Shown here one piece after another: positions 1-64,000 of a stretch of 64,000 nucleotides of DNA. The stretch spans positions 62,001 through 126,000 of the forward strand of contig JAIORD010000028.1 in the NCBI GenBank assembly GCA_021108275.1, written 5' to 3'. Below the pieces are notes generated by a model that made no database searches, was not told the DNA's origin, and saw nothing but the letters and a program-made list of their open reading frames with translations. Made by a program: the position numbers and the translations under genes. Origin of the DNA: Methanococcoides sp. (GTDB taxonomy: Archaea > Halobacteriota > Methanosarcinia > Methanosarcinales > Methanosarcinaceae). Positions within the stretch are counted from its first letter, which is position 1, and every line of letters starts with the position of its first letter.

Positions 1-2
1 AT

Positions 3-461
3 AATGAGGACACGAAACCCTATGTGATCTTCAGCCAGCAGGACATTCTTGAACAGCTCAATCAGATCTCCACTGCACTCACCTCGATATTGACAGTTAT
101 TGCACTGATAGCCCTTCTTGTTGGTTCCATTGGTATCACTAATATCATGCTTGTGACGGTCACTGAAAGGACAAAAGAGATAGGTATACTTAAGTCTCTG
201 GGATTCACTTACAGGGATATTCTAACGCTTTTTGTTGTAGAGGCTGCCATCATTGGTTTTTTAGGTGGCATTTTTGGTGTTATCCTGGGAGTTATAGCTT
301 CTTACTTTGTAAATCAGTATATAGATGTGCCATTCGTCTTCCCGATATCTCTTGTCTTCTTGGGCTTTGGGATCGCACTTTTTGTTGGGGTGGCAGCAGG
401 AGTTTATCCTGCCAATAAAGCGGCTAAAATGGATCCGGGGGAATCATTGACCTATGAATGA
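3..461 (+). CDS. ABC transporter permease, FtsX/MacB type (3' part only)
   Basis: The reading frame is open to the left edge, so the true start lies outside the window; the first in-frame GTG at 24 is internal. What remains is the C-terminal FtsX domain: a short cytoplasmic approach helix, then three hydrophobic segments, with the signature VTERTKEIG between the first and second and PANKAAKMDP near the end. The same elements occur in the next gene 15 bases downstream, so these are tandem paralogous permeases of one transporter. The family works with a MacB/LolD-like ATPase to export or mechanically couple to extracytoplasmic substrates. The ATPase gene would be expected just upstream. The substrate cannot be read from the sequence. 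Confidence 0.85.
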   Translation, partial: NEDTKPYVIFSQQDILEQLNQISTALTSILTVIALIALLVGSIGITNIMLVTVTERTKEIGILKSLGFTYRDILTLFVVEAAIIGFLGGIFGVILGVIASYFVNQYIDVPFVFPISLVFLGFGIALFVGVAAGVYPANKAAKMDPGESLTYE

Positions 462-476
462 AAGAGGTGTTCCGGT

Positions 477-1691
477 ATGCTGAAGTTCTCACAGGCTCTA
501 CATCTATCGATCGGTAGTATCAGTAGCTACAAGCTGCGATCTGCACTAACAACTCTTGGTATAATCATAGGGATAGCTGCTGTTGTTGCAAATGTATCTC
601 TTGGTGCCAGTTTTAATCAGTTCTTTGTTGATGAGCTTGGGTCTCAGGGCTCGAACTTCATTGTCATCTATAGTGAGGACATCAATCTATTCTATGACAA
701 TCAGCTTGAAGCTATAAGGAATACTCCAAAGGTCGAAGGCGCTTCCCCTATCCGGCAGCAATTGGCGGGTGTTACTTATATTAGTACGATCAGACAGATC
801 GATATACAAGGGAGCTCGGCCGATTATGAAAAGATCGGCAATATACAGTTGGAGGTTGGGAATTTCTTTTCGGACCAGGATAAGTATACTGCTATATTGG
901 GTTCAGATGTTGCATATGAAAAGTTCGACCAGAAGATATCTTATCGCAATTCCATTGATATCGAGTTCATACGCAGGGATGGTACACCTGTATCACACAG
1001 TTTCAAAGTAATTGGTATCATTGATAGTCCGGATACTACTTTTATACAGACCGGGGCCGAATCCGATGTAAGGATATTCATTCCCATAGATACGATGAAC
1101 GAGATGCTGGGAATTGAAGATTATGGGGGATTTTCAATAACAGTTGAAGATGCTGAATCGGTACGTCCTGTTTCTGATGAGATCGATAAGAAGATCGCCA
1201 GAAGCTTGGGAGTTTCTGAAAGGGAGCTTGATAATGAGGATGTAAAGCCCTATACCATATTCAATCAGGCTGATATTCTCGATCAGCTTGATGAGCTCTC
1301 AACTGGTCTGACATCTCTTTTTATCTCAGTTGCACTTATCTCATTGATAGTCGGGTCTATTGGGATCATGAACATTATGCTCGTGACCGTTACCGAAAGG
1401 ACAAAAGAGATCGGTCTGTTAAGGTCATTGGGTTTTACGAGGTCCAATATCCTTTCCCTTTTTATCACAGAATCAATAATACTTGGGCTCATTGGGGGGA
1501 TCTTGGGGACGATATTGGGTTTAGTCGGCTCTTATGCTGCAGTGACCATCCTTGGTCTGCCTTATATTTTCCCCATGTACCTTTTTGTTCTGGGCGTTGG
1601 CATAGCAGTTGGTGTAGGTCTGATAGCAGGTGTTTATCCTGCAAATAAAGCTTCAAAGCTTGATCCTGTGGAGTCTTTAAGAAAGGGCTAA
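477..1691 (+). CDS. ABC transporter permease, FtsX/MacB type
   Basis: This 404-residue protein has the full MacB-like permease architecture: an N-terminal membrane segment at about residues 20-45, a large extracytoplasmic MacB periplasmic-core-like domain at about 50-250, and a C-terminal FtsX domain with three membrane segments. The motifs VTERTKEIG and PANKASKLDP match those of the preceding gene, and the segment NEDVKPYTIFNQADI is nearly shared, showing recent duplication and divergence. The ATG at 477 has AGGTG a few bases upstream. It is transcribed with the preceding gene (15-base gap). Role as a membrane subunit of an exporter is established for the family; the substrate is unknown. 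Confidence 0.88.
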   Translation: MLKFSQALHLSIGSISSYKLRSALTTLGIIIGIAAVVANVSLGASFNQFFVDELGSQGSNFIVIYSEDINLFYDNQLEAIRNTPKVEGASPIRQQLAGVTYISTIRQIDIQGSSADYEKIGNIQLEVGNFFSDQDKYTAILGSDVAYEKFDQKISYRNSIDIEFIRRDGTPVSHSFKVIGIIDSPDTTFIQTGAESDVRIFIPIDTMNEMLGIEDYGGFSITVEDAESVRPVSDEIDKKIARSLGVSERELDNEDVKPYTIFNQADILDQLDELSTGLTSLFISVALISLIVGSIGIMNIMLVTVTERTKEIGLLRSLGFTRSNILSLFITESIILGLIGGILGTILGLVGSYAAVTILGLPYIFPMYLFVLGVGIAVGVGLIAGVYPANKASKLDPVESLRKG

Positions 1692-1776
1692 TATAAAGCA
1701 TATCTTATAGATGGATCATTTTATTCGTAGATGGCTTTTTGTAGCTGGATGCCTAAAATAAATGTGAGGTACAAAA

Positions 1777-2259
1777 ATGGCTAAAACATCACTTTCAGTT
1801 GGAGAAACAGCCCCACAACTCAGCCTTCCAGATCCAGAAGGCAATGAGATATCTTTGGAGGAGCTTAAAGGAAAATGGGTAGTCCTTTATTTCTATCCAA
1901 AGGACAACACATCTGGCTGCAGTATAGAGGCCATGGAATTCACAAAGCTAAAAGATGATTTCGAAAAAGAAAATGCTCTTGTGATCGGTGTCAGCAAAGA
2001 CAACCAAGCATCACACAAAAAGTTCATCGATAAGAAGGAACTGGGAATCACTCTTCTTTCAGACGAAGATACTGAGGTTCAGCAAAGTTATGATGTTTGG
2101 CATTTGAAGAAAATGGCAGGTCGGGAATATATGGGTACTGTCAGGACGACCTTCCTTATAGATCCGGAAGGGAATATCGCGAAGGTATGGGATAAGGTCA
2201 AGGCTAAAGGGCATGCAATGGAAGTATTTGATGAGCTGAAGAAGATCAAAGCGGAATGA
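1777..2259 (+). CDS. Peroxiredoxin, Bcp/PrxQ family
   Basis: A 160-residue thioredoxin-fold peroxidase that reduces hydrogen peroxide and organic peroxides in the cytoplasm. The active-site pattern PxxxTxxC is present, with the peroxidatic cysteine at about residue 48 in the context PKDNTSGC. The rest of the family core follows, including VSKDNQASHKKF and RTTFLIDPEG. No other cysteine exists in the protein, so it lacks the resolving cysteine found five residues on in many Bcp enzymes and would act as a 1-Cys enzyme needing an external thiol. It stands alone with its own GAGGT ribosome site and a T-rich tail after the stop. Electron donor not evident from neighbours. Confidence 0.92.
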   Translation: MAKTSLSVGETAPQLSLPDPEGNEISLEELKGKWVVLYFYPKDNTSGCSIEAMEFTKLKDDFEKENALVIGVSKDNQASHKKFIDKKELGITLLSDEDTEVQQSYDVWHLKKMAGREYMGTVRTTFLIDPEGNIAKVWDKVKAKGHAMEVFDELKKIKAE

Positions 2260-2297
2260 TCCATTCGTTCCTTCTTTATCATTTTAACTTTCCTTGT

Positions 2298-3557
2298 TTA
2301 TTTTTCTGTTTCTTCTTTTATTTCCTTTTCAAAAGAAAGCATTCTGAAGGACAGCAGGAACACTGTGTAAATAATCACTGCAGCTATTATAAACGCCCTT
2401 CCTCCAAATATCTCATAGAAGAATCCTCCTAATATCAGTCCTAAAATACTGGCCAGGCTTGAAAAACTGCTGGCAAAACCCTGTACTGCACCCTGATGAT
2501 CTTCACCGGCAAGCTTTGAGATTATGGACAGGATCGAAGGCCACATGATACCGTTACCAAGTGCAAAAAAGGCAGCTGCAAGATATGTAAGGGCAACGTT
2601 CCCGGATGCAAGCAGGACGAAATTCGTACCAAGAATAACACTTCCGGCTATGGCAAGGTGAACATCTGCATACTTCTTCACTGCTCGACTAAGTATAGGT
2701 CCCTGTACTATTATCATAAGGATCCCAAGTACTGAGAAATATATTCCCATTTCAGCAACTGTCCATTGAAGGGATCTTATGGCATGAAGCGGGAATGCTG
2801 TATAGAATATATTGAATCCAAAAAAGATCAGGAAATATAGCAACAACATGTATGGTATGTTCTTTATTCCTATCACTTCTCTGAAACTGATCTTCTTTGT
2901 TGTCTTTATTATGCATTGCTTTGATTCCGGTAGATATAGCAGTATCACAATAGTTCCTACCAGGGATATGAGGGCAGCAGCAAGTACTGGGATAAGTTCT
3001 TTGTAGATCGTTATGCTAAGCAGTCCTGCAAGTGCCGGTCCTATTATGAATCCCAGGTTTGCGGAAATGGACATTTTCCCAAAGTTCTTGCTACGGTCCT
3101 TTTCTTCGGTTATGTCTGCAAGGTAAGCATTTGCTACGGCTATATTTCCTCCCGTAAGCCCGTCAAAGCTCCTTGCTATGAAAAGGATGAGAAGGGGTAT
3201 TGTGATGATAAATGATCCAAAGACCGTGGAATCCACGGTGATCAGGGTTTTCAAAGGAGTGAAAAATGCAAGCAGGAATATTATCCAGGACAATAATGTT
3301 CCTGCCTGGGTTATGAACAGTATCTTCTTCCTTCCGTGAATGTCAGACAATCTTCCAAGTATAGGTGCCCCTATTAGCTGGAAAGCCGGATACATAGCAC
3401 CGATGAAACCGTAAACGATGGCGTTCCCCCCAAACTGATCTACCAGGAAAACAAGGAATGGGATGACTATTCCAAAACCAAGGGTGTCGATGAAGGTTAT
3501 GAGAAGTAAGGGAAAAAGTCTCAGCTTCTTTGGTTTGCAGTCATTTTCATTCATCAA
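2298..3557 (-). CDS. MFS transporter, drug-exporter-like (TetA-type)
   Basis: A 419-residue integral membrane protein with about twelve hydrophobic segments in two six-helix halves. The family motif A appears in the first cytoplasmic loop as GRLSDIHGRKK, and the segment DGLTGGNIAVANAYLAD resembles motif C-like positions in TetA-type exporters. It would use the proton gradient to export a small compound. The gene converges on the peroxiredoxin gene and is divergent from the SPFH gene, so it is its own unit. The substrate cannot be assigned; similarity to tetracycline exporters does not by itself imply drug resistance. Confidence 0.85.
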   Translation of the reverse strand: MMNENDCKPKKLRLFPLLLITFIDTLGFGIVIPFLVFLVDQFGGNAIVYGFIGAMYPAFQLIGAPILGRLSDIHGRKKILFITQAGTLLSWIIFLLAFFTPLKTLITVDSTVFGSFIITIPLLILFIARSFDGLTGGNIAVANAYLADITEEKDRSKNFGKMSISANLGFIIGPALAGLLSITIYKELIPVLAAALISLVGTIVILLYLPESKQCIIKTTKKISFREVIGIKNIPYMLLLYFLIFFGFNIFYTAFPLHAIRSLQWTVAEMGIYFSVLGILMIIVQGPILSRAVKKYADVHLAIAGSVILGTNFVLLASGNVALTYLAAAFFALGNGIMWPSILSIISKLAGEDHQGAVQGFASSFSSLASILGLILGGFFYEIFGGRAFIIAAVIIYTVFLLSFRMLSFEKEIKEETEK

Positions 3558-3740
3558 TATTTAGTATCTGTTTCTATTTATTTATAGGTTCCATGCTCCA
3601 TTTCTACACTTGATGATAACCACATCTAGCGGACAAATTTATCTATTATAACTTCCATAATTTAATTCCAAGGACTCCACAATAGTCTGGAATCGGTCAA
3701 TCTTCATTTAATCTTATACTGAAAATAAGGAGTGATGTCT

Positions 3741-4646
3741 ATGTCTATGTCTTTCGAAGAAAAATCGCAGAGAATGTCAAATAGAGAACTTAGATCAAAC
3801 CCGATCATTTTTGCACAGATCAGACCGATTGAATATGGTGTGGTCGAGCGTTTTGGTAAATTCACAAAGGTACTTGAACCCGGATTACATTTTTTGATCC
3901 CATTCGTGGATAAAGTAAGGATCGTGAACATTACCGAACAAATGGTGGATGTCGATCCGCAGATGGTTATCACAAGTGACAAATTGAACGCAATTGTTGA
4001 TGCCGTAGTTTATTATAAGGTAAAGGATCCCCAGGCTGCTCTTTATCACGTAGATGACCATAAACGTCAGCTTTCCTCACTTGCACGAACCACACTTAGG
4101 GCGGTTATTGGTAAAATGACATTGACCGATGCGAACGAGAACCGTGCTGAAATAAACGATAGTGTGGAACAAATATTAAACGAGGAAACAAAAAGCTATG
4201 GTGTGGATATTCTTCGTGTTGAGATTCAAAGAATTGAACCCCCTCAGGATGTCCAAGAGGCAATGAACGAAGTCGTGAAAGCAAACAACAAAAAGATTGC
4301 TGCTGCTGATTTTGCGAATGCTGCTGAAATTGAGGCAGATGGTTTCAAACGTGCGGAGATCAAGAAGGCCGAAGGGCTCAAAGAAGCCGCAATTCTCGAA
4401 GCGAACGGGCAGGCGTATGCAATAACAGCAGTCGCAAAAGCCGATGCAGAACAAATAAAGCTGGTCAACGAATCAATTCAAAAATACTTTGTTGATAATG
4501 CAATCGATTATAAGAAACTTGAATCAACCGTTGCTGCACTGAAAAACGGAACCAAGATCATCGTTGGTACAGATACAGAACTTGTCAATGTGATCAGTGA
4601 TGCTTCTGGAGTTGTACCAATACCTACACAAAAAGAAATGATATGA
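3741..4646 (+). CDS. SPFH/band 7 domain protein
   Basis: About 302 residues of the SPFH (stomatin/prohibitin/flotillin/HflC) family. The band 7 core begins around RPIEYGVVERFGKFTKVLEPGL and continues through the QMVDVDPQMVIT and YYKVKDP segments, followed by a long alanine/glutamate-rich helical region typical of oligomerising SPFH proteins. Four candidate starts lie close together (GTG 3732, ATG 3735, 3741, 3747). The AAGGAG at 3727-3732 is best spaced for 3741. Unusually, there is no clear N-terminal membrane helix; the stretch before the core is only weakly hydrophobic. Family members scaffold membrane proteases or lipid domains. No NfeD-type partner gene is adjacent. Confidence 0.85.
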   Translation: MSMSFEEKSQRMSNRELRSNPIIFAQIRPIEYGVVERFGKFTKVLEPGLHFLIPFVDKVRIVNITEQMVDVDPQMVITSDKLNAIVDAVVYYKVKDPQAALYHVDDHKRQLSSLARTTLRAVIGKMTLTDANENRAEINDSVEQILNEETKSYGVDILRVEIQRIEPPQDVQEAMNEVVKANNKKIAAADFANAAEIEADGFKRAEIKKAEGLKEAAILEANGQAYAITAVAKADAEQIKLVNESIQKYFVDNAIDYKKLESTVAALKNGTKIIVGTDTELVNVISDASGVVPIPTQKEMI

Positions 4647-4695
4647 TACAAAATGCCAGTCGAAAGACGAGGGAATTTTGGGAAGGGGATCTCTA

Positions 4696-4713
4696 CAGAA
4701 CCAATTGGTTTTG
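4696..4713. terminator. Palindrome between convergent genes, likely bidirectional terminator
   Basis: The sequence CAGAACCAATTGGTTTTG is self-complementary with one G-T pair and is followed by a T-rich run on the plus strand. It sits between the convergent SPFH and CDC48 genes. Confidence 0.5.
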
Positions 4714-4736
4714 TGTTTGATATCTCTCAATAAGTA

Positions 4737-7031
4737 TCAACCATAGACAGGACTCTCGATTTCCCTTGATCTCTTGGTCTGAAGGTCGCCTTTAAGGTTC
4801 TCGTAATATTTCATGGTGTCAGAGGTAACTGATGTTGCTGTTTCATCGATCGCTTTCAGGAAGTGCTTCTGTGAGACCTCTTTTGCCATGAGGTCTTCAC
4901 GAAGGGCAAAGCGTCCTGCTTTTTTACAGACTGCTGCAACATCAGCTCCTGTATACTTGTCTGTTGAAGTAACCAGTTCATCTATATTTACATCATTTGC
5001 AAGTGCCATTTTTCTGGTATGGACCTCAAATATCTTACGCCGGGCTGGCAGATCTGGCACAGGGACAAGTATCATTTCATCAAATCTTCCCGGGCGGATC
5101 AGTGCCGGATCGATGATATCAGGTCTGTTCGTAGCACCTACTATCACAACACCGTGTAACTCTTCAAGACCGTCAAGCTCTGAGAGTAGCTGGTTCACGA
5201 TACGTTCGGTAACCTGCGGTTCTCCCATCGCTCCTCCGCGTATGGGTGCAAGGGCATCAAGCTCATCAAGGAAAACAATGGATGGTGCAACCTGGCGGGC
5301 ACGGGCAAATATCTCTGAGATGTGCTTTTCAGATTCTCCATACCACTTTGAAAGCAGGTCGCTTCCTTTTGCGGTTATAAAATTAGCTTTTGATTCATGA
5401 GCGATGGCCTTTGCCAGCATGGTCTTGCCGGTTCCCGGTGGCCCATACAGCAAAACTCCCTTTGGAGATTCTACTCCGATACGCTGGAACGATTCCGGAT
5501 TTTTAAGAGGCCATTCAACAGCTTCCTTGAGCAGTTCCTTGACATCTTCCAATCCCCCTACGTCGTCCCATCCCACATTTGGCGTCTCGATCATGATCTC
5601 ACGCATGGCGGATGGTTCCACATCTTTCTGTGCTAACTTGAAATCTTCCGATGTCACGCTGAGCTTTTCAAGGATCTCAACCGGGATGTGTTCATCTTCA
5701 AGGTTGATCTGGGGAAGGACCTTCCTGAGGGTGCTCATTGCCGCTTCCCGACAAAGTGCTGCAATGTCCGCTCCCACGAACCCATAGGTAGTTTCAGCCA
5801 GTGCCTTAAGGTCCACATCATCTGCCAGTGGCATCCCTCGGGTGTGTATCTGGAATATTTCCAGTCGCCCATCCTGATCAGGTACATGCAAAACTATCTC
5901 ACGATCGAACCTCCCGGGACGGCGCAGGGCCATATCCAGGGCTTCCGGACGGTTGGTTGCACCAATGACTATTACATTCTTCCTCTCTTTCAGCCCGTCC
6001 ATCAATGAAAGAAGCTGTGAGACGACCCTCCTTTCTACCTCTCCTGTGACCTCTGCTCTCTTCGGTGCGATGGAATCGATCTCATCAAGGAATATGATCG
6101 CAGGTGCATTCTGTTCGGCATCATCAAAGATCTCACGTATCTGATGCTCGGACTCGCCATAGTATTTTGACATGATCTCGGGACCGTTGATAGATACGAA
6201 ATAAGCATCAGATTCATTGGCAACTGCCCTTGCCAGCATTGTCTTGCCGGTCCCGGGAGGGCCATGCAGCAGTACTCCCCTTGGTGGTTCTATGCCCAGC
6301 CTGTCAAATAGTTCCGGATGCTTTAACGGAAGCTCTATAATCTCTCTTATTTTGGAAATTGCTGGTTTGATACCACCCAGATCCTCATACATCACAGTTG
6401 GTATCGACTGCTCCGGGGGAAGTTCTACAGCTTCAGGCAGCAGTTGAAGTTCTGTCAGATCAGTGATCTTTACAATGCCCTTTGGAGATGTTGAGATCAC
6501 CTGCATCTTTATCTCACCCAGGCCGAACGAGTAATCAAATAGGTCACTGAACATGTCCTCTAACATCATGCTTCTGGCAGGCTCGCTCTTTGATCTCTTG
6601 AAATTTGTTGTAGAGATAAAATCCCCTTTTGACACGGTCCGATTCCTAAAAACAGATGCAAGTATATCACTTGAAGCTGAGATGTGCATTCCTTTGCTCA
6701 CAGGTGCGAGAGTGACCTTAATTGCTTCCTTCCACTCCGCTTTTCTAACTTCGATATGATCTCCTATGCTGATCTTTGCATTGGCACGCATAAGGCCATC
6801 CATTCGGATGACATCAAGCCCGGCATCTACTGGATCAGTATTTATCGCCAGTGCTGATGTCTTACGTCCCCCCTCTATCTCCACTACCCCATATTCTGCA
6901 ACATCGATCTTTTCCCTGTGTTTCGAATCGATACGCACAATACCTTTACCTACATCTTCCTGGGTCGCCTCAGCTACCTTCAGTTTGATGCTATCCCCGT
7001 TCGAATTACCTTTTTCTATACTCAACGGCAT
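4737..7031 (-). CDS. cdc48: CDC48/VAT-type AAA+ unfoldase
   Basis: A double-ring AAA ATPase of about 764 residues. The N domain (about the first 185 residues) carries the double-psi barrel and 4-beta parts. Two ATPase modules follow, each with Walker A GPPGTGKT and Walker B motifs ([14 protein letters not shown] in D1, [15 protein letters not shown] in D2), plus GATNRP sensor motifs. It unfolds proteins for degradation or disassembles complexes. The last three residues are VYG, a hydrophobic-Tyr-X (HbYX) ending of the kind that docks ATPases on the 20S proteasome; the alpha subunit gene is at 52127. The start was set at 7031 because GGAG is about eight bases upstream, whereas the ATG at 7046 abuts it. 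Confidence 0.95.
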
Positions 7032-7054
7032 CCACCCATCTCCCACAGATGACC

Positions 7055-7064
7055 TTTATATATA
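7055..7064 (-). promoter_or_regulatory. TATA box of the CDC48 gene
   Basis: A perfect-looking archaeal TATA element (TATATATAAA on the minus strand). Its centre is about 27 bases from the chosen ATG, so the message may be leaderless or have only a few leader bases. Confidence 0.55.
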
Positions 7065-7257
7065 GTTACAATATGTCAACTTCCTGTATTTATCATTGTT
7101 TGGAAATGATGTGGTAAAGAAATTTGTTGGTACTGAATTTAACAATCGTACATTTTTTGACAAATTACACATAAATGTCAGGTATAAGCAGTTACACTTC
7201 ACAAGCGTTCATAATTTGACATTCTTGAATGAAATGTAAAACTTAGGAGTTGATTCT

Positions 7258-7341
7258 ATGGGTGATAAGCCGTTTACTCTCAATGCTCATATTGGGGAAA
7301 GGTTGGAAGGGTGGGAACAGGTAGTTTCTGTTGTTTCATGA
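7258..7341 (+). CDS. Tiny ORF, copy 1 of a dispersed small-ORF repeat (27 aa)
   Basis: The ATG is preceded at good spacing by AGGAG. The peptide begins MGDKPFTLNAHIGERLEGWE and then ends after seven further residues. About 100 bases upstream of the ATG are also shared with the copy at 8042. A third copy at 21889 shares about 50 bases upstream of its start position. Codons that differ between copies are often synonymous (CCG/CCA, ACT/ACC, AGG/AGA/CGC), which suggests past selection on the peptide. It may be a real micro-protein or the front end of a truncated longer gene. I do not recognise the family. Confidence 0.4.
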   Translation: MGDKPFTLNAHIGERLEGWEQVVSVVS

Positions 7342-7481
7342 TGGAAATAATATTTTCCACACAAATAATATATATATGATTATTCGCTTTTAGGAAAGAC
7401 GATTTTTACAGAGCTAAGTTCTTTTTTGTTACCAGGTTGTATATCAAAATAAATTAATAGTTTTAAAACATATTATTTATT

Positions 7482-7503
7482 ACCGTACCATAAATAGTAC
7501 GGT
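7482..7503. other. Inverted repeat ACCGTAC-8-GTACGGT in AT-rich intergenic DNA
   Basis: Seven-base perfect arms flank an eight-base AT loop. It lies in the roughly 1.2-kb gap between the CDC48 and surface-protein genes. It could be a protein-binding site or an RNA hairpin. No transcript boundary is visible. Confidence 0.35.
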
Positions 7504-7556
7504 GAGGCAGTGAATCAGAAGGTAGAACGCCATTGGGTGTGAAAGCCCATAAATAT

Positions 7557-7667
7557 TCAAAGTTTATTTGGCATTTGTAAATCCTTTAGATTGACCTCAT
7601 ACATCGGGACAGGGTCGCCCAATGATTGCATGATGAGGTCGGCAATTCGATCCCTGATCACTGCCAT
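7557..7667 (-). CDS. Possible small ORF or gene fragment (36 aa)
   Basis: An ATG-initiated frame of 36 codons with protein-like composition (it starts MAVIRDRIADLIMQSLGDPV and ends with DLQMPNKL). No Shine-Dalgarno site precedes the ATG, and two TAG stops lie just upstream in frame. It may be a leftover of a longer gene. I do not recognise a family. Confidence 0.25.
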   Translation of the reverse strand: MAVIRDRIADLIMQSLGDPVPMYEVNLKDLQMPNKL

Positions 7668-7837
7668 TAAATTACTATCCTACTATTTATTTTCAATCAC
7701 CTTTGGCTTTATTTTTGCATCAATCTCTATATTCCTTGATGATTTCTTCGAATTTCAAATATATGTGTTGCCATTTTGTAGTACGAATAATTGGCTGTGC
7801 GATATAGCCACAAAACCCCGTTGCCATATTTTACTTT

Positions 7838-7903
7838 GTATATATCCCCTACTTGTTATGCGAGGGATTAGATTTGAACCTACAAATCTATCTAAGTCTT
7901 AAT
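7838..7903. repeat. Two-hairpin repeat resembling a tRNA 3' end, copy A
   Basis: The order is ATCCC-loop-GGGAT, then AGATTTG-loop-CAAATCT, then AAGTCTTAAT. Read on the minus strand, GGTTCAAATC followed by a pyrimidine-rich acceptor-like strand looks like the T-arm and 3' acceptor strand of a tRNA. It is about 85% identical by eye to copy B at 13655; copies C and D lie at 25959 and 26034. No D or anticodon arm is present. Confidence 0.5.
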
Positions 7904-8041
7904 ATCAATCTTCCTTGTTTAGATGTCAAATATTGAAGAATTACAAATGTACATAAAAGGACAGATATAAGCAGTTAGACTTTACAAGCGTTCATAATTT
8001 GACATTCTTGAATGAAATGTTAAAAATAAGGAGTTGATGCT

Positions 8042-8171
8042 ATGAGCGATAAGCCATTTACTCTCAATGCTCATGTAAGGGAGAGATTGGAGATGTGGGA
8101 AGGTTACTGCTGAGTTTAACGCTATGATGAAATTAATCAGAGATTTCACGAATGTCCGAGTTCTGTTCTAA
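8042..8171 (+). pseudogene. Tiny-ORF repeat copy 2, frameshifted
   Basis: The ATG follows AAGGAG and the frame begins MSDKPFTLNAHVRERLEMWE, then stops at 8111-8113. One base change in frame near 8100 would join it to a second open stretch that reads KVTAEFNAMMKLIRDF and ends with TAA at 8169-8171, giving a protein of about 43 residues. This suggests that the ancestral gene was longer than the surviving 23-codon frame. Upstream sequence matches copy 1 for about 100 bases. Function unknown. Confidence 0.4.
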
Positions 8172-8222
8172 CACTAAAAAACCCAACAACGTCATAAAAG
8201 AGAAAAAAGAGAAAGTGAAGCA

Positions 8223-11200
8223 TTAACTTCTCTTCCTCATTAGCAGATGGACTCCAACCAACATCAGGATCAATGATCCTGTTGAGATCCAGGGTATTCC
8301 CTTGGGCTCTTCCTCAGGCACTTCATGCTCCGGCTCTTCCTCAAGCACTTCCTCAGGCACTTCTTCCACCATCTTAGATTTCTGTCCGGTTATCGCAAAC
8401 GGAGAGAATCCCGGAGTTTCTGCTTCGAAGTAGATGTACGAATCATCTTCTCCAACCTTCATGGTATTGAGAGCATTCCATTTGCCTTCACTGTGGCGAT
8501 ATAATGCTATTGAATTCTCATCAATGCCGTTCTCTGTCACCCAGGCTTTTGCTACACTGAAACCTATTACAGGATCAGCAATATTGTCTTCAGTTGCAAA
8601 TCCTACTCTACCAACCCAAATGTTAAGGTTACTATAGACAACACCCGGAGCACTTTCATCAACCATTGCAGATCTGTTCTTAAGCACTTCAATCGTTGTT
8701 GAAACCCTTCCGTAGTTTCTCAGTGCAGAGAAGTTGATGTACTGAATTGCATTCTGCTCCTCATCGAATATGTAACTGATTGCAAGTCCACCTACGATGT
8801 CCTCTGTTTTCACATTCTTAAGTGCGATGTTCTCAAAGGCTTCGCCGGTTGCTCCACTTCCGCCACCGCCACCACCATTGTTGCCATTATTATCTTCAGT
8901 TCCATCATCGGTACTTGAAGGGATCTCTGCCATGGCAGCATAGGTGGAAAAATGATCTACGTGTGCAACCCAGTACTTGATAGCATCAATCACTTCTATG
9001 GAAGTGGCGATTGGTTCCCATGTGTCGTTTGTTTCATTGTAGTAATAGATGACAACGTCATCCTCATTGAATCCTGATGGGAGTGTAGTTACATTGGTAG
9101 GAATCATAATAGTAGCACTGGAGAAATTAGCTTCTAGTTCGCTTCCAAGATCCACATCAATAAAGTAAATTCCTACATAATCATTCGTGACGTTCGCCAT
9201 TGGCTGATCACTTTCCGTCACAATTACAGTAGAGTTTGTTGCGTTTGTAGTCCGGAATATGATAGAAATACCGGACTGGCTGCTATTAAATACAGTGCTA
9301 TTATCTGCAGTTTCAATTGTTTCACTATGAATAGTGGAATTGCCCACTCCGACATTGTTGGCAAAGTCATAGGCAGTTACATTAATAGCAAAAACCTCAT
9401 TTCCATTAAGGCTAAAAATACCCGACCATCCATTACCATTTGAAGTTACACTGATAGCTTCAGAATTTACTTCTATTTCAGGAGTTCCATTAATGGATTC
9501 TGAAGCACTGATATTAACCATACTATGGGTTTCATTATATTCTGAACCTATAATATACAGCAATGGAGCTGTGTTGTCAACTGTAACATTAACACTTGCG
9601 GAAGCTTCATTACCGGACGTGTCAGTGCTTTTTACAGATAGAACATAAGTACCACTTGGCACCGCGGTTCCGTTTGAAAAAGTTGCATTCCAGTCTTCGA
9701 AGGTTGAACCACTTACAACTTTATCCGTAACTGTTACATTGATTAAGCCATCGCCTTCGGAGTTAGCAATTATCAATTCCGTAAATTTTGGATGTTTGTC
9801 GCTGCTGTTGAGAGCTATGGTAACCGGATTATTAACACTGATGTTTGCTTCTGGTGTTGCAGAGATATTAACATCAGGTGCCGTATCGTCAATTACTTCC
9901 AACGTTGCTGAAACTGTATCAGACCATGCACCATCATTATCCTGTACACTGAAATAGATAGTGCGTGTGCCCAATGAGAGAATATAAGTGCTGAAATTAG
10001 CGGATGTACTCAACTGACCGTCAATGCTGGAAGTCCAGTTATAACCTATAATTGTACCATCGACATCCGTTCCTGAGCCATTAAAAATTACAACTCCATC
10101 CTCATAATAAGGATTGGGAGAAATTGAAACAATCGTTGCTGATGGAGGATTGTTTGATCCTGACAATAAAGCCAGCGGCAGGTAGTCAAATTCAGTTTCA
10201 GAGAGATTGTACTGCTCGTCACAGATTCCATCCTTGTTGGAATCGGCTGTGTCAACACTGAATCCTGTTCCATTAGGATGCACCCAGTAGTTTCCACCAA
10301 GGAGAGGACCTCCAACAATGTTTGTTCCAACAGTCTGGGTAATGTTCCAGATGTTGTTTCCGGTATTGGTGCCATTATATTGAACGTTATTTGTATTGTT
10401 GAAGTAGTTGTTGTAGGTGAGACTGTTGCTGGTATTCTCAAGATAGATACCATCGCCAGAGTTATTCGACACAATGTTACTGCTCAGAGTATTGTTGTTG
10501 CTGGAATTCAACAGACCGATGCCGAAATTGCTGTTCGAGCTTGCAGTGTTATTGCTTAGTATGTTGTTGCTGGAACCATCAAGCCAGATGCCGAACCAGT
10601 TGTTCGGCAATTTATTGTTAGTAACAATGCACCTCTTAACTTCATAGAGATATATTCCAGCATTACCAGCATCCATGGCACCTGTTGCATTAAATCCGCT
10701 AATGGTCACGTTATCTTTAGTCACATGGAAGACATGGTCGTTTGAATTGGCAGCCTGAACAATGGTATAATTTGGATTCCCGGATTGTGAGATTATTGTT
10801 AACTCCTTATTTACAAACACATTTTCCACATATGTTCCGTTGTAGACAATAATTGTATCCTCATCGTTTGCATTATACACGGCTTCAGTTATTGTTGCAT
10901 AGTCTGCTGTACCGTCATCGTCCACGTAGATTGTTTTTGGTTCTATTGGCCCTGTAGGCTCATTTGTTAAATAAAAAATAAGATACTCGTTAGAATCTTC
11001 AACCTTAAACTTCAGTTCTTCTGCAAGCTCTTGGGCCGAACCTGAAGTTAAGGTTACTGGATTATAATTTTTCAAAACAAGACGGTTGGATATCTCCACT
11101 ACTTCAAATACACCGAATTCGTCATCGGATTTAACCTCCATGACATTCTGGAAATCAATTAGCCAGATACCTTCAACAACAGCAAGATTGTCCTCCAGAA

Positions 11201-13394
11201 ACACATTGGTTACATGCACTCTCAAGACTTCAGCATCTGACTCACCTGCAACATCAGTATCAAAGACCCAAGTTGCACCTTCCGCAGAAACTTCAATAAC
11301 ATGATCGTCAATAAATTCGCCATCCTTTGAAAATTCCATCCAGACCTTGTCACCATCAACATCTATTTGGCTTGGGGTGATTGCATATCCGTCTCCAAGG
11401 TAGAGGGTATCTCCAGTTCTCAGAATGTACTTCTCATTACAGTCGATAAGTAATCTGGCAAGCTTGTCTGGTGTGTTACTCTTTAATGGAACATACACAT
11501 CCCCAAAGAATCCCATGACGTTATAGGTGTCCCCCAATGCATCAGATTCAAAATCAACTTGTTCAATTTGGGTTTCGTATACAAGCCCTTCTTCTTGGAT
11601 TGTTCTACCTAAGACAAAGTCCCCACCGTAGACTTTAAGGTTTTCTGCTGAAACGAGTCCAGCGAAGTTACTCGCATTCATCTCGACAAAATCGGAATTA
11701 TCAAAACCTACAATGTCATGAAGATTAGTAGCACTGTACACTGGCCCCTTTGCAAAAATGCTATCTTCTGTCATCTTGATATAATCAATCTTTGTCACCG
11801 TATTATTGTCAAAACCATTGCCAATAGTAAGATTGACAGTATAGTATCCTAATTCAGTGTATATATGTACCGGGTTCTGCTCATTTGATACATATCCATC
11901 ACCAAAGTCCCATTCCCATGATGTGGGATTACTGATACTTTCATCTGTAAACTGGACTGCAAGTGGAGCGTCACCTGAGGTAACATTGGCTGTGAAGTCA
12001 GCAGTGAGTGGTGTGAGTACTATATAATCCGCCTTCGATTCAGTATCATTGCCCTGATCATTGCTTACTGTAAGAGAAACATCATAAGTCCCAGAGACGT
12101 TATACACATGCACAGGGTTCTGTTCATTTGATACCGATCCATCGCCAAAGTCCCATTCCCATGAGGTGGGATTATTTGTACTTTCATCTGTGAACTGGAC
12201 TACAAGTGGAGCATCACCTGAGGTAATATTGGCTGTGAATTCAGCAGTGAGTGCTGTAGCTGTGATATAATTTTTCTTCAATTCAGTATCATTGCCATAA
12301 TCATTACTCACTGTGAGTGAAACATTGTAGGACCCAAAGGCAGTATACACATGCACAGGGTTCTGTTCATTTGATACCGATCCATCGCCAAAGTCCCATT
12401 CCCATGAGGTGGGATTATTTGTACTTTCATCTGTGAACTGGACTACAAGTGGAGCATCACCTGAGGTAACATTAGACATGAAATAAGCTATAGGAGGTAT
12501 TGTTTCTGTTTTTAGTAGATAGAATGTTAAGAAATCATCAGAATCCATAACTTTGAATTCCAACCCTTCGACAAGCTCCTGGGTTGAGTTTTTTATTAAA
12601 GTTATTGGATCATAATTCATTAGACAAAATGATGTAACATCAATAGTATCAATTTCAAATACACCAAATTCATCGTCTGCATTAATCTCAAAAACTTCTT
12701 GGTAGTCAATTAACCAAATACCCTCAATTATAATAAGGCTGAATATCTGTCCCTGAAATACATCGGTTACATGTACCCTCAAAACTTCAACATTATTTTC
12801 ACCTGCAACATCTTGATTAGATATCCATGTTGATTCCTCTGCAATAACCTTCCTCTCAATTAGTATTCCATCCTTTGTGAATTCTATTGTGGCCTTATCA
12901 CCTTCAGCATCAATCTGCTTTAATTCGAGAGCATACCCCCATCCCAGATTTAATTTGTCCCCCATATGAAGTGTATGTTGATTATTATTGTTCAGAATTA
13001 ATCTAGCAAGTTTATCTGGATTATCTTTTAATGGAACATACTCATTCCCAAAGAATCCCATTATCGGATAGGTTTCACCCTCCCATGCACTGCTTTCATA
13101 TTCAGCCTGCTCGATTCGAGTTTCATATACAAGCCCTTCTTCTTGGATTGTTCTACCTAAGACAAAATCCCCACCATAGATCCTGAGAGATTCTCCCTGA
13201 ATGAATCCAGCGAAATTACTTGCATTCATTTCAACAAAATCAGAATTATCAAGACTTACAATGTCATGAAAATCAGTGCCATTATACACCGGCCCTTCCA
13301 CGTAAATAGTATCTTCTGCTACTGTAGCTGTGGTTACCATCAAACATAAAAAAATCAATCCAACGAAAACAATATTGTTGTGTCTAATCTTCAT
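8223..13394 (-). CDS. Giant mosaic surface protein: S-layer, PKD, beta-helix and PGF-pre-PGF domains
   Basis: About 1,723 residues, secreted. Domains in order: signal peptide (ATG at 13394 with a G-rich ribosome site; the GTG at 13409 is less likely), a Methanosarcina-type S-layer domain to about residue 305, three PKD domains of 81 residues each, a second S-layer domain to about 810, a NosD-like right-handed beta-helix to about 1085, Ig/PKD-like repeats, a glycine-rich linker, a PGF-pre-PGF domain and a C-terminal membrane helix ending in RKRS. Many N-x-S/T sites fit glycosylation. Unlike many partners of PGF-pre-PGF domains, the tail lacks a PGF motif before the helix (it reads KGIPW), so archaeosortase processing is uncertain. 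Role: cell envelope or adhesion, inferred. Confidence 0.85.
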   Translation of the reverse strand: MKIRHNNIVFVGLIFLCLMVTTATVAEDTIYVEGPVYNGTDFHDIVSLDNSDFVEMNASNFAGFIQGESLRIYGGDFVLGRTIQEEGLVYETRIEQAEYESSAWEGETYPIMGFFGNEYVPLKDNPDKLARLILNNNNQHTLHMGDKLNLGWGYALELKQIDAEGDKATIEFTKDGILIERKVIAEESTWISNQDVAGENNVEVLRVHVTDVFQGQIFSLIIIEGIWLIDYQEVFEINADDEFGVFEIDTIDVTSFCLMNYDPITLIKNSTQELVEGLEFKVMDSDDFLTFYLLKTETIPPIAYFMSNVTSGDAPLVVQFTDESTNNPTSWEWDFGDGSVSNEQNPVHVYTAFGSYNVSLTVSNDYGNDTELKKNYITATALTAEFTANITSGDAPLVVQFTDESTNNPTSWEWDFGDGSVSNEQNPVHVYNVSGTYDVSLTVSNDQGNDTESKADYIVLTPLTADFTANVTSGDAPLAVQFTDESISNPTSWEWDFGDGYVSNEQNPVHIYTELGYYTVNLTIGNGFDNNTVTKIDYIKMTEDSIFAKGPVYSATNLHDIVGFDNSDFVEMNASNFAGLVSAENLKVYGGDFVLGRTIQEEGLVYETQIEQVDFESDALGDTYNVMGFFGDVYVPLKSNTPDKLARLLIDCNEKYILRTGDTLYLGDGYAITPSQIDVDGDKVWMEFSKDGEFIDDHVIEVSAEGATWVFDTDVAGESDAEVLRVHVTNVFLEDNLAVVEGIWLIDFQNVMEVKSDDEFGVFEVVEISNRLVLKNYNPVTLTSGSAQELAEELKFKVEDSNEYLIFYLTNEPTGPIEPKTIYVDDDGTADYATITEAVYNANDEDTIIVYNGTYVENVFVNKELTIISQSGNPNYTIVQAANSNDHVFHVTKDNVTISGFNATGAMDAGNAGIYLYEVKRCIVTNNKLPNNWFGIWLDGSSNNILSNNTASSNSNFGIGLLNSSNNNTLSSNIVSNNSGDGIYLENTSNSLTYNNYFNNTNNVQYNGTNTGNNIWNITQTVGTNIVGGPLLGGNYWVHPNGTGFSVDTADSNKDGICDEQYNLSETEFDYLPLALLSGSNNPPSATIVSISPNPYYEDGVVIFNGSGTDVDGTIIGYNWTSSIDGQLSTSANFSTYILSLGTRTIYFSVQDNDGAWSDTVSATLEVIDDTAPDVNISATPEANISVNNPVTIALNSSDKHPKFTELIIANSEGDGLINVTVTDKVVSGSTFEDWNATFSNGTAVPSGTYVLSVKSTDTSGNEASASVNVTVDNTAPLLYIIGSEYNETHSMVNISASESINGTPEIEVNSEAISVTSNGNGWSGIFSLNGNEVFAINVTAYDFANNVGVGNSTIHSETIETADNSTVFNSSQSGISIIFRTTNATNSTVIVTESDQPMANVTNDYVGIYFIDVDLGSELEANFSSATIMIPTNVTTLPSGFNEDDVVIYYYNETNDTWEPIATSIEVIDAIKYWVAHVDHFSTYAAMAEIPSSTDDGTEDNNGNNGGGGGGSGATGEAFENIALKNVKTEDIVGGLAISYIFDEEQNAIQYINFSALRNYGRVSTTIEVLKNRSAMVDESAPGVVYSNLNIWVGRVGFATEDNIADPVIGFSVAKAWVTENGIDENSIALYRHSEGKWNALNTMKVGEDDSYIYFEAETPGFSPFAITGQKSKMVEEVPEEVLEEEPEHEVPEEEPKGIPWISTGSLILMLVGVHLLMRKRS
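11750..12478 (-). repeat. Three tandem 243-bp units encoding PKD domains
   Basis: Units of 81 codons lie end to end inside the surface-protein gene. The two units nearer the gene start are almost identical around the WEWDFGDGSVSNEQNPVH core, and the third has diverged. This points to a recent duplication and a site prone to unit gain or loss. Confidence 0.75.
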
Positions 13395-13437
13395 TTCCCC
13401 CACTCCCACAATTATTTTAAAAAGGTGAATTGATTAT

Positions 13438-13447
13438 TAATATATAG
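13438..13447 (-). promoter_or_regulatory. TATA box of the surface-protein gene
   Basis: CTATATATT-type element on the minus strand, placed so that transcription would start about 20 bases before the chosen ATG. Confidence 0.45.
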
Positions 13448-13654
13448 TATGTTTATTTTAATAATTAATAAAGACTTGGAAACGATGTTATCAAAGGTTA
13501 ACGCAGTTAACAATAAATAAAAATGCAACAAAATGTTCGTGTTGTTGCATTCCTCATTATTTGAAATAAGGGAATTGGATAATATGCTAGGATAATTTTG
13601 TATTGAAGATTAAAAAAAGTAAATATTTTAAAAGGTTGCATTTTTACGAGTTAC

Positions 13655-13719
13655 CTATATCCCCGACTTGCTATGCGAGGGATGCGATTTGAACCCCTAA
13701 ATCTATCCAAGTCTTAATC
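13655..13719. repeat. Two-hairpin repeat resembling a tRNA 3' end, copy B
   Basis: Closely matches copy A: ATCCC-loop-GGGAT, GATTT-loop-AAATC and the tail CCAAGTCTTAAT. Both arms remain pairable though their bases differ from copy A, which hints at a conserved fold rather than a plain relic. Confidence 0.5.
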
Positions 13720-13754
13720 TTAACATCTCTAATGCGGAAATGTCAGATATAAGG

Positions 13755-13865
13755 AACGAAAGCAAGGGGCTTATTTTTATGCCCTTGCTCTTTAATTAAG
13801 TCATGAAGTCAATAATATAAGACATTTCTCAATTTTGTCAGGTTCAAAACCATGACAAACGTCTC
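13755..13865. other. Cluster of strong hairpins, possible small RNA or terminator region
   Basis: Hairpin 1 pairs 13761-13770 with 13781-13789 (nine pairs, one bulge). Hairpin 2 pairs TTTGTCAGGTT at 13834-13844 with the AACC-A-TGACAAA strand ending at 13859, with a three-base loop and an outer AGAC/GTCT clamp at 13820-13823 and 13861-13864. A weaker hairpin (AAGCTC/GGGCTT) lies near 13970. No gene is visible around them, from 13395 to about 14086. Strand and transcription are unknown. Confidence 0.4.
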
Positions 13866-14086
13866 TTATTTTCTTCTTTTTCTATCGATGTGAATGGCAA
13901 TCCCTGATAATGTCTCATTGAAGTCAAAGAATCGTGAAAAAGCAGGTGGTAAATTCCCCAAAGCTCTAATAGGGCTTGAATTTGCATGTTCGTATCAGTG
14001 CCAAGTTAGATATAACGGTCTTGACATCTCTCAATAAGTATATATTAAGTTACACACCTTTTTTTAGTGGGGAAATGTAATTCGGG

Positions 14087-14212
14087 GTGTTCCAGGGTTT
14101 CTGGATCAATGCAGTATTGACTCTTGCACTTATGCTGGCATATTTTACCCTGCAAGCAACCCGAATAAGCAACTTTAATAGAATATTGAAACTGCTTCAA
14201 TACATTTTGTAA
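14087..14212 (+). CDS. Small membrane ORF or 3' remnant of a membrane protein (41 aa)
   Basis: A GTG-started frame directly upstream of the next gene encodes one hydrophobic helix (around AVLTLALMLAYFTL) and then a basic amphipathic tail. A stop codon lies just before the GTG, and no good ribosome site is seen. It may be a genuine single-pass peptide or the end of a lost membrane protein. A cysteine-rich frame on the other strand (14045-14230) competes with it. Confidence 0.3.
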   Translation: MFQGFWINAVLTLALMLAYFTLQATRISNFNRILKLLQYIL

Positions 14213-14233
14213 ATATACTGGGAGTGACAATCA

Positions 14234-14575
14234 ATGGACAAGATGAAGAAATTAGGCATATTGGGAGCAACTGCTTTGATCGGTGCAGGACTGGCAGCAC
14301 TATCTGAAGAGAGGATCAAGGAGTGTGTCAAGGATAAGATCGAAGCAGGAACAATGAGCAAAGAAGAAGGCAAAATGCTTGTTGAAGACCTCATGAGCGA
14401 AGTAAAAAAGCAGAAGTTCAATCTGGAGAAGAACATCGTTGAAAAGGTGCACTGCACGATCAAAATGGCTGATAAGGAGCTAGTAGAACTTTCAGATAAG
14501 ATCGATGAAATGAAGATCCAGGAACTTGAAGCTGAGCTTGAGAGGATGAAGGGCTTGAGGAAGGCTAACAATTAA
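14234..14575 (+). CDS. Small helical protein, phasin-like, function unknown
   Basis: A 113-residue protein with a short hydrophobic N-terminal stretch (ILGATALIGAGLAAL) and then a long charged region predicted to be almost entirely helical and coiled coil (EEGKMLVEDLMSEVKKQK and onward). The shape resembles poly(hydroxyalkanoate)-granule-associated proteins (phasins) and other short coiled-coil proteins, but no diagnostic motif is present. Ribosome site GGGAGTG precedes the ATG. A hairpin plus T-run follows. It is isolated from its neighbours, so context gives no function. Confidence 0.7.
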   Translation: MDKMKKLGILGATALIGAGLAALSEERIKECVKDKIEAGTMSKEEGKMLVEDLMSEVKKQKFNLEKNIVEKVHCTIKMADKELVELSDKIDEMKIQELEAELERMKGLRKANN

Positions 14576-14582
14576 ATTATCA

Positions 14583-14617
14583 GGCTACTGATAGTAAAGC
14601 CAATTACTCTTTCTTTT
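14583..14617 (+). terminator. Hairpin plus T-run after the 113-residue gene
   Basis: GGC-TACT pairs with AGTA-AA-GCC around a three-base loop, and a run of T follows within ten bases. Confidence 0.45.
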
Positions 14618-14697
14618 TTTAATTCATCTCTATTTCATATCGATATTGTTAGATCTATTTATTTTTAAAGAAGTCTGACTGTCAAACTGGTGGTATC

Positions 14698-15549
14698 ATG
14701 CAAGAGAACGACCTTTCAGTGGAAGAGATCGAAGATCTGGGTTACTATGATTTCATGAGCTATCTTGGAGTGCCATATTTTCATGTGGGTGGCCTGACAT
14801 CAACGAAAAGATTGGCTGAACTGTGCCAGATCAACAAAGCCAGCAAGGTCCTGATGGTTGGGTGTGGTACAGGTTTCAGTGCATGTTTTGTAGCTGAAAT
14901 GTTCGTTTGTTCTGTTGTTGGTGTCGATATTGCAGAGGTGTCCATCAGGAAAGCAAAGGAGAGGGTAGAGAGCTTAGGTCTTGGGGATAGAGTGGAATTC
15001 CGTATAGGTGATGCCTACGACCTGCCCTTTGAACCTGATACTTATGATGTGGTGATCACCGAGTTCGTATCACAGTTCCTTGATATGGATAAAGCGTTCC
15101 GGGAATTCGTACGGGTATTGAAGCCCGGAGGCATGGTGGGGATCAATGAGATGTACAGGGATGCGGATATCCCTCCAGTCATAGAGGAAGATATCCTGGA
15201 GGCTGAACGCATCTTTGGTGAGCTCACACAGTTACCTTTTTCCATCTATTCTCCTGAAGAGTGGGAGCAGCGGCTCGAAAGAGCGGGATTTAGCGATGTC
15301 CATGTGCACAAACATAAGGTTTCTGTGAGTGTGAAGGAACTAGAATTGGTGATCAGGGCAATGGGTGGGCTCGGGAAATTTGCCAAGCTGTTCCTGGGTT
15401 TGATGATCGGAATGATCAGATATGCTTTGTCGAGCAAGGAGATAAGGAACAGGTTCAAGCAGATCAGCAGAGGTAAAAGGATATTGTTGAATAAGAGATC
15501 TACTTCGAAGTATGTGGGCTATGTTCTTGGTGTTGGTACAAAAGTTTAA
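14698..15549 (+). CDS. Class I SAM-dependent methyltransferase
   Basis: A 283-residue protein with the class I Rossmann signature: motif I VLMVGCGTGFSACF at about residues 56-70, an acidic ribose-binding residue in VVGVDIAE, motif II-III around DAYDLPFEPDTYDVVITEF, and VLKPGGMVGINE. This is the UbiE/COQ5-like small-molecule methyltransferase group. The C-terminal third has a hydrophobic stretch (FAKLFLGLMIGMIRYAL) that could associate with membrane, suggesting a lipid or quinone-like substrate, but this is inference. Single gene with its own start region. Confidence 0.85.
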   Translation: MQENDLSVEEIEDLGYYDFMSYLGVPYFHVGGLTSTKRLAELCQINKASKVLMVGCGTGFSACFVAEMFVCSVVGVDIAEVSIRKAKERVESLGLGDRVEFRIGDAYDLPFEPDTYDVVITEFVSQFLDMDKAFREFVRVLKPGGMVGINEMYRDADIPPVIEEDILEAERIFGELTQLPFSIYSPEEWEQRLERAGFSDVHVHKHKVSVSVKELELVIRAMGGLGKFAKLFLGLMIGMIRYALSSKEIRNRFKQISRGKRILLNKRSTSKYVGYVLGVGTKV

Positions 15550-15609
15550 GGTTCTAATATTTCATAACAAATGATGGTCAGTAATATGAATATGTATTTT
15601 GGGAAACGA

Positions 15610-15745
15610 TTATAATTCATTATCTTTCTGTCTTTCCCTACTAATCATATCCCACCAAAAGAATCCATTTGGATATTGAGGAGTAGCAAGTCTAGTTTTT
15701 TTAATTGTTCAATAAATTCACTTCGATACCTTGAAATAAATCAAA
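15610..15745 (-). pseudogene. Decayed 3' end of a gene
   Basis: On the minus strand, an open stretch reads SEFIEQLKKLDL and, after a one-base shift, a second reads ATPQYPNGFFWWDMI, with a stop at 15610-15612. Both have natural protein composition, and the join suggests one frameshifted C-terminus. No start or upstream body survives. I do not recognise the family. Confidence 0.35.
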
Positions 15746-15810
15746 TCGCTAAAAGTTTTTATAATGGCATATCATTTCTTTACAACATTAGCCGGTATTA
15801 ATTGGGGTGT

Positions 15811-17787
15811 ATGAACAATATGGAGTCTAAAAGGAGATTAGCTGGAGCTATAACTGGGGCATTGATAATTTTTGTGTGTCTGTTGCTGGTAGTTCCTGCA
15901 AATGCACAGTCTAATGCAGAAGTCGATTACCTGAACCTAGATGTCAAGATCAATGATGGTTATGCGATCACTACAGTGGAAGAAAAGTTGGACAATGGGA
16001 ACAATTTTACAATTACGGACAAGTTTGAGTTCCTGGTACCTGAGAAAGCATTTTTATCAGGATTTTCCATAAGCATTGATGGTGAGGAATATCAGGCTGA
16101 TATATTGAAGAAGGCCGAAGCACAGCAAAAGTTCGAAGAAGCTGCATCTGGCGGTAGAACTGCAGGTCTTCTGGAAACCAGAGATTCCGAACTATTTTCG
16201 TATTCCCTTAATTTTGAGGCGAATCAGAGTATTGTAGTGAAACTCACCTATGAGCAGGCTCTTACAAGAACACTGGATGAATACGAGTATCTACAATATT
16301 TGCGTAGCAATCATGATGTGAATGATCTGCAGGTATCCATAGACATTGATTCATCAATAGATGTATTGAGTGTTGGAACCCCGGGTTTCAGGTCAGATAT
16401 AACTTACCCGGATACCAATAGTGCCCGTGTCAGATATTCTGATGTCGGACTTCCGGGGCAGGATCTGAAAGTTGTTTTCAAGACCGAAAATACACCTCTC
16501 AATGGTAACATGATTTTCTATGAAAGCGATGGTCAGGGATATTTCATGCACATCTTCTCTCCTACGGAAGAGGAAGTTGGTATCTCTCCACTGAACAAGG
16601 ACATCATCTTTGTGATCGACAAGTCCGGTTCAATGAGGGGCTTGAAGATCCAGCAGGTCCAGACAGCTTTTTCTCAGATCATCAATGAACTTCCCGAGGG
16701 TGATAGATTCAATGTTGTATTCTTTGATTCATTTGTTAGAGTACCTAGCGATGAACTTTTGATCGCAAATGATACCAATAAGGCTCGATCAGTTGAACTG
16801 GTAACTGAAACGAATGCAAATGGTGGCACTAATATCAATGAGGCACTGGTGGACTCACTTGTTTTGTTCAATACTGAAAGTGACAACGTTCCGATAATCG
16901 TCTTCCTTACAGATGGGGTGCCTACTGACGGAATAGAATCAACTGCAGTTATCAGGCAAAATGTGATGGATGCTAACGTGATCAATGCATCAATATTTTC
17001 AATTGCTTTTGGTAGGGAATATGATTATGATTTCAATTTCCTGCAGGCATTAAGTCTCGAGAACGGAGGAATTGCTGTGTACTTCGAGCCTGATACTGAA
17101 GCATCAAGCGGTATAAGCAACTTCTATGATACTATTTCCACACCTCTGGTATCTGACCTGATGTTCTCATATGATGAACAGGTATACAATACCGTTCTTA
17201 CGGGAAAGAAACATCTGTTTGTTGGTTCAGAAGTTATGCTCTTGGGTAAATACGATCAGGATGCAGAAACCGTCATTGCCAGAGTAGATGGAAATACCAG
17301 GTCAGGCAAGCATGTTTTTGAACGTGAGTTCATTGTACAGCCGGAGGAAAAGAACGACTTCGTTGCAAGACTATGGGCTTACAACAATATAATGAACAAG
17401 CTTGACAGGATGAAGGTAGAGGGTGAAACGGATGAACTTGTTTCAGAGGTTACAAACCTGTCTCTAGAATATGGTTTTGTCACTCCCTATACTTCATTCT
17501 TCGTGGAGGTCCCACAGGTCGAGGAACCAGATGAAGGGCCTGTAGATTCTGCAACGGATGAAGCAGTGATGGAAGCAGCAACGATGGATGAAGTCCCGGC
17601 AGAAGAAGCGATGGTGGAATCTGCTCCAATGGTAGCTTCTGACGAAGTAACTGATGTATATATGCCAGAAGAAGCAGAGGATAGTGCTATGGAGGAACCA
17701 GCAGATGAAACTCCTGGATTCAGCTTCTTGCTGGCAGCATCAGCAATCGGAGGCGCCTTGTTGTTTTTGAGAAGGATGGATAATTGA
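15811..17787 (+). CDS. VIT and von Willebrand A domain surface protein with PGF-CTERM anchor
   Basis: About 658 residues. An N-terminal signal peptide is followed by a VIT domain (about residues 40-150, with the motif KAEAQQKFEEA) and a vWA domain with an intact metal site (DKSGS, and TDGVPTDG later), the layout of inter-alpha-trypsin-inhibitor heavy chains. An acidic, alanine-rich stalk leads to the C-terminal TPGF motif, a hydrophobic helix and RR, i.e. a PGF-CTERM signal for archaeosortase and lipid anchoring. Starts at TTG 15802, ATG 15811 and ATG 15820 are possible; GGGGTG best fits 15811 or 15820. Likely an adhesive or structural envelope protein. Confidence 0.88.
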   Translation: MNNMESKRRLAGAITGALIIFVCLLLVVPANAQSNAEVDYLNLDVKINDGYAITTVEEKLDNGNNFTITDKFEFLVPEKAFLSGFSISIDGEEYQADILKKAEAQQKFEEAASGGRTAGLLETRDSELFSYSLNFEANQSIVVKLTYEQALTRTLDEYEYLQYLRSNHDVNDLQVSIDIDSSIDVLSVGTPGFRSDITYPDTNSARVRYSDVGLPGQDLKVVFKTENTPLNGNMIFYESDGQGYFMHIFSPTEEEVGISPLNKDIIFVIDKSGSMRGLKIQQVQTAFSQIINELPEGDRFNVVFFDSFVRVPSDELLIANDTNKARSVELVTETNANGGTNINEALVDSLVLFNTESDNVPIIVFLTDGVPTDGIESTAVIRQNVMDANVINASIFSIAFGREYDYDFNFLQALSLENGGIAVYFEPDTEASSGISNFYDTISTPLVSDLMFSYDEQVYNTVLTGKKHLFVGSEVMLLGKYDQDAETVIARVDGNTRSGKHVFEREFIVQPEEKNDFVARLWAYNNIMNKLDRMKVEGETDELVSEVTNLSLEYGFVTPYTSFFVEVPQVEEPDEGPVDSATDEAVMEAATMDEVPAEEAMVESAPMVASDEVTDVYMPEEAEDSAMEEPADETPGFSFLLAASAIGGALLFLRRMDN

Positions 17788-17801
17788 GATATTAATTGAA
17801 A

Positions 17802-17830
17802 GTGCTGGGGATAAATGCAGTCTCCAGCAC
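17802..17830. terminator. Hairpin between convergent genes
   Basis: GTGCTGG pairs perfectly with CCAGCAC across a 15-base loop, just after the VIT/vWA gene and before the end of the convergent regulator gene. Confidence 0.5.
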
Positions 17831-17887
17831 GTACAATATTTCTATTATGTGTGGTCTACATTTGCATTCTATGAGAATACAGAAAAA

Positions 17888-18760
17888 TCATTTCAATAAA
17901 AGTATAATCAAATATCCTCTTTCTGAATTATTAATTTCCTGAAGCATTTTTTCTTTTTCTATAGGTATTGATAGTTTCTTGAAATACTCTATCAGGTCAG
18001 ATCCCCATTGCAGAGCCTGCGGGTCAGAGCTTGTAAGCTTCAGATGATCAAGCACCATTTCTTTATTGAAAAGTGCTATCATGAAAAGATTATCAGTGAC
18101 CGAGATCGATCCTATTGTTACATCTTCTTTCAGAATGAACAGTTCTGACCTGTCAGATCCAAGTATTATCTTCAGGTCCTTTTCACGATCCTGTTTCATC
18201 CTGTCAAACACGGCTTTTGTGAGTATAAGTGTTATATTGATGCCTCTTTTGGCAAGCATGGCATAGTTATGAGGGCATTGCGGGTGGAAAAAGGAAGCAA
18301 GGGTTTCTATACTTGCTGACTTTGCAAGGCTGTCATTAAATTCTTTGGGAGGCTCAAAAATACATGTCATGTCAGGCCTTTTGAGCTCGCACTTTTCCAG
18401 ATCCCATATCCTGTCACAAAATTCTTCAGGAATAGAGCTCAGGTTACGGCTCATCCAGTACTCATAATTGTCCTCGAAAACTTCAATGGTGCCAAGAAGG
18501 GGTTTCATTTTCTTGACAAGTATCCGTGCAGCATCTGTCAATGAATAGACTTTGTCATCATATGCAATAAGGTCAAGTTTTCTCAGCTTCTTGATCTGTG
18601 GAAGCATGGCACTGGATGTAACATCGAGTACTTCCTTTATCTCATCGATATCCTTCGGTCCATCCATTAGAAGCAGAAGTAAGTTCTTTCTTTTATCTGA
18701 AAGGAAGATTGTATCGATAAGTGAAGCTTGCATTTTTGATCTTGTCCTGAATGTATCCAA
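17888..18760 (-). CDS. Winged-helix regulator with FilR1-type C-terminal domain
   Basis: A 290-residue transcription factor. Residues of about 15-85 form an ArsR/MarR-like winged helix (DIDEIKEVLDVTSSAMLPQI is the recognition region). The rest matches the methanogen family formerly called DUF1724 and now FilR1, a ligand or signal domain ending the protein. It is transcribed away from the FAD/Fe-S oxidoreductase gene 259 bases off, so that enzyme is the natural candidate target. The effector is unknown. Assignment of the C-terminal domain is from recall of family pattern, not a search. Confidence 0.75.
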   Translation of the reverse strand: MDTFRTRSKMQASLIDTIFLSDKRKNLLLLLMDGPKDIDEIKEVLDVTSSAMLPQIKKLRKLDLIAYDDKVYSLTDAARILVKKMKPLLGTIEVFEDNYEYWMSRNLSSIPEEFCDRIWDLEKCELKRPDMTCIFEPPKEFNDSLAKSASIETLASFFHPQCPHNYAMLAKRGINITLILTKAVFDRMKQDREKDLKIILGSDRSELFILKEDVTIGSISVTDNLFMIALFNKEMVLDHLKLTSSDPQALQWGSDLIEYFKKLSIPIEKEKMLQEINNSERGYLIILLLK

Positions 18761-18912
18761 ATGGCGTTTGTTTACTATCTATTTAGTTTCGTTCCTTTGT
18801 ATGTGCTATTCTAAATCTATAGTATTTCAAAGCCCTAATGAATTTTAACGCCTTTGCTTATTTTAAGCCCCTTTATGTTTTTTAACGTTTTTACGATACA
18901 GTAGAAGGTTAG

Positions 18913-18922
18913 GTTATATAAA
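18913..18922 (+). promoter_or_regulatory. TATA box of the FAD/Fe-S oxidoreductase gene
   Basis: GTTATATAAA lies about 100 bases before the ATG at 19020, so a leader of roughly 75-80 bases is expected. Two TTTTAACG motifs near 18842 and 18880 lie just upstream and could bind a regulator. Confidence 0.45.
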
Positions 18923-19019
18923 TTCGATTTCAACATATTATTGTTAATACTCTTACCTATCTGTCGGATCTTAGGGATGCATACGCAAAATTGAATTCAG
19001 GAAAAATGAGGGATGATCC

Positions 19020-21713
19020 ATGACCAATAATGGAATTAATGCAACTTTAAAAAGCAAGCTTGAAGAGATGTTTGAAAACCGTGTATCTTTCAGTAAACTT
19101 GAGAGATTAGTATATTCTCATGATGTGGGAGTTATTCCAGACTCTGTCAAAAAGACGATATCTACGATGCCCGATGCAGTTGTCCAGCCTGTGAATGCTG
19201 ATGAGGTATCCGCTCTTGTGAAACTTGCAATTGAGAATAAAGTTCCTATCATTCCAAGAGGTGCAGCATCCAGTGGGTTCGGTGGAGCTGTTCCTGTTGC
19301 AAATGGGATTGTCATCGACTTTGCCCGCATGACAAATGTAATTTCCATGGATACTGATGATCTCACCGCAGAGGTTGAGCCAGGTGTGGTCTGGTCAGAA
19401 CTCGATGGGAAGCTTAAAAGAAGCGGATTGACATCGCGCCTGTATCCAAGCAGTGCCCCTACTTCCACGGTTGCTGGGTGGGTTGCCCAGGGTGGTAGTG
19501 GAATTGGCAGTTATGAGTACGGTACGTTCCGGGACAACATAGTTTCAGTTGAAATGGTCGATCCACAGGGTAATTTGAAGGTAATGAAAGGGGATGACCT
19601 TGACCTTGTTTATTCACTTGAGGGTATTACAGGTATAATCACAAAGGTCACATTCAATGTGAAAAAGGACGAAGAGAACATTCCGGTCCTTGCAGCATTC
19701 GATGATGAAAAGAAATTGCAGGCTGCACTGGATGAAATTCGAAAAGCAGGAACTAAGGTCTGGTCAGTGAGCATACAGACTCCCGGCTATGTTGAACTGA
19801 GCCAGAAGGCTGCAAACGATACAACTCTTCCAAAGGGCAAGTATCTTGCACAATTCGTGTATCCACGATCATCTGTAGAAGTTGCATCCGAAGTGGAGGA
19901 TATTGTCAGGCGTAATAAAGGTGAAGTTCTCCCTGAGAACGTTGCCAGGCATGAGTGGGACAATAGGTTCTACACCATGAGGCTTAAGCGCCTTGGTCCT
20001 TCAGTGATCGCCAGTGAACTTATCGTGCCTGCGGACTCGATGGGGGATTTCCTGAAGTCCGTTGATAAGAAGTTCAAGGGCGATTTTGTCTTTGAAGGTA
20101 TAATGGAAACTCCTGACAGGTTCATCATGATGGGATTCATGCTGGCTGATGAAAGGAAAACAAATTATCCACTGAAATTCTCCTCCTCGCTCATTGTGGC
20201 AGATATTGCAAAGAAGCATGGGGGCAGACTGACGGCCACAGGCATATTCTTTACAGATGAGTCAAAGGGGCTGCTGGGTGAAGATCTGTTCAACAGGATC
20301 GTTGCCTTCAAGAAAGAATTCGATCCCGAGCACATAATGAACCCTGGAAAGGTCCTGCCACCTTCGGTGGAAAAAGACTCTCCCATAAAACAGCTTTCCA
20401 TTGCCATGAAGGGTGCAAGCAAGGGTAAATCCATAATGAGCCTTGCCGGTAAGATAATGGAAGGAAAGGATGTGGAATACAAGTATGCTGACAAATTGCC
20501 TGAGGAAATAGGCAAGGATGCGTTCATCTGTGCTCAGTGTGGAGCCTGCAAGACCACCTGTACAGTGTATGAAGCAGATCCCTGGGAAAGCAAGTCGCCA
20601 AGGGGCAAGTGGTACTTGCTTGCTGAATATCTCAAAGGTAACATTGAATTCGATGAGGAACTTGCAACTGATATGTTCCTGTGTGCCACCTGCAAGAAAT
20701 GTGACATCAAATGTCAGACGGACCTGAAGATCGCTCACCAGTTCATAAACATGCGTACTATCATGGGTGGAAAGGACTTTGAGAACACCGGTCTTGGCAT
20801 GATAAGGCAGAACGTGCTAAATTCAGGGAACTTCTGGGGATTGCCCAAGGAAGCCCTTGATTGGAAGACAGACGATATGAAAATGGCTGAGACGGGAACG
20901 ATCGGCTACTGGCCTGGATGCTGGTCATCTGCCGTTACCAAGAACATGCCACAGAACATAGTGAGGATACTGGAGAAGGCAGATATTGAGCTTGTTAATC
21001 TTGGAGAGCAGGACAACATCTGCTGTGGCCTTTACCTCGCACTTGGAGGATATTCCGAGGACTTCGTAAAGGTTGTTGAGAGAAACATCAACCTGATCAA
21101 CGAGAAAGGTGTCAAGACACTCATATTCTCCTGTCCCGGATGTTTTGCGACCTTCACGGAACAGTATTCTGCTGTTGCAGAGATGCTCGGACTTAACTGG
21201 GACGTTGAGACAAAGCACGTGGTCGTCCTGCTTGATGAACTTATCAAGGATGGCAAGTTGAAGCTCGAAAACCCACTGGACAAGAAGGTAACATACCACG
21301 ATGCATGCCATGTTTCCAGATGGTTCAATGCCTATGATTATCCAAGAGATGTGATTAAAGCGATTCCAGGTGTCGAATTCGTGGAAATGGAACATAACAG
21401 GGAAGAAGCCCTCTGTTGTGGCATTGTAACAGCATTCAATGATCTTCCAACAGTGGCCCATTGCGGACAGAAGCGTATCGGTGAAGCTACTGAAACGGGA
21501 GCCGACTATCTTGTGACCAACTGTGCAGGATGCGCCTCACAGCTTAACCTCACTTCCAATATGATGGAAGCACCTGTAAAACAAAAGGATATCACAGATC
21601 TCCTGTGTGATTCAATGGGAATCGAAGTGACCTATGATCCTACAGAGGCCATCGGTCAGTTCATGGGACAGGCAATTGAGCTTCTTGGAAAAAGCTGCAT
21701 ACACCGCCGTTAA
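19020..21713 (+). CDS. FAD-linked oxidase fused to Fe-S heterodisulfide/GlpC-like module
   Basis: An 897-residue cytoplasmic fusion enzyme. Residues of about 35-180 are the FAD-binding PCMH-type domain (PRGAASSGFGG), 190-445 the FAD-oxidase C-terminal domain ending MNPGKVLPP, 500-580 a ferredoxin-like part with two cysteine clusters (CAQCGACKTTC from C504, and CATCKKCDIKC), and 640-870 two CCG domains (SCPGCF, CCGLY, CCGIV, NCAGC). This is the architecture of D-lactate/glycolate dehydrogenases and related 2-hydroxyacid oxidases feeding electrons to Fe-S carriers. The substrate is not certain. A FilR1-type regulator is divergently placed. It appears monocistronic, with a strong terminator. Confidence 0.88.
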   Translation: MTNNGINATLKSKLEEMFENRVSFSKLERLVYSHDVGVIPDSVKKTISTMPDAVVQPVNADEVSALVKLAIENKVPIIPRGAASSGFGGAVPVANGIVIDFARMTNVISMDTDDLTAEVEPGVVWSELDGKLKRSGLTSRLYPSSAPTSTVAGWVAQGGSGIGSYEYGTFRDNIVSVEMVDPQGNLKVMKGDDLDLVYSLEGITGIITKVTFNVKKDEENIPVLAAFDDEKKLQAALDEIRKAGTKVWSVSIQTPGYVELSQKAANDTTLPKGKYLAQFVYPRSSVEVASEVEDIVRRNKGEVLPENVARHEWDNRFYTMRLKRLGPSVIASELIVPADSMGDFLKSVDKKFKGDFVFEGIMETPDRFIMMGFMLADERKTNYPLKFSSSLIVADIAKKHGGRLTATGIFFTDESKGLLGEDLFNRIVAFKKEFDPEHIMNPGKVLPPSVEKDSPIKQLSIAMKGASKGKSIMSLAGKIMEGKDVEYKYADKLPEEIGKDAFICAQCGACKTTCTVYEADPWESKSPRGKWYLLAEYLKGNIEFDEELATDMFLCATCKKCDIKCQTDLKIAHQFINMRTIMGGKDFENTGLGMIRQNVLNSGNFWGLPKEALDWKTDDMKMAETGTIGYWPGCWSSAVTKNMPQNIVRILEKADIELVNLGEQDNICCGLYLALGGYSEDFVKVVERNINLINEKGVKTLIFSCPGCFATFTEQYSAVAEMLGLNWDVETKHVVVLLDELIKDGKLKLENPLDKKVTYHDACHVSRWFNAYDYPRDVIKAIPGVEFVEMEHNREEALCCGIVTAFNDLPTVAHCGQKRIGEATETGADYLVTNCAGCASQLNLTSNMMEAPVKQKDITDLLCDSMGIEVTYDPTEAIGQFMGQAIELLGKSCIHRR

Positions 21714-21722
21714 AGATAGAAG

Positions 21723-21763
21723 GGGCTGATGAAGGTCAGCCCTGTTTCTTTATTTTATTTTTG
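21723..21763 (+). terminator. Hairpin terminator after the oxidoreductase gene
   Basis: GGGCTGA and TCAGCCC form a perfect seven-pair stem with a six-base loop, followed by a long T-rich stretch. Confidence 0.75.
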
Positions 21764-21888
21764 GTGTATGTCTTCTTTTATCTTTTCCACTTCTCCTCTC
21801 TTTGACCTTCCTTTTAATTTTGTTAAAGATAACTAACGTACATGATTTGACTACCTTGAATGAAATGTAAAACTTAGGAGCTGATTCT

Positions 21889-21969
21889 AAGGGTTATAAG
21901 CCGTTTACCCTCAATGCTCATGTAAGAGACCGCTTGGATCAATGGGAAATGTTGGTTTCAAACATTTAA
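21889..21969 (+). pseudogene. Tiny-ORF repeat copy 3, start codon lost
   Basis: The stretch matches copies 1 and 2 including the upstream TTGAATGAAATG and AGGAG region, but the start codon is AAG. The frame reads GYKPFTLNAHVRDRLDQWE and then ends after six more residues. Several codons differ from the other copies only synonymously. It lies between the oxidoreductase and histidine kinase genes with no partner gene. Confidence 0.45.
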
Positions 21970-21984
21970 TTTAATGGGGTTTTG

Positions 21985-22050
21985 GTGTCGCTTTTGTCGT
22001 TTTCCTGCGGGAATTAGGCGACAAATGTAAACGACAAAACGAAATGACAC
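21985..22050. other. Long imperfect hairpin
   Basis: TTTTGTCGTTT at 21992-22002 is perfectly complementary to 22029-22039 (11 pairs), with an outer GTGTC/GACAC pairing and a 26-base loop. It starts 16 bases after tiny-ORF copy 3. The rest of the gap up to 22310 shows no gene. Confidence 0.45.
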
Positions 22051-22310
22051 AATAAACGACAGCAAAAAACGAACGGGAAATAAGCAGAGATCAATGATGG
22101 TTTGGGTTATTTGCTTTGTAGAGATCCTCTTTCCTAAATTCAAACATCAAGATCGATCAAGTTGTAGGAATACTTTGATTGATGACGGTATCGTCCAGGC
22201 AGTTTGAGTAGCATTAACAGAGAAAATAAAAAAGAGTGAGTTACTGTGATCAGGGACTGACAAAGTACAAATGCTGTCTACCCAAGCAGTTGCATTCGAG
22301 CTAATATTAA

Positions 22311-24764
22311 TCAATGGGATGTGCTTTTAAGACTAGTTGGTATGCTAAATCCAAATGTGCTACCTTTTCCAACTTCACTTTCAACCCAAACCTCACCGCC
22401 ATGCAATTCTACAAACTTTTTGACTAATGTAAGTCCTAGTCCGGTTCCCAGTTGTTCTCTTGTTTCGAGATTATTAATTTGTTGATATGGTTGGAATAAC
22501 TCTTTCATATTTTCATCAGAAATACCAATGCCATTATCAATGATATTGATTATTATCGAGTTGTCTACAGAATAGGCTTCGATAGTAACTGTACCATTTT
22601 CGGGTGTATACTTTATAGCATTGCTTACAAAATTATAGAGAATTTGTTTAAATATTTTCTTGTCTGCGTTCATCTTGATCAAAACGGTGTCAACATTATC
22701 AATTAAATTAATGTTCTTGTTTGATGCCAGAGTAACCAGTGTGGATATTACTTCATCAATAACATTAGGTATAGAAAACTCTTCAATATAAAGTTCCATC
22801 TTATGGGCTTCGACTTTGGATAGATCAAGTATATCATTTATGAGTGATAACAGATATTTTCCACTATTCAAAACATTTCCTACATACCGTTGTTGCTTCT
22901 CATTGAGTGGGCCAAAGTCTTGCATATTAAGCATCTCTGAAAAACCAATAATTGCGTTTAAAGGTGTACGCAGATCATGGCTCATACTGGCTAAAAATTC
23001 ACTTTTGGCACGACTCGCGGATTCTGCTACAATTTTTTCATTTAATGCTTTTTCATAGTTTATTCGTTTAGTTACATCTCTGTTAATTGACATTATTGCA
23101 GGTTTACCTTCATATTCAATAAACGAAACATTTACTTCCAATGTAACTTTACTTCCATTTTTATGGTATGCATCTGTATAACCAGTATCCAGAGTTAAAT
23201 TTCCTGTTTCTTGAAACACTTTCTCGCTTTCCAGATGAGTCTGTTTTGATTCTTCAGTAACAAAATCAAGTCTATGATGGCCTATCAGTTCTTCTGGGGT
23301 GCGTCCAGTCAATTCTCCAGCTTTTTTATTTGCATATTTTATCAGGTCATCTTGGATAATAACAATTCCATCGTTTCCTTTTTCCACAAGGGTCGAGTAT
23401 TTTTTCTCCGATGCTTTTAAAGCCAATTCTGCTTTTTTACGATTGGTAATATCCTGCACCAAAGCCATAACACAGAAAGAATTATTTCTAGAGCTAGGTA
23501 GCAAAACAGCAGAAGCATGTCCCCAGACAATCGAACCATCCTTGCGGACAAAACGCTTTTCAAAATGGAAATGCTGTCGTTTCCCTAAAGCAAGTTCTTC
23601 AAAGAAAAAGCGTACATATTCCCGATCATCAGGATGAATTGGATCAAATGCTTTTAGTTGTAAAAGTTCATCTTTAGAGTAACCAAGGAATTGCCATAAG
23701 GATGGGTTTACTTGAAGGATATCTCCATCAGATGAGAATACGGCCATTCCAGCGGCAGAATGCTGGAACATGGAACGAAACTTTTCTTCGCTATCCTGTA
23801 AAGCTTCTTCTGTCTTCTTACGCTCGGTGATATCGCGAACACTGCTGAGAATTGCTGGAATACCTCCATAATCAATGAGACAACTGCTCATTTCAGCTGG
23901 GAAGGTAGAACCATCCTTGCAAGAAATAATCGTCTCAGAGATTTTATGTCCATTCTGTGATACTTCTTTAATTAACGCTGGTATCTTTGCTGCATATTCT
24001 GGAATGTCCACTTCCATGGGAGCCATTCGTAACATTTCAGCTCTATCGTAACCAATGATTTCGCAAGCTGTCTGATTTACTTCCATAAATTGACCATCAA
24101 GGTCATATATGCCAATTGCATCACTGGCATGGTTAAATAAGGTTCTGAACTTGTTTTCAGATCCCTTAAGCTCCTCATAAGCTAATTTTAAGTCATCATG
24201 AGCCTCTTGTAATTCAGTTGTTCGCTCTGCAACCATTTGCTGGAGATGATTACTTTGATCTTGTAATCTTTCTATGAGCTGTTCGCGTTCGGCTAATTGG
24301 AGAACAACACGCAAATCTGTTTCAACTGATTCCTTGAATTCAAATATTAATTCTTTATAAGATGTAGCCTTTGGATTATCCTTAACGTCTAGCACACAGA
24401 TCGTACCGAATATTTCACCGTCGGACCACTCGAGTGGAAAACCAAGATAATAAATCATCCCCAAATCAATATCCGGATTGTGATCCCATTTCGTATCCTT
24501 TAAGGCGTCAGTAACCAAAAGTTGTCTGCGCTGCTTCATAACAGTTTCACAGTAAAGTCCAGTATTGAGGTCTGCTCTTTCCCCTTTCTCATATGGATTA
24601 TCCTCCGTTGCACTCGATAGAAATACCTCTATCTGCGGAGGATCAACCTTCATGATCAATCCAGCAGGTACACCGATAACCTTGGCCATCTGATCTACGA
24701 TTCGTTGCCACTTAGTAACGGTTTCATCGGGAATTTCAGGTTTTTTTAGTGTGATACTTGCCAT
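22311..24764 (-). CDS. Soluble sensor histidine kinase, GAF-PAS-PAS-PAS
   Basis: An 817-residue kinase with no membrane segment. The order is: GAF domain (about 15-165), coiled coil (165-205), three PAS domains (205-325, 325-450, 450-570), HisKA with the phospho-accepting histidine at about 596 in MSHDLRTPLNAIIGFSEML, and a HATPase domain with N box (NFVSNAIKYTPENG), G1 (IDNGIGI) and G2 (GTGLGLTL). It should sense intracellular cues such as redox state or small ligands. No response regulator lies nearby, so it is an orphan kinase. It is single and oppositely oriented to the oxidoreductase gene. Confidence 0.92.
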   Translation of the reverse strand: MASITLKKPEIPDETVTKWQRIVDQMAKVIGVPAGLIMKVDPPQIEVFLSSATEDNPYEKGERADLNTGLYCETVMKQRRQLLVTDALKDTKWDHNPDIDLGMIYYLGFPLEWSDGEIFGTICVLDVKDNPKATSYKELIFEFKESVETDLRVVLQLAEREQLIERLQDQSNHLQQMVAERTTELQEAHDDLKLAYEELKGSENKFRTLFNHASDAIGIYDLDGQFMEVNQTACEIIGYDRAEMLRMAPMEVDIPEYAAKIPALIKEVSQNGHKISETIISCKDGSTFPAEMSSCLIDYGGIPAILSSVRDITERKKTEEALQDSEEKFRSMFQHSAAGMAVFSSDGDILQVNPSLWQFLGYSKDELLQLKAFDPIHPDDREYVRFFFEELALGKRQHFHFEKRFVRKDGSIVWGHASAVLLPSSRNNSFCVMALVQDITNRKKAELALKASEKKYSTLVEKGNDGIVIIQDDLIKYANKKAGELTGRTPEELIGHHRLDFVTEESKQTHLESEKVFQETGNLTLDTGYTDAYHKNGSKVTLEVNVSFIEYEGKPAIMSINRDVTKRINYEKALNEKIVAESASRAKSEFLASMSHDLRTPLNAIIGFSEMLNMQDFGPLNEKQQRYVGNVLNSGKYLLSLINDILDLSKVEAHKMELYIEEFSIPNVIDEVISTLVTLASNKNINLIDNVDTVLIKMNADKKIFKQILYNFVSNAIKYTPENGTVTIEAYSVDNSIIINIIDNGIGISDENMKELFQPYQQINNLETREQLGTGLGLTLVKKFVELHGGEVWVESEVGKGSTFGFSIPTSLKSTSH

Positions 24765-24947
24765 AATTTCCCCATTTCAGTTTGCATCCGTAATTCTCTT
24801 CATTAATTGTTAATATTATATATGAACTTTAGAATATATAGTCAGACTGAATATATACCTAAGTCATTGGTATTTTCCAGTAGGGGAAGCATATATACTT
24901 CGAGGTACTTCTTAACTGACACATGATTTTCTTCATCGGCCACGGAT

Positions 24948-25277
24948 TCACTCCGGCATTTCGATATCGATGACTTCTCTAATCTTACTCACAATCTCCT
25001 GTGCTTCTGCAGTTGTAACATTGTCATCTGCAAGAGCATTATCGAGTGTGTCAATGAGTTCACTGACATCGCCAAGTTTATCTTAGACTGCTTTCAGGTT
25101 CGAGTTGACTATATCCAGTCCTTCTTTTGCTGCCCTGTCTTCAAAACCCAGGGCAGGCATGGCAACTCCTATCAGACCACTGGCAAGCGTGATCAATTCA
25201 GCTACGACTAGGTTATCCATGGCATAACCTACTGGAAGGTCACACTCAAGATTAAATATCGCATCTGTTTGATTCAA
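24948..25277 (-). pseudogene. Small gene interrupted by an in-frame TAA
   Basis: The frame starts at a TTG at 25277 (or ATG at 25217) and encodes a hydrophobic stretch (VVAELITLASGLIGVAM), then meets TAA at 25083-25085. After it, the same frame stays open for 44 codons (DKLGDVSELIDTL, then DDNVTTAEAQEIVSKIREV) to TGA at 24948-24950. The protein-like second half shows a recent nonsense mutation, or unusual readthrough. It overlaps the end of the upstream gene by 26 bases, as operon partners do. Family not recognised; the helical, short, acidic style recalls virus or plasmid proteins. Confidence 0.55.
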
Positions 25278-25698
25278 GTTTTTTCATCTCGATGAGGGAA
25301 TTTGAAGAATTAATTTTATCAATCACACGGGCATATCTCCCCGCAATCTGTAAATATGTGAGAATTATTAATGCTTTGCTTCTGTCGATGCCTTTTGCTT
25401 CTACTTCCTTTTCAATGATATGATACCCATGGAAAGAATCGATATCCCCATATTCGTATTCATCAAGAATATCACAAAAGTTTATGAGATCGTATCTTGT
25501 GACTACTTTTTTTTCGTCCGTAATGGGTTGGTATCCCATTGCTTCATCAATCACTTCTTCAATTCCGTTAGATAATCCGTATATAGTATCATCCGTTACC
25601 GGACACATGTCAGGATCGACTCTTTTTTGAAGTTTGAATATTTCGCCTAATATCTTGGCAACGTCGTATTTGTCGATTATTTGATTATTATTACTCAT
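25252..25698 (-). CDS. Hypothetical protein (148 aa)
   Basis: A soluble, acidic, mostly helical protein starting MSNNNQIIDKYDVAKILGEI. It has no signal peptide, membrane segment or recognised catalytic motif. The central part, with DLINFCDILDEYEYGDIDSF and then KALIILTYLQIAGRYARV, looks like a compact helical domain. It overlaps the broken small gene that follows on the same strand. Both lie in a gene-poor accessory stretch with repeat relics, so a mobile-element origin is possible but unproven. Confidence 0.55.
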   Translation of the reverse strand: MSNNNQIIDKYDVAKILGEIFKLQKRVDPDMCPVTDDTIYGLSNGIEEVIDEAMGYQPITDEKKVVTRYDLINFCDILDEYEYGDIDSFHGYHIIEKEVEAKGIDRSKALIILTYLQIAGRYARVIDKINSSNSLIEMKKLESNRCDI

Positions 25699-25958
25699 GC
25701 ATTTTACCTATTTTTATCATTAATTGATTAAAAAATAATATTTTAAGAACGGACATATGCAGGATCAGTTAATAATCTTGCAAGAACACAAAATTCGGAT
25801 GGGGAGTAAGTATCATTGGTAAGGATTTAAACTTTTTTTTTGATGTAAATATTCAGAATATATTCCTAAAGAGGTTTTAAAAATTATTGAAATAGTCACT
25901 TTGGAAAAAGGAATACAATCTGTTTGTTAATATTCGGAGAGTTCGGTTTTTTCAAGAT

Positions 25959-26014
25959 AACTATAACCCCAAAAGATTGTGCGAGGGATAAAATTTAAAC
26001 TTGTTAAAAATCTA
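25959..26014. repeat. Two-hairpin repeat resembling a tRNA 3' end, copy C (degenerate)
   Basis: It keeps CCCC-loop-GCGAGGGAT and a decayed ATTTAAAC core in place of TTGAACC. Weaker than the other copies. Confidence 0.35.
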
Positions 26015-26033
26015 GCGTACACTTTTTCCACGT

Positions 26034-26100
26034 TGTATATATCCCCAATGAAATGTGCGGGGGGTGGAATTTGAACCCTTCAAATTCCTAATATGACCTG
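26034..26100. repeat. tRNA-Leu-like 3' end fragment / two-hairpin repeat, copy D
   Basis: On the minus strand this reads GGGTTCAAAT then TCCACCCCCCGCA, very close to the T-loop and 3' acceptor strand of archaeal tRNA-Leu. On the plus strand GGAATTTGAA-CCC-TTCAAATTCC is a perfect ten-pair inverted repeat. It lies near the downstream edge of the GC-rich acetolactate synthase operon, which fits a past attachment site. Confidence 0.45.
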
Positions 26101-26200
26101 TCCCTCAAAGAAGAACATGAACACCAGCACACCGAGCAGGGCTTCCGCTGCAGAGATCAAACATCATGTGGCATTTCTGGAAGTGCGTGGCACCAACCGC
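26080..26200 (-). pseudogene. Remnant of a membrane protein C-terminus
   Basis: Immediately after the acetolactate synthase stop, one frame reads ATHFQKCHMMFDL and, after a frame change, another reads ISAAEALLGVLVFMFFFEGQ up to a stop at 26080-26082. The hydrophobic end suggests a lost membrane protein that once followed in the operon. The stop falls inside repeat copy D. Confidence 0.35.
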
Positions 26201-27835
26201 TTAAACAGTACAATACTTGCCTTCCAGTATTGATGTAAGTTTCATATTCTCCGAATAATCAACGGGAACGTCGATCAACCAGACGCCTCCTTCCTTAAAG
26301 GCAGATTGCAGGGCATCATCAAGTTCATCAGCGCTGTTTACGCGTATTCCCCTGGCGCCAAAACTGTTTGCGAGTCCCACGAAGTCCGGGTTCTTGAAAG
26401 AGGTACCGAAAGATTCTCCGAATTTAGTATTGCTTTCCCATTCGATAAGACCGTAGGATGCATCATCAAAGATAATGATCACAAGATCGCAGCCCAGTCT
26501 CACAGCGGTTTCCAGGTCCTGGATATTCATGAGGATGCCGGCATCTCCTGCGATCGTCACGACTTTCTTTTCAGGATGCATAAGGCAGGCCGCTATGCCG
26601 GCAGGTAGGCCAAATCCCATGGCAGCCAGGCCGTTCGACATCAGTACGGTGTTAGGGGTGAGTGCTGGATACAGTCTTCCGATCCAGAGTTTGTGAGCAC
26701 CCACGTCGCTGATCAGTATATCCTCGCGATCAAGTTTCTGTCGGACCTCCCAGAGAATGCGCTGGGGTTTCACCGGGAATCCGGGGTCATCCTTGTAGCG
26801 AAGTAATTCGTCTTCCATTGAAACCTTGATATTCCTGTAATGGTCCGGGAATTCCTGCGGGGTAACTGCAGAGGTCAGTGCACGGAGGGTTGTCTTAAGG
26901 GTGCCCAGAAGTGCACATTCCGGGATATAACTGGCCTCTATTGCCGGATGCCTGTTTTGAACATGAATAATGCTTTTTGAACCGTCCATGTTCCAGTGGT
27001 CCGGGCTGTATTCTACGGAATCAAAGCCAACGGCAATGACCACGTCCGCTGCGTCCAGGCCACATATGATGTAATCCTGTTCGGACATCCCCATGGAACC
27101 GATAAAATGATCATCGTCTGCTGGAATTGCACCCTTCCCCATGAAAGTGGTAACAACGCCGATATTGGCTGCCTCCACGAATTGTTCAAGTTCAAGGGAA
27201 GCATTCTCGCGGATCACTCCGTTCCCGGCAATGATCAAAGGTCTGGATGCACCCGAGATAAGTTCGATCGCTTTCCGCAATTCCTTTTCATCAAAGCTAC
27301 ATGAATGGGAATATTCTTTTTTCTCAAGGGGCAGTGCATCGGTCTCCTGGGCGGATACATCCTCAGGCAGTTCAATGTGAGCAGCTCCGGGTACATCCGT
27401 GGCGATATCAAAGGCTTTCCCTACCAGTTCCGGGATCTGGTGTGCAGCGGTCACAGTTGCATTCCAGGAAGTTATCTTGCTGAACATTCCCGCAACATCC
27501 AAGAACTGGTGGGATTCCTTATACGACCTGTCAAGGGAACCCTGGCCGGTAATGGCCACAAGGGGTGCCCTGTCAAGATGGGCATCCGCCACACCGGTCA
27601 TGAGATTAGTAGCTCCCGGACCCAGGGTTGAAAGGCATACACCGGGCCTGCCTGTCAGGCGTCCGCACACATCCGCCATGAATGCTGCGGACTGTTCATG
27701 CCTTACCACAATGAATTCAATGTCAGATCTCGAAAGGGACTCCATGAGATCCAGTGTTTCCTCTCCCGGGATACCAAAAATATATTTCACGCCCTCGTTT
27801 TCCAGGCACTTGACAAACAGTTCGCTTCCTTTCAT
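26201..27835 (-). CDS. Acetolactate synthase-like ThDP enzyme (large subunit)
   Basis: A 544-residue thiamine-diphosphate enzyme: N-terminal pyrimidine-binding domain with the catalytic glutamate in RHEQSAAFMAD, a central domain, and a C-terminal pyrophosphate domain with GDAGILMNIQDLETAV leading to FDDASYGLIEWE, where the usual NN ending is DD. It should condense two pyruvate (or pyruvate and another 2-oxo acid) to an acetohydroxy acid. No small regulatory subunit (ilvN) is near, so a catabolic or specialised role is likely. It follows the aldehyde dehydrogenase gene by one base, an operon. G+C is clearly higher than in neighbours (one 60-base line counted at 50%). Confidence 0.85.
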   Translation of the reverse strand: MKGSELFVKCLENEGVKYIFGIPGEETLDLMESLSRSDIEFIVVRHEQSAAFMADVCGRLTGRPGVCLSTLGPGATNLMTGVADAHLDRAPLVAITGQGSLDRSYKESHQFLDVAGMFSKITSWNATVTAAHQIPELVGKAFDIATDVPGAAHIELPEDVSAQETDALPLEKKEYSHSCSFDEKELRKAIELISGASRPLIIAGNGVIRENASLELEQFVEAANIGVVTTFMGKGAIPADDDHFIGSMGMSEQDYIICGLDAADVVIAVGFDSVEYSPDHWNMDGSKSIIHVQNRHPAIEASYIPECALLGTLKTTLRALTSAVTPQEFPDHYRNIKVSMEDELLRYKDDPGFPVKPQRILWEVRQKLDREDILISDVGAHKLWIGRLYPALTPNTVLMSNGLAAMGFGLPAGIAACLMHPEKKVVTIAGDAGILMNIQDLETAVRLGCDLVIIIFDDASYGLIEWESNTKFGESFGTSFKNPDFVGLANSFGARGIRVNSADELDDALQSAFKEGGVWLIDVPVDYSENMKLTSILEGKYCTV

Positions 27836-27836
27836 A

Positions 27837-29204
27837 TCAATACACCTTGATCGACTTGATGTTCATGAACTCATAAAGTCCATACTTGTACAGTTCACGT
27901 CCTATACCGCTCTTCTTAACACCGCCAAAGGGAAGGCGGGGGTCCGAGGCAACCATTGAGTTCACCGACAATATGCCGGATTCAATACGTTTTTCAATCT
28001 CCATTGCATGTTCCCGATCTTCGGTCCACAGGCTGGCACCAAGCCCGAAATCACTGTTGCCTGCAACCCGTATGGCCTCCTCCTCATCCTTGACAATGAT
28101 AATGGGTGCAACGGGTCCGAATGTCTCTTCCTTCAACACACGCATGTTCTCGTTGACATTACCGAGGATCACAGGCGCATAGAATGCCCCTGGCCTGTCA
28201 AGCCTTCCTCCTTCAAGCAGGAGTTCGGCACCTTTGTCCAGAGCATCCTTTACCTGTGCGTCAATGATATCGACCTGTTGCGCATTGACCAGGGGGCCAA
28301 CATCTGTTTGTGGGTCCATTGGGTCTCCGACCTTCAGCTGGCGTGCGGAGTCAATAAAGATACGCAGGAATTCATCGGCCACAGCTTCGGTAACAATGAA
28401 ACGTTTGGCTGCAATGCAACTCTGGCCGCCGTTCTGGAAGCGACTGTTCACTCCTGCCTTCGCGGCCATCTCCACATTGGCATCATCAAGAACGATGAAC
28501 GGATCACTCCCCCCAAGCTCAAGCACAGCCTTTTTCATATTCCTGCCTGCAGCTTCCGCCACCTTGCTGCCTGCATTAAGGCTGCCTGTGAAAGTGACTG
28601 CTGCGATCTCATCCCTTGCGATGAGTTCCGAGGCGGTCCTGCCATCGATGAGCAGGGTCTGGAATGCACCTTCCGGAAGGCCTGCATCAGCAAACACCTT
28701 TTCAATCGCAAGGGCACACATGGGCACGGAGCTGGCATGCTTCAGTATGACCGTATTGCCTCCTACAAGTGCCGGTGCACCGAAACGAAGGGCCTGCCAG
28801 AACGGGAAATTCCAGGGCATTATACTGAGAATGACTCCCTTTGGTTCAAACGCGACCCCGGAATCCAGGGCGTCGGTTTCCACAGCTTCCGGCGCAAGGA
28901 AATTCTCCGCATTCTCCGCATAATATTCGAGAGCCCACGCGCATTTCTCCACTTCGGGAACTGATTCCTTGATGGGTTTGCCCATCTCGATCGTTATGAT
29001 ACGGCCCAGTTCATCCTTATCCTTTCTTAGTTGTGCAGCTGCCGTTTTTAGATAATGTGCTCTTTCGGAAATGTCAAGGTATTTCCATTCAAGAAAAGTA
29101 GTCCTTGCCTTTGTTAAGGTATGGTTGATCCTCTCTTCGGAATAAAGTTCAAATTCTTCATTTATTTCCCCTGTTGCCGGATTCATAGAGACTATTTTCT
29201 TCAT
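27837..29204 (-). CDS. NAD(P)-dependent aldehyde dehydrogenase, succinate-semialdehyde type
   Basis: A 455-residue enzyme of the ALDH superfamily. The cofactor region includes MPWNFPFWQALR, the general base sits in LELGGSDPF, and the nucleophilic cysteine in FQNGGQSCIAAKRF. The closing FGGVKKSGIGRELYKYG motif is that of succinate-semialdehyde and related dehydrogenases. It would oxidise a small aldehyde to the acid. First gene of a two-gene operon with the acetolactate synthase-like gene. One 60-base line within it counted at about 57% G+C, well above the window norm, suggesting transfer or strong codon selection. The physiological substrate is unknown. Confidence 0.88.
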   Translation of the reverse strand: MKKIVSMNPATGEINEEFELYSEERINHTLTKARTTFLEWKYLDISERAHYLKTAAAQLRKDKDELGRIITIEMGKPIKESVPEVEKCAWALEYYAENAENFLAPEAVETDALDSGVAFEPKGVILSIMPWNFPFWQALRFGAPALVGGNTVILKHASSVPMCALAIEKVFADAGLPEGAFQTLLIDGRTASELIARDEIAAVTFTGSLNAGSKVAEAAGRNMKKAVLELGGSDPFIVLDDANVEMAAKAGVNSRFQNGGQSCIAAKRFIVTEAVADEFLRIFIDSARQLKVGDPMDPQTDVGPLVNAQQVDIIDAQVKDALDKGAELLLEGGRLDRPGAFYAPVILGNVNENMRVLKEETFGPVAPIIIVKDEEEAIRVAGNSDFGLGASLWTEDREHAMEIEKRIESGILSVNSMVASDPRLPFGGVKKSGIGRELYKYGLYEFMNIKSIKVY

Positions 29205-29319
29205 GTGATCACTCCTGTAGATTGGAGGAATACAATCTCAAGCCCTACCTTACAGGGTTTTTCAAATCCCCCTCATTTACCCATATCAATGTTGTTGGTC
29301 ATGCGATATAAAACAAATT

Positions 29320-29468
29320 GGGAGTGAGTTCAATATAATTTCATGGACCTTGCATGCATGAATTCGTATGATGCGAAAGCTCACACCCCACTGCTTGGAG
29401 TGTCTGAAAAAGGTAGTAGTGATAGCGAACAAGCAGTGAATAAGTACTCTGGGACTCTAGTTTCAGAC
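29320..29468. other. Structured element with pseudoknot topology upstream of the ALDH/ALS operon
   Basis: Stem 1: CACTGCTTG (29389-29397) with CAAGCAGTG (29430-29438), nine perfect pairs. Stem 2: GTCTGAAA (29402-29409) with TTTCAGAC (29461-29468), eight perfect pairs. The stems interleave, giving an H-type pseudoknot. A third helix pairs GGGAGTGAG (29320-29328) with CTCACACCC (29380-29388) with one mismatch and encloses a TTCG/CGAA hairpin. The helices are consistent with either strand; on the minus strand it would lie in the leader region of the ALDH-ALS operon. A TATA-like GATATAAAAC on the plus strand at 29305 offers the other option. Confidence 0.5.
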
Positions 29469-29592
29469 TATGTATGTTAATCCTTCCATACTTGTAGCCG
29501 CTGGCTCTGTGTTAGCAGAATTTTCAGAAAAGATGCTTAATTGTAATAGAAAAAGCTTATGTTTTGTAAAAAACATTTTAAAAAAGTTATAT

Positions 29593-29670
29593 TGGTGCTC
29601 CGGCCGGGATTCGAACCCGAGTTTTCAGCTCGAAAGGCTGGAATGATTGGCCGGACTACACTACCGGAGC
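29593..29670 (-). tRNA. tRNA-Glu(TTC), copy 1
   Basis: Seven-pair acceptor stem GCTCCGG/CCGGAGC, discriminator A and encoded CCA. Anticodon loop CTTTCGA gives TTC. T-arm GGGTTCGAATCCC is intact. The anticodon stem has a C-A mismatch at its outer pair in both copies. A hairpin lies in the leader between the TATA box and the 5' end. Confidence 0.93.
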
Positions 29671-29796
29671 ACTCTGTTTTTCGCTCGCATTGAAGCGAGT
29701 CCTATAATGGCGATTAAGGATATATACCTTTCTAACCAATTATAATAATTACAATGGAATCTGCATGATCTATATTACACTTTAAAAAAGTTATAT

Positions 29797-29874
29797 TGGT
29801 GCTCCGGCCGGGATTCGAACCCGAGTTTTCAGCTCGAAAGGCTGGAATGATTGGCCGGACTACACTACCGGAGC
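29797..29874 (-). tRNA. tRNA-Glu(TTC), copy 2
   Basis: Identical to copy 1 over the whole tRNA, including the encoded CCA and the outer C-A mismatch in the anticodon stem. It sits 204 bases upstream in the direction of transcription, with the same leader hairpin and TATA core. Confidence 0.93.
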
Positions 29875-29948
29875 ACTCTGTTTTTCGCTCGCATTGAAGC
29901 GAGCCCTATAAGGGCTATTAATGATATATACCTTTCGCTTGGAAAGGC

Positions 29949-30305
29949 TTATTCTTCTTCTTCTGCTGTCTCGACGGGTTCTGCGTCCAGCTGGCTGACC
30001 CATGCTGACAACAGTTCGCATTCTTCGGGTTGGCAGGCAAGCCTGCAACCTGCGCAAGGGGAGAACATCTCTCCTGCAAGGAGCAGATCAAAGGATTCCT
30101 CTTCTGGAGTGACTACCTTAATAAGGTAGGTACTGGCTCCATTATTAACAGATGATTCGCGGGATATAAGCTCCGCTTTAATCAGCTTGTTAAGTATCCT
30201 TGAACATTTACGGCTGTCTATCTCCAGAAGCTTCCAGAGCTCGTTCTGATAGACGCCTTCCTTGCTATCGCGTATGATCTTTAGAGTCTTCTCTTCTATT
30301 TCCAT
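29949..30305 (-). CDS. Winged-helix protein with four-cysteine motif, RPC34/TFE-beta-like
   Basis: A 118-residue protein. Residues 1-65 form a winged helix similar in pattern to the first winged helix of RPC34/TFE-beta (GVYQNELWKLLEIDSRKCSR, a close match to the family QNELWK motif). The second half has C-x2-C-x3-C-x4-C (CAGCRLACQPEEC), suited to an Fe-S cluster or zinc, then an acidic tail. TFE-beta helps open promoters with TFE-alpha in other archaea and carries an Fe-S cluster. The identification is by pattern only. It lies 22 bases after the LSm gene, likely co-transcribed. Confidence 0.65.
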   Translation of the reverse strand: MEIEEKTLKIIRDSKEGVYQNELWKLLEIDSRKCSRILNKLIKAELISRESSVNNGASTYLIKVVTPEEESFDLLLAGEMFSPCAGCRLACQPEECELLSAWVSQLDAEPVETAEEEE

Positions 30306-30327
30306 GATCTTTCCGGGAAATAAGATC

Positions 30328-30552
30328 TTAGTTCTCTACAGGCACTATCAATATTATGTTGTTTCCTCTCAATACAACGGAACCAAGTGATCGTAGGCGT
30401 TCGCCATCAGCGAGCTCTGTGGTATCTACAAGATGCAGGTTTAGGTAATCATCAGCACTCTGTAATGTACCTTCAAGGATATGCTGGTCGCCCTTCATCT
30501 CTACCTGGACTTTAGATCCAATCATTTTCTGAACTTTCTTATTTGGGAACAA
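30328..30552 (-). CDS. LSm/Sm-like archaeal RNA-binding protein
   Basis: A 74-residue protein with both Sm motifs: Sm1 from IGSKVQVEMKGDQHILEG through DDYLNLHL, and Sm2 LGSVVLRGNNIILI. It should form a heptameric or hexameric ring that binds U-rich RNA. The start is TTG at 30552, preceded by GAGG at suitable spacing. It is followed after 22 bases by the winged-helix gene, linking RNA binding and transcription factors in one unit. Confidence 0.9.
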   Translation of the reverse strand: MFPNKKVQKMIGSKVQVEMKGDQHILEGTLQSADDYLNLHLVDTTELADGERLRSLGSVVLRGNNIILIVPVEN

Positions 30553-30690
30553 GATTGTATCCTCACATCATTGTTAATAGGTAATAATCAATACTATATA
30601 CGGAAAAAGTAAAGTGTTCTGCCTACTATTTATGGTTACCGATTAGAAGTAAAACATCGTTCCCACAAATTGTAGATCGTAGGTGATCTC

Positions 30691-31062
30691 TTAGATATAT
30701 CCCTGTATTTCGGCTGTATCTTCTGGCTGTTCTACTGCACGCGGATGGTTCTTCACTTTAGCGATAGGTCCGAACATAGCTTCAAAGTCGCGAATATGCT
30801 GTTCAAGCCAGTGGGATAGTTCCAGTGCGGCAAGAGGTGACATGATCACTTCTGTCTCGATAGACCTCTGTATGACCTGTGAATTCGAAGATTTCTCAAA
30901 CCCTTTAGGGCTGTCATTATAGAAACCGATCCTAAAATCGTAAGGACTGTGACCACCCAATGCACCAATAGCATAGGTCTGCTTAAAGTTCTCAGGTTTA
31001 ACGATCTCTATCTTCAACTTCTTTGTAACTTTCCCTTCGGGAGCGATCTTATCTTCGGTCAT
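30691..31062 (-). CDS. DUF3467 family protein
   Basis: A 123-residue protein of a small family found in archaea and bacteria. The diagnostic region is the final helix pair, MSPLAALELSHWLEQHIRDFE, after a beta-rich front half. Function of the family is not established. It lies between the helicase and LSm genes on the same strand, with 90 and 138 bases of spacing, so it may be separately transcribed. Confidence 0.75.
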   Translation of the reverse strand: MTEDKIAPEGKVTKKLKIEIVKPENFKQTYAIGALGGHSPYDFRIGFYNDSPKGFEKSSNSQVIQRSIETEVIMSPLAALELSHWLEQHIRDFEAMFGPIAKVKNHPRAVEQPEDTAEIQGYI

Positions 31063-31152
31063 ATTAATATATCCTTCAAAAACAATTCCTGATTTGGAAA
31101 GTAATTGTTAACATCGCTTAAAAGGGTTTGTCCCATTCGGAATAAACCCATA

Positions 31153-33630
31153 TTATCCTTCAATGAGCTTTTTCAGATCTTTTGCAGAATATGCAATATC
31201 TTTCTTTGAATATACTGCCGCTATCCTCTCAACAGCATCAAGGTTTCTTATAGTATCATCAAGATATCCGAGCAGATCTCCCGGATATGCAGTAATACCG
31301 TACTTATCCTCAAGCTGCCTGACTATCTGTATAGGATCATAACCATCCATCCTCATGTTGATGATCTTCTCGGAGAACAAATGCTCAGGACATCCGCAAA
31401 ATGGGCTATCCTTGCATCCACACGTCAGGAAATCTGAAGCAAAGTCCAGTATCTGGTCCTGCATCTTGGTCTCAAGTTTCGAAAGGTTCTCACCCTCCAT
31501 AACAATATCCATTGAAGCTCCCTGGAACACCCTTGAAGGCATATTTATCTTCAGGGCAGTTGATATCTGGGCTGCATACTTGAAATAAACAGCCTCGAAG
31601 AACTCGAGATTCGTGACTATCTCTATGGCCCTGTGGTCGGAAAGGACCGCATCACGTATCAAGAACGCCTTTGAGATCGAAAGGAAATGTCCTGCGGCAA
31701 TACTTCCGAACTTCGTAAGTTTGATGGAATCATCCTTTATCGTAATGAACTTCTTCTTTTTCAGTTTAGCAAGCAATGAATTAAATTCAAAGTCCGCCAG
31801 CATGTTCCTGTGTATGGTCTCCAGGTCCCTTTTAGATGCAGTGACAGCAGCGGTTGCCAGGATCTCCTCTATCTGTTCCTCTTCACCATACTTCACATCC
31901 GTATGTTCCATCTCGCCATTCAACAGCCTGATGGCAACTTCCTCTTCAGTACCGGTCTGCTCGCTTGTGTAATGTTTTTGAGGGGTGGCAAGCAAGACGA
32001 CAATACCCCGGTCATGGAAATCAGGCCTTCCCGCACGGCCAAGCATCTGCAGGAACTCTTGCATGTTCAGCCATTCGATACCCATTGCCAGGGATTCAAA
32101 GATGACCTGCGATGCCGGGAAATCCACTCCTGCCGCAAGGGCTGCTGTAGTTACTACTACCGGTATGTCTCCCTTCTCGAACCGCCTTTCGATCTTCTTT
32201 CTCTCCTCCATTGAAAGACCGGCATGGTATGGGGATGCGGGCATCGATATTGCCTGTGCGATACTGTGACAGTTCCGGCGTGAATTTGTGAATATGATCG
32301 TCTGTCCCCGGTGTCCCTTCGAAGAGACCTTGGCATACTCGTCCTTGGCAAGCTTTGTCATCAGTCTGATCTTGCTGTTCTCTGGGCAGAACAGCAGATG
32401 TCTTTCAATAGGTACCGGCCTGTACTCATATTCCACAAGCTCGGTATTGAGTCTTTTTGCGAGCAACTTTGGTTTTGCCACAGTTGCTGAAAGGTAAATG
32501 AACTGTGCACCTGATGCAACGTATTTGAGCCTCCCGATAACTCCATCCAGACGGTGACCACGCTCAGAGTCTTCTATCATATGCACTTCATCGATGACCA
32601 CAGTACCGATCTGTCCCAGAAGATCGGCATCCCCTGTACGAAGTATAACGTCAAGACCTTCATATGTACCCACTATAATGTCGGCATCAAGTCCCCTTTT
32701 CATCTTCTTTGTCTTCGATGTCCTTATCTTCGAACTTCCTACCCTTATCGAGGTATTGAGCCCTATACCTGAATAACGTTTGTTGAACTGATCATATTTC
32801 TGGTTCGCCAGTGCCACAAGAGGGACAAGATAGAGCATCTTTCCGTGTCCATGCAAGATGTTCTCAATACCCGCGATCTCTCCAATAAGGGTCTTTCCGG
32901 TAGCAGTAACTGATGTAACAAGCTGATTCCTTCTCTCCAGCAATCCCTTTTCGATGGATAGTGATTGTACCGGCAGGAATGTATCGGATTTTTGAAGCAG
33001 TATATCTTTAAGCTTTTTTGAGAGCGGAATATCCTTTATCTTTATCTTATTGGCATGTGTCTGTTGCTCTATCGTATCGAACCGTGTATATTCAAGGTCA
33101 AGTTCTTCCGGGCTCAGCATGCCTATGGTACGATCAAGGTCACGCGTGGTGAGCATGATCTGCAGGATGCGATCTGCAGCCTCATCGCCAATATAGCTAT
33201 GTGCATTACGAAGTGCCATCTCAAGCTCTTCCTTTGCACAATCCTCGCAAATTAGTTCGTGATGATATTTGATCGACTTCTTATTAATGAAATTGAACTG
33301 TTTCTTTAGCAGGCAGAATCTGCACACATGCACATCTTCCGATTCCAGGTGGAAATCATCCATAAATTCCCGGACGGCAGCTTCGCTCCTCTTTTCACTC
33401 TCAACATCGATAAGAATGCGCTCTGAGATCCTGAGAAGCTCAATGAACTCCTCTGGTTGTCTTAACTCCTCTTTATCATCTTTGACCACGCGAAATTTAT
33501 GCGGACGTGGGCCTGCGGGGGATGTGTGAAGGATGAGCTCTCCGGTTAAGAGTGGCACTCTTTTACGGTCCTTGATGGCCATTACTATGACCTTTGCTTT
33601 CTCAGCTTTTAGGAATGTCCACAAAGTCAT
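31153..33630 (-). CDS. Archaeal DEAD/DEAH-box helicase (DUF5814-type)
   Basis: An 825-residue SF2 helicase. An N-terminal region holds a two-CxxC metal site (CRFCLLKKQF and CEDCAKEEL), then the helicase core with Walker A SVTATGKT, DEVH box (VIDEVHMIEDSERG), motif III SAT, and motifs V-VI (TTAALAAGVDFP, QMLGRAGRPD). The C-terminal third has a cysteine cluster (CGCKDSPFCGC) near the end. This resembles the euryarchaeal Ski2/Hel308-like group annotated with DUF5814. Role in RNA or DNA unwinding is not settled. The TATA box at about 33655 lies 27 bases from the ATG, so the message may be leaderless. Confidence 0.85.
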   Translation of the reverse strand: MTLWTFLKAEKAKVIVMAIKDRKRVPLLTGELILHTSPAGPRPHKFRVVKDDKEELRQPEEFIELLRISERILIDVESEKRSEAAVREFMDDFHLESEDVHVCRFCLLKKQFNFINKKSIKYHHELICEDCAKEELEMALRNAHSYIGDEAADRILQIMLTTRDLDRTIGMLSPEELDLEYTRFDTIEQQTHANKIKIKDIPLSKKLKDILLQKSDTFLPVQSLSIEKGLLERRNQLVTSVTATGKTLIGEIAGIENILHGHGKMLYLVPLVALANQKYDQFNKRYSGIGLNTSIRVGSSKIRTSKTKKMKRGLDADIIVGTYEGLDVILRTGDADLLGQIGTVVIDEVHMIEDSERGHRLDGVIGRLKYVASGAQFIYLSATVAKPKLLAKRLNTELVEYEYRPVPIERHLLFCPENSKIRLMTKLAKDEYAKVSSKGHRGQTIIFTNSRRNCHSIAQAISMPASPYHAGLSMEERKKIERRFEKGDIPVVVTTAALAAGVDFPASQVIFESLAMGIEWLNMQEFLQMLGRAGRPDFHDRGIVVLLATPQKHYTSEQTGTEEEVAIRLLNGEMEHTDVKYGEEEQIEEILATAAVTASKRDLETIHRNMLADFEFNSLLAKLKKKKFITIKDDSIKLTKFGSIAAGHFLSISKAFLIRDAVLSDHRAIEIVTNLEFFEAVYFKYAAQISTALKINMPSRVFQGASMDIVMEGENLSKLETKMQDQILDFASDFLTCGCKDSPFCGCPEHLFSEKIINMRMDGYDPIQIVRQLEDKYGITAYPGDLLGYLDDTIRNLDAVERIAAVYSKKDIAYSAKDLKKLIEG

Positions 33631-33695
33631 TTTCTGATTTCAAAGAGGTGCACTCATATATAAATCATGTTTGTCCAAACCTTTTTAGAATAAAG

Positions 33696-33725
33696 GTGTT
33701 CACAAAAGTGTATATGTGTTCACAA
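33696..33725 (+). promoter_or_regulatory. Direct repeat GTGTTCACAA, two copies 20 bp apart
   Basis: Perfect ten-base copies at 33696 and 33716 face the same way, two helical turns apart, upstream of the TATA box (GTTATATATTTC, about 33746) of the RecA-fold gene and behind the divergent helicase promoter. A likely activator or repressor site. Confidence 0.45.
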
Positions 33726-33797
33726 TCCTTATATGTATGCGCACAGTTATATATTTCTTGAACAATATTACATGGATACAATTGGTGGGGATATGAA

Positions 33798-34700
33798 ATG
33801 TCAGGTGGTCTTTCTATGGGTGTGGAGGTAATACTTACTCCAAAGTCGTCGCAGAATCAGAATACGGCAGTACAAAAACGCTCGACTTCAGAAGAGCTTT
33901 CCAACCGTCGGAAACTTGATTTTTGTGCCGTCCCAAAATCGGAAGTTCTTACTCGTGATCAAGTACCTGAACCGCAAACTCCAGTCTATAAGGGTCCTGT
34001 CATTTCACCCACTGGTATCTATGTTCTGGACAGAAGCCTTGGCGGTGGTTTGCCACTTAGTTCCATGATCTATTTTTCGGCAGATCCCCGATCGATGTCA
34101 GAGGTCTTCCTTTATGAATTTACTCAATCACGCAAGACATACTATTTTACCACAGGCCGCAGACCTAAATATATCATGAGGGATATCATAAATCAGAATC
34201 TTGATTCTTCTCACATCACATTTGTCGATATCTACGGCGAGTATTATTTTACTCCAACGGGCAATATGATCGATAATGTAGGCAATGAGTATGTCGATTC
34301 CAAGATCATCGAGTTCACTGAATATAATCTGCAAAACATCCAGGGCGATGCTGGCGATGAAGCTATCAACATTATCTTTGACAATTTCTCATTCTTCATG
34401 AATCTCAATGTGAATCCCGGTCTGTTGAAGAGGTTTACTAACATAATCTACGAAATCTCTAAAGAGACCAATAGCATGGTCTATCTTTATTCATTGAAAG
34501 GATGCTACGATGAGCATATTGAAAATGAGGTGCTTAACGCTTCTGATGTCATCTTCGATGTAAGTGTTGACCACAGCTGTGATCATGTAATAAGCAAGCT
34601 CGCAATTCCCAAGATTCGTGGGATGGTGCCAAATTCAGACGTTCTCAAGTTCAAAGTTTCAGAAGGTGTGCAGATCGATACATCAAGGGATATTGCATGA
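33798..34700 (+). CDS. RecA-superfamily ATPase-like protein (degenerate Walker A)
   Basis: A 300-residue protein. The first 65 residues are basic, serine-rich and probably disordered. From about residue 70 it follows the KaiC/RecA fold, including the entry motif GIYVLDRSLGGGLPLSS and a Walker-B-like strand (EAINIIFDNFSFF). The Walker A position reads SADPRSMSE instead of GxxxxGKS/T, so ATP binding is doubtful. Similar proteins in euryarchaea are annotated as RadA-like or regulatory. It is monocistronic with a strong G-rich ribosome site (GGTGGGGA) before the ATG and a possible operator upstream. Confidence 0.6.
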   Translation: MSGGLSMGVEVILTPKSSQNQNTAVQKRSTSEELSNRRKLDFCAVPKSEVLTRDQVPEPQTPVYKGPVISPTGIYVLDRSLGGGLPLSSMIYFSADPRSMSEVFLYEFTQSRKTYYFTTGRRPKYIMRDIINQNLDSSHITFVDIYGEYYFTPTGNMIDNVGNEYVDSKIIEFTEYNLQNIQGDAGDEAINIIFDNFSFFMNLNVNPGLLKRFTNIIYEISKETNSMVYLYSLKGCYDEHIENEVLNASDVIFDVSVDHSCDHVISKLAIPKIRGMVPNSDVLKFKVSEGVQIDTSRDIA

Positions 34701-34949
34701 TGAACGACAGCATGGGGCAATATTTCACTTTGTTTTCCCTTTTTCCTTAAAGAGTTAAACTGCTTTCATGGGATGTTAGCTGCTTTTTTTCACCAAGTTC
34801 GAATTGTTTTCTGAAAATGTATGTCCTATAGCTTCGGGTTCAAAAAGGAGCTTTACTTATATTTCCATAATTTATTTAGTTACTTTTTATCTGGCAAGAA
34901 GGCTATGTTTATACGTTAACAGGTCCAAATATGTAATACGGGGAGTTCA

Positions 34950-35546
34950 ATGAGGACAATTCTTTTATGTGGTTTGCAGGGAAGTGGAAAAACTTCCTTA
35001 ATAGGCAAGATTGGAACATATCTTGGTGAAAGAAGCAAGAAACTGGCAATAATAATTATAGGTGAAGGTGATACAAAGCTTGATGAGAATTCCTTCCCTT
35101 TTGAGGGAATATCTATACAAGAGTTATCTGTTGACTGTGTGCCCTGTAGTTTGCGTTTTGCTGTCGAAAAGACCTTAAAAGAGATGGCTGAAAAATCTGT
35201 CCCTGAATTTGTGTTCATAGAGCTTGAAGGTACTGCCTTTCCAGCTCAGATAAAAGAAAGCCTTGAACACATGCCTTTTGAGGACATGTCCTTCCTGCTT
35301 GTATACCTTATAGATGCAGGCACTTTTAGCAGTGAAATTAATAAATTGCCAAAATTCATCATTACACAGATCAAGGAATCGGAAATTATTGGAATAAACA
35401 AGATCGATTCTACTGATGAGGATAAGGTATTTTCAATAAAATATATGCTTGAAGCTATCAATCCGGATGTTAGCATATTTGAATTTTCAGCTAGGGATGA
35501 CGATGAAGGGTTTAGAAAGTTCCTCGAAACGCTGGTGAGCAATTAA
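34950..35546 (+). CDS. G3E-family GTPase (CobW/HypB/UreG-like)
   Basis: A 198-residue P-loop GTPase. Walker A is GLQGSGKTS at about residues 8-16, a CVPCS cysteine pair lies near residue 62, Walker B-like FVFIELEGTA follows, and NKID gives guanine specificity. Members deliver metals or cofactors to enzymes such as hydrogenase, urease, nitrile hydratase and corrinoid proteins. This one lacks the histidine-rich tail of many CobW proteins. No client gene is adjacent, so the metal or cofactor is unknown. Confidence 0.8.
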   Translation: MRTILLCGLQGSGKTSLIGKIGTYLGERSKKLAIIIIGEGDTKLDENSFPFEGISIQELSVDCVPCSLRFAVEKTLKEMAEKSVPEFVFIELEGTAFPAQIKESLEHMPFEDMSFLLVYLIDAGTFSSEINKLPKFIITQIKESEIIGINKIDSTDEDKVFSIKYMLEAINPDVSIFEFSARDDDEGFRKFLETLVSN

Positions 35547-35620
35547 TCAATGACCTTGTCGAGATCTTTTGTATCGGGGAACTGGGCAGCAAGCATAATG
35601 GAATGTTCAGCTACCGTAGG
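35543..35620 (-). pseudogene. Possible C-terminal gene remnant
   Basis: Twenty-five codons between two stops on the minus strand read protein-like (TVAEHSIMLAAQFPDTKDLD). They start next to the end of the convergent GTPase gene and lie downstream of the phosphorylase gene. No start or body is seen. Confidence 0.25.
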
Positions 35621-35665
35621 TTATATTTTTTGCAAAATTCCCCTGAGATCATCTATGTACTTGTC

Positions 35666-36430
35666 TTAAAGGCGTGCACCGTGGGTCGCATCTTTGCAGC
35701 TACAATCCCTATCCATTGGAAGGTTGTCGATGGCATCGAACAGTATTTCCAGCAGGATATCCTGTTTTGTACTAAGTTCTTCCACAACTTCATCTGCGGT
35801 TATCTTGCCATCGGCCATTCCACAAGCCTGGTTTGTGATGGTGCAGATGGACGCATAACAAAGTTCCAGTTCCCTTGCCAGTACAACTTCCGGTAATCCT
35901 GTCATTCCCACGATGTCTCCGAAAGTGCTCATCATCGCTATTTCTGCACGTGTCTCAAAACGTGGTCCTTCGGTGCATATGTATGTGCCTCTGGTATAGC
36001 TGAGACCTTTTTTGTCAAGGGAATTCATCAGGCATTTGCTTATGATGTGACAATATGGCTCCGTCATGTCCACATGAACGGTTTCCTTGTCATAGAATGT
36101 GGATATGCGGCTTTTGGTAAGGTCGATAAAATCATCAGTTACTACAAAGCTTCCTATTGGATGATCTTTCATGGTGCCTACTGAGTTGGTTGCTATTATC
36201 CTTTTCACACCAAGTTCACGGATGGCCCATATGATGGCACGGTAATTGATCATGTGTGGAGGCACATGTTCTGCTGCACCGGAATGTCTGGGAACCATTG
36301 CGATGTTCTTCCCATTGTTATGGATGATGTACACTCCTACATCTCCATAAGGAGTAGCTACGATCTTTGTGTCTCCGTCTGTAAAAGAAGAGGATCCGAC
36401 ACCACCAAGTATTGCTACATCTACGCTCAT
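35666..36430 (-). CDS. mtnP: S-methyl-5'-thioadenosine (or thioinosine) phosphorylase
   Basis: A 254-residue member of the PNP/MTAP family. The phosphate-binding loop ILGGVGSSSF opens the protein, followed by PRHSGAAEHVPPH, SVGTMKDHPIGSFV, and the purine-side motif ICTEGPRFETRAEI. It salvages the methylthio-nucleoside made by polyamine or SAM chemistry, releasing adenine or hypoxanthine and methylthioribose-1-phosphate. In methanogens the route often runs through deaminated methylthioinosine, so either substrate is possible. It shares orientation with DUF373 18 bases upstream and is probably in its operon. Confidence 0.88.
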   Translation of the reverse strand: MSVDVAILGGVGSSSFTDGDTKIVATPYGDVGVYIIHNNGKNIAMVPRHSGAAEHVPPHMINYRAIIWAIRELGVKRIIATNSVGTMKDHPIGSFVVTDDFIDLTKSRISTFYDKETVHVDMTEPYCHIISKCLMNSLDKKGLSYTRGTYICTEGPRFETRAEIAMMSTFGDIVGMTGLPEVVLARELELCYASICTITNQACGMADGKITADEVVEELSTKQDILLEILFDAIDNLPMDRDCSCKDATHGARL

Positions 36431-36448
36431 GGGTGGTAATTTGTCGGT

Positions 36449-37585
36449 TTAGTTCTTATTTTTATCCTTTTTACCTTTCTTGATCTTACGTTGTGTGTCA
36501 GAAAAGGATTCATTCAGGGATATCTTAATGCCTGCAAGAGCAATTATTATCGCTCCTACTATTGAATAGATGAAATATTGGATACTAAGGTTATGTTGAT
36601 CCGTTGCACCGGGTAATGCGCTGACTGTAAGTATGTAGGTACTCGCACCCCAGAAAAGCAATCCCATTGCTATAATGAAAAGGGATGGTGAAACATCTTT
36701 TAATGAAAAATGATCGTTTATTTTCAGGTCGACCATTTTTCCGATGTTGGCGAAAAGTATGGCTATCACATACCACCAGACCGTAACATTGATGAATACG
36801 GTAAATAACGTGATAAGTCCATAATACCAGCCACCACCTGCGTTAAAGTAATTCCACAACGTGATCGCTCCTATCATTGTGGCTATTACTGCAAGGATTA
36901 TGGCAATTGTATTTGTCATAAATGTCATTTGACCTTCATAGTAGGAACCCTTCATCCTTTCCCTTAAAAGGGCGAAGGGTTGGTCAAGATTGAATCCGCG
37001 GTAAAGCATGTAAGCGCCTATGGCTGCTGAAATACCGATTATAGCACCTTCGGGATAGTTTGCCAGAAGGAATATTGCATATATCAATGCTGTAAGGCCA
37101 ATTGGTACGAAGAACGTTTGTGATATCTTCGGGTCATTGAATGCGTTCTTGAGGATGTAGTATGTACTTTCAAGATTTGCACTCTGCTGTACCACTATTC
37201 GTTTTACGGAGTCTATCTTGACGCGTGATTGGACGATAGGTATAAGAGTTTCATCCTCTGCACCATCGGAAATAAAGATCGCGTTAGTGATATCATTCTC
37301 TTCCAGGAACGCATCAAGCTGGACAACTATCCTCTGATCTGATATTACCCCTACGTTCTTGTCCCCTGCAAAGGTCACAATTTCCGCATCAATACCCTTT
37401 GAGTGTAGCTCATTGAGGACATTTATACCTCCGAATATCGTATTTGAATCGGAGTCTTCAGGATCGACAGTAGCAAGTTCCACTGCAGCCTTGATATTAT
37501 CTTCACGCCCTATGATAGGACTGGAGACATTCGCCTTTTCTCCCAGGTCATTATCCCTGTCGATGCAGATCACTAAAGTTCGCAT
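36449..37585 (-). CDS. DUF373 family membrane protein
   Basis: A 378-residue archaeal protein. The soluble N-terminal part (about 1-145) opens MRTLVICIDRDNDLGEKA, with an acidic cluster reminiscent of a metal or phosphate site. Five or six membrane helices follow, from about residue 155 to 360, and the tail is lysine-rich (KKGKKDKNKN). The family is widespread in archaea and its function is not known to me. It is followed after 18 bases by the methylthio-nucleoside phosphorylase gene. Promoter is in the AT-rich gap upstream. Confidence 0.8.
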   Translation of the reverse strand: MRTLVICIDRDNDLGEKANVSSPIIGREDNIKAAVELATVDPEDSDSNTIFGGINVLNELHSKGIDAEIVTFAGDKNVGVISDQRIVVQLDAFLEENDITNAIFISDGAEDETLIPIVQSRVKIDSVKRIVVQQSANLESTYYILKNAFNDPKISQTFFVPIGLTALIYAIFLLANYPEGAIIGISAAIGAYMLYRGFNLDQPFALLRERMKGSYYEGQMTFMTNTIAIILAVIATMIGAITLWNYFNAGGGWYYGLITLFTVFINVTVWWYVIAILFANIGKMVDLKINDHFSLKDVSPSLFIIAMGLLFWGASTYILTVSALPGATDQHNLSIQYFIYSIVGAIIIALAGIKISLNESFSDTQRKIKKGKKDKNKN

Positions 37586-37844
37586 AAAACCTCTTTAGAA
37601 TTTATAATAAACGTTATTTTATTTATAATGTAATGAAGGACTATATTTTCGATTGAATATTAGAATTGAAACAATATAAAATATACTGTATTATTGTAAT
37701 TGCTATCAATATTTATGGGTGAAGCATGGAAACAATTTCATCTTTGATTTGCCTGAAACAATTGTTTATTCTCTGGTGTAGGCTTGAACTAATGTTACAT
37801 TTATCCTTAAAAATACTATTGATGAACAAAGAGAGACTAAAAAA

Positions 37845-37877
<33 letters not shown>

Positions 37878-37890
37878 AAAAAAGAAAAGC

Positions 37891-38514
37891 TCAGAGGACG
37901 CCGAGCAACTTCTTCGCCCAGCCAAGTTTCTTATGCTTCATCTCATTTACGTTCTCATCGTCAAAATCGAAACCTGCAAGGGTTATGCTGGTCGCATTGA
38001 ACTCACCTGCGAGGAAAACGCATCTGTCACCGTCGGTGAAACCACCGAAGTTGTATATGTTGCTAAAGGGTGCTGCCTGTGTGGTGCCGATGATGTTGTT
38101 GAATCTTGGAACATACTTCAATATCTGTTCAATATTGTCGCCGTGGGCATGTATGACCGCAATTGAGCCTTCCTTGTTTGCCTGTATCTCTTTTTCCACA
38201 TCACCATCAAGGTCTGTCACGATAACGGCCGGGATAATGCCTCTGTCCACAAGGGTTGCAGTGGCACCATCGGCTGCGATGACAACGTGGTCTTCGATCT
38301 TGACCTGGTCGAGCTCCTGTGCCAGTGTGGGGGCATTCCCACAGACTAGCACATCCTTTCCGGAAATGAGCTCTTCAAGTACATCGGTACTTGCGGTGTT
38401 AGGTCCTATCAGGAGATGGGAAAGGATGTTGGCAGCATTCTGATCATCTTCCCTTGAGAAACCGAAGTCCTCGAGGATCGCTTTATAGACTGGCTCCCAC
38501 TTTTCAAAATCCAT
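37891..38514 (-). CDS. mptE: 6-hydroxymethyl-7,8-dihydropterin pyrophosphokinase, MptE type
   Basis: A 207-residue DUF115/MptE-family enzyme of methanopterin biosynthesis; it transfers pyrophosphate from ATP to 6-hydroxymethyl-dihydropterin. Recognisable blocks are VLVCGNAPTLAQ, VVIAADGATATLVDRGIIP, VTDLDGDVEKE and the closing KHKKLGWAKKLLG. It lies 15 bases downstream of the IleRS gene on the same strand, so the two form an operon. The start at 38514 overlaps no gene. A T-rich tetranucleotide repeat follows the stop. Confidence 0.88.
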   Translation of the reverse strand: MDFEKWEPVYKAILEDFGFSREDDQNAANILSHLLIGPNTASTDVLEELISGKDVLVCGNAPTLAQELDQVKIEDHVVIAADGATATLVDRGIIPAVIVTDLDGDVEKEIQANKEGSIAVIHAHGDNIEQILKYVPRFNNIIGTTQAAPFSNIYNFGGFTDGDRCVFLAGEFNATSITLAGFDFDDENVNEMKHKKLGWAKKLLGVL

Positions 38515-38529
38515 TTTTTCACCTTTGTA

Positions 38530-41500
38530 TTATTCTTCCTTTGAGATCGCTATGCTCATTGGGATGCCTTCGACATTCCATTCCTTTGCGAGCTCTCCGG
38601 TGGTTTCGACATCCAGGCCGATCACAAGCACGTTTGCACGTACCTCTTTTGCGATGTAGTTCTCAAAGTCGAGAACAAGGTCGAGTACTCTTTCATCGCT
38701 GATCTGTATGTGACCTCTGATACTGTCATCGACATCAAGGTCCAGTTCTTTACGCATGTCCTGTATCCTGCGAATGACCTCTCTTGAATATCCTTCTGAC
38801 TCTATCTCATGGGAAAGTTTTGCATCAACGAAGACCACTCCGCCATTGAATTCAGCACTTCCCACATCTTCAGGGACCGTTTCGCTGAAGTTGACCATTT
38901 TCTCGGTGATGGTCACGTTCGTACCGTCTGCAAGAGATATCTCCATCTCTCCGCCGACAAGTCCTTTCTTCAGGTCATAAGCATCCATTGCACCGATAGC
39001 TGCACTGATCTTACCTGCATCTCCCTTAAAGACCGGTCCGATGGCTCCGGGGTTAGGTGCGGATTCCACTCCAAGCTCGTTCCAGCTTTCACCGACCTTG
39101 GTAGTCTCGATATCCTTGGCATTGGTCTGGTCCATAAGGACAGAGCGCAGTCCTTCGACAGCTGCAATAGTGTTCTCATCTGTCGGGCTGACAACGATGC
39201 GGGAAACTGGCCATCTGAGTTTACGTCCTACCTTCTGGCGAGCGTTGGAAGAAGCCTCGACGATAGAGCGTGCGACCTTCATCTGTGCTTCAAGGCTGGT
39301 GTCAACAAGTGCTTCGTTGACAGTTGGCCAATCGCAGAGGTGGATGGTCACAGGAGCATTCTCGTCAACGTTCCTGACAAGGTTCTGGTACATTTCCTCT
39401 GCAAGGTGTGGCATGAATGGTGCGATCAACTTTGCAGTGGTCACGAACACATCGTAGAGCACCCTGTAGACTGCCAGTTTGTCGGGATTGTCTGCTTCTA
39501 CCCATGTCCTTGGTCTGATGAGCTGGATATACCATCTCGAAAGGTCCTCGAGCACGAATTCATTGATGGAACGCATTGCCTTGTGCAGTAATCTCGCATC
39601 CATTGCCTTATTGACCTCTGCGATCACTGTCTGCATGCGTGAAAGGATCCATTTGTCCTCGCTTCTCAAATAAGCTTCAACGGATTCGTATGAAACCTTC
39701 TGAGGGTCGAAATCGTCAAGTGCCATATATGGAAGCGGGAATCTGTATACATTCCACAGGATGTTGTTCGTCCTGTGCACTGTTGCCAGCTCATCCCAGT
39801 TGAACTTCAGGTCTTCCCAGGGTGCACTTGCTGATAGTACATATGATCGGAGGGTGTCTGCACCGAACTTATCGATTACCTCGGCAGGCTGTATGACATT
39901 GCCAATGCTCTTTGACATCTTCTTTCCGCTGCCGTCAAGGGTGAAACCGTGCATGAGCACATTCTTGTATGGTGCTTTTCCGAATGCTACCATACTGGCT
40001 CCAAGCTGTGAATAGAACCATCCACGTGTCTGGTCATGTCCTTCTGTGATAAAGTCAGCAGGCCACCATTCATCGAATTTTTCCTTTGAATGTGGGAATC
40101 TCAATGTTGCCCAGGATGCCACTGCGGAATCGAACCAGACATCGAAGACATCTTCGACACGTTTCATGGTTCCGCCACACTCACATGGCATTGTCACTTT
40201 GTCAACATAAGGTCTGTGCAGCTCGATATTCGGGTCTGCTCCTGAGCGTTCGATAAGCTCTTCCCGGGTTCCGATAACTGTCAGGCTGTTACAACTTGAA
40301 CATTTCCAGACAGGGATCGGGATACCCCAGTAGCGCTGTCTTGAGATACACCAGTCACGTGCACCCTCTATCCAGTCCTTGAACCTTGCAGAACCTGCCC
40401 ATTCAGGTGTCCAGTTGACCTTCTTGATCTCTTTGAGCATATCTTCCTTTAGCTCGCCTATCTTCAGGAACCACTGTTCGGTTGCAAGGTAGATGATAGC
40501 TGTTTTACATCTCCAGCAATGACCATACCTGTGGCTGATCATTCTCTCGGCCATGAGAAGTCCTCTCTCCAGCAGGTCATCCATAACAACGCGGTTTGCG
40601 TCACGGATGTTCATTCCGCAATATTTTCCTGCTTCATGAGTGTAACTACCATTGGGGCCCACAGGACAGAAGATCGGGAGTTCGTTCTTTACGCCAACTT
40701 CAAAATCGTCAACACCGTGTCCGGGCGCAATGTGTACACAACCTGTGCTATCTGCTGTAACGTAATCTGCATTGCATATCCTGTGTTCTATCTCTGCCTG
40801 TAAAGGCACAAGGTCTGCAAGGGGATGCTCGTAAACTGTGCCCTCGAGGTCTTTGCCTGACATCGTACTGAGAACTTCATAATCTAAATATCTGCCAATT
40901 CTGAGAACGTTCTCAACAAGCTCTGATGCGATTATCAATATCTCAGTTGCATTATTTTCACTGATAGCTTTTACTTTTGAATATTCGAATTCCGGATGGA
41001 CTGCCACAGCAATGTTGGAGGGGATGGTCCAGGGGGTTGTTGTCCAGATGACGACAAAAGTGTTCTCTTCGTCCTTTAGTTTGAACTTGATGTAAGTTGA
41101 AGGGTCTTCGCGGTCCTCATACTCGACCTCCGCGTCAGCAATTGCGGTTTCGCATCTTGGGCACCAGTTGACAACTCTCTTTCCGGTGTCAAGCAGGTTC
41201 TTTTCCTGTGCTTGTTTAAGTGTCCACCATGCAGCTTCGATGTACTCATCCTTGAGCGTCATGTAAGGGTCTTCCCAGTCAAGCCAGACGCCAAGGGTTT
41301 GGAACTGTCCGGTCATATCGTCCTTCTGGCGAAGTGCGAACTCCTTACATTTCTCAATGAAATTCCCTACACCATATGTCTCGATGTCCTTCTTTGATTC
41401 AAAACCAAGGGCACCTTCTACCTTTACCTCGATGGGCAATCCGTGCATGTCCCAGCCTGCCCTGTCAAGGATGTCATGGTCGTTCATTGACATGTAACGC

Positions 41501-41706
41501 AGGATACTGTCCTTGATTATCTTGTTCCAGGCAGTACCAAGGTGGATGTGACCTGTGGTGTATGGTGGTCCGTCCACAAAATAGAATTTCTTAGCGCCTT
41601 TCCTGTGTTCACGTACTGATCTGTAGGCGTTGTTCGCCTCCCAGAATCCATGAACCTTTGTTTCGATCTCTTTGGCATTGTACTGGTCAGTAACTTCTTT
41701 GATCAT
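38530..41706 (-). CDS. ileS: Isoleucyl-tRNA synthetase
   Basis: A 1,058-residue class I synthetase of the archaeal/eukaryotic type. HIGH-like motif [11 protein letters not shown] is near residue 55, the editing domain with [10 protein letters not shown] follows, the KMSKS loop is [10 protein letters not shown] near residue 600, and the C-terminal anticodon-binding domain is full length. It charges tRNA-Ile and edits valine. The ATG at 41706 is preceded by GGAGGG. MptE follows within 15 bases. Confidence 0.97.
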
Positions 41707-41829
41707 GATGGTGCCCTCCTGGATATGTCCAGTTCCTTGGCTACGTATAGGTGTTATCCTAATGCGGTAACTGATTTAAATATTATTGTTAAAAGGCGTA
41801 TGTTTTAAAAATATGATATGTATGGGAAC

Positions 41830-41847
41830 AGGGGTAAGGTGTCCCCT
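41830..41847 (-). terminator. Hairpin after the KamA-like gene
   Basis: AGGGG and CCCCT pair across an eight-base loop just past the stop, and on the minus strand a T-rich stretch follows some twenty bases on. Confidence 0.45.
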
Positions 41848-41854
41848 TAAGTGG

Positions 41855-43165
41855 TTATATCGTTCCTGGCTCTTCAAAGAAGAACTTCTCTTCCCCAAAT
41901 GCAGGCTTAAGGTCGGTAAGCCATGAGGCTGTCGGGGAATATTTTGCAAAGAACGGTTTACGTACCCATCCGCAATCACGGCCTTGCAGGAATTCAAGCA
42001 CAAAGACCTTTTCACCGTTTATTTCCTGTGTGCCAAGGACATTTATCTTCCCTGGGTCAGTGGACATACTTGGTCCGCGTACGGTCCTTGCGAGTCCGCT
42101 CACGTTCTGGTATGCTTCCTGGAAGATCTCCCATGCTCTTGCTATCGGAGTGTCGAAGTAGTGGTTTGCACCTGTGTCCCTTACCATGAACATGTAGTAA
42201 GGGATACATCCAAGACGTACCTGTTCTCTCCACATCTGCTCCCAGATGACGGGATCATCATTTATGTGGGCTATTAGGGGGGATTGGGTTCGTATCTGTG
42301 CTCCGGTCGCACGTATGTTCTTTATGGCTTCCTTGACTGTATCTGTTGTAAGCTCTACAGGGTGGTTGAAATGGCCCATGATGGCCATGTGCTTGTTGTG
42401 GTCGGTAACATTGGAGAACAGGGACAGTATGTCTTCGCTATCCTTGTCCGAAACAAAGCGTTGTGGCCAGTAACTTAATGATTTTGTGCCTATCCTGATG
42501 TTCTCAAGTGTGCGAATATCAGCCTCGAGGAGAGGTTCGATGTATCTTTTCAGGAGATTTGCGCTCATTGTCATAGGATCTCCTCCTGTGAAAAGCACAT
42601 CTTTGACCTCTGGATGTTCCTGGAGGTATGATACTAACGTCTCTATCTCCTTGCTGGCGAACTTCAGGTCTTTCATGCCGGTGAATTGTGCCCACCTGAA
42701 GCAGAATGTACAGAATGTATGGCAGGTCTGTCCCTGTGTGGGGAAGAAAAGGACGGTTTCGTTATACTTGTGTTGCATTCCCTCAAGGACCTTGCCGTTA
42801 AGTTCGGGAACGTTCTTATCAAGCTGTCCTGCAGGATGTGGGTTCAGGGTCAAACGTATCTTATGTATTGCCTGTTGGACCTCTTCTTCCGATGCACCGG
42901 TGTGTAAAAGGTGCTTCATCTCCTCGTAGTGAGGGGGCAATAGCATGTCCTTGTTAGGAAAAGTAAGTCTGAACATTGGATCATTGGGTACATTGTCCCA
43001 ATTAATGAGCTCATCGATGACGTAATTATTAACGCGGAACGGAAATATCCTTGCAGCGATCTCGATATCCTCTTGCTGCTCCTGAGTAAAATTCTGTATC
43101 TGTGGGATCTCTTTATAATTTGAAAGGGTGTATGCGCGGAAATCTCGTTTTGTAGCACCAGTTAT
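41855..43165 (-). CDS. KamA-like radical SAM enzyme, apparent AUA start
   Basis: Radical SAM protein related to lysine 2,3-aminomutase. The cluster motif CHTFCTFC is followed by FTGGDPM and a possible PLP-lysine region DPGKINV. The first ATG (42976) would give 373 residues, but the frame is open and clearly coding for 63 more codons (DFRAYTLSNYKEIPQIQNF onward), needed for the usual N-terminal domain. No ATG, GTG or TTG exists there. GGAGGT at 43172-43177 ends six bases before an ATA at 43165, giving 436 residues. The substrate may be lysine or another amino acid; no beta-lysine acetyltransferase gene is adjacent. Confidence 0.8.
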   Translation of the reverse strand: MTGATKRDFRAYTLSNYKEIPQIQNFTQEQQEDIEIAARIFPFRVNNYVIDELINWDNVPNDPMFRLTFPNKDMLLPPHYEEMKHLLHTGASEEEVQQAIHKIRLTLNPHPAGQLDKNVPELNGKVLEGMQHKYNETVLFFPTQGQTCHTFCTFCFRWAQFTGMKDLKFASKEIETLVSYLQEHPEVKDVLFTGGDPMTMSANLLKRYIEPLLEADIRTLENIRIGTKSLSYWPQRFVSDKDSEDILSLFSNVTDHNKHMAIMGHFNHPVELTTDTVKEAIKNIRATGAQIRTQSPLIAHINDDPVIWEQMWREQVRLGCIPYYMFMVRDTGANHYFDTPIARAWEIFQEAYQNVSGLARTVRGPSMSTDPGKINVLGTQEINGEKVFVLEFLQGRDCGWVRKPFFAKYSPTASWLTDLKPAFGEEKFFFEEPGTI

Positions 43166-43191
43166 GCTGATACCTCCCGTTTTTTGTTTAG

Positions 43192-43217
43192 AAAAGCCGC
43201 CTTATAACAGCGGTTTT
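43192..43217 (-). promoter_or_regulatory. Leader hairpin before the KamA-like gene
   Basis: On the minus strand, AAAACCGC pairs with GCGG-C-TTTT across an eight-base loop, then a CTAAAC run leads to the ribosome site. It could attenuate transcription or affect access to the GGAGGT. The TATA box is near 43270. Between there and 43531 I see only AT-rich DNA, a small GGGG/CCCC hairpin at 43383-43396, and the promoter of the PUA gene. Confidence 0.4.
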
Positions 43218-43531
43218 AATTAATCCTGAATATAATCTGTGATCTCGGCAAATCACACTACAAATAATATATAGTTATTAGTTTCTAAACTCTCCTATTA
43301 CAAATCATTATATAATAATTTCCCTTTTTTTATACTACTCATTCTAATTTTTACCCATGCGGCCAAAACAATTCTGATGGTTGGGGTGTAGTCCCCGCGT
43401 TCTGTTTATTTTCGAATACTTCTCCATTCTTTTTTGCAATTTCCTGTTCGAAATGTTTAAAACAATACGGGGCTATAATGCATGGTTAAAATCATGTTTT
43501 ATTATCAAAGTTTATTATCAAAGGTGATAAG

Positions 43532-44014
43532 TTGAAAGTAAAGTCTAGGGTTCAACTAAGAAAATCTGCAAAGAACAAATTGTTTAAAAGTCTTCGATCT
43601 ACTTTCGGGGATGTTATTGATAGTATTTCAGAATGCAAGTTTGATAGTGCTATGGCTGATGATTTTAAGATCATCATCGTTGATGGCAAGGTGCTTTTCT
43701 TCCAGATGGGTGAGGTATCTTTCCCTACTGTAAGGGGTGTGCTGGAATTGGGACTTGATTGCAATGTCGTTACTGTTGATGCAGGTGCTGTGAAGTTTGT
43801 TGTGAATGGTGCCGATATAATGTGTCCGGGAATCGTTAAAGTTGATGATGGGTTGAATGAGGGCGACCTTGTTATTATCGTTGAAGAAACACATGGTAAG
43901 CCTCTTGCTATCGGACGTGCCCTTGTGCCAGCGACTGAGATGGTGGGCAGGTCAGGTAAGGCTATTAAGTCTATACATTATGTCGGGGATGAACTTTGGA
44001 ACCTTGAGGCATGA
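43532..44014 (+). CDS. PUA-domain RNA-binding protein (MCT-1-like)
   Basis: A 160-residue protein with an N-terminal pre-PUA domain and a PUA domain at about 70-150 (VTVDAGAVKFVVNGADIMCPGI, then EGDLVIIVEE and GKPLAIGRALV). This is the archaeal MCT-1/Tma20-like family involved in ribosome recycling or translation in eukaryotes. Start is TTG at 43532 preceded by GGTGAT. It is followed 175 bases later by the SepF gene. Confidence 0.85.
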   Translation: MKVKSRVQLRKSAKNKLFKSLRSTFGDVIDSISECKFDSAMADDFKIIIVDGKVLFFQMGEVSFPTVRGVLELGLDCNVVTVDAGAVKFVVNGADIMCPGIVKVDDGLNEGDLVIIVEETHGKPLAIGRALVPATEMVGRSGKAIKSIHYVGDELWNLEA

Positions 44015-44188
44015 TATTTCAGGATGGCTGGGAAGCTATCATTAAAATATGATGAACATCCATATTGAACCCTATAACATTGATGCGAAGCCAGAAAATC
44101 AAAATAGCTAATGGCTTAAATATTAAAAGAATTATTAAAGATATATTCTAAATCCATTCAATCGAATCTTAGGACAAAGGTGCTGACT

Positions 44189-44569
44189 ATGGCAAATTTC
44201 ATGGATAAAATATTTGGAAGTGGAGTGAAGGGTGCGACAGATGCTGATGAATATACTGAGCTTGACCTTGGTAAATTTGAACAGGAAATGGCAGATGAAC
44301 CTGCAGAGACCTATATCAGAGTGGCAGAACTTACGAACCTGAACGAACTTCCTGACTTGAAGAAGGAGATCTATAATGGTAATATCCTTATGATCGATAT
44401 CTCTAATATCAAGGCTGATAAACTCATGCTTGACAGGGCACTTAAGGATCTGAAAGATGTTGTTATCGATGTGCATGGGGACATTGCAGGTATTAAGGAT
44501 GATCAGGTACTTGTCACTCCGACCGGTGTCAGGATAGACAGATCCAAGATAGTTGGTGGAAGGTATTGA
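44189..44569 (+). CDS. sepF: SepF, FtsZ membrane anchor
   Basis: About 126 residues of the archaeal SepF family. The short N-terminal amphipathic helix MANFMDKIFGS would bind the membrane, an acidic linker follows, and the C-terminal core (residues of about 55-125) carries the beta-strand/helix pattern ending VLVTPTGVRIDRSKI. In FtsZ-based archaea SepF links the Z ring to the membrane. The ATG at 44189 has AGGTG nine bases upstream, so it is preferred over the in-frame GTG at 44180. The stop overlaps the ZPR1 start by four bases. Confidence 0.88.
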   Translation: MANFMDKIFGSGVKGATDADEYTELDLGKFEQEMADEPAETYIRVAELTNLNELPDLKKEIYNGNILMIDISNIKADKLMLDRALKDLKDVVIDVHGDIAGIKDDQVLVTPTGVRIDRSKIVGGRY

Positions 44570-45231
44570 GCGCAGAGGGTAGTTCCGGGGGAGAGTCTCC
44601 AAGATCATTCGAGACCAGAACTTCCTGTCCTATGTGCCAGGAAGATCTTGTTATTAAATGGCAGGGGGATGAAATTCCCTATTTCGGGGAAGTTATGTAC
44701 ATTTCTACTTCCTGTTGTAGCTGTGGGTTCAGATTCACGGATACAATGATACTTGCTCAGAAAGATCCTATGCGTTTTGAGCTCAAGGTAAATGGACTTA
44801 AAGACCTCAATACAAGGGTCATACGTTCGACCTCAGGCACCATAAGGATTCCTGAACTGGGGATAGATGTTGAGCCTGGGTCTGTTTCTGATTCATATGT
44901 TACCAATATTGAGGGCATTCTCCAAAGGGTGCAGTCGGTTGTAGTGACCGCTACTGGCTGGGTCAAAGATGATGCCGATGCGTATGCACGTGGGCTGGAG
45001 TTGCAGGATCAGCTTGAACAAGCTATAGCTGGTGATTTTCCTCTGACGATCATTATCGAAGATCCTCTTGGTAACAGTGCTATAATCTCTGAGAAAGTTG
45101 TATCCAGAAAGCTCTCAGCCGAAGAAGCGAATGACCTTCATAGTGGCATGGTTGTCTTTGATGTTGATACGTCCCAGATGGAAGCAGATTCTTCTGATAA
45201 GATACAGCCGATTGGAAATAACTATAAATGA
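44566..45231 (+). CDS. ZPR1-type zinc finger protein
   Basis: A 221-residue single-module archaeal ZPR1 homologue. The zinc finger is CPMCQEDL with CCSCGF about 25 residues on, followed by the ZPR1 beta-domain with RSTSGTIRIPELGIDVEPGS, a strongly conserved family segment. In eukaryotes ZPR1 chaperones elongation factor eEF1A; an equivalent role in archaea is plausible. It starts at TTG overlapping the SepF stop (TTGA), so translation is coupled. Confidence 0.9.
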   Translation: MSAEGSSGGESPRSFETRTSCPMCQEDLVIKWQGDEIPYFGEVMYISTSCCSCGFRFTDTMILAQKDPMRFELKVNGLKDLNTRVIRSTSGTIRIPELGIDVEPGSVSDSYVTNIEGILQRVQSVVVTATGWVKDDADAYARGLELQDQLEQAIAGDFPLTIIIEDPLGNSAIISEKVVSRKLSAEEANDLHSGMVVFDVDTSQMEADSSDKIQPIGNNYK

Positions 45232-45288
45232 TGCCTGTATTTAGCTCAAAAATTCTTATTTAATCGTTTCGATCTTATTGGTGACATT

Positions 45289-46725
45289 ATGGCTGAACAA
45301 GAAAAAGAGGCAACACTTCCTTCAAAAGAGAATTTTAGCGAATGGTATAATGATATGCTCCAGATCGCAGAGATCATGGATGTACGTTATCCTGTGAAAG
45401 GTTCATATGTCTGGTATCCTTTCGGTTTTTCCATTCGCAGAAATGTTTATGATATCATTCGTGGATTGCTTGATAAAGATCATCAGGAAACAATGTTCCC
45501 TCTTTTGATACCTGAGCATGAGTTCATGAAAGAAGCAGAACATATCAAAGGCTTCGAAGAAGAAGTGTACTGGGTCCTCAATGGCGGCACAACTCCTCTT
45601 GATGTGAAACTTGCGCTCCGTCCAACCAGTGAGACCGCTATTTATCCTATGTATCGCCTTTGGGTGCGTTCCCATGCGGACCTTCCATTGAAACTTTACC
45701 AGATAGTCAATACTTTCAGGTATGAGACAAAACACACCAGACCGCTTATCCGTCTCCGGGAGATAACCTCTTTTAAGGAAGCTCATACTGTTCATGCAAC
45801 CTGGGATGAGGCTGCTTCTCAGGTGGATGAAGCTATCAGGCTCTATATCGAGTTCTACAAAAGGCTTGCTATTCCTGTGCTCCCTTCAAAACGTCCTAGC
45901 TGGGATAAGTTCCCTGGTGCTGATTATACAATTGCGGTAGATTCATTGATGCCTGATGGAAAAACGCTTCAGGTGGGAACTGCACATCATTTGGGTGATA
46001 ATTTCGCAAAGACCTTTGATATCAAGTATGAGGATGCTGCTGGTGAACAGGTCTATGCTCATCAGACCTGTTATGGCGTTTCTGAAAGGTGCATTGCCAC
46101 TCTGCTTTCTACCCATGGTGATGATAAGGGTCTGGTACTTCCTCCTGAGATCGCTCCGACACAGGTCGTTATCATACCTATCATTTTCAAAGAACCGGAA
46201 GCTGTGCTCAATGCATGTAATGATGTGAAGGCTGAGCTTGAGGCTGCAGGTATCCGGGTCACTATCGATGATAGCGATAAACGTCCGGGTTCCAAGTATT
46301 ATAAGTGGGAGATGAAAGGCGTTCCTTTGAGGATCGAGATTGGTCCGAGGGACCTGAAGAACGAGGCTGCAATGCTTGCCAGGCGTGATACTGGTGAGAA
46401 GGAACAGGTACCTCTGGCTTCTATCAAGGATGAGGTTCTCTCAAGGTTCGAGATCATTCAGGCAGCCCTTTTGGAAAAGGCGACCGCTGAGTTGAACGAG
46501 CGCATCTTCGATTGTTCCACTGTGGCTGATGTTAAGGAAAAGGTGCAGGATGGGATTGCTCTTGTCCCGTGGTGTGGTGAAGAAAAGTGTGGTCTCGATC
46601 TGGATGAACAGGCTGGTGCAGGCATACTTGGAATTCCTACTGATATGGATGAGGATGGTATTTACAAGTGTCCTATCTGTAGCAAGGAAACTCGTACAAG
46701 GGTTTACGTGGCAAGGACTTATTGA
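45289..46725 (+). CDS. proS: Prolyl-tRNA synthetase, archaeal type
   Basis: A 478-residue class II synthetase. Motif 2 is [17 protein letters not shown], followed by FKEAHT; motif 3 region is [20 protein letters not shown]. The C-terminal zinc-like domain (CGEEKCG and CPICSKET) and the final Tyr are as in archaeal/eukaryotic ProRS. It charges tRNA-Pro. ATG at 45289 follows GGTGAC. It is 20 bases upstream of the CobT-like gene. Confidence 0.96.
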
Positions 46726-46745
46726 TACTGACTGGGTGATTTGAT

Positions 46746-47792
46746 ATGGGATCTCTGATAGCTAATGATAAAAGACCGGAAAAGCCGTTATTCATTTGTG
46801 TATTGGGAAATACGGAAACTGCATATATCGAGAAGTTGTCTGCGGCAGGAAAGACTGCTAAGCTTACGGATTATACTCCGACAGGCGACGCGGAGCTTGT
46901 GGAGACTGGTGGAATCATCAGTACTCCTGTGATTCCGATGACACCTCCTTATAATACTCCCACTCCCGGACTTATTACACGTGCATCATTACAGCTTTCA
47001 GGGGTCCCTCATCTTTTTGTGAACTCTGGTCTGAAGATACCTCCTAAGGTTCCTTTTGAGGACCTTGGTGCAAGGTATGGGGAAGATATCAGGAACGATG
47101 TTGCGGTGCATGATGTTGAAGGTATCATCAAGGCTGCACTTTCTGTTGGCGAGAGGGTTCGCGATGACCATGATATGTTCGTAATAGGGGAGAGCACTCC
47201 TGCCGGCACGACCACTGCCATGGGCGTCCTCGATGCTCTCGGATATGATAGCAATGTGAGTAGCAGTTCTTCCGAGAATCCTGTGGAACTTAAGAGAAGG
47301 GTCGTTAAAGAGGCAATGGATGTGTCAGGCATCGTCTCTGGTGGTCTTAAGGGGGACCCTATGCGCGCGATTGCCTGTCTTGGTGATCCGATGATGCCAG
47401 CTGTGGCTGGTCTTGTTTCAGGCCTTAAAGGTAAGCGTGTAATTCTTGCAGGCGGAACTCAGATGGCAGCAGTGTATGCTTTTATGAAGCATCTGGGTAC
47501 TGATCTTAGTAATGTGTCCATTGTGACCACAAGCTATGTCGCTAATGATGAGACTGCAAATTTCAATGATATCATCGAAGCACTTGATGCTGATATGTTC
47601 GCAATTGATCCTCGTTTTGGTAATTCTTCCCACAAGGGATTGAGGCAGTATGAGCTTGGTTATGTGAAGGAAGGTGTAGGTGCCGGAGGAGCACTTTATC
47701 TTGCAGGCCTTCTCGGAGTTTCTGTCGATACTATCCGTGAGGAGATCGAAAAGATCTGTCTTGAACTTGCTGACCTTATCAATGCAGAATGA
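46746..47792 (+). CDS. cobT: CobT-type nicotinate-nucleotide phosphoribosyltransferase family protein
   Basis: A 348-residue archaeal CobT/UPF0284 family protein. Signature segments are GGIISTPVIPMTPPYNTPTP near residue 58, IGESTPAGTTTAMGVL, and ILAGGTQMAAVYAF. It should make the alpha-ribazole-type nucleotide for the lower ligand of cobamide, required by methyltransferases in methanogens (family knowledge; methanogen bases differ from DMB). It lies 20 bases after ProRS and ends at a strong terminator. Confidence 0.85.
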   Translation: MGSLIANDKRPEKPLFICVLGNTETAYIEKLSAAGKTAKLTDYTPTGDAELVETGGIISTPVIPMTPPYNTPTPGLITRASLQLSGVPHLFVNSGLKIPPKVPFEDLGARYGEDIRNDVAVHDVEGIIKAALSVGERVRDDHDMFVIGESTPAGTTTAMGVLDALGYDSNVSSSSSENPVELKRRVVKEAMDVSGIVSGGLKGDPMRAIACLGDPMMPAVAGLVSGLKGKRVILAGGTQMAAVYAFMKHLGTDLSNVSIVTTSYVANDETANFNDIIEALDADMFAIDPRFGNSSHKGLRQYELGYVKEGVGAGGALYLAGLLGVSVDTIREEIEKICLELADLINAE

Positions 47793-47799
47793 TCGTTTT

Positions 47800-47846
47800 G
47801 GGTTGAAGGATGTGCAATTGTTACATTCTTGAACCCTTTTTGTTCT
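47800..47846 (+). terminator. Long hairpin terminator after the CobT-type gene
   Basis: A 14-position stem (GGGTT-AAG-ATGT pattern, two mismatches) pairs 47800-47813 with 47823-47836, followed directly by a T-run. Confidence 0.7.
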
Positions 47847-47905
47847 TTAAACCGATACCTATATCTCCGATGAGGTGTATCTTTGGGTTGTAATCGCAAG
47901 GTTGC

Positions 47906-48101
47906 GGGGCTGTGGCCTAGCCTGGAATGGCGACGGGCTCCAGCGGATAAATGATGAACAACGGGTCTACTGAGATCTACTCGACGGAGTGGGTCGGTGA
48001 AGAGCCGTTGGAGCACTGATGTGTGTTCTTAAGAATTGACTGTCGTAAGGCAGTTGTTCGGAGAGACCCGTCGATCGAGAGTTCGAATCTCTCCAGCCCC
48101 A
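47906..48101 (+). tRNA. tRNA-Trp(CCA) with a 122-base intron
   Basis: Exons 47906-47943 and 48066-48101. Acceptor stem GGGGCTG/CAGCCCC, anticodon stem ACGGG/CCCGT, and anticodon loop CTCCAGA give CCA. The intron breaks after position 37, the usual site in euryarchaeal tRNA-Trp. CCA is not encoded and a T-run follows. A TATA-like CCTATATC lies near 47859. Confidence 0.93.
47944..48065 (+). ncRNA. Box C/D guide RNA inside the tRNA-Trp intron
   Basis: Box C ATGATGA (47951), box D' CTGA (47970), box C' GGTGAAG (47996) and box D CTGA (48016). The guide before box D' is complementary to the 3' exon around AGACCCGT; the fifth base from the box faces position 39. The guide before box D pairs with GCTCCA of the anticodon loop; its fifth base faces C34. 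These match the two tRNA-Trp 2'-O-methyl targets known in euryarchaea, here with C rather than U at 39. Confidence 0.9.
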
Positions 48102-48472
48102 CGTTTTTCTTTTCTTGTAATACTATACTATAATGTCAAGTTTTTCTGTTGTCCTTGTAACTTTTTCAAGAGCGGTCATATGGCTTTATGCACATTATAA
48201 CTCCCAAGACAACGTTTTTGTGTTGCAGGTTTTATTCGATAAAATTTGGTATGGATATCCTTCCATTCCACACCTAAAGAATATTTCCAACTTATTTTTT
48301 TTTAATGTGATATTGAACTGCCTTAATTTACTTATTTTATGTGACTTGTGTGCATTAGGTGTATATACTTGTTCAGTATAACAGGCTGAATGCAATTATA
48401 TAAACACAATTCGATAATTATTGGACTATTGTTAATGATGGTCTAATTCTAAAAATGGGCGTTAATTGAAAA

Positions 48473-48523
48473 ATGAAAAAATTAAAGATCCTAGCAATTT
48501 CCTTGCTAATGGCTTGCTTTTAA
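48473..48523 (+). pseudogene. Signal-peptide-like mini-ORF
   Basis: Sixteen codons, MKKLKILAISLLMACF, then TAA. A one-base shift joins it to LLTSLPLFVV, so it may be a decayed signal peptide or a leader. It ends 30 bases before the next gene. The rest of 48102-48552 has only AT-rich promoter-like sequence. Confidence 0.25.
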
Positions 48524-48552
48524 CATCTCTTCCTTTGTTCGTGGTGATTTAA

Positions 48553-49671
48553 ATGAATGATACTTTAAAATCTATATCGTCGGGTTATTTTTTCCGAATA
48601 TTCCTATTGTTACTCTTTGCCAGTGTCTTAATTGCACCGGTCTCAGCGGAGACCCTTGTAAGCATTTCTCCTTCTGATCAATCGGTAACTGCTGGTTCTA
48701 CCGTAACTGTTGTAGTTTATATTGAACCGGATACTCCTATATCGGGTGCTCAATTTGACTTTTCTTTTGACAGTGACGTCCTTTCTGTGGTCTCTATCTC
48801 GGAAGGTGAAGTTTTCACAAATGGTGTCTCTACAATGTTCAATGAGGGCACGATCGATAATTCGGAAGGGGCCATTATGAACGTATACAATGTTATTTTT
48901 GGCAAGAATGAGGTAACGGAGTCTGGAACACTTGCTACGATAGTCTTTGATTCAAAAGGATCAGGTGCTTCCTCTTTACAATTGAGCAATGTGGTGGTCA
49001 GCAATTCCGGTGGTGCTGCGGTTCCGGTCTCAGTTGTTAATGGTATGGTCTCAATACTTGTCTCTACGTCAAGTGCTGATAATCCATATGCTGAGGAAGA
49101 ACAACAGATGCTTGACCTTATAAATCAGGAGCGCGAAGAAAATGGGCTTGATCCCTATAGGTTCAATTCTCTTCTTAATAGTGTGGCAAGTGATCATAGT
49201 CAGGAGATGATCGAAAAAGATTATTTCAACCACAATTCATATGATGGTTCCTCTTTCTCTACAAGGATCGGGAACTCTGGCTACGCATCCTATACATATG
49301 CTGAGAACATTGCTTTCCGGGTACCTCCAAGTGTTGTGTCTGCGCATGAAGGTCTTATGAATTCTCCTGGGCACAGGGCAAATATATTGAACCCAAATTA
49401 TAATGAGATTGGCATTGGCATATGGGTTGGTGAATACACTTATGGTGGCAGATCATACAGCAATGCTGCAACGTACACACAGAACTTCGGATGGGGTGAA
49501 CCAGTTACAGATCCTGCAATTCCATACAATGTGTACGATAAAAATAAGGACTGTTTGATCGATTTTGGTGATGTGAGTGCAGGAATCGATGGTTATCTTA
49601 ATGGTTTATCATCTTTTGCAGAAATTAGTAAACTGATCGACCTATTTCTTTCAAGTGAACCCTACTGCTAA
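48553..49671 (+). CDS. Secreted cohesin-CAP-dockerin-like protein
   Basis: A 372-residue secreted protein: signal peptide (cleavage after about residue 35), a cohesin domain (about 36-175; GAQFDFSFDSDVLSVV is typical), a CAP/SCP domain (about 185-325; SDHSQEM and HRANILNPNYNEIGIG are characteristic), and a C-terminal dockerin-like stretch with a calcium-loop pattern DKNKDCLIDFGDV. CAP proteins are secreted enzymes or binders; cohesin and dockerin modules join proteins together. Only one full calcium loop is visible, so the dockerin is partial or divergent. No membrane anchor follows. A strong terminator ends the unit. Confidence 0.82.
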   Translation: MNDTLKSISSGYFFRIFLLLLFASVLIAPVSAETLVSISPSDQSVTAGSTVTVVVYIEPDTPISGAQFDFSFDSDVLSVVSISEGEVFTNGVSTMFNEGTIDNSEGAIMNVYNVIFGKNEVTESGTLATIVFDSKGSGASSLQLSNVVVSNSGGAAVPVSVVNGMVSILVSTSSADNPYAEEEQQMLDLINQEREENGLDPYRFNSLLNSVASDHSQEMIEKDYFNHNSYDGSSFSTRIGNSGYASYTYAENIAFRVPPSVVSAHEGLMNSPGHRANILNPNYNEIGIGIWVGEYTYGGRSYSNAATYTQNFGWGEPVTDPAIPYNVYDKNKDCLIDFGDVSAGIDGYLNGLSSFAEISKLIDLFLSSEPYC

Positions 49672-49677
49672 GTATTA

Positions 49678-49720
49678 GTTGAGAGCTTTATCTCTCAACC
49701 AATTTCTTCCTTTTTTTTGT
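49678..49720 (+). terminator. Perfect hairpin terminator after the cohesin-CAP gene
   Basis: GTTGAGAG and CTCTCAAC form an eight-pair stem with a six-base loop, then a run of eight or more T. Confidence 0.8.
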
Positions 49721-49808
49721 CTACTTGTTTTATTCCATAATCCTTTCAATCCTGTTGGATACAAAGACTTAAATGCCATAGCGTACGTACTAATCGATGT
49801 TTCATTGT

Positions 49809-49848
49809 CGGGATAATATCCCGTGGGAATGTGGCTGAAAACTTCAGC
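49809..49848 (+). promoter_or_regulatory. Two hairpins in the leader of the L15e superoperon
   Basis: CGGGATA-A-TATCCCG (49809-49823, seven pairs) and GCTGAA-AAC-TTCAGC (49834-49848, six pairs) precede a TGAAACT direct repeat and the L15e ribosome site. This is a candidate site for ribosomal-protein autoregulation or attenuation. The first could also act as a DNA operator, since its loop is one base. Confidence 0.45.
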
Positions 49849-49884
49849 TGAACCGTGAAACTAACATGAAACTAGGTGAATAAA

Positions 49885-50478
49885 TTGTCAAAATCATTTT
49901 ATGGATATATAAGAGATGCATGGAAGAACCCTGACGAGACTTACGTCCGTGACCTTAGATGGGAAAGGCTTCAGGTATGGAGAAAGGAAGGCTCTGTTAC
50001 AAGAGTAGAACGCCCAACACGTATCGATCGTGCACGATCACTTGGTTACAAGGCCAAGCAGGGTATCGTTGTTGCTCGTGTAAAGGTACGAAGGGGTAGC
50101 ATGAGAAAGTCCCGTTACATTCGTGGAAGGCGTACTCAGCACACCGGTAAGAACAAGATCACTGTCGGTAAGAGCATTCAGAGGATCTCTGAAGAGCGTG
50201 CTGCAAGAAAGTACCCTAACATGGAAGTCCTTAACTCTTACTGGGTAGGCGAAGATGGTAAGCAGAAATGGTACGAGGTAATTCTCGTTGACCCAAGCCA
50301 CCCTGTCATCAAATCTGACAAGAATCTCAACTGGATCTGTGGCAAGGCTCACAGCGGTAGGGTATTCCGTGGTAAGACCAGTGCAGGCCGCAAGGGCAGA
50401 GGCATGCAGACACGCGGTACAGGTACTGAGAAGACCCGGCCAAGCGTACGATCAAACCTCAACAGAAGCAAAAAGTGA
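49885..50478 (+). CDS. rpl15e: Ribosomal protein L15e
   Basis: About 197 residues, basic. The start TTG at 49885 gives (M)[17 protein letters not shown], the usual family N-terminus, and AGGTG lies at the right distance; the in-frame GTG at 49876 would add three residues and overlap the ribosome site. It is a large-subunit protein and the first gene of the exosome/proteasome superoperon. The stop overlaps the next start (GTGA). Confidence 0.96.
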
Positions 50479-50930
50479 TCCACTATATCTCTGTGCGTGT
50501 AAGCGCACATGCTACTGAGGATGAGTCCAGAGTAAGATCTGCTCTGGATCTCTTTTTATTGAATTCATTTGACAAGGGCAAGTGTACTGATACTGATAAG
50601 TACGTTGAGTCCCTGATTATCGAAGGGTATCATGGTAATCCTATTACCATGTTCAGTGCTACTATTAAGCGCAAGCCCGACACAAAGGCCTTTGCTGCAT
50701 TCGTCAGGCCAAAGATGACGCCTGAAGATGTAGAACTTCTTCGTGAGGAGATGCCTGACCGTCTTGATGATGACCAGATGTTCCATCTGAGGTTCGACAA
50801 GCAGGCAGCTTACAATGGCCAGATCAAGTTATCCTCTTCATCGGATGCGATAATCGTGAAGGTGAAGATCGAAACGTATCCAAAGGATCGGCTTAATGCC
50901 GGCAGGATCGTGGAGGAATTATTTGGCTGA
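50475..50930 (+). CDS. Exosome-associated RNA-binding protein (COG1325 type)
   Basis: A 151-residue protein with a compact alpha/beta fold, beginning [17 protein letters not shown] and containing [10 protein letters not shown]. This is the conserved archaeal protein between L15e and the RNase P genes, annotated as an exosome-linked RNA-binding protein (COG1325), though its exact function is not established. GTG start overlaps the L15e stop by four bases; its own stop overlaps the following TTG start. Confidence 0.82.
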
Positions 50931-51648
50931 ACGTTCATTCTATGATCTTAGTGTACACTCTGTGCCAGATGGAATAAATACGGCAGACGAACTGGTCTCA
51001 ATGGCAAAACACCTTGGTTTTGCCGGGGTCGGTCTGAGCAATCATTCCACGGCAGAAGGGCCGCTAAAATCTAATGGCGTTGAGGTTTTTGATATTTTTC
51101 GTACGATCGAGCTTGTGGCTTCCAATCCATCTAAGCTTCATGGTCTTGTTGGAAAATATCGCAATAAAGTGGATGTTCTGGCTGTGCATGGTGGCGATGA
51201 GGGAATTAATCGTGCAGCATTGGAGAATTCGAACGTTGATGTCCTTTTACATCCATCCACTCCAAAGGGTAGTGGCTTAAATCATGTACTTGCAAGATCT
51301 GCGAGTGAAAATAATGTTGCTATTGGATTTGATATTGATTCATTGATCATGTCCCGTGGCGGCAGACGTGTGCACAGTTTATCTCATTTCAGGGATTATC
51401 TGGCACTTTCAAGGAAATATGATGTTCCAATGTTGCTTACAAGTAATGCTTCATCTGTCTTTGGTCTGCGTGCACCTCGGGAGATCATTGCACTTGCAGT
51501 TCTTTTTGGAATGGATAAGGATGAGGCCATCACGGCATTATCGGAAACTCCTTTGGGAATAGTTCAAAAGAAACGACATGATAAGAACTATGTTTGTGAA
51601 GGGGTGGAGATACTTGAGCCTTCTCTTTCTGTTCAGGAGGATGAATGA
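50923..51648 (+). CDS. rnp3: RNase P protein component 3 (Rpp30)
   Basis: About 241 residues of the PHP-like TIM-barrel family. Family marks: LSVHSVPDGINTADEL, GFAGVGLSNHS, HGGDEGINRAA, and VPMLLTSNA followed by LRAPREI. It is a protein subunit of the RNase P holoenzyme that trims tRNA 5' ends. TTG at 50923 is chosen because GGAGG lies eight bases upstream; the earlier ATG at 50896 has no site. Coupled to Pop5 by an ATGA overlap. Confidence 0.93.
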   Translation: MAERSFYDLSVHSVPDGINTADELVSMAKHLGFAGVGLSNHSTAEGPLKSNGVEVFDIFRTIELVASNPSKLHGLVGKYRNKVDVLAVHGGDEGINRAALENSNVDVLLHPSTPKGSGLNHVLARSASENNVAIGFDIDSLIMSRGGRRVHSLSHFRDYLALSRKYDVPMLLTSNASSVFGLRAPREIIALAVLFGMDKDEAITALSETPLGIVQKKRHDKNYVCEGVEILEPSLSVQEDE

Positions 51649-52013
51649 AGCTGAAAGTCCTTCCTCCGACCTTGCGTCAGGACCGCAGATATTTTGCATT
51701 TGAACTTATAGGTGGCAATAGGACTGATCGAAGTGATCTCCTGCGTGAGATATTCTCATGTGCCAGTTCGCTAGTGGGCGATAAGGGTTCAAGTGAATGC
51801 GATATAAAGTTACTTGACTTTGAGGATTCAAAAGGTATTGTACGTTGTCTTCGGGATCGTATGGATATGACCCGTGCTGTTCTTGCTTCGGTTACATCGG
51901 TGAATGGCAAGCCTGTGATAATTCATGTTCTTGGTATATCCGGGACGGTGCATGGAGCAACAACAAAGTATTTAGAAGGGTGTACTGTATATAGTCCTGA
52001 AGAAAAGACATAA
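51645..52013 (+). CDS. rnp2: RNase P protein component 2 (Pop5)
   Basis: A 122-residue Pop5 family protein with the opening LPPTLRQDRRYFAFELI and an RRM-like fold. It pairs with Rpp30 in archaeal RNase P. Its ATG overlaps the Rpp30 stop, so the two subunits are translated together, as is typical. Confidence 0.92.
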   Translation: MKLKVLPPTLRQDRRYFAFELIGGNRTDRSDLLREIFSCASSLVGDKGSSECDIKLLDFEDSKGIVRCLRDRMDMTRAVLASVTSVNGKPVIIHVLGISGTVHGATTKYLEGCTVYSPEEKT

Positions 52014-52126
52014 ACAGCCATATATATTATAATTTGGAATTACTTCAAGTGAACTAGGTGAATGTACAGAAACTCTATTCATACGTTTTTTAGAATCACA
52101 AAATAATTAGTAGGAGATAAGAGAGC

Positions 52127-52918
52127 ATGCAAATGGCACCACAAATGGGTTATGATAGAGCAATTACTGTTTTTAGTCCCGATGGAAGGCTTTTTCAGGT
52201 CGAGTATGCAAGGGAAGCCGTAAAGAGAGGCACTACTGCTGCTGGAATTAAAGCAAAGGACGGTGTTGTCCTTATTGTTGACAAGAGGATCACAAGCAGG
52301 TTGATCGAAGCGGAATCCATCGAAAAGATATTCCAGATCGATGAGCATATCGGAGTCGCAACATCAGGTCTTGTTGCTGATGCACGTGCTCTCGTGGACA
52401 GGGCTAGGGTGGAAGCTCAGATCAATATGGCCACCTACGATGAGCCTATCGGTGTTGAGGTTCTGTCAAAGAAGATCTGTGACCACAAGCAGACATACAC
52501 ACAATATGGTGGTGTCCGTCCTTATGGTACTGCACTTTTGATCGCAGGTGTCGATGATAAACATCCAAGGCTTTTCGAAAGTGACCCTAGCGGTGCACTT
52601 CTTGAGTATAAAGCAACAGCGATCGGCGCAGGCAGAAACGTTTTCATGGAAACTTTCGAGGAAATGCATCGTGATGACATGACCATGGAAGAAGCAGTAA
52701 TGCTTGGAATGGAAGCGCTTTACAGAGCATCTGATGTAAAGATCGATCCTGCAACACTTGAAGTGGGTATGGTCACTCTTGAGGATCGCCAGTTCAGAAA
52801 ATGCCCTGCCGAAGAGGTCGAGTCATACGTCGAAACAATTCTTGCGAAGCACAAGGAAGACGATTCTGACGAAACCCCTGAAGAAGCAGAAGATGAGGAA
52901 AAGCAGCAGGACGAATAA
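52127..52918 (+). CDS. psmA: Proteasome subunit alpha
   Basis: A 263-residue 20S proteasome alpha subunit. The gate-forming N-terminus ([21 protein letters not shown]) and the [14 protein letters not shown] strand are typical. An acidic, probably flexible tail of about 25 residues ([15 protein letters not shown]) extends the C-terminus. It caps the proteolytic chamber; partner ATPases dock on it, and the CDC48 at 4737-7031 ends with an HbYX motif. A TATA box near 52023 offers an internal promoter, so it may be expressed apart from the upstream RNase P genes. Confidence 0.96.
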
Positions 52919-52961
52919 TGTGTTTATGAGCATTATTGTGTAATATAGGAGTGTGTAGAGT

Positions 52962-53654
52962 ATGGTATCTCTTGATGAATCATTGGTTGCAAGGCTAAAG
53001 AAAGGCAGCAAACATTATGAAGTGCTTGTGGATCCTGACGGGGCTCTGGAGTTCAAGAAAGGAGGCAATGTTAAAATTGAGGACGTTCTTGCAGTAGAGT
53101 CAGTTTTCGAGGATTCCGGCAGGGGAGACCATGCATCTGAATCCGATCTTACCAATGCATTCCAGACAGATGATGTTTTTGAGATCGCAGCGTATATTAT
53201 CAAACACGGCGAACTTCAGCTTACCAAGGAACAGAGGAAACATATTCTTGAGGAGAAGACTAGGCAGGTAATTTCCACTATTGCACAAAATGCAATAAAT
53301 CCTCAGACAAGGGCACCTCACCCACCTAGTAGGATCGAAAAAGCAATGGAAGAGGCAAAGATCCACATCGATCCTCTGAAGAGTGTGGATGAGCAGGTCA
53401 ATATTGTCATGAAGGCGATAAGACCGATCATTCCTATTCGTTTTGAAGAAGTTGAGATCGCTGTCAAGATCCCTTCAGACTATGCAGCAAAATCCTATGG
53501 GGATATCGCAAAGTTCGGTACCATGCTTAGGGATAGCTGGGAGAACGATGGTTCCTGGGTTGCTGTTGTCAAGATCCCTGCAGGTATGCAGAATGACTTT
53601 TATGGTCTTGTGAACCATCTGACAAAAGGTGATGCGGAAACAAAACTTTTGTAA
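52962..53654 (+). CDS. SBDS ribosome maturation protein
   Basis: A 230-residue Shwachman-Bodian-Diamond family protein with all three domains; the family block RTPHPP appears as RAPHPPSRIEKAM. It releases the anti-association factor from the nascent 60S/50S subunit in eukaryotes and is inferred to do so in archaea. It sits 43 bases after psmA and 11 before Rrp4, in the superoperon. Confidence 0.94.
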   Translation: MVSLDESLVARLKKGSKHYEVLVDPDGALEFKKGGNVKIEDVLAVESVFEDSGRGDHASESDLTNAFQTDDVFEIAAYIIKHGELQLTKEQRKHILEEKTRQVISTIAQNAINPQTRAPHPPSRIEKAMEEAKIHIDPLKSVDEQVNIVMKAIRPIIPIRFEEVEIAVKIPSDYAAKSYGDIAKFGTMLRDSWENDGSWVAVVKIPAGMQNDFYGLVNHLTKGDAETKLL

Positions 53655-53665
53655 GAGGTTAATTA

Positions 53666-54457
53666 ATGGATCGTAATATTGTAATTCCCGGGCAATTGCT
53701 TTCTGAGAAGAAAGAAATGGCCGGGCCAGGCACTTATGTTAAAGACGGAAATATATATTCTTTACTTTATGGAGTTGCAAATTTCAAGGGAAGGGTTTCA
53801 GTAGTACCCTTCTCCGGAAAATATATTCCTTCGCGTAAGGATTTCATTATTGTGAAGGTCATTGATGTTACTCCTTCCAACTGGATAATGGAAACAGGCT
53901 CTCCGTATGATGGTCTACTTCATGTATCTGAATTTCCTAAACGTGTTGATTCTTCTGAAATGAGGAAGTTCATGGATATTGGGGATTCTGTCGTTGTTCG
54001 TGTGAAAGATGTCAGCAAGGCTATGAAAGTAGAGCTTTCAATGCGTGAACAGGGCTCAAAGGTCCTAAGACAAGGTCGTATCATTGAAGTTATGCCTGCA
54101 AAGGTGCCACGTGTCATCGGGCACGGGGGTTCAATGGTGTCTGTTCTTAAGAAAGAGTCGAATTGTGATGTTTTCGTAGGAAAGAACGGCCGTATCTGGA
54201 TCAATGGTAGGGATAACGATATGGATCGTCTGACAACAGCGATCGAAATGATAGAAAGTGAATCTCATATATCCGGTTTAACGGATAAGATCGGAATTTT
54301 TTTGAGGGGTGGGCCGGAAGGGACTGAGAGTTCCGATGAAGAACAGCTAGTAGATGAGGAAGTTGCTGGTGTATCCCTTGAAGATGATGACGTTACCGAA
54401 GAGACCAGTCGTAAGGTCGATGTCTTGCTGGAAAATGATTCCGAAGAGACTGATTAA
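53666..54457 (+). CDS. rrp4: Exosome RNA-binding subunit Rrp4
   Basis: A 263-residue protein with N-terminal domain, S1 domain (YDGLLHVSEFPKR) and KH domain (VPRVIGHGGSMVSVLKKESN and GRIWINGR). It forms part of the cap on the exosome ring and binds RNA entering the channel. An acidic tail follows the KH domain. It precedes Rrp41 by 50 bases. Confidence 0.95.
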   Translation: MDRNIVIPGQLLSEKKEMAGPGTYVKDGNIYSLLYGVANFKGRVSVVPFSGKYIPSRKDFIIVKVIDVTPSNWIMETGSPYDGLLHVSEFPKRVDSSEMRKFMDIGDSVVVRVKDVSKAMKVELSMREQGSKVLRQGRIIEVMPAKVPRVIGHGGSMVSVLKKESNCDVFVGKNGRIWINGRDNDMDRLTTAIEMIESESHISGLTDKIGIFLRGGPEGTESSDEEQLVDEEVAGVSLEDDDVTEETSRKVDVLLENDSEETD

Positions 54458-54507
54458 GACCTTTTGTGTTTGCAGATGGGAGAATGAGATGAAATTGGAG
54501 ATTAAAT

Positions 54508-55569
54508 ATGAGTGATAAACCGGAAAAATTTATTGACGAGAATGGACTTCGTCTTGACGGTAGGCGTGTTGATGAGATCCGCCCAATGACCGTGGAAATG
54601 GGCGTACTCTCAAGAGCAGATGGCTCTTGTTATCTTGAATGGGGTAACAACAAGGTCCTTGCGGCTGTTTATGGCCCAAGGGAACTTCACCCACGCAGGC
54701 TTCAGCGTCCAAGTGAAGCACTTGTAAGGTATAGGTATAATATGGCTGCCTTCTCTGTGGAGGATCGTATCCGTCCTGGTCCAAGCAGGAGGAGTACTGA
54801 GATCTCAAAGGTAAGCGGAGAAGCATTCGAACCTGTTGTGATGAAACAGTTCTATCCAGGTGCTGTTATTGATGTGTTTGCAGAGGTCCTTCAGGCAGAT
54901 GCAGGTACAAGGACAGCAGCTATAAATGCTGCTACACTTGCACTTGTGGATGCAGGTATTCCTATGAAAGGACTGGTTGCATCATGTGCTGTCGGAAAGG
55001 TGGATGGTCAGCTGGTGCTCGACCTTAATAAGCCTGAAGACAATTATGGTGATGCTGACCTGCCTATTGCAATGACCGAGGATGGCGAGATCACTTTACT
55101 TCAGATGGATGGTAATCTTACCGCTGATGAGATCGCTAAGGGTATCGAGATGGTCAGGAAGGGCTGTGAGCAGATATTTGCTATTCAGAAGGAAGCCCTT
55201 TTATCAAAGTTCGGTACTGCTGACGAGGAGGAGATCCTCAAAGAAGCTGAACTTCAGGCTGAGGTCGCAACCTCCGAAGATGAATCTGAGGACGTTGAAG
55301 TAATTTCTGAGACCGTTTCTGAAGCTGAGATTCAGGCTGAGGACGACGAGCTCGAGGCTGAGGATGAGGACGAGGATATCGAGCTTCAGGATGAGGCTGA
55401 GGCTTTCACAGATGACGAGGTAGGGGATGCTTCTGATGAAGCTGAGGACCTGTTCGGGGAAGATGTCTCTGAGTTCGAGATAACTGAAAACGCTGAGTCC
55501 GAGGATGACAGCTCTTCAGAACCCGAGGGCGCTGAGTCCGATGAGGATGAGGGTGAGAAAAATGAGTGA
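54508..55569 (+). CDS. rrp41: Exosome catalytic subunit Rrp41, with long acidic tail
   Basis: A 353-residue protein. The first 245 residues are a standard RNase PH-like Rrp41 (RLDGRRVDEIRPM, NMAAFSVEDRIRPGPSRRS, and the DADLPIAMT strand), the phosphorolytic subunit that degrades RNA from the 3' end. The last hundred or so residues are almost entirely Asp, Glu, Ser and Ala, unusual in length for the family. The stop overlaps the Rrp42 start by eight bases. Confidence 0.96.
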   Translation: MSDKPEKFIDENGLRLDGRRVDEIRPMTVEMGVLSRADGSCYLEWGNNKVLAAVYGPRELHPRRLQRPSEALVRYRYNMAAFSVEDRIRPGPSRRSTEISKVSGEAFEPVVMKQFYPGAVIDVFAEVLQADAGTRTAAINAATLALVDAGIPMKGLVASCAVGKVDGQLVLDLNKPEDNYGDADLPIAMTEDGEITLLQMDGNLTADEIAKGIEMVRKGCEQIFAIQKEALLSKFGTADEEEILKEAELQAEVATSEDESEDVEVISETVSEAEIQAEDDELEAEDEDEDIELQDEAEAFTDDEVGDASDEAEDLFGEDVSEFEITENAESEDDSSSEPEGAESDEDEGEKNE

Positions 55570-56341
55570 AGCTATATCAAGACTTAAGAAAGATTATTTG
55601 TTCAATCTGGCTCTCAAAGGCCAGCGTGAAGATGGTCGTGGGTTCGATGAAGTGCGTGATCTGATAGTTGAGACCAATGTCATTGATAAGGCAGAAGGCT
55701 CTGCAAAGGTCTTGCTGGGTGATACGCAGGTACTTGTCGGTATCAAACTGCAGGTAGGCTCTCCGTTCGCGGATTCTGCAGATAAGGGCGTCATTATCAC
55801 AAGTATGGAGCTTAATCCTATAGCTTCACCAAACTTCGAAGCTGGTCCACCACGAGAGAAAGCTATTGAAATGGCACGTGTGGTAGACCGCGGTATCCGT
55901 GAATCAGGCGCAATTGATTTAAACAAGTTGTGTATTACGGAAGGAGAAGAGGTCTGGATAGTTTTCATAGATGTTCATGTGCTTAACGACAGTGGTAATT
56001 TACTGGATGCTGCTTCACTCGGTGCTATTGCAGCACTTATGACGGCGACTATTCCGGGAGAACGCGAAGGTCGCGGAGGGGATGTAAAACTGCCTATCCG
56101 TGAAATGCCGGTCTCTCTCTCCTTTGTTGACATTGGAGGGGAACTTGTCATTGATGCGACCAATAATGAGGAATCTGTTAGTGATCTAAGACTCACTATA
56201 GTGACCAATCAGGATGGTTCGATCTGTGCTATGCAGAAAAGCGGTCCAGGTACGCTCTCAGAAGAGAACTTCCTGAGGTCCGTTGAAAAATCACGTGAGA
56301 TAGGAGCGCAAATCAGAGGGGAATACCTCCTCAACATCTGA
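55562..56341 (+). CDS. rrp42: Exosome subunit Rrp42
   Basis: About 259 residues of the RNase PH fold, without the catalytic set of Rrp41 but needed for the active ring. Blocks include GQREDGRGFDEVRDL and SGNLLDAASLGAIAAL. The ATG at 55562 lies inside the end of Rrp41 and has GGTGAG before it; an in-frame ATG at 55505 would only extend into the Rrp41 tail. Translation is coupled to Rrp41. Confidence 0.95.
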   Translation: MSEAISRLKKDYLFNLALKGQREDGRGFDEVRDLIVETNVIDKAEGSAKVLLGDTQVLVGIKLQVGSPFADSADKGVIITSMELNPIASPNFEAGPPREKAIEMARVVDRGIRESGAIDLNKLCITEGEEVWIVFIDVHVLNDSGNLLDAASLGAIAALMTATIPGEREGRGGDVKLPIREMPVSLSFVDIGGELVIDATNNEESVSDLRLTIVTNQDGSICAMQKSGPGTLSEENFLRSVEKSREIGAQIRGEYLLNI

Positions 56342-56434
56342 ATCGTCTCTGATTCAATGAAGGCTCGTAACGATTATACTCGATCATTATAAGCTCGATC
56401 ATAAATAGGAATCTGCTTCAAGGAGATATTTATA

Positions 56435-56722
56435 ATGGCAAAGAAATATACTAAGAAAGGACGTGTATCTAGGTCCGCAGGAAGATTTGGTACACGCTAT
56501 GGTAGAAGGGACCGAAAGTTAGTTGCTGATCTCGAAGAGAAGATGCATGCAGCACACAAATGCGCAAGCTGTGCACGCCTGACTGTAAAGAGAGTTGGGA
56601 CCGGCATCTGGAAATGTAAAAAATGTGGATATACTTTTGCAGGTGGTACTTACATCCCAGCTACAACCGTCGGTAAGACTGTGGTGAGGACTGTTAAGAA
56701 AGCCACTGAACAGGTTGAGTAA
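56435..56722 (+). CDS. rpl37ae: Ribosomal protein L37Ae
   Basis: A 95-residue zinc-ribbon protein: [22 protein letters not shown] holds the four metal ligands, and the N-terminus is basic and RNA-binding. Large ribosomal subunit. Separated from Rrp42 by 93 bases containing a repeated CTCGATCAT and a TATA-like ATAAATAG, so an internal promoter may boost the ribosomal and RNA polymerase genes. Confidence 0.96.
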
Positions 56723-56727
56723 TCAAT

Positions 56728-56868
56728 ATGGACTATAAGTGTACACGATGCAAGCGGCCAGTCGAGATCGACTATGGATATACTGGTATTCGCTGTCCGT
56801 ACTGCGGGCACCGTATACTTGTAAAAGAAAGACCGCAATCATCGATCAAAAAGGTTAAGGTCGAGTAA
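56728..56868 (+). CDS. rpoP: RNA polymerase subunit P (Rpb12-like), 46 aa
   Basis: Forty-six residues with a zinc ribbon (CTRC and CPYCGHRIL) and a lysine-rich end (SSIKKVKVE). It is the small RNA polymerase subunit that bridges the larger ones. It starts five bases after L37Ae ends, and the Brix gene starts six bases after it, so it is deep in the operon. Confidence 0.95.
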
Positions 56869-56874
56869 GAAGTC

Positions 56875-57342
56875 ATGCTAATCACTTCTTCTCGCAAACC
56901 TTCAGCCAATACTCGCACTATGTGCAAGTATTTGGCATCTTTTTTTAATTGCGAATATGTTGCCCGTGGAAAAACGGGTCTAATGGACATCATCAACTTG
57001 TGTGAAGATGGTCTGTTGATGGTCATAGGTGATTATCACGGAAGTCCTGGTAGCATTATGTTCTATGATGGCGAGGGCGCTGAACTGTTATCGATCCATC
57101 TGAGCGTATTTTACCCCGACGGTTACAAATATGTTCCTCTTAAGGCGCTGGAGCCTTCAATAAATGGTGATGGCGAGCTGTCCGAGTTGCTTTCCTATTA
57201 TCTCGATATTCCTGAAGGGGAATGTTATTACGATTCAAAATGTCTTATTGCCAGCGATGATCATCTTGAATTCATTTATCTTGATAATCTGCTTTTTAGG
57301 CTAAATATCAAAAATTATCGCAAAATGGGGATATCTGAATGA
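56875..57342 (+). CDS. Brix-domain ribosome biogenesis protein
   Basis: A 155-residue archaeal single-domain Brix/IMP4-like protein; the start MLITSSRKPSANTRTM is the family hallmark. It should bind rRNA during ribosome assembly. It lies six bases after RpoP and overlaps Pcc1 by four. Confidence 0.9.
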   Translation: MLITSSRKPSANTRTMCKYLASFFNCEYVARGKTGLMDIINLCEDGLLMVIGDYHGSPGSIMFYDGEGAELLSIHLSVFYPDGYKYVPLKALEPSINGDGELSELLSYYLDIPEGECYYDSKCLIASDDHLEFIYLDNLLFRLNIKNYRKMGISE

Positions 57343-57593
57343 AAATGGCTTCTGAATCTGTTTTTGTAACAGAGAATGCAGAGGCTATATATCGTTGCAT
57401 CTTACCTGAACTTGGGACCATGATCTCAGAACGTTCTATTGTGGATGTAAATGTCAGTAATGATTCCCTTGTGATGAATATCACTGCTGATGACATCATA
57501 TCAATGCGTTCCACACTCAACACCTGGCTTCGTCTGATACAAATAGCACATGATGTATGTGCTGTCGGTAAGAATGCCAGAAATGGTGTATGA
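57339..57593 (+). CDS. pcc1: KEOPS complex subunit Pcc1
   Basis: An 84-residue dimerisation subunit of KEOPS, which makes the universal t6A at tRNA position 37. The pattern of two strands and the helix SMRSTLNTWLRLIQIA is characteristic. Start overlaps the Brix stop (ATGA). Confidence 0.9.
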   Translation: MKMASESVFVTENAEAIYRCILPELGTMISERSIVDVNVSNDSLVMNITADDIISMRSTLNTWLRLIQIAHDVCAVGKNARNGV

Positions 57594-57677
57594 GATACCC
57601 TGCTTTTTATTTTGATGGACCTTGGATAGAAACATTAAAATCATTTCAGGTTTATTGACTGGTCAGGTGAAACCAAT

Positions 57678-58031
57678 ATGAGTTCAGAAATACCCCCACA
57701 AGTACAGAATCAGCTTGCACAGTTGCAGCAGGTTCAGCAGCAGGCGCAGGCTCTTGCTATGCAGAAGAACCAGATGGAATCTATGAAGAAAGAGTCTGAA
57801 ATGGCACTGGAAGAGCTTGAAAAGCTTTCCGATGATGCTGTTGTCTACAGGGCTGTAGGTGACCTTCAGATCCAGTCAAACAAGGATGATACTGTCACAA
57901 AGCTGAAAGAGAGACTTGAGACACTTTCACTTAGGCTTCAGTCCATCACACGCCAGGAAGAGCGCATCTCAAAGCGTTTTACCCAGCTTCAGGAACAACT
58001 TAAGCAGGCAATGGGTACTCAGGGACAGTGA
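57678..58031 (+). CDS. pfdB: Prefoldin subunit beta
   Basis: A 117-residue two-helix coiled-coil protein with the short central hairpin (VVYRAVGDLQIQ). It forms the jellyfish-shaped hexamer with the alpha subunit and passes unfolded chains to the thermosome. Start ATG at 57678 follows GGTGA. It ends the superoperon as seen here. Confidence 0.94.
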   Translation: MSSEIPPQVQNQLAQLQQVQQQAQALAMQKNQMESMKKESEMALEELEKLSDDAVVYRAVGDLQIQSNKDDTVTKLKERLETLSLRLQSITRQEERISKRFTQLQEQLKQAMGTQGQ

Positions 58032-58092
58032 TCCTTGTAAACCCTCCTTTATCCTTTTCAGGCGATACTGTTTGAATGGATGAGAGGTAGCA

Positions 58093-59058
58093 ATGCAGGT
58101 TGACGAAGCTGGATTCTACAACCGTCTCCTAGATTATCACAATATCCTATACCTCTGCCATCGAAATGCCGATCCGGACGCCATAAGTAGTGCATTTGCA
58201 TTATCTGAGGCTATCGGAGGCAAAGTGGGGCTTGTGGATGGCTGTAACAGAGTTGCAGCATTACTTGTTGATAAACTGGAGATAGATGTAATAGATAATC
58301 CTGATCCTAAAGATTATGATCTGGTAGTGGTCGTAGACACATCTACCAGCGCACAGCTCAATGATATTAAACTTACCAACTATTGTGTAATAGATCATCA
58401 TGCAACTACTGCACTGACAGAGAACGCGTCTTTTTATCTTCACCGTAATGCCACATCAGTAGCGGAGATTGTCTATGATGTTCTGAAATGCATGGGTGCA
58501 CCTATAATGCATCGCATGGCTCTCGGACTCATGGCCGGGGTCGTGACAGATACAGGTCATTTCAAGCATGCAACGAGCAGGACGTTCAAGACATTTTCTG
58601 AGATAATCGATTCAAGTGGTGTCGAATATGCAGAAGTGCTCGACCTTATGGCATCAACACCTCAGGATGTCTCCATGAGGATCGCAATGCTTAAAACCGC
58701 ATCACGGGCAGACGTTGAACGTGTCGGTGATTGGCTGGTCGTTACTTCGAACGTAAGTTCCTTTGGTGGTTCTGCTTCTTCCATGCTTATCAATATCGGT
58801 GGAGATGTTGCTTTTGTAGGCACTGCAAGATCCGATAACATAAGAGTAAGCGGTCGCGCCAAACGCGATGCTGTCAATGCAGGTGTTAATCTTGGCAAGA
58901 TCATGGAAGAGATCAGTAGCCACTACGATGGAACCGGTGGCGGTCATGCAGGTGCAGCAGGGATAGATGTTGTAGCTGATATGGACACTATTCTCTTCGA
59001 GTGCGTTGAGTTGGTGAAAGAAATTTTGAGAACTAAGAAAAACCCGTTGAGTCTATAA
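58093..59058 (+). CDS. DHH-family phosphoesterase
   Basis: A 321-residue enzyme with the DHH domain (RNADPDAISSAFAL, DTS, and DHHATTAL) and a DHHA1 domain (GTGGGHAGAAG). It is manganese-dependent and acts on small phosphodiesters or short RNA (nano-RNase/c-di-AMP type). Exact substrate not resolved. It stands between prefoldin and PaaK with 61 bases before it. Confidence 0.9.
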   Translation: MQVDEAGFYNRLLDYHNILYLCHRNADPDAISSAFALSEAIGGKVGLVDGCNRVAALLVDKLEIDVIDNPDPKDYDLVVVVDTSTSAQLNDIKLTNYCVIDHHATTALTENASFYLHRNATSVAEIVYDVLKCMGAPIMHRMALGLMAGVVTDTGHFKHATSRTFKTFSEIIDSSGVEYAEVLDLMASTPQDVSMRIAMLKTASRADVERVGDWLVVTSNVSSFGGSASSMLINIGGDVAFVGTARSDNIRVSGRAKRDAVNAGVNLGKIMEEISSHYDGTGGGHAGAAGIDVVADMDTILFECVELVKEILRTKKNPLSL

Positions 59059-59076
59059 GTGGTTGTAACAAACCAC
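59059..59076 (+). promoter_or_regulatory. Small hairpin after the DHH gene
   Basis: GTGGTT and AACCAC form six perfect pairs with a six-base loop, starting one base after the stop. No T-run follows, so it may be an RNA-processing or attenuation signal before PaaK rather than a full terminator. Confidence 0.35.
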
Positions 59077-59108
59077 CATCAGTATTGATCGACAATAGCG
59101 TGATAAAT

Positions 59109-60413
59109 ATGATAGAATATTGGAATCCACAGATCGAGAGAATGCCTGTTGAAGAGTTGAAGGATATACAGGGGGAGAAGTTATGCAACCTCGTAAAATA
59201 TGTCTATGAGCATTCTCCATTTTATAGAAAACGATTTGATGATGCAGGAATAAGGCCAGAGGACATCAAGAGTCTCGATGATGTCACGAAGCTTCCTTTC
59301 ACGTACAAAAAGGACCTGAGGGATACGTATCCCACAGGTATGTTCTGTGTTCCCAATAACAAACTTGTACGTTTTCATGTATCATCCGGTACTACCGGAA
59401 AACCCACAGTTGTCGGTTATACTGATAATGACATAAAGGCATGGACCACATCCCTTGCCCGTGCCATGACATCGATTGGTGTCGGACGTGACGATATCAT
59501 GCAGATAGGTTATGGCTATGGCCTTTTCACAGGCGGTCTGGGTATGCACTATGGTGCAGAAGAGACCGGTTGTACGGTATTGCCTGCAAGTTCCGGTAAC
59601 ACTGACAGGCAGATCGAACTGATGCAGGATCTCGGCACAACCGTTATCGGTTGTACTCCTTCATATTTCCTCTTCATGATAGAAGCTGCAAAGAGTGCAG
59701 GCATAAGCTTCCAGGATGATACTGATCTGCGTGTAGGCGTTTTCGGTGCTGAACCCTGGTCCGAAGAAATGCGTAAGAGGATAGAGGAGTCGGCAGGTAT
59801 CAAAGCCTACGATATCTTCGGTACATCCGAACTTAGTGGTCCTCTCTTTACGGAATGTCGGGAACAGAAAGGTATTCACATCTGGGCAGACCAGTTCCTT
59901 GTTGAGGTAATAGATCCTGGTACAGGTGAACCTGTGCCAAACGGCGAGCGCGGTGAACTTGTGATAACCACACTTGTAAAGGAAGCATTGCCACTCATAC
60001 GATACCGCATAGGTGACATCACTGTACTGAACTGGGATGAATGTGAATGTGGGAGGACACATCCACGTATCATGCGTGTTCTTGGTCGTGCAGATGATAT
60101 GCTCATTGTCCGTGGTATCAATGTGTTCCCCGGACAGGTCGAGTCTGTGCTTATGAAGATACCCGAAGTTGGCGAACACTTCATGATCATCGTAGACAGG
60201 ATAAATGAACTTGATCTCATGAAGGTGCAGATAGAGATGACCGATGTGGGATTCAGTGACAAGGTCAATGATATCATCAACCTGGAGAAAAAGGTGGCAT
60301 CAGCCCTTAAGGGTGTGTTGAACATTGCTGTTAAGGTGGAACTTGTGGAACACGGTTCATTACCACGTTCTATGGGCAAGGCAAAGAAAGTGATCGATAA
60401 CAGAAAGTTATAA
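59109..60413 (+). CDS. paaK: Phenylacetate-CoA ligase family enzyme
   Basis: About 434 residues, AMP-forming ligase of the PaaK group. Motifs: SSGTTGKPTVVGYT (P-loop-like), YDIFGTSELSGP and IRYRIGD. It activates arylacetates such as phenylacetate or indoleacetate with CoA. Starts at TTG 59085, GTG 59100 and ATG 59109 are in frame; the ATG gives the usual MIEYWNPQIERM. It is followed after 43 bases by the ACT-domain gene. Confidence 0.9.
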   Translation: MIEYWNPQIERMPVEELKDIQGEKLCNLVKYVYEHSPFYRKRFDDAGIRPEDIKSLDDVTKLPFTYKKDLRDTYPTGMFCVPNNKLVRFHVSSGTTGKPTVVGYTDNDIKAWTTSLARAMTSIGVGRDDIMQIGYGYGLFTGGLGMHYGAEETGCTVLPASSGNTDRQIELMQDLGTTVIGCTPSYFLFMIEAAKSAGISFQDDTDLRVGVFGAEPWSEEMRKRIEESAGIKAYDIFGTSELSGPLFTECREQKGIHIWADQFLVEVIDPGTGEPVPNGERGELVITTLVKEALPLIRYRIGDITVLNWDECECGRTHPRIMRVLGRADDMLIVRGINVFPGQVESVLMKIPEVGEHFMIIVDRINELDLMKVQIEMTDVGFSDKVNDIINLEKKVASALKGVLNIAVKVELVEHGSLPRSMGKAKKVIDNRKL

Positions 60414-60456
60414 GCTTTAGAAGACATCATTTAAATTAGGATATGGGGCTGATCTC

Positions 60457-60894
60457 ATGGAAGATAAAATGATCAAACAGATTTCATTATTTGCAGAGAA
60501 CAAGCCGGGGAGGCTTGCAAGCGTTTCTGACAAGTTCAAAGGTGCCGGTATTAACATCCGGGCGTTCACCATTGCTGAAGCAGGCGATTTCGGTATAATC
60601 CGAATGGTGGTCGATGATCCTGATCTGGCTCACAAGGTACTGCATGATTCCGGATTTACCGTCTCGGAGACCAATGTCCTTGGTGTGGAGATGGAAGACG
60701 TGCCCGGTCAGCTTGGTATGATCGCAGAGGTTCTTGGTGAGAAGGATATCAACATCGATTACGCTTATGCTTTCGTTACCCGAACCGAGAAAGCTTTCCT
60801 CATTGTCCGCGTCAGTGATATTAGGGGCGCTGTCAAGGTCCTTGGTGATGCGAAGATAAAGCTTCTGGACATGAGTGACGTTCAGAATATCTGA
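60457..60894 (+). CDS. ACT-domain protein (two ACT modules)
   Basis: A 145-residue protein of two tandem ACT domains (FAENKPGRLASVSDKF and MEDVPGQLGMIAEVL). ACT domains bind amino acids and regulate enzymes. It is a frequent neighbour of PaaK in archaea, so it probably senses an aromatic amino acid to control arylacetate handling. Strong hairpin terminator after the stop. Confidence 0.88.
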   Translation: MEDKMIKQISLFAENKPGRLASVSDKFKGAGINIRAFTIAEAGDFGIIRMVVDDPDLAHKVLHDSGFTVSETNVLGVEMEDVPGQLGMIAEVLGEKDINIDYAYAFVTRTEKAFLIVRVSDIRGAVKVLGDAKIKLLDMSDVQNI

Positions 60895-60903
60895 TACTGG
60901 AAA

Positions 60904-60937
60904 ATGCACCTTTTGGTGCATATTCTATCTTTTTTTT
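60904..60937 (+). terminator. Hairpin terminator after the ACT gene
   Basis: ATGCACC-TTTT-GGTGCAT is a perfect seven-pair stem with a four-base loop, followed by a run of eight T. Confidence 0.85.
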
Positions 60938-60993
60938 AAATTTTACTTTCTGTAGACCACTAACGTTTTATATGATTCTTCCAAATTTTGTTC

Positions 60994-61344
60994 ATGGATG
61001 ATACTGCTATAAAAAGTAAGGAAGCGTCATTGAAAGAGAAACTTCATGGAGCACACACTACTGTCATTGGTGAACGTCAGGGTAAAAAGATCCTTGGCAT
61101 CATCAGTCAGCATGAAAAGGTCAAGGGCATCGTCCCTTCCGTGATCACTGTTAGGGGTAAGAGCTCTCCTGGTGGGAATCTGAACGCAAAAGTGCTTCCA
61201 CACCCCGATGAGCATGGAAATCTCCGTCTTCTTCTGTCCCATGGGACCTCAGCTCAGGAAATCAGGATTGTTACAACGGTTGCTACCCGTGAAGAAGGGG
61301 AACCTTTGATGGAAGAGCTTAATGCTATGCTTTTCGATATCTGA
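60994..61344 (+). CDS. DUF2103-like protein (predicted metal-binding)
   Basis: About 116 residues. The core HEKVKGIVPSVITVRGKSSPGG, then SAQEIRIVTTVATREEGE, resembles the DUF2103 family, annotated as a predicted metal-binding protein; I see no clear ligand set. The ATG at 60994 is preferred over the TTG at 60988. It is followed 16 bases later by the methanogenesis marker gene and is probably in its operon. Confidence 0.6.
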   Translation: MDDTAIKSKEASLKEKLHGAHTTVIGERQGKKILGIISQHEKVKGIVPSVITVRGKSSPGGNLNAKVLPHPDEHGNLRLLLSHGTSAQEIRIVTTVATREEGEPLMEELNAMLFDI

Positions 61345-61360
61345 TGGCAAGGTGTGATCG

Positions 61361-62338
61361 ATGTTTATCGGAGTTGACCACGGAACTAACGCAATGCGTT
61401 TTGCCGGGATCTGTGAAGGAACTGTACGAACATTTGAAATGCCGCGTACAGAGGTCTCCTGCATGTCCGAGGCTCAGATAATCGATTCGATCACTTCTCA
61501 TCTTGATATCGGAATATCTGATATAGAACTTGCAGCTGTCACCTATTCTATGGGTGATGGTATTGTAAGCATCGAGGATATGGACAATGTCAATTCCAGG
61601 GGCGTTTTGAGCATAGAAGGTGTCGGTAAAAAGACCGGAGCCGGAACGCTTGTTTTCGATGCCATAAGGAACTCTTCCATCCCTGCTGTCCTCATTCCTG
61701 GAATTCATGCAAAAAGCAATACTGATCCACGTTTGAACGTTTTTTCTCATTCCACAAGTCCTGAAAAGATAGGCATAGCCTACAATGCCAAATGCAAGGG
61801 CATAGATGACCTTGTGGTCTCAGACATAAGTTCCAACACGGTTACAGTGGGTGTTTGTGATGGTAAGCTCATAGGTGCTATCGATGCCTGTATCTTTGCA
61901 CCGGGAACTCGACATGGTCCGCTCGATCTTGAGGCTATACGGGATGTCGATGCGGGTAAATGCAGTGCCAATGAAGCTTTCATAAATGCAGGTGTGCTGA
62001 AACACACTCCTTATTCAGGTAACGATGAACTTCTTGAGGCTGCAGCCAATGGTGAAAGTGCTGCCATCCTGGCACTGGACCAGATCGCTTTATTCGCATC
62101 AATGGAAATTGCAGCAATGCAGGTCCTGATGAAAGATCACGGTTCATATGGCAAGGTCTTCCTTGCAGGTTCAGTTGGTGAAGTTGACTACGTTGCTGAA
62201 AGAATAGGTTCTCATCTTGACCTGAAGCCCGAACTGCTCGGTAAATGGAGTGCTGCCATAGGCTGTGCTGAGATAGCACGTGATATTGCAGGCGGTGTAA
62301 GGACCATTCTTGGGCTTGATGTCAATTTTAAGGTATAA
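61361..62338 (+). CDS. Methanogenesis marker protein 12 (ASKHA fold)
   Basis: A 325-residue member of TIGR03281. Start MFIGVDHGTNAMRFAG and the phosphate-loop segments GDGIVSIEDM and SVGEVDYVAERIG fit an actin/hexokinase/Hsp70 superfamily ATPase. It is found almost only in methanogens; the reaction is not known. Its presence supports a methanogenic host. Confidence 0.88.
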   Translation: MFIGVDHGTNAMRFAGICEGTVRTFEMPRTEVSCMSEAQIIDSITSHLDIGISDIELAAVTYSMGDGIVSIEDMDNVNSRGVLSIEGVGKKTGAGTLVFDAIRNSSIPAVLIPGIHAKSNTDPRLNVFSHSTSPEKIGIAYNAKCKGIDDLVVSDISSNTVTVGVCDGKLIGAIDACIFAPGTRHGPLDLEAIRDVDAGKCSANEAFINAGVLKHTPYSGNDELLEAAANGESAAILALDQIALFASMEIAAMQVLMKDHGSYGKVFLAGSVGEVDYVAERIGSHLDLKPELLGKWSAAIGCAEIARDIAGGVRTILGLDVNFKV

Positions 62339-62397
62339 GGTCGTTAATGGCCTGAAAATCTCAATTGCCTTTGTTTTTCCCTTTCTTTATTCTTTCC

Positions 62398-63189
62398 TCA
62401 ATATAGTTCTGGTCTGCGATCATCGAAAATTGGTATTGATTTTCTTGTTTTTCTCATAAGGGATGTATCAATTTCCGCTATGATCACACATTCCTCATCC
62501 TTTGCACCTGACATTATGTTTCCAAGGGAGTCAATTATCATAGTGCCTCCAAAGAAGGTGGAATTAGGGTCTGAACCGGATCGATTGCAGGCAATGTGGA
62601 ATATCTGATTTTCAATGGCACGTGCAGTGGCAAGCGTTCTCCATTGCTGCTCCCTTGGGTTCGGGAACTCGGCAATGGTTATAAGTATGTCAGCTCCTGA
62701 AAGACAAAGCTTCCTTGCTATTTCAGGGAACCTTATCTCATAGCATATTTGTAACCCAATTGTCAGGTCCCGTCCTTTAAGATGTATCGGTTCGATGGTA
62801 TCTCCTGATGTGAAATATCTTTTTTCCTTTCCGAAAGGATGTGTCTTTGTGTAGGTCCCGACAAGTTCTCCATCTTCCAGGCAAAAGCCCAGATTTGTAT
62901 ATGTTTCTCTGTTCTCAGAGCTGTGTTTTTCGATTATGGAGCCTATCATGATGCATTTGTTCTTTTTTGAGAATGCTGCTAGTTCTTCAATTGTGGGATA
63001 TGGACTTGATTCTGATGCCTTCTCAAGGTCTTCATAGCAAAAGCCCGTGGAGAAAACTTCTGGAAGGATGATAATATCAGCACCTTTTGAAACGGCTTCT
63101 TCTGAGAAACGAAGGGCCTTTTCGATGTTCTTTTGTTTATTGCAATGACAAATATCCATCTGTATGGCTGCAATTTTGATTGGTTCCAC
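62398..63189 (-). CDS. Carbon-nitrogen hydrolase (nitrilase/omega-amidase family)
   Basis: A 263-residue enzyme with the catalytic triad at E44 (ILPEVF), K115 (TKTHPFGKEKR) and C149 (LQICYEIRFPE). It hydrolyses amides; the omega-amidase subgroup recycles 2-oxoglutaramate-like compounds. Substrate not certain. The gene is convergent with marker 12 and divergent from the Dus-like gene. Confidence 0.88.
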   Translation of the reverse strand: MEPIKIAAIQMDICHCNKQKNIEKALRFSEEAVSKGADIIILPEVFSTGFCYEDLEKASESSPYPTIEELAAFSKKNKCIMIGSIIEKHSSENRETYTNLGFCLEDGELVGTYTKTHPFGKEKRYFTSGDTIEPIHLKGRDLTIGLQICYEIRFPEIARKLCLSGADILITIAEFPNPREQQWRTLATARAIENQIFHIACNRSGSDPNSTFFGGTMIIDSLGNIMSGAKDEECVIIAEIDTSLMRKTRKSIPIFDDRRPELY

Positions 63190-63287
63190 TTTATAGCCTC
63201 TTTTTCTGATATTTGATGTTATTATCTGCTAGTAATGTTGGTACTATTATCGGTCCTTTGTCGTCTGTATCTATCTATTTACCTAAC

Positions 63288-63305
63288 GTTACATTAATAT
63301 GTAAC
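63288..63305. promoter_or_regulatory. Inverted repeat GTTACAT-4-ATGTAAC, likely operator
   Basis: Perfect seven-base arms around TAAT lie in the 169-base gap between two divergent genes, about 54 bases before the GTG of the Dus-like gene. This is the geometry of a dimeric repressor site. Confidence 0.45.
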
Positions 63306-63358
63306 TACTTTCTTCTACAGCGCAAGATATACTAAATCATTTGAATGAGGCTATTATT

Positions 63359-64000
63359 GTGAGCGATGAACTTTTTGATCTGCAAGTTGGTTATGTTACT
63401 TTCAGAAACCCCATTGCGCTTGCGCCAATGGCTGGTATCACTGACAGTGCATTTGCCAGCAAAAATGCAAAGAATGCCGGTCTTGCAGTGATCGGTGGTT
63501 ATAATCTGGACAAAGAAACGAATGCATCTGCGGTAAAACTTGTTGAGAGAGGCCGGCATGAGTTCTTATCGGATGCTCCTCTTGAGTTTTTTGAAACTGA
63601 GGTAAATGTTGTCGATACCGTTGGAGCTGTAGGTTTTAATGTAAGGGCTGTAAGCCTTGACCCTCTTCTTAAAGCTGCCAGTATCGTGAAAGCTGCAGGT
63701 GGCATACTTGAGCTTGATGCACATTGCAGGCAGGAGGAAATGGTTTCCATCGGTGTTGGTGAAGCATTGATGAAAGACCTTCCCAGACTTACCGAGTGGA
63801 TAAAAAAGATCAAAGAGACAGGTGTGGTCCTTTCTGTGAAGGTTAGGGCAAACGTTGTCGATGATGTCGCCCTTGCAAGAAGTATTGAGAACGCAGGAGC
63901 AGACATTCTCCATGTCGATGCCATGAAAGAAGGTGCTGGTGCTGACCTTCGTGCCATTTTGCGTATTCGTGATTCTACAAGGCTTTTCCTTATTGGAAAT
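63359..64000 (+). CDS. Dus-like FMN TIM-barrel enzyme (5' part, cut by window end)
   Basis: At least 214 residues, open to the right edge. The start is a GTG with GAGG nine bases upstream. It has APMAGITDSAF, as in dihydrouridine synthases, and ELDAHCRQEEM, where bacterial Dus has a catalytic NxGCP-type site. This fits the archaeal nifR3-related group (TIGR00736-type, MJ0144-like), a family distinct from true Dus. Reaction not established. Confidence 0.75.
   Translation, partial: MSDELFDLQVGYVTFRNPIALAPMAGITDSAFASKNAKNAGLAVIGGYNLDKETNASAVKLVERGRHEFLSDAPLEFFETEVNVVDTVGAVGFNVRAVSLDPLLKAASIVKAAGGILELDAHCRQEEMVSIGVGEALMKDLPRLTEWIKKIKETGVVLSVKVRANVVDDVALARSIENAGADILHVDAMKEGAGADLRAILRIRDSTRLFLIGN

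Follow-up and report, generated by a model that had tools for sequence, protein, structure and literature searches.

Comparative evidence for AUA as the start codon of a KamA-like radical SAM protein gene in Methanococcoides

Main finding

A gene for a KamA-like radical SAM protein is very likely translated from AUA, a codon very seldom used as a start, throughout the methane-producing archaeal genus Methanococcoides, and we put the probability of this reading at about 0.86. The evidence is comparative; no translation data stand behind it, and initiation itself remains unproven. A second gene, for archaetidylinositol phosphate synthase, carries AUA, AUU or AUC (AUH) at its start in most species of the family Methanosarcinaceae, and the two cases together point to a likely wider use of such codons, in which initiation is again inferred.

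The locus and its leader

The window, a 64,000-nucleotide stretch of Methanococcoides DNA, carries the gene on the minus strand (41855..43165) as an open frame of 436 codons plus a stop, counted from the ATA proposed as start codon (43163..43165) to the TAA at 41857-41855. Six bases 5' of the ATA lies a Shine-Dalgarno (SD) sequence, GGAGGT (43172..43177, minus), and the minus strand around the start reads ...AAAAAACGGGAGGTATCAGC-ATA-ACTGGTGCTACAAAACGA... Twelve codons 5' of the ATA the frame is closed by a TAA (43202..43204, minus), and from this TAA to codon 64, the first in-frame ATG (42974..42976, minus; missing from several sister species), there is no ATG, GTG or TTG. The first-pass annotation, which gave no strand, had claimed both the GGAGGT six bases ahead of ATA and the 63 codons without a standard start before the first ATG, and both claims held.

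In all 10 species that carry it, the gene lies 5' of ileS (isoleucyl-tRNA synthetase, identified by Pfam; 38530..41706, minus), the next gene downstream, across a gap of roughly 100-190 bases, and it is divergent from a PUA-domain gene. AUA is an isoleucine codon, and a link between this start and the isoleucyl-tRNA synthetase is so far a coincidence of names.

A hairpin had also been proposed in the leader. A 5-bp stem, CCGCU/GGCGG, is indeed predicted (43197..43213, minus), but it is unsupported as a conserved or functional element: several sister species have a disrupted stem without compensatory change, although 82% of cells are paired. The leader folds no better than shuffled sequence (z = -0.46), folding z-scores are near zero across species with one exception, and an Rfam scan of the leader gave no credible match.

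Conservation of the start site in Methanococcoides

We found the gene in 10 of the 11 Methanococcoides species examined, the window species included; the sole species without it is represented by a 76% complete genome. The ten proteins share 77-99% identity, and close relatives of the window gene are those of M. seepicolus LLY (98%) and of a Methanococcoides MAG (99%). The species fall into clade A (the window's own genome G000, with G003, G009 and G006) and clade B (G001, G004, G005, G007, G008 and G010). ATA stands at the homologous position in 10/10 species, always as GGAGG-N7-ATA, with a spacer that varies in sequence (TATCAGC, TATCGGC, CCATAGC, CCCTACC, TCCTAGC, TTCTAAC) at a fixed distance. 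Both GGAGG and CATAA are fully invariant over the ten species; for comparison, invariance is limited to 17 of 122 fourfold sites of the gene (14%) and 26 of 110 leader columns (24%), and elsewhere in the leader the longest such run measures 3 bases. The conservation of GGAGG and CATAA thus exceeds chance. One caveat concerns the third base of the ATA, as six of the 21 conserved isoleucine codons of the gene are also ATA in all ten species; the strong statistics belong to the site as a whole and not to the final A.

The geometry of the SD is ordinary. Among 12 canonical starts with GGAGG in a sample from G006, eight have a spacing of 5-8, and the SD of the ATA falls at normal spacing; the window alone offers too few GGAGG sites for such a statistic.

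It could be argued that the ATA is a sequencing error, or a recent ATG-to-ATA mutation in a gene heading for loss, since ATA is one transition away from ATG. This explanation is excluded for the genus, as the ATA is shared by the separate genomes of ten species, some being single contigs, across saturated silent divergence. The same ten genomes exclude the sequencing error, restoring ATG, that had been feared at the outset.

Other starts are absent in most species: eight of the ten have no ATG, GTG or TTG ahead of codon 49, and no standard start codon is common to all ten. The strongest rival in the leader is an in-frame ACG (43178..43180, minus), five codons 5' of the ATA and overlapping the start of the SD, from which translation would proceed independently of the SD and read the ATA as an ordinary isoleucine codon. 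In its favor, the codon is in frame in 10/10 species with an A-run ahead, and it is ATG in two of them: in G006 ATG replaces the ACG itself, overlapping the SD, and in G004 it stands at the corresponding codon, seven codons up. These two ATGs are possibly used in their species. Against it, no SD lies 5' of the ACG, the GGAGG would fall inside the coding region, and the residues between ACG and ATA vary freely (IS, IG, HS, PT, PS, SN) while GGAGG and CATAA stay constant. ACG is also a weaker start than AUA. We consider this alternative unlikely.

A second rival, which we rate very unlikely, would place the start at a codon of the +1 frame directly 3' of the ATA (43156..43158, minus), followed by a frameshift. 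This codon is GTG in clade A and ATG in clade B, and so is available in all ten species, but it lies about 14 bases from GGAGG, too far from the SD. In clade B the +1 frame runs for only about 20 codons before it closes, in sequence that is unrelated, and no common slippery site was seen in the ten species.

Two further features of the site were observed. Clade B leaders alone contain ATGGAGGNNNNNNCATAA directly 5' of the ATA. This is an out-of-frame ORF of five codons, which begins with an ATG overlapping the SD and ends in a TAA overlapping the ATA start, and it is accompanied by a UUAUG/CAUAA complementarity that is absent from clade A. The ORF and the complementarity could conceivably account for part of the CATAA conservation in clade B; clade A has neither. 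Within clades, silent divergence is lower in codons 2-63 (42980-43165, minus) than over the remaining codons (for example, 0.08 vs 0.25 for L001-L004), a possible hint of constraint at the RNA level close to the start.

Coding character of the N-terminal 63 codons

If the protein began at the first standard start, codons 1-63 would be untranslated, and a shortened form from codon 64 (or 49) would be the only product. These codons are indeed the first standard starts, and automatic annotation would tend to pick them. The upstream codons nevertheless evolve as coding sequence: between clades, where silent sites are saturated (dS above 1.1), codons 2-63 show a dN of 0.18-0.21 and a dN/dS well below 0.2, which corresponds to purifying selection. 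Codons 1-63 can be aligned with 40 homologues found in other organisms, chiefly bacteria with some thaumarchaea, and with two from another genus of Methanosarcinaceae, and over 52 homologues they hold the near-invariant residues P42, F43, N46, L53, I54 and W56. Homologues of other phyla (53-61% identity) start mostly with ATG or GTG, no more than a dozen residues from the ATA position. Among 112 genomes of the family, the gene occurs outside Methanococcoides in only two, and the start there is GTG-ATG or ATG, no more than about three residues away from the ATA position.

An AlphaFold2 model of the protein has a mean pLDDT of 89, with block means of at least 90 from residue 11 on, and places residues 11-63 in well-predicted helices. 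Codons 2-63 are coding, and the model predicts them to be part of the fold. A protein produced solely from codon 64 or 49 is very unlikely: its missing segment evolves as coding sequence, carries residues invariant in the family and forms well-predicted helices, and no standard start for it is common to the ten species. The claim of the first-pass annotation that codons 1-63 encode the expected N-terminal domain of the family was upheld by homologue alignment, invariant residues and predicted structure, and its central proposal of AUA initiation is supported as the best explanation.

Nature of the KamA-like protein

The protein belongs to a distinct subfamily of KamA-like radical SAM proteins. 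It scores 141 bits against TIGR00238 (curated cut-off 199.2) and 131.7 bits against TIGR03820, the lysine 2,3-aminomutase equivalog (cut-off 525.4), meeting neither, and it lies far under every equivalog of the KamA group. The best solved match to the model is lysine 2,3-aminomutase (PDB 2A5H), with a similar fold (TM 0.64-0.68) but only 21% sequence identity. Shared with that enzyme is the radical SAM cluster motif CxxxCxxC (C148, C152, C155; 42701..42724, minus), which does not vary over 39 homologues and hardly varies over 52. A conserved lysine seems to occupy the place of the PLP lysine. This candidate PLP-binding lysine, K373 in RGPSMSTDPGK (42047..42049, minus), is invariant; its match to the lysine of the aminomutase is inferred and not superposed, and the sequence alignment with 2A5H ends short of it. 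As C148, C152, C155 and K373 are all invariant, a PLP-dependent aminomutase-type reaction is a likely inference, on a substrate that is unknown. Bacterial homologues have no common partner gene among their neighbors, and a plasmid collection held distant homologues only, of at most about 54% identity.

Probable AUH starts in archaetidylinositol phosphate synthase

Of special interest is the gene for archaetidylinositol phosphate synthase (NF040950; 180.7 vs 180 bits). Over 99 species of Methanosarcinaceae its start codon is AUA in 32, AUU in 22, AUC in 13 and AUG in 32, so that AUH is found in 67/99 species and in 10 of 12 genera. The 32 AUG cases make up exactly two genera (g3 and g4), and AUG is never found at that codon in the other ten. 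The start position is fixed because IFNELK aligns with MFNELK of the AUG genera, and most other families have ATG or TTG at the homologous codon. A, U and C interchange within a single genus: g7, which we take to be the genus of M. acetivorans C2A, has 14 AUA, 12 AUC and 2 AUU. Such free exchange of three weak codons, with the strong one avoided, is what selection for weak initiation would predict.

An in-frame stop lies 5' of the codon, with no standard start between, in 29 of the 46 AUH stretches checked. An in-frame ATG two codons ahead leaves six stretches (five from g8, one from g6) ambiguous, and in one g7 stretch a TTG occupies that place. The family-wide AUH starts of this second gene point to real initiation at such codons in these archaea.

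As a separate observation, the frame of the gene is broken in the window's own genome (G000, C11:~18150) and in G003 (C35) by a small deletion near codon 17, which is similar in the two; the remainder of the gene is open.

Other candidates in the genus

We set 400 kb of G006 against 400 kb of G010, a sample of about one-sixth of one genome, and screened 184 non-overlapping conserved genes for protein conservation beginning clearly 5' of any ATG, GTG or TTG. Four cases were found besides the KamA-like gene. The first is a PAS-domain sensor (a probable histidine kinase) with AUC or AUU in 10/10 species; its SD is GG(A/T/G)GTTGATC-like, the codon follows a GGAGTTGATC-like sequence (G000:C3:~129671 in the window's own genome), and, G006 apart, the clade A species lack a standard start ahead of codon 45-47. 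The second, an ATP-grasp gene, has CTG as its likely start after AAGGTGG or AAGGAGG in most Methanococcoides, and TTG in two. The third is archaetidylinositol phosphate synthase, with AUU.

The fourth case is of another kind and concerns a small winged-helix gene (G006:C1:~111142; G000:C3:~1040, minus) whose reading frame apparently shifts by +1. This gene spans the order Methanosarcinales and has a well-placed SD and ATG. In Methanococcoides the SD is followed by AUG AGG GAU CGN UUU UGU UGA, and the conserved protein lies in the +1 frame (GGG AUC GNU UUU GUU GAA); this stretch of 18-20 bases hardly differs among many genera. We regard a programmed +1 frameshift just past the start, by a UUU-U slip, as the likely explanation, with an unusual internal start as the alternative.

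A possible mechanism

The genome encodes a normal initiator-type tRNA-Met(CAU), which has A1-U72 and an anticodon stem containing three G-C pairs, and a tRNA with anticodon UAU, a specialized AUA reader, was looked for in the genome and not found; AUA would therefore be read with a mismatch at its third base. Initiator tRNA-Met pairs imperfectly with AUH codons. In the mechanism that we propose, the strong GGAGG(U) would position the 30S subunit so that initiator Met-tRNA pairs with AUA except for a C-A mismatch at the third position, the strong SD compensating for the imperfect pairing, and the protein would begin with methionine, not with the isoleucine that is written. Initiation at AUA may be inefficient because archaeal initiation factors, aIF1 in particular, disfavor non-canonical start codons (PMC6237735, PMC8211752); in Sulfolobus aIF1 promotes discrimination against them (PMC6237735). 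The outcome would be low synthesis of the enzyme, or synthesis responsive to the fidelity of initiation, and an AUH start with a good SD may be a device common to at least one other gene in most Methanosarcinaceae. The use of AUA as a start, the weakness of initiation and any regulatory purpose are all inferred from sequence alone.

We consider it likely that selection maintains AUA, AUU and AUC (perhaps also CUG) starts in a group of Methanosarcinaceae genes, where they would act as a constant brake on translation. This group would comprise archaetidylinositol phosphate synthase across most of the family and, in Methanococcoides, the genes for the KamA-like protein, the PAS histidine kinase and the ATP-grasp protein; initiation at these codons is inferred throughout. 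If this reading is true, the likely discriminator would be aIF1 and not IF3, and start selection in archaea (aIF1, aIF1A, aIF2) may serve gene regulation as IF3 does in bacteria. Archaeal starts are usually taken as AUG, GUG and UUG, and conserved AUH starts would lead annotation to truncate or miss proteins. The archaetidylinositol phosphate synthase case reaches the genetically tractable Methanosarcina, a genus in which the idea is open to direct test by knock-ins, by reporters and from existing ribosome-profiling data.

Comparison with known systems

Non-AUG initiation by initiator tRNA-Met is itself familiar in archaea, in which GUG and UUG starts are ordinary, unlike AUA. A review of archaeal translation lists AUG, GUG and UUG as starts and does not mention AUA (PMC7531240), and we found no precedent for an archaeal AUA start in the literature searched, which left out most subscription journals. 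Conserved AUA starts are already known in bacteria; the archaeal case is new as far as the searched literature goes. Conserved AUH initiation is not known to us from earlier work on archaea, and the brake described above, if real, would be the first example.

Two bacterial systems offer the closest parallels. The AUU starts of infC and pcnB in Escherichia coli are selected weak AUH starts that limit expression. They differ from the present case in being bacterial and AUU, and infC is autoregulated by IF3, whereas archaea use aIF1, aIF1A and aIF2. The second parallel lies in infC and ccpN of Staphylococcus aureus, whose conserved AUA starts, described with the AUU of cvfC1 and an extended SD, yield about 10-30% of AUG expression in the measured cases (PMC13009471). 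The KamA-like gene resembles infC and ccpN in its conserved AUA and strong SD and, by analogy, may resemble them in low initiation, so that the earlier suggestion that an AUA start may limit expression remains an inference backed by this analogy. The S. aureus genes are unrelated to it and bacterial, with IF3 as the discriminator, and their starts were demonstrated by Ribo-Ret, whereas that of the KamA-like gene rests on comparative evidence.
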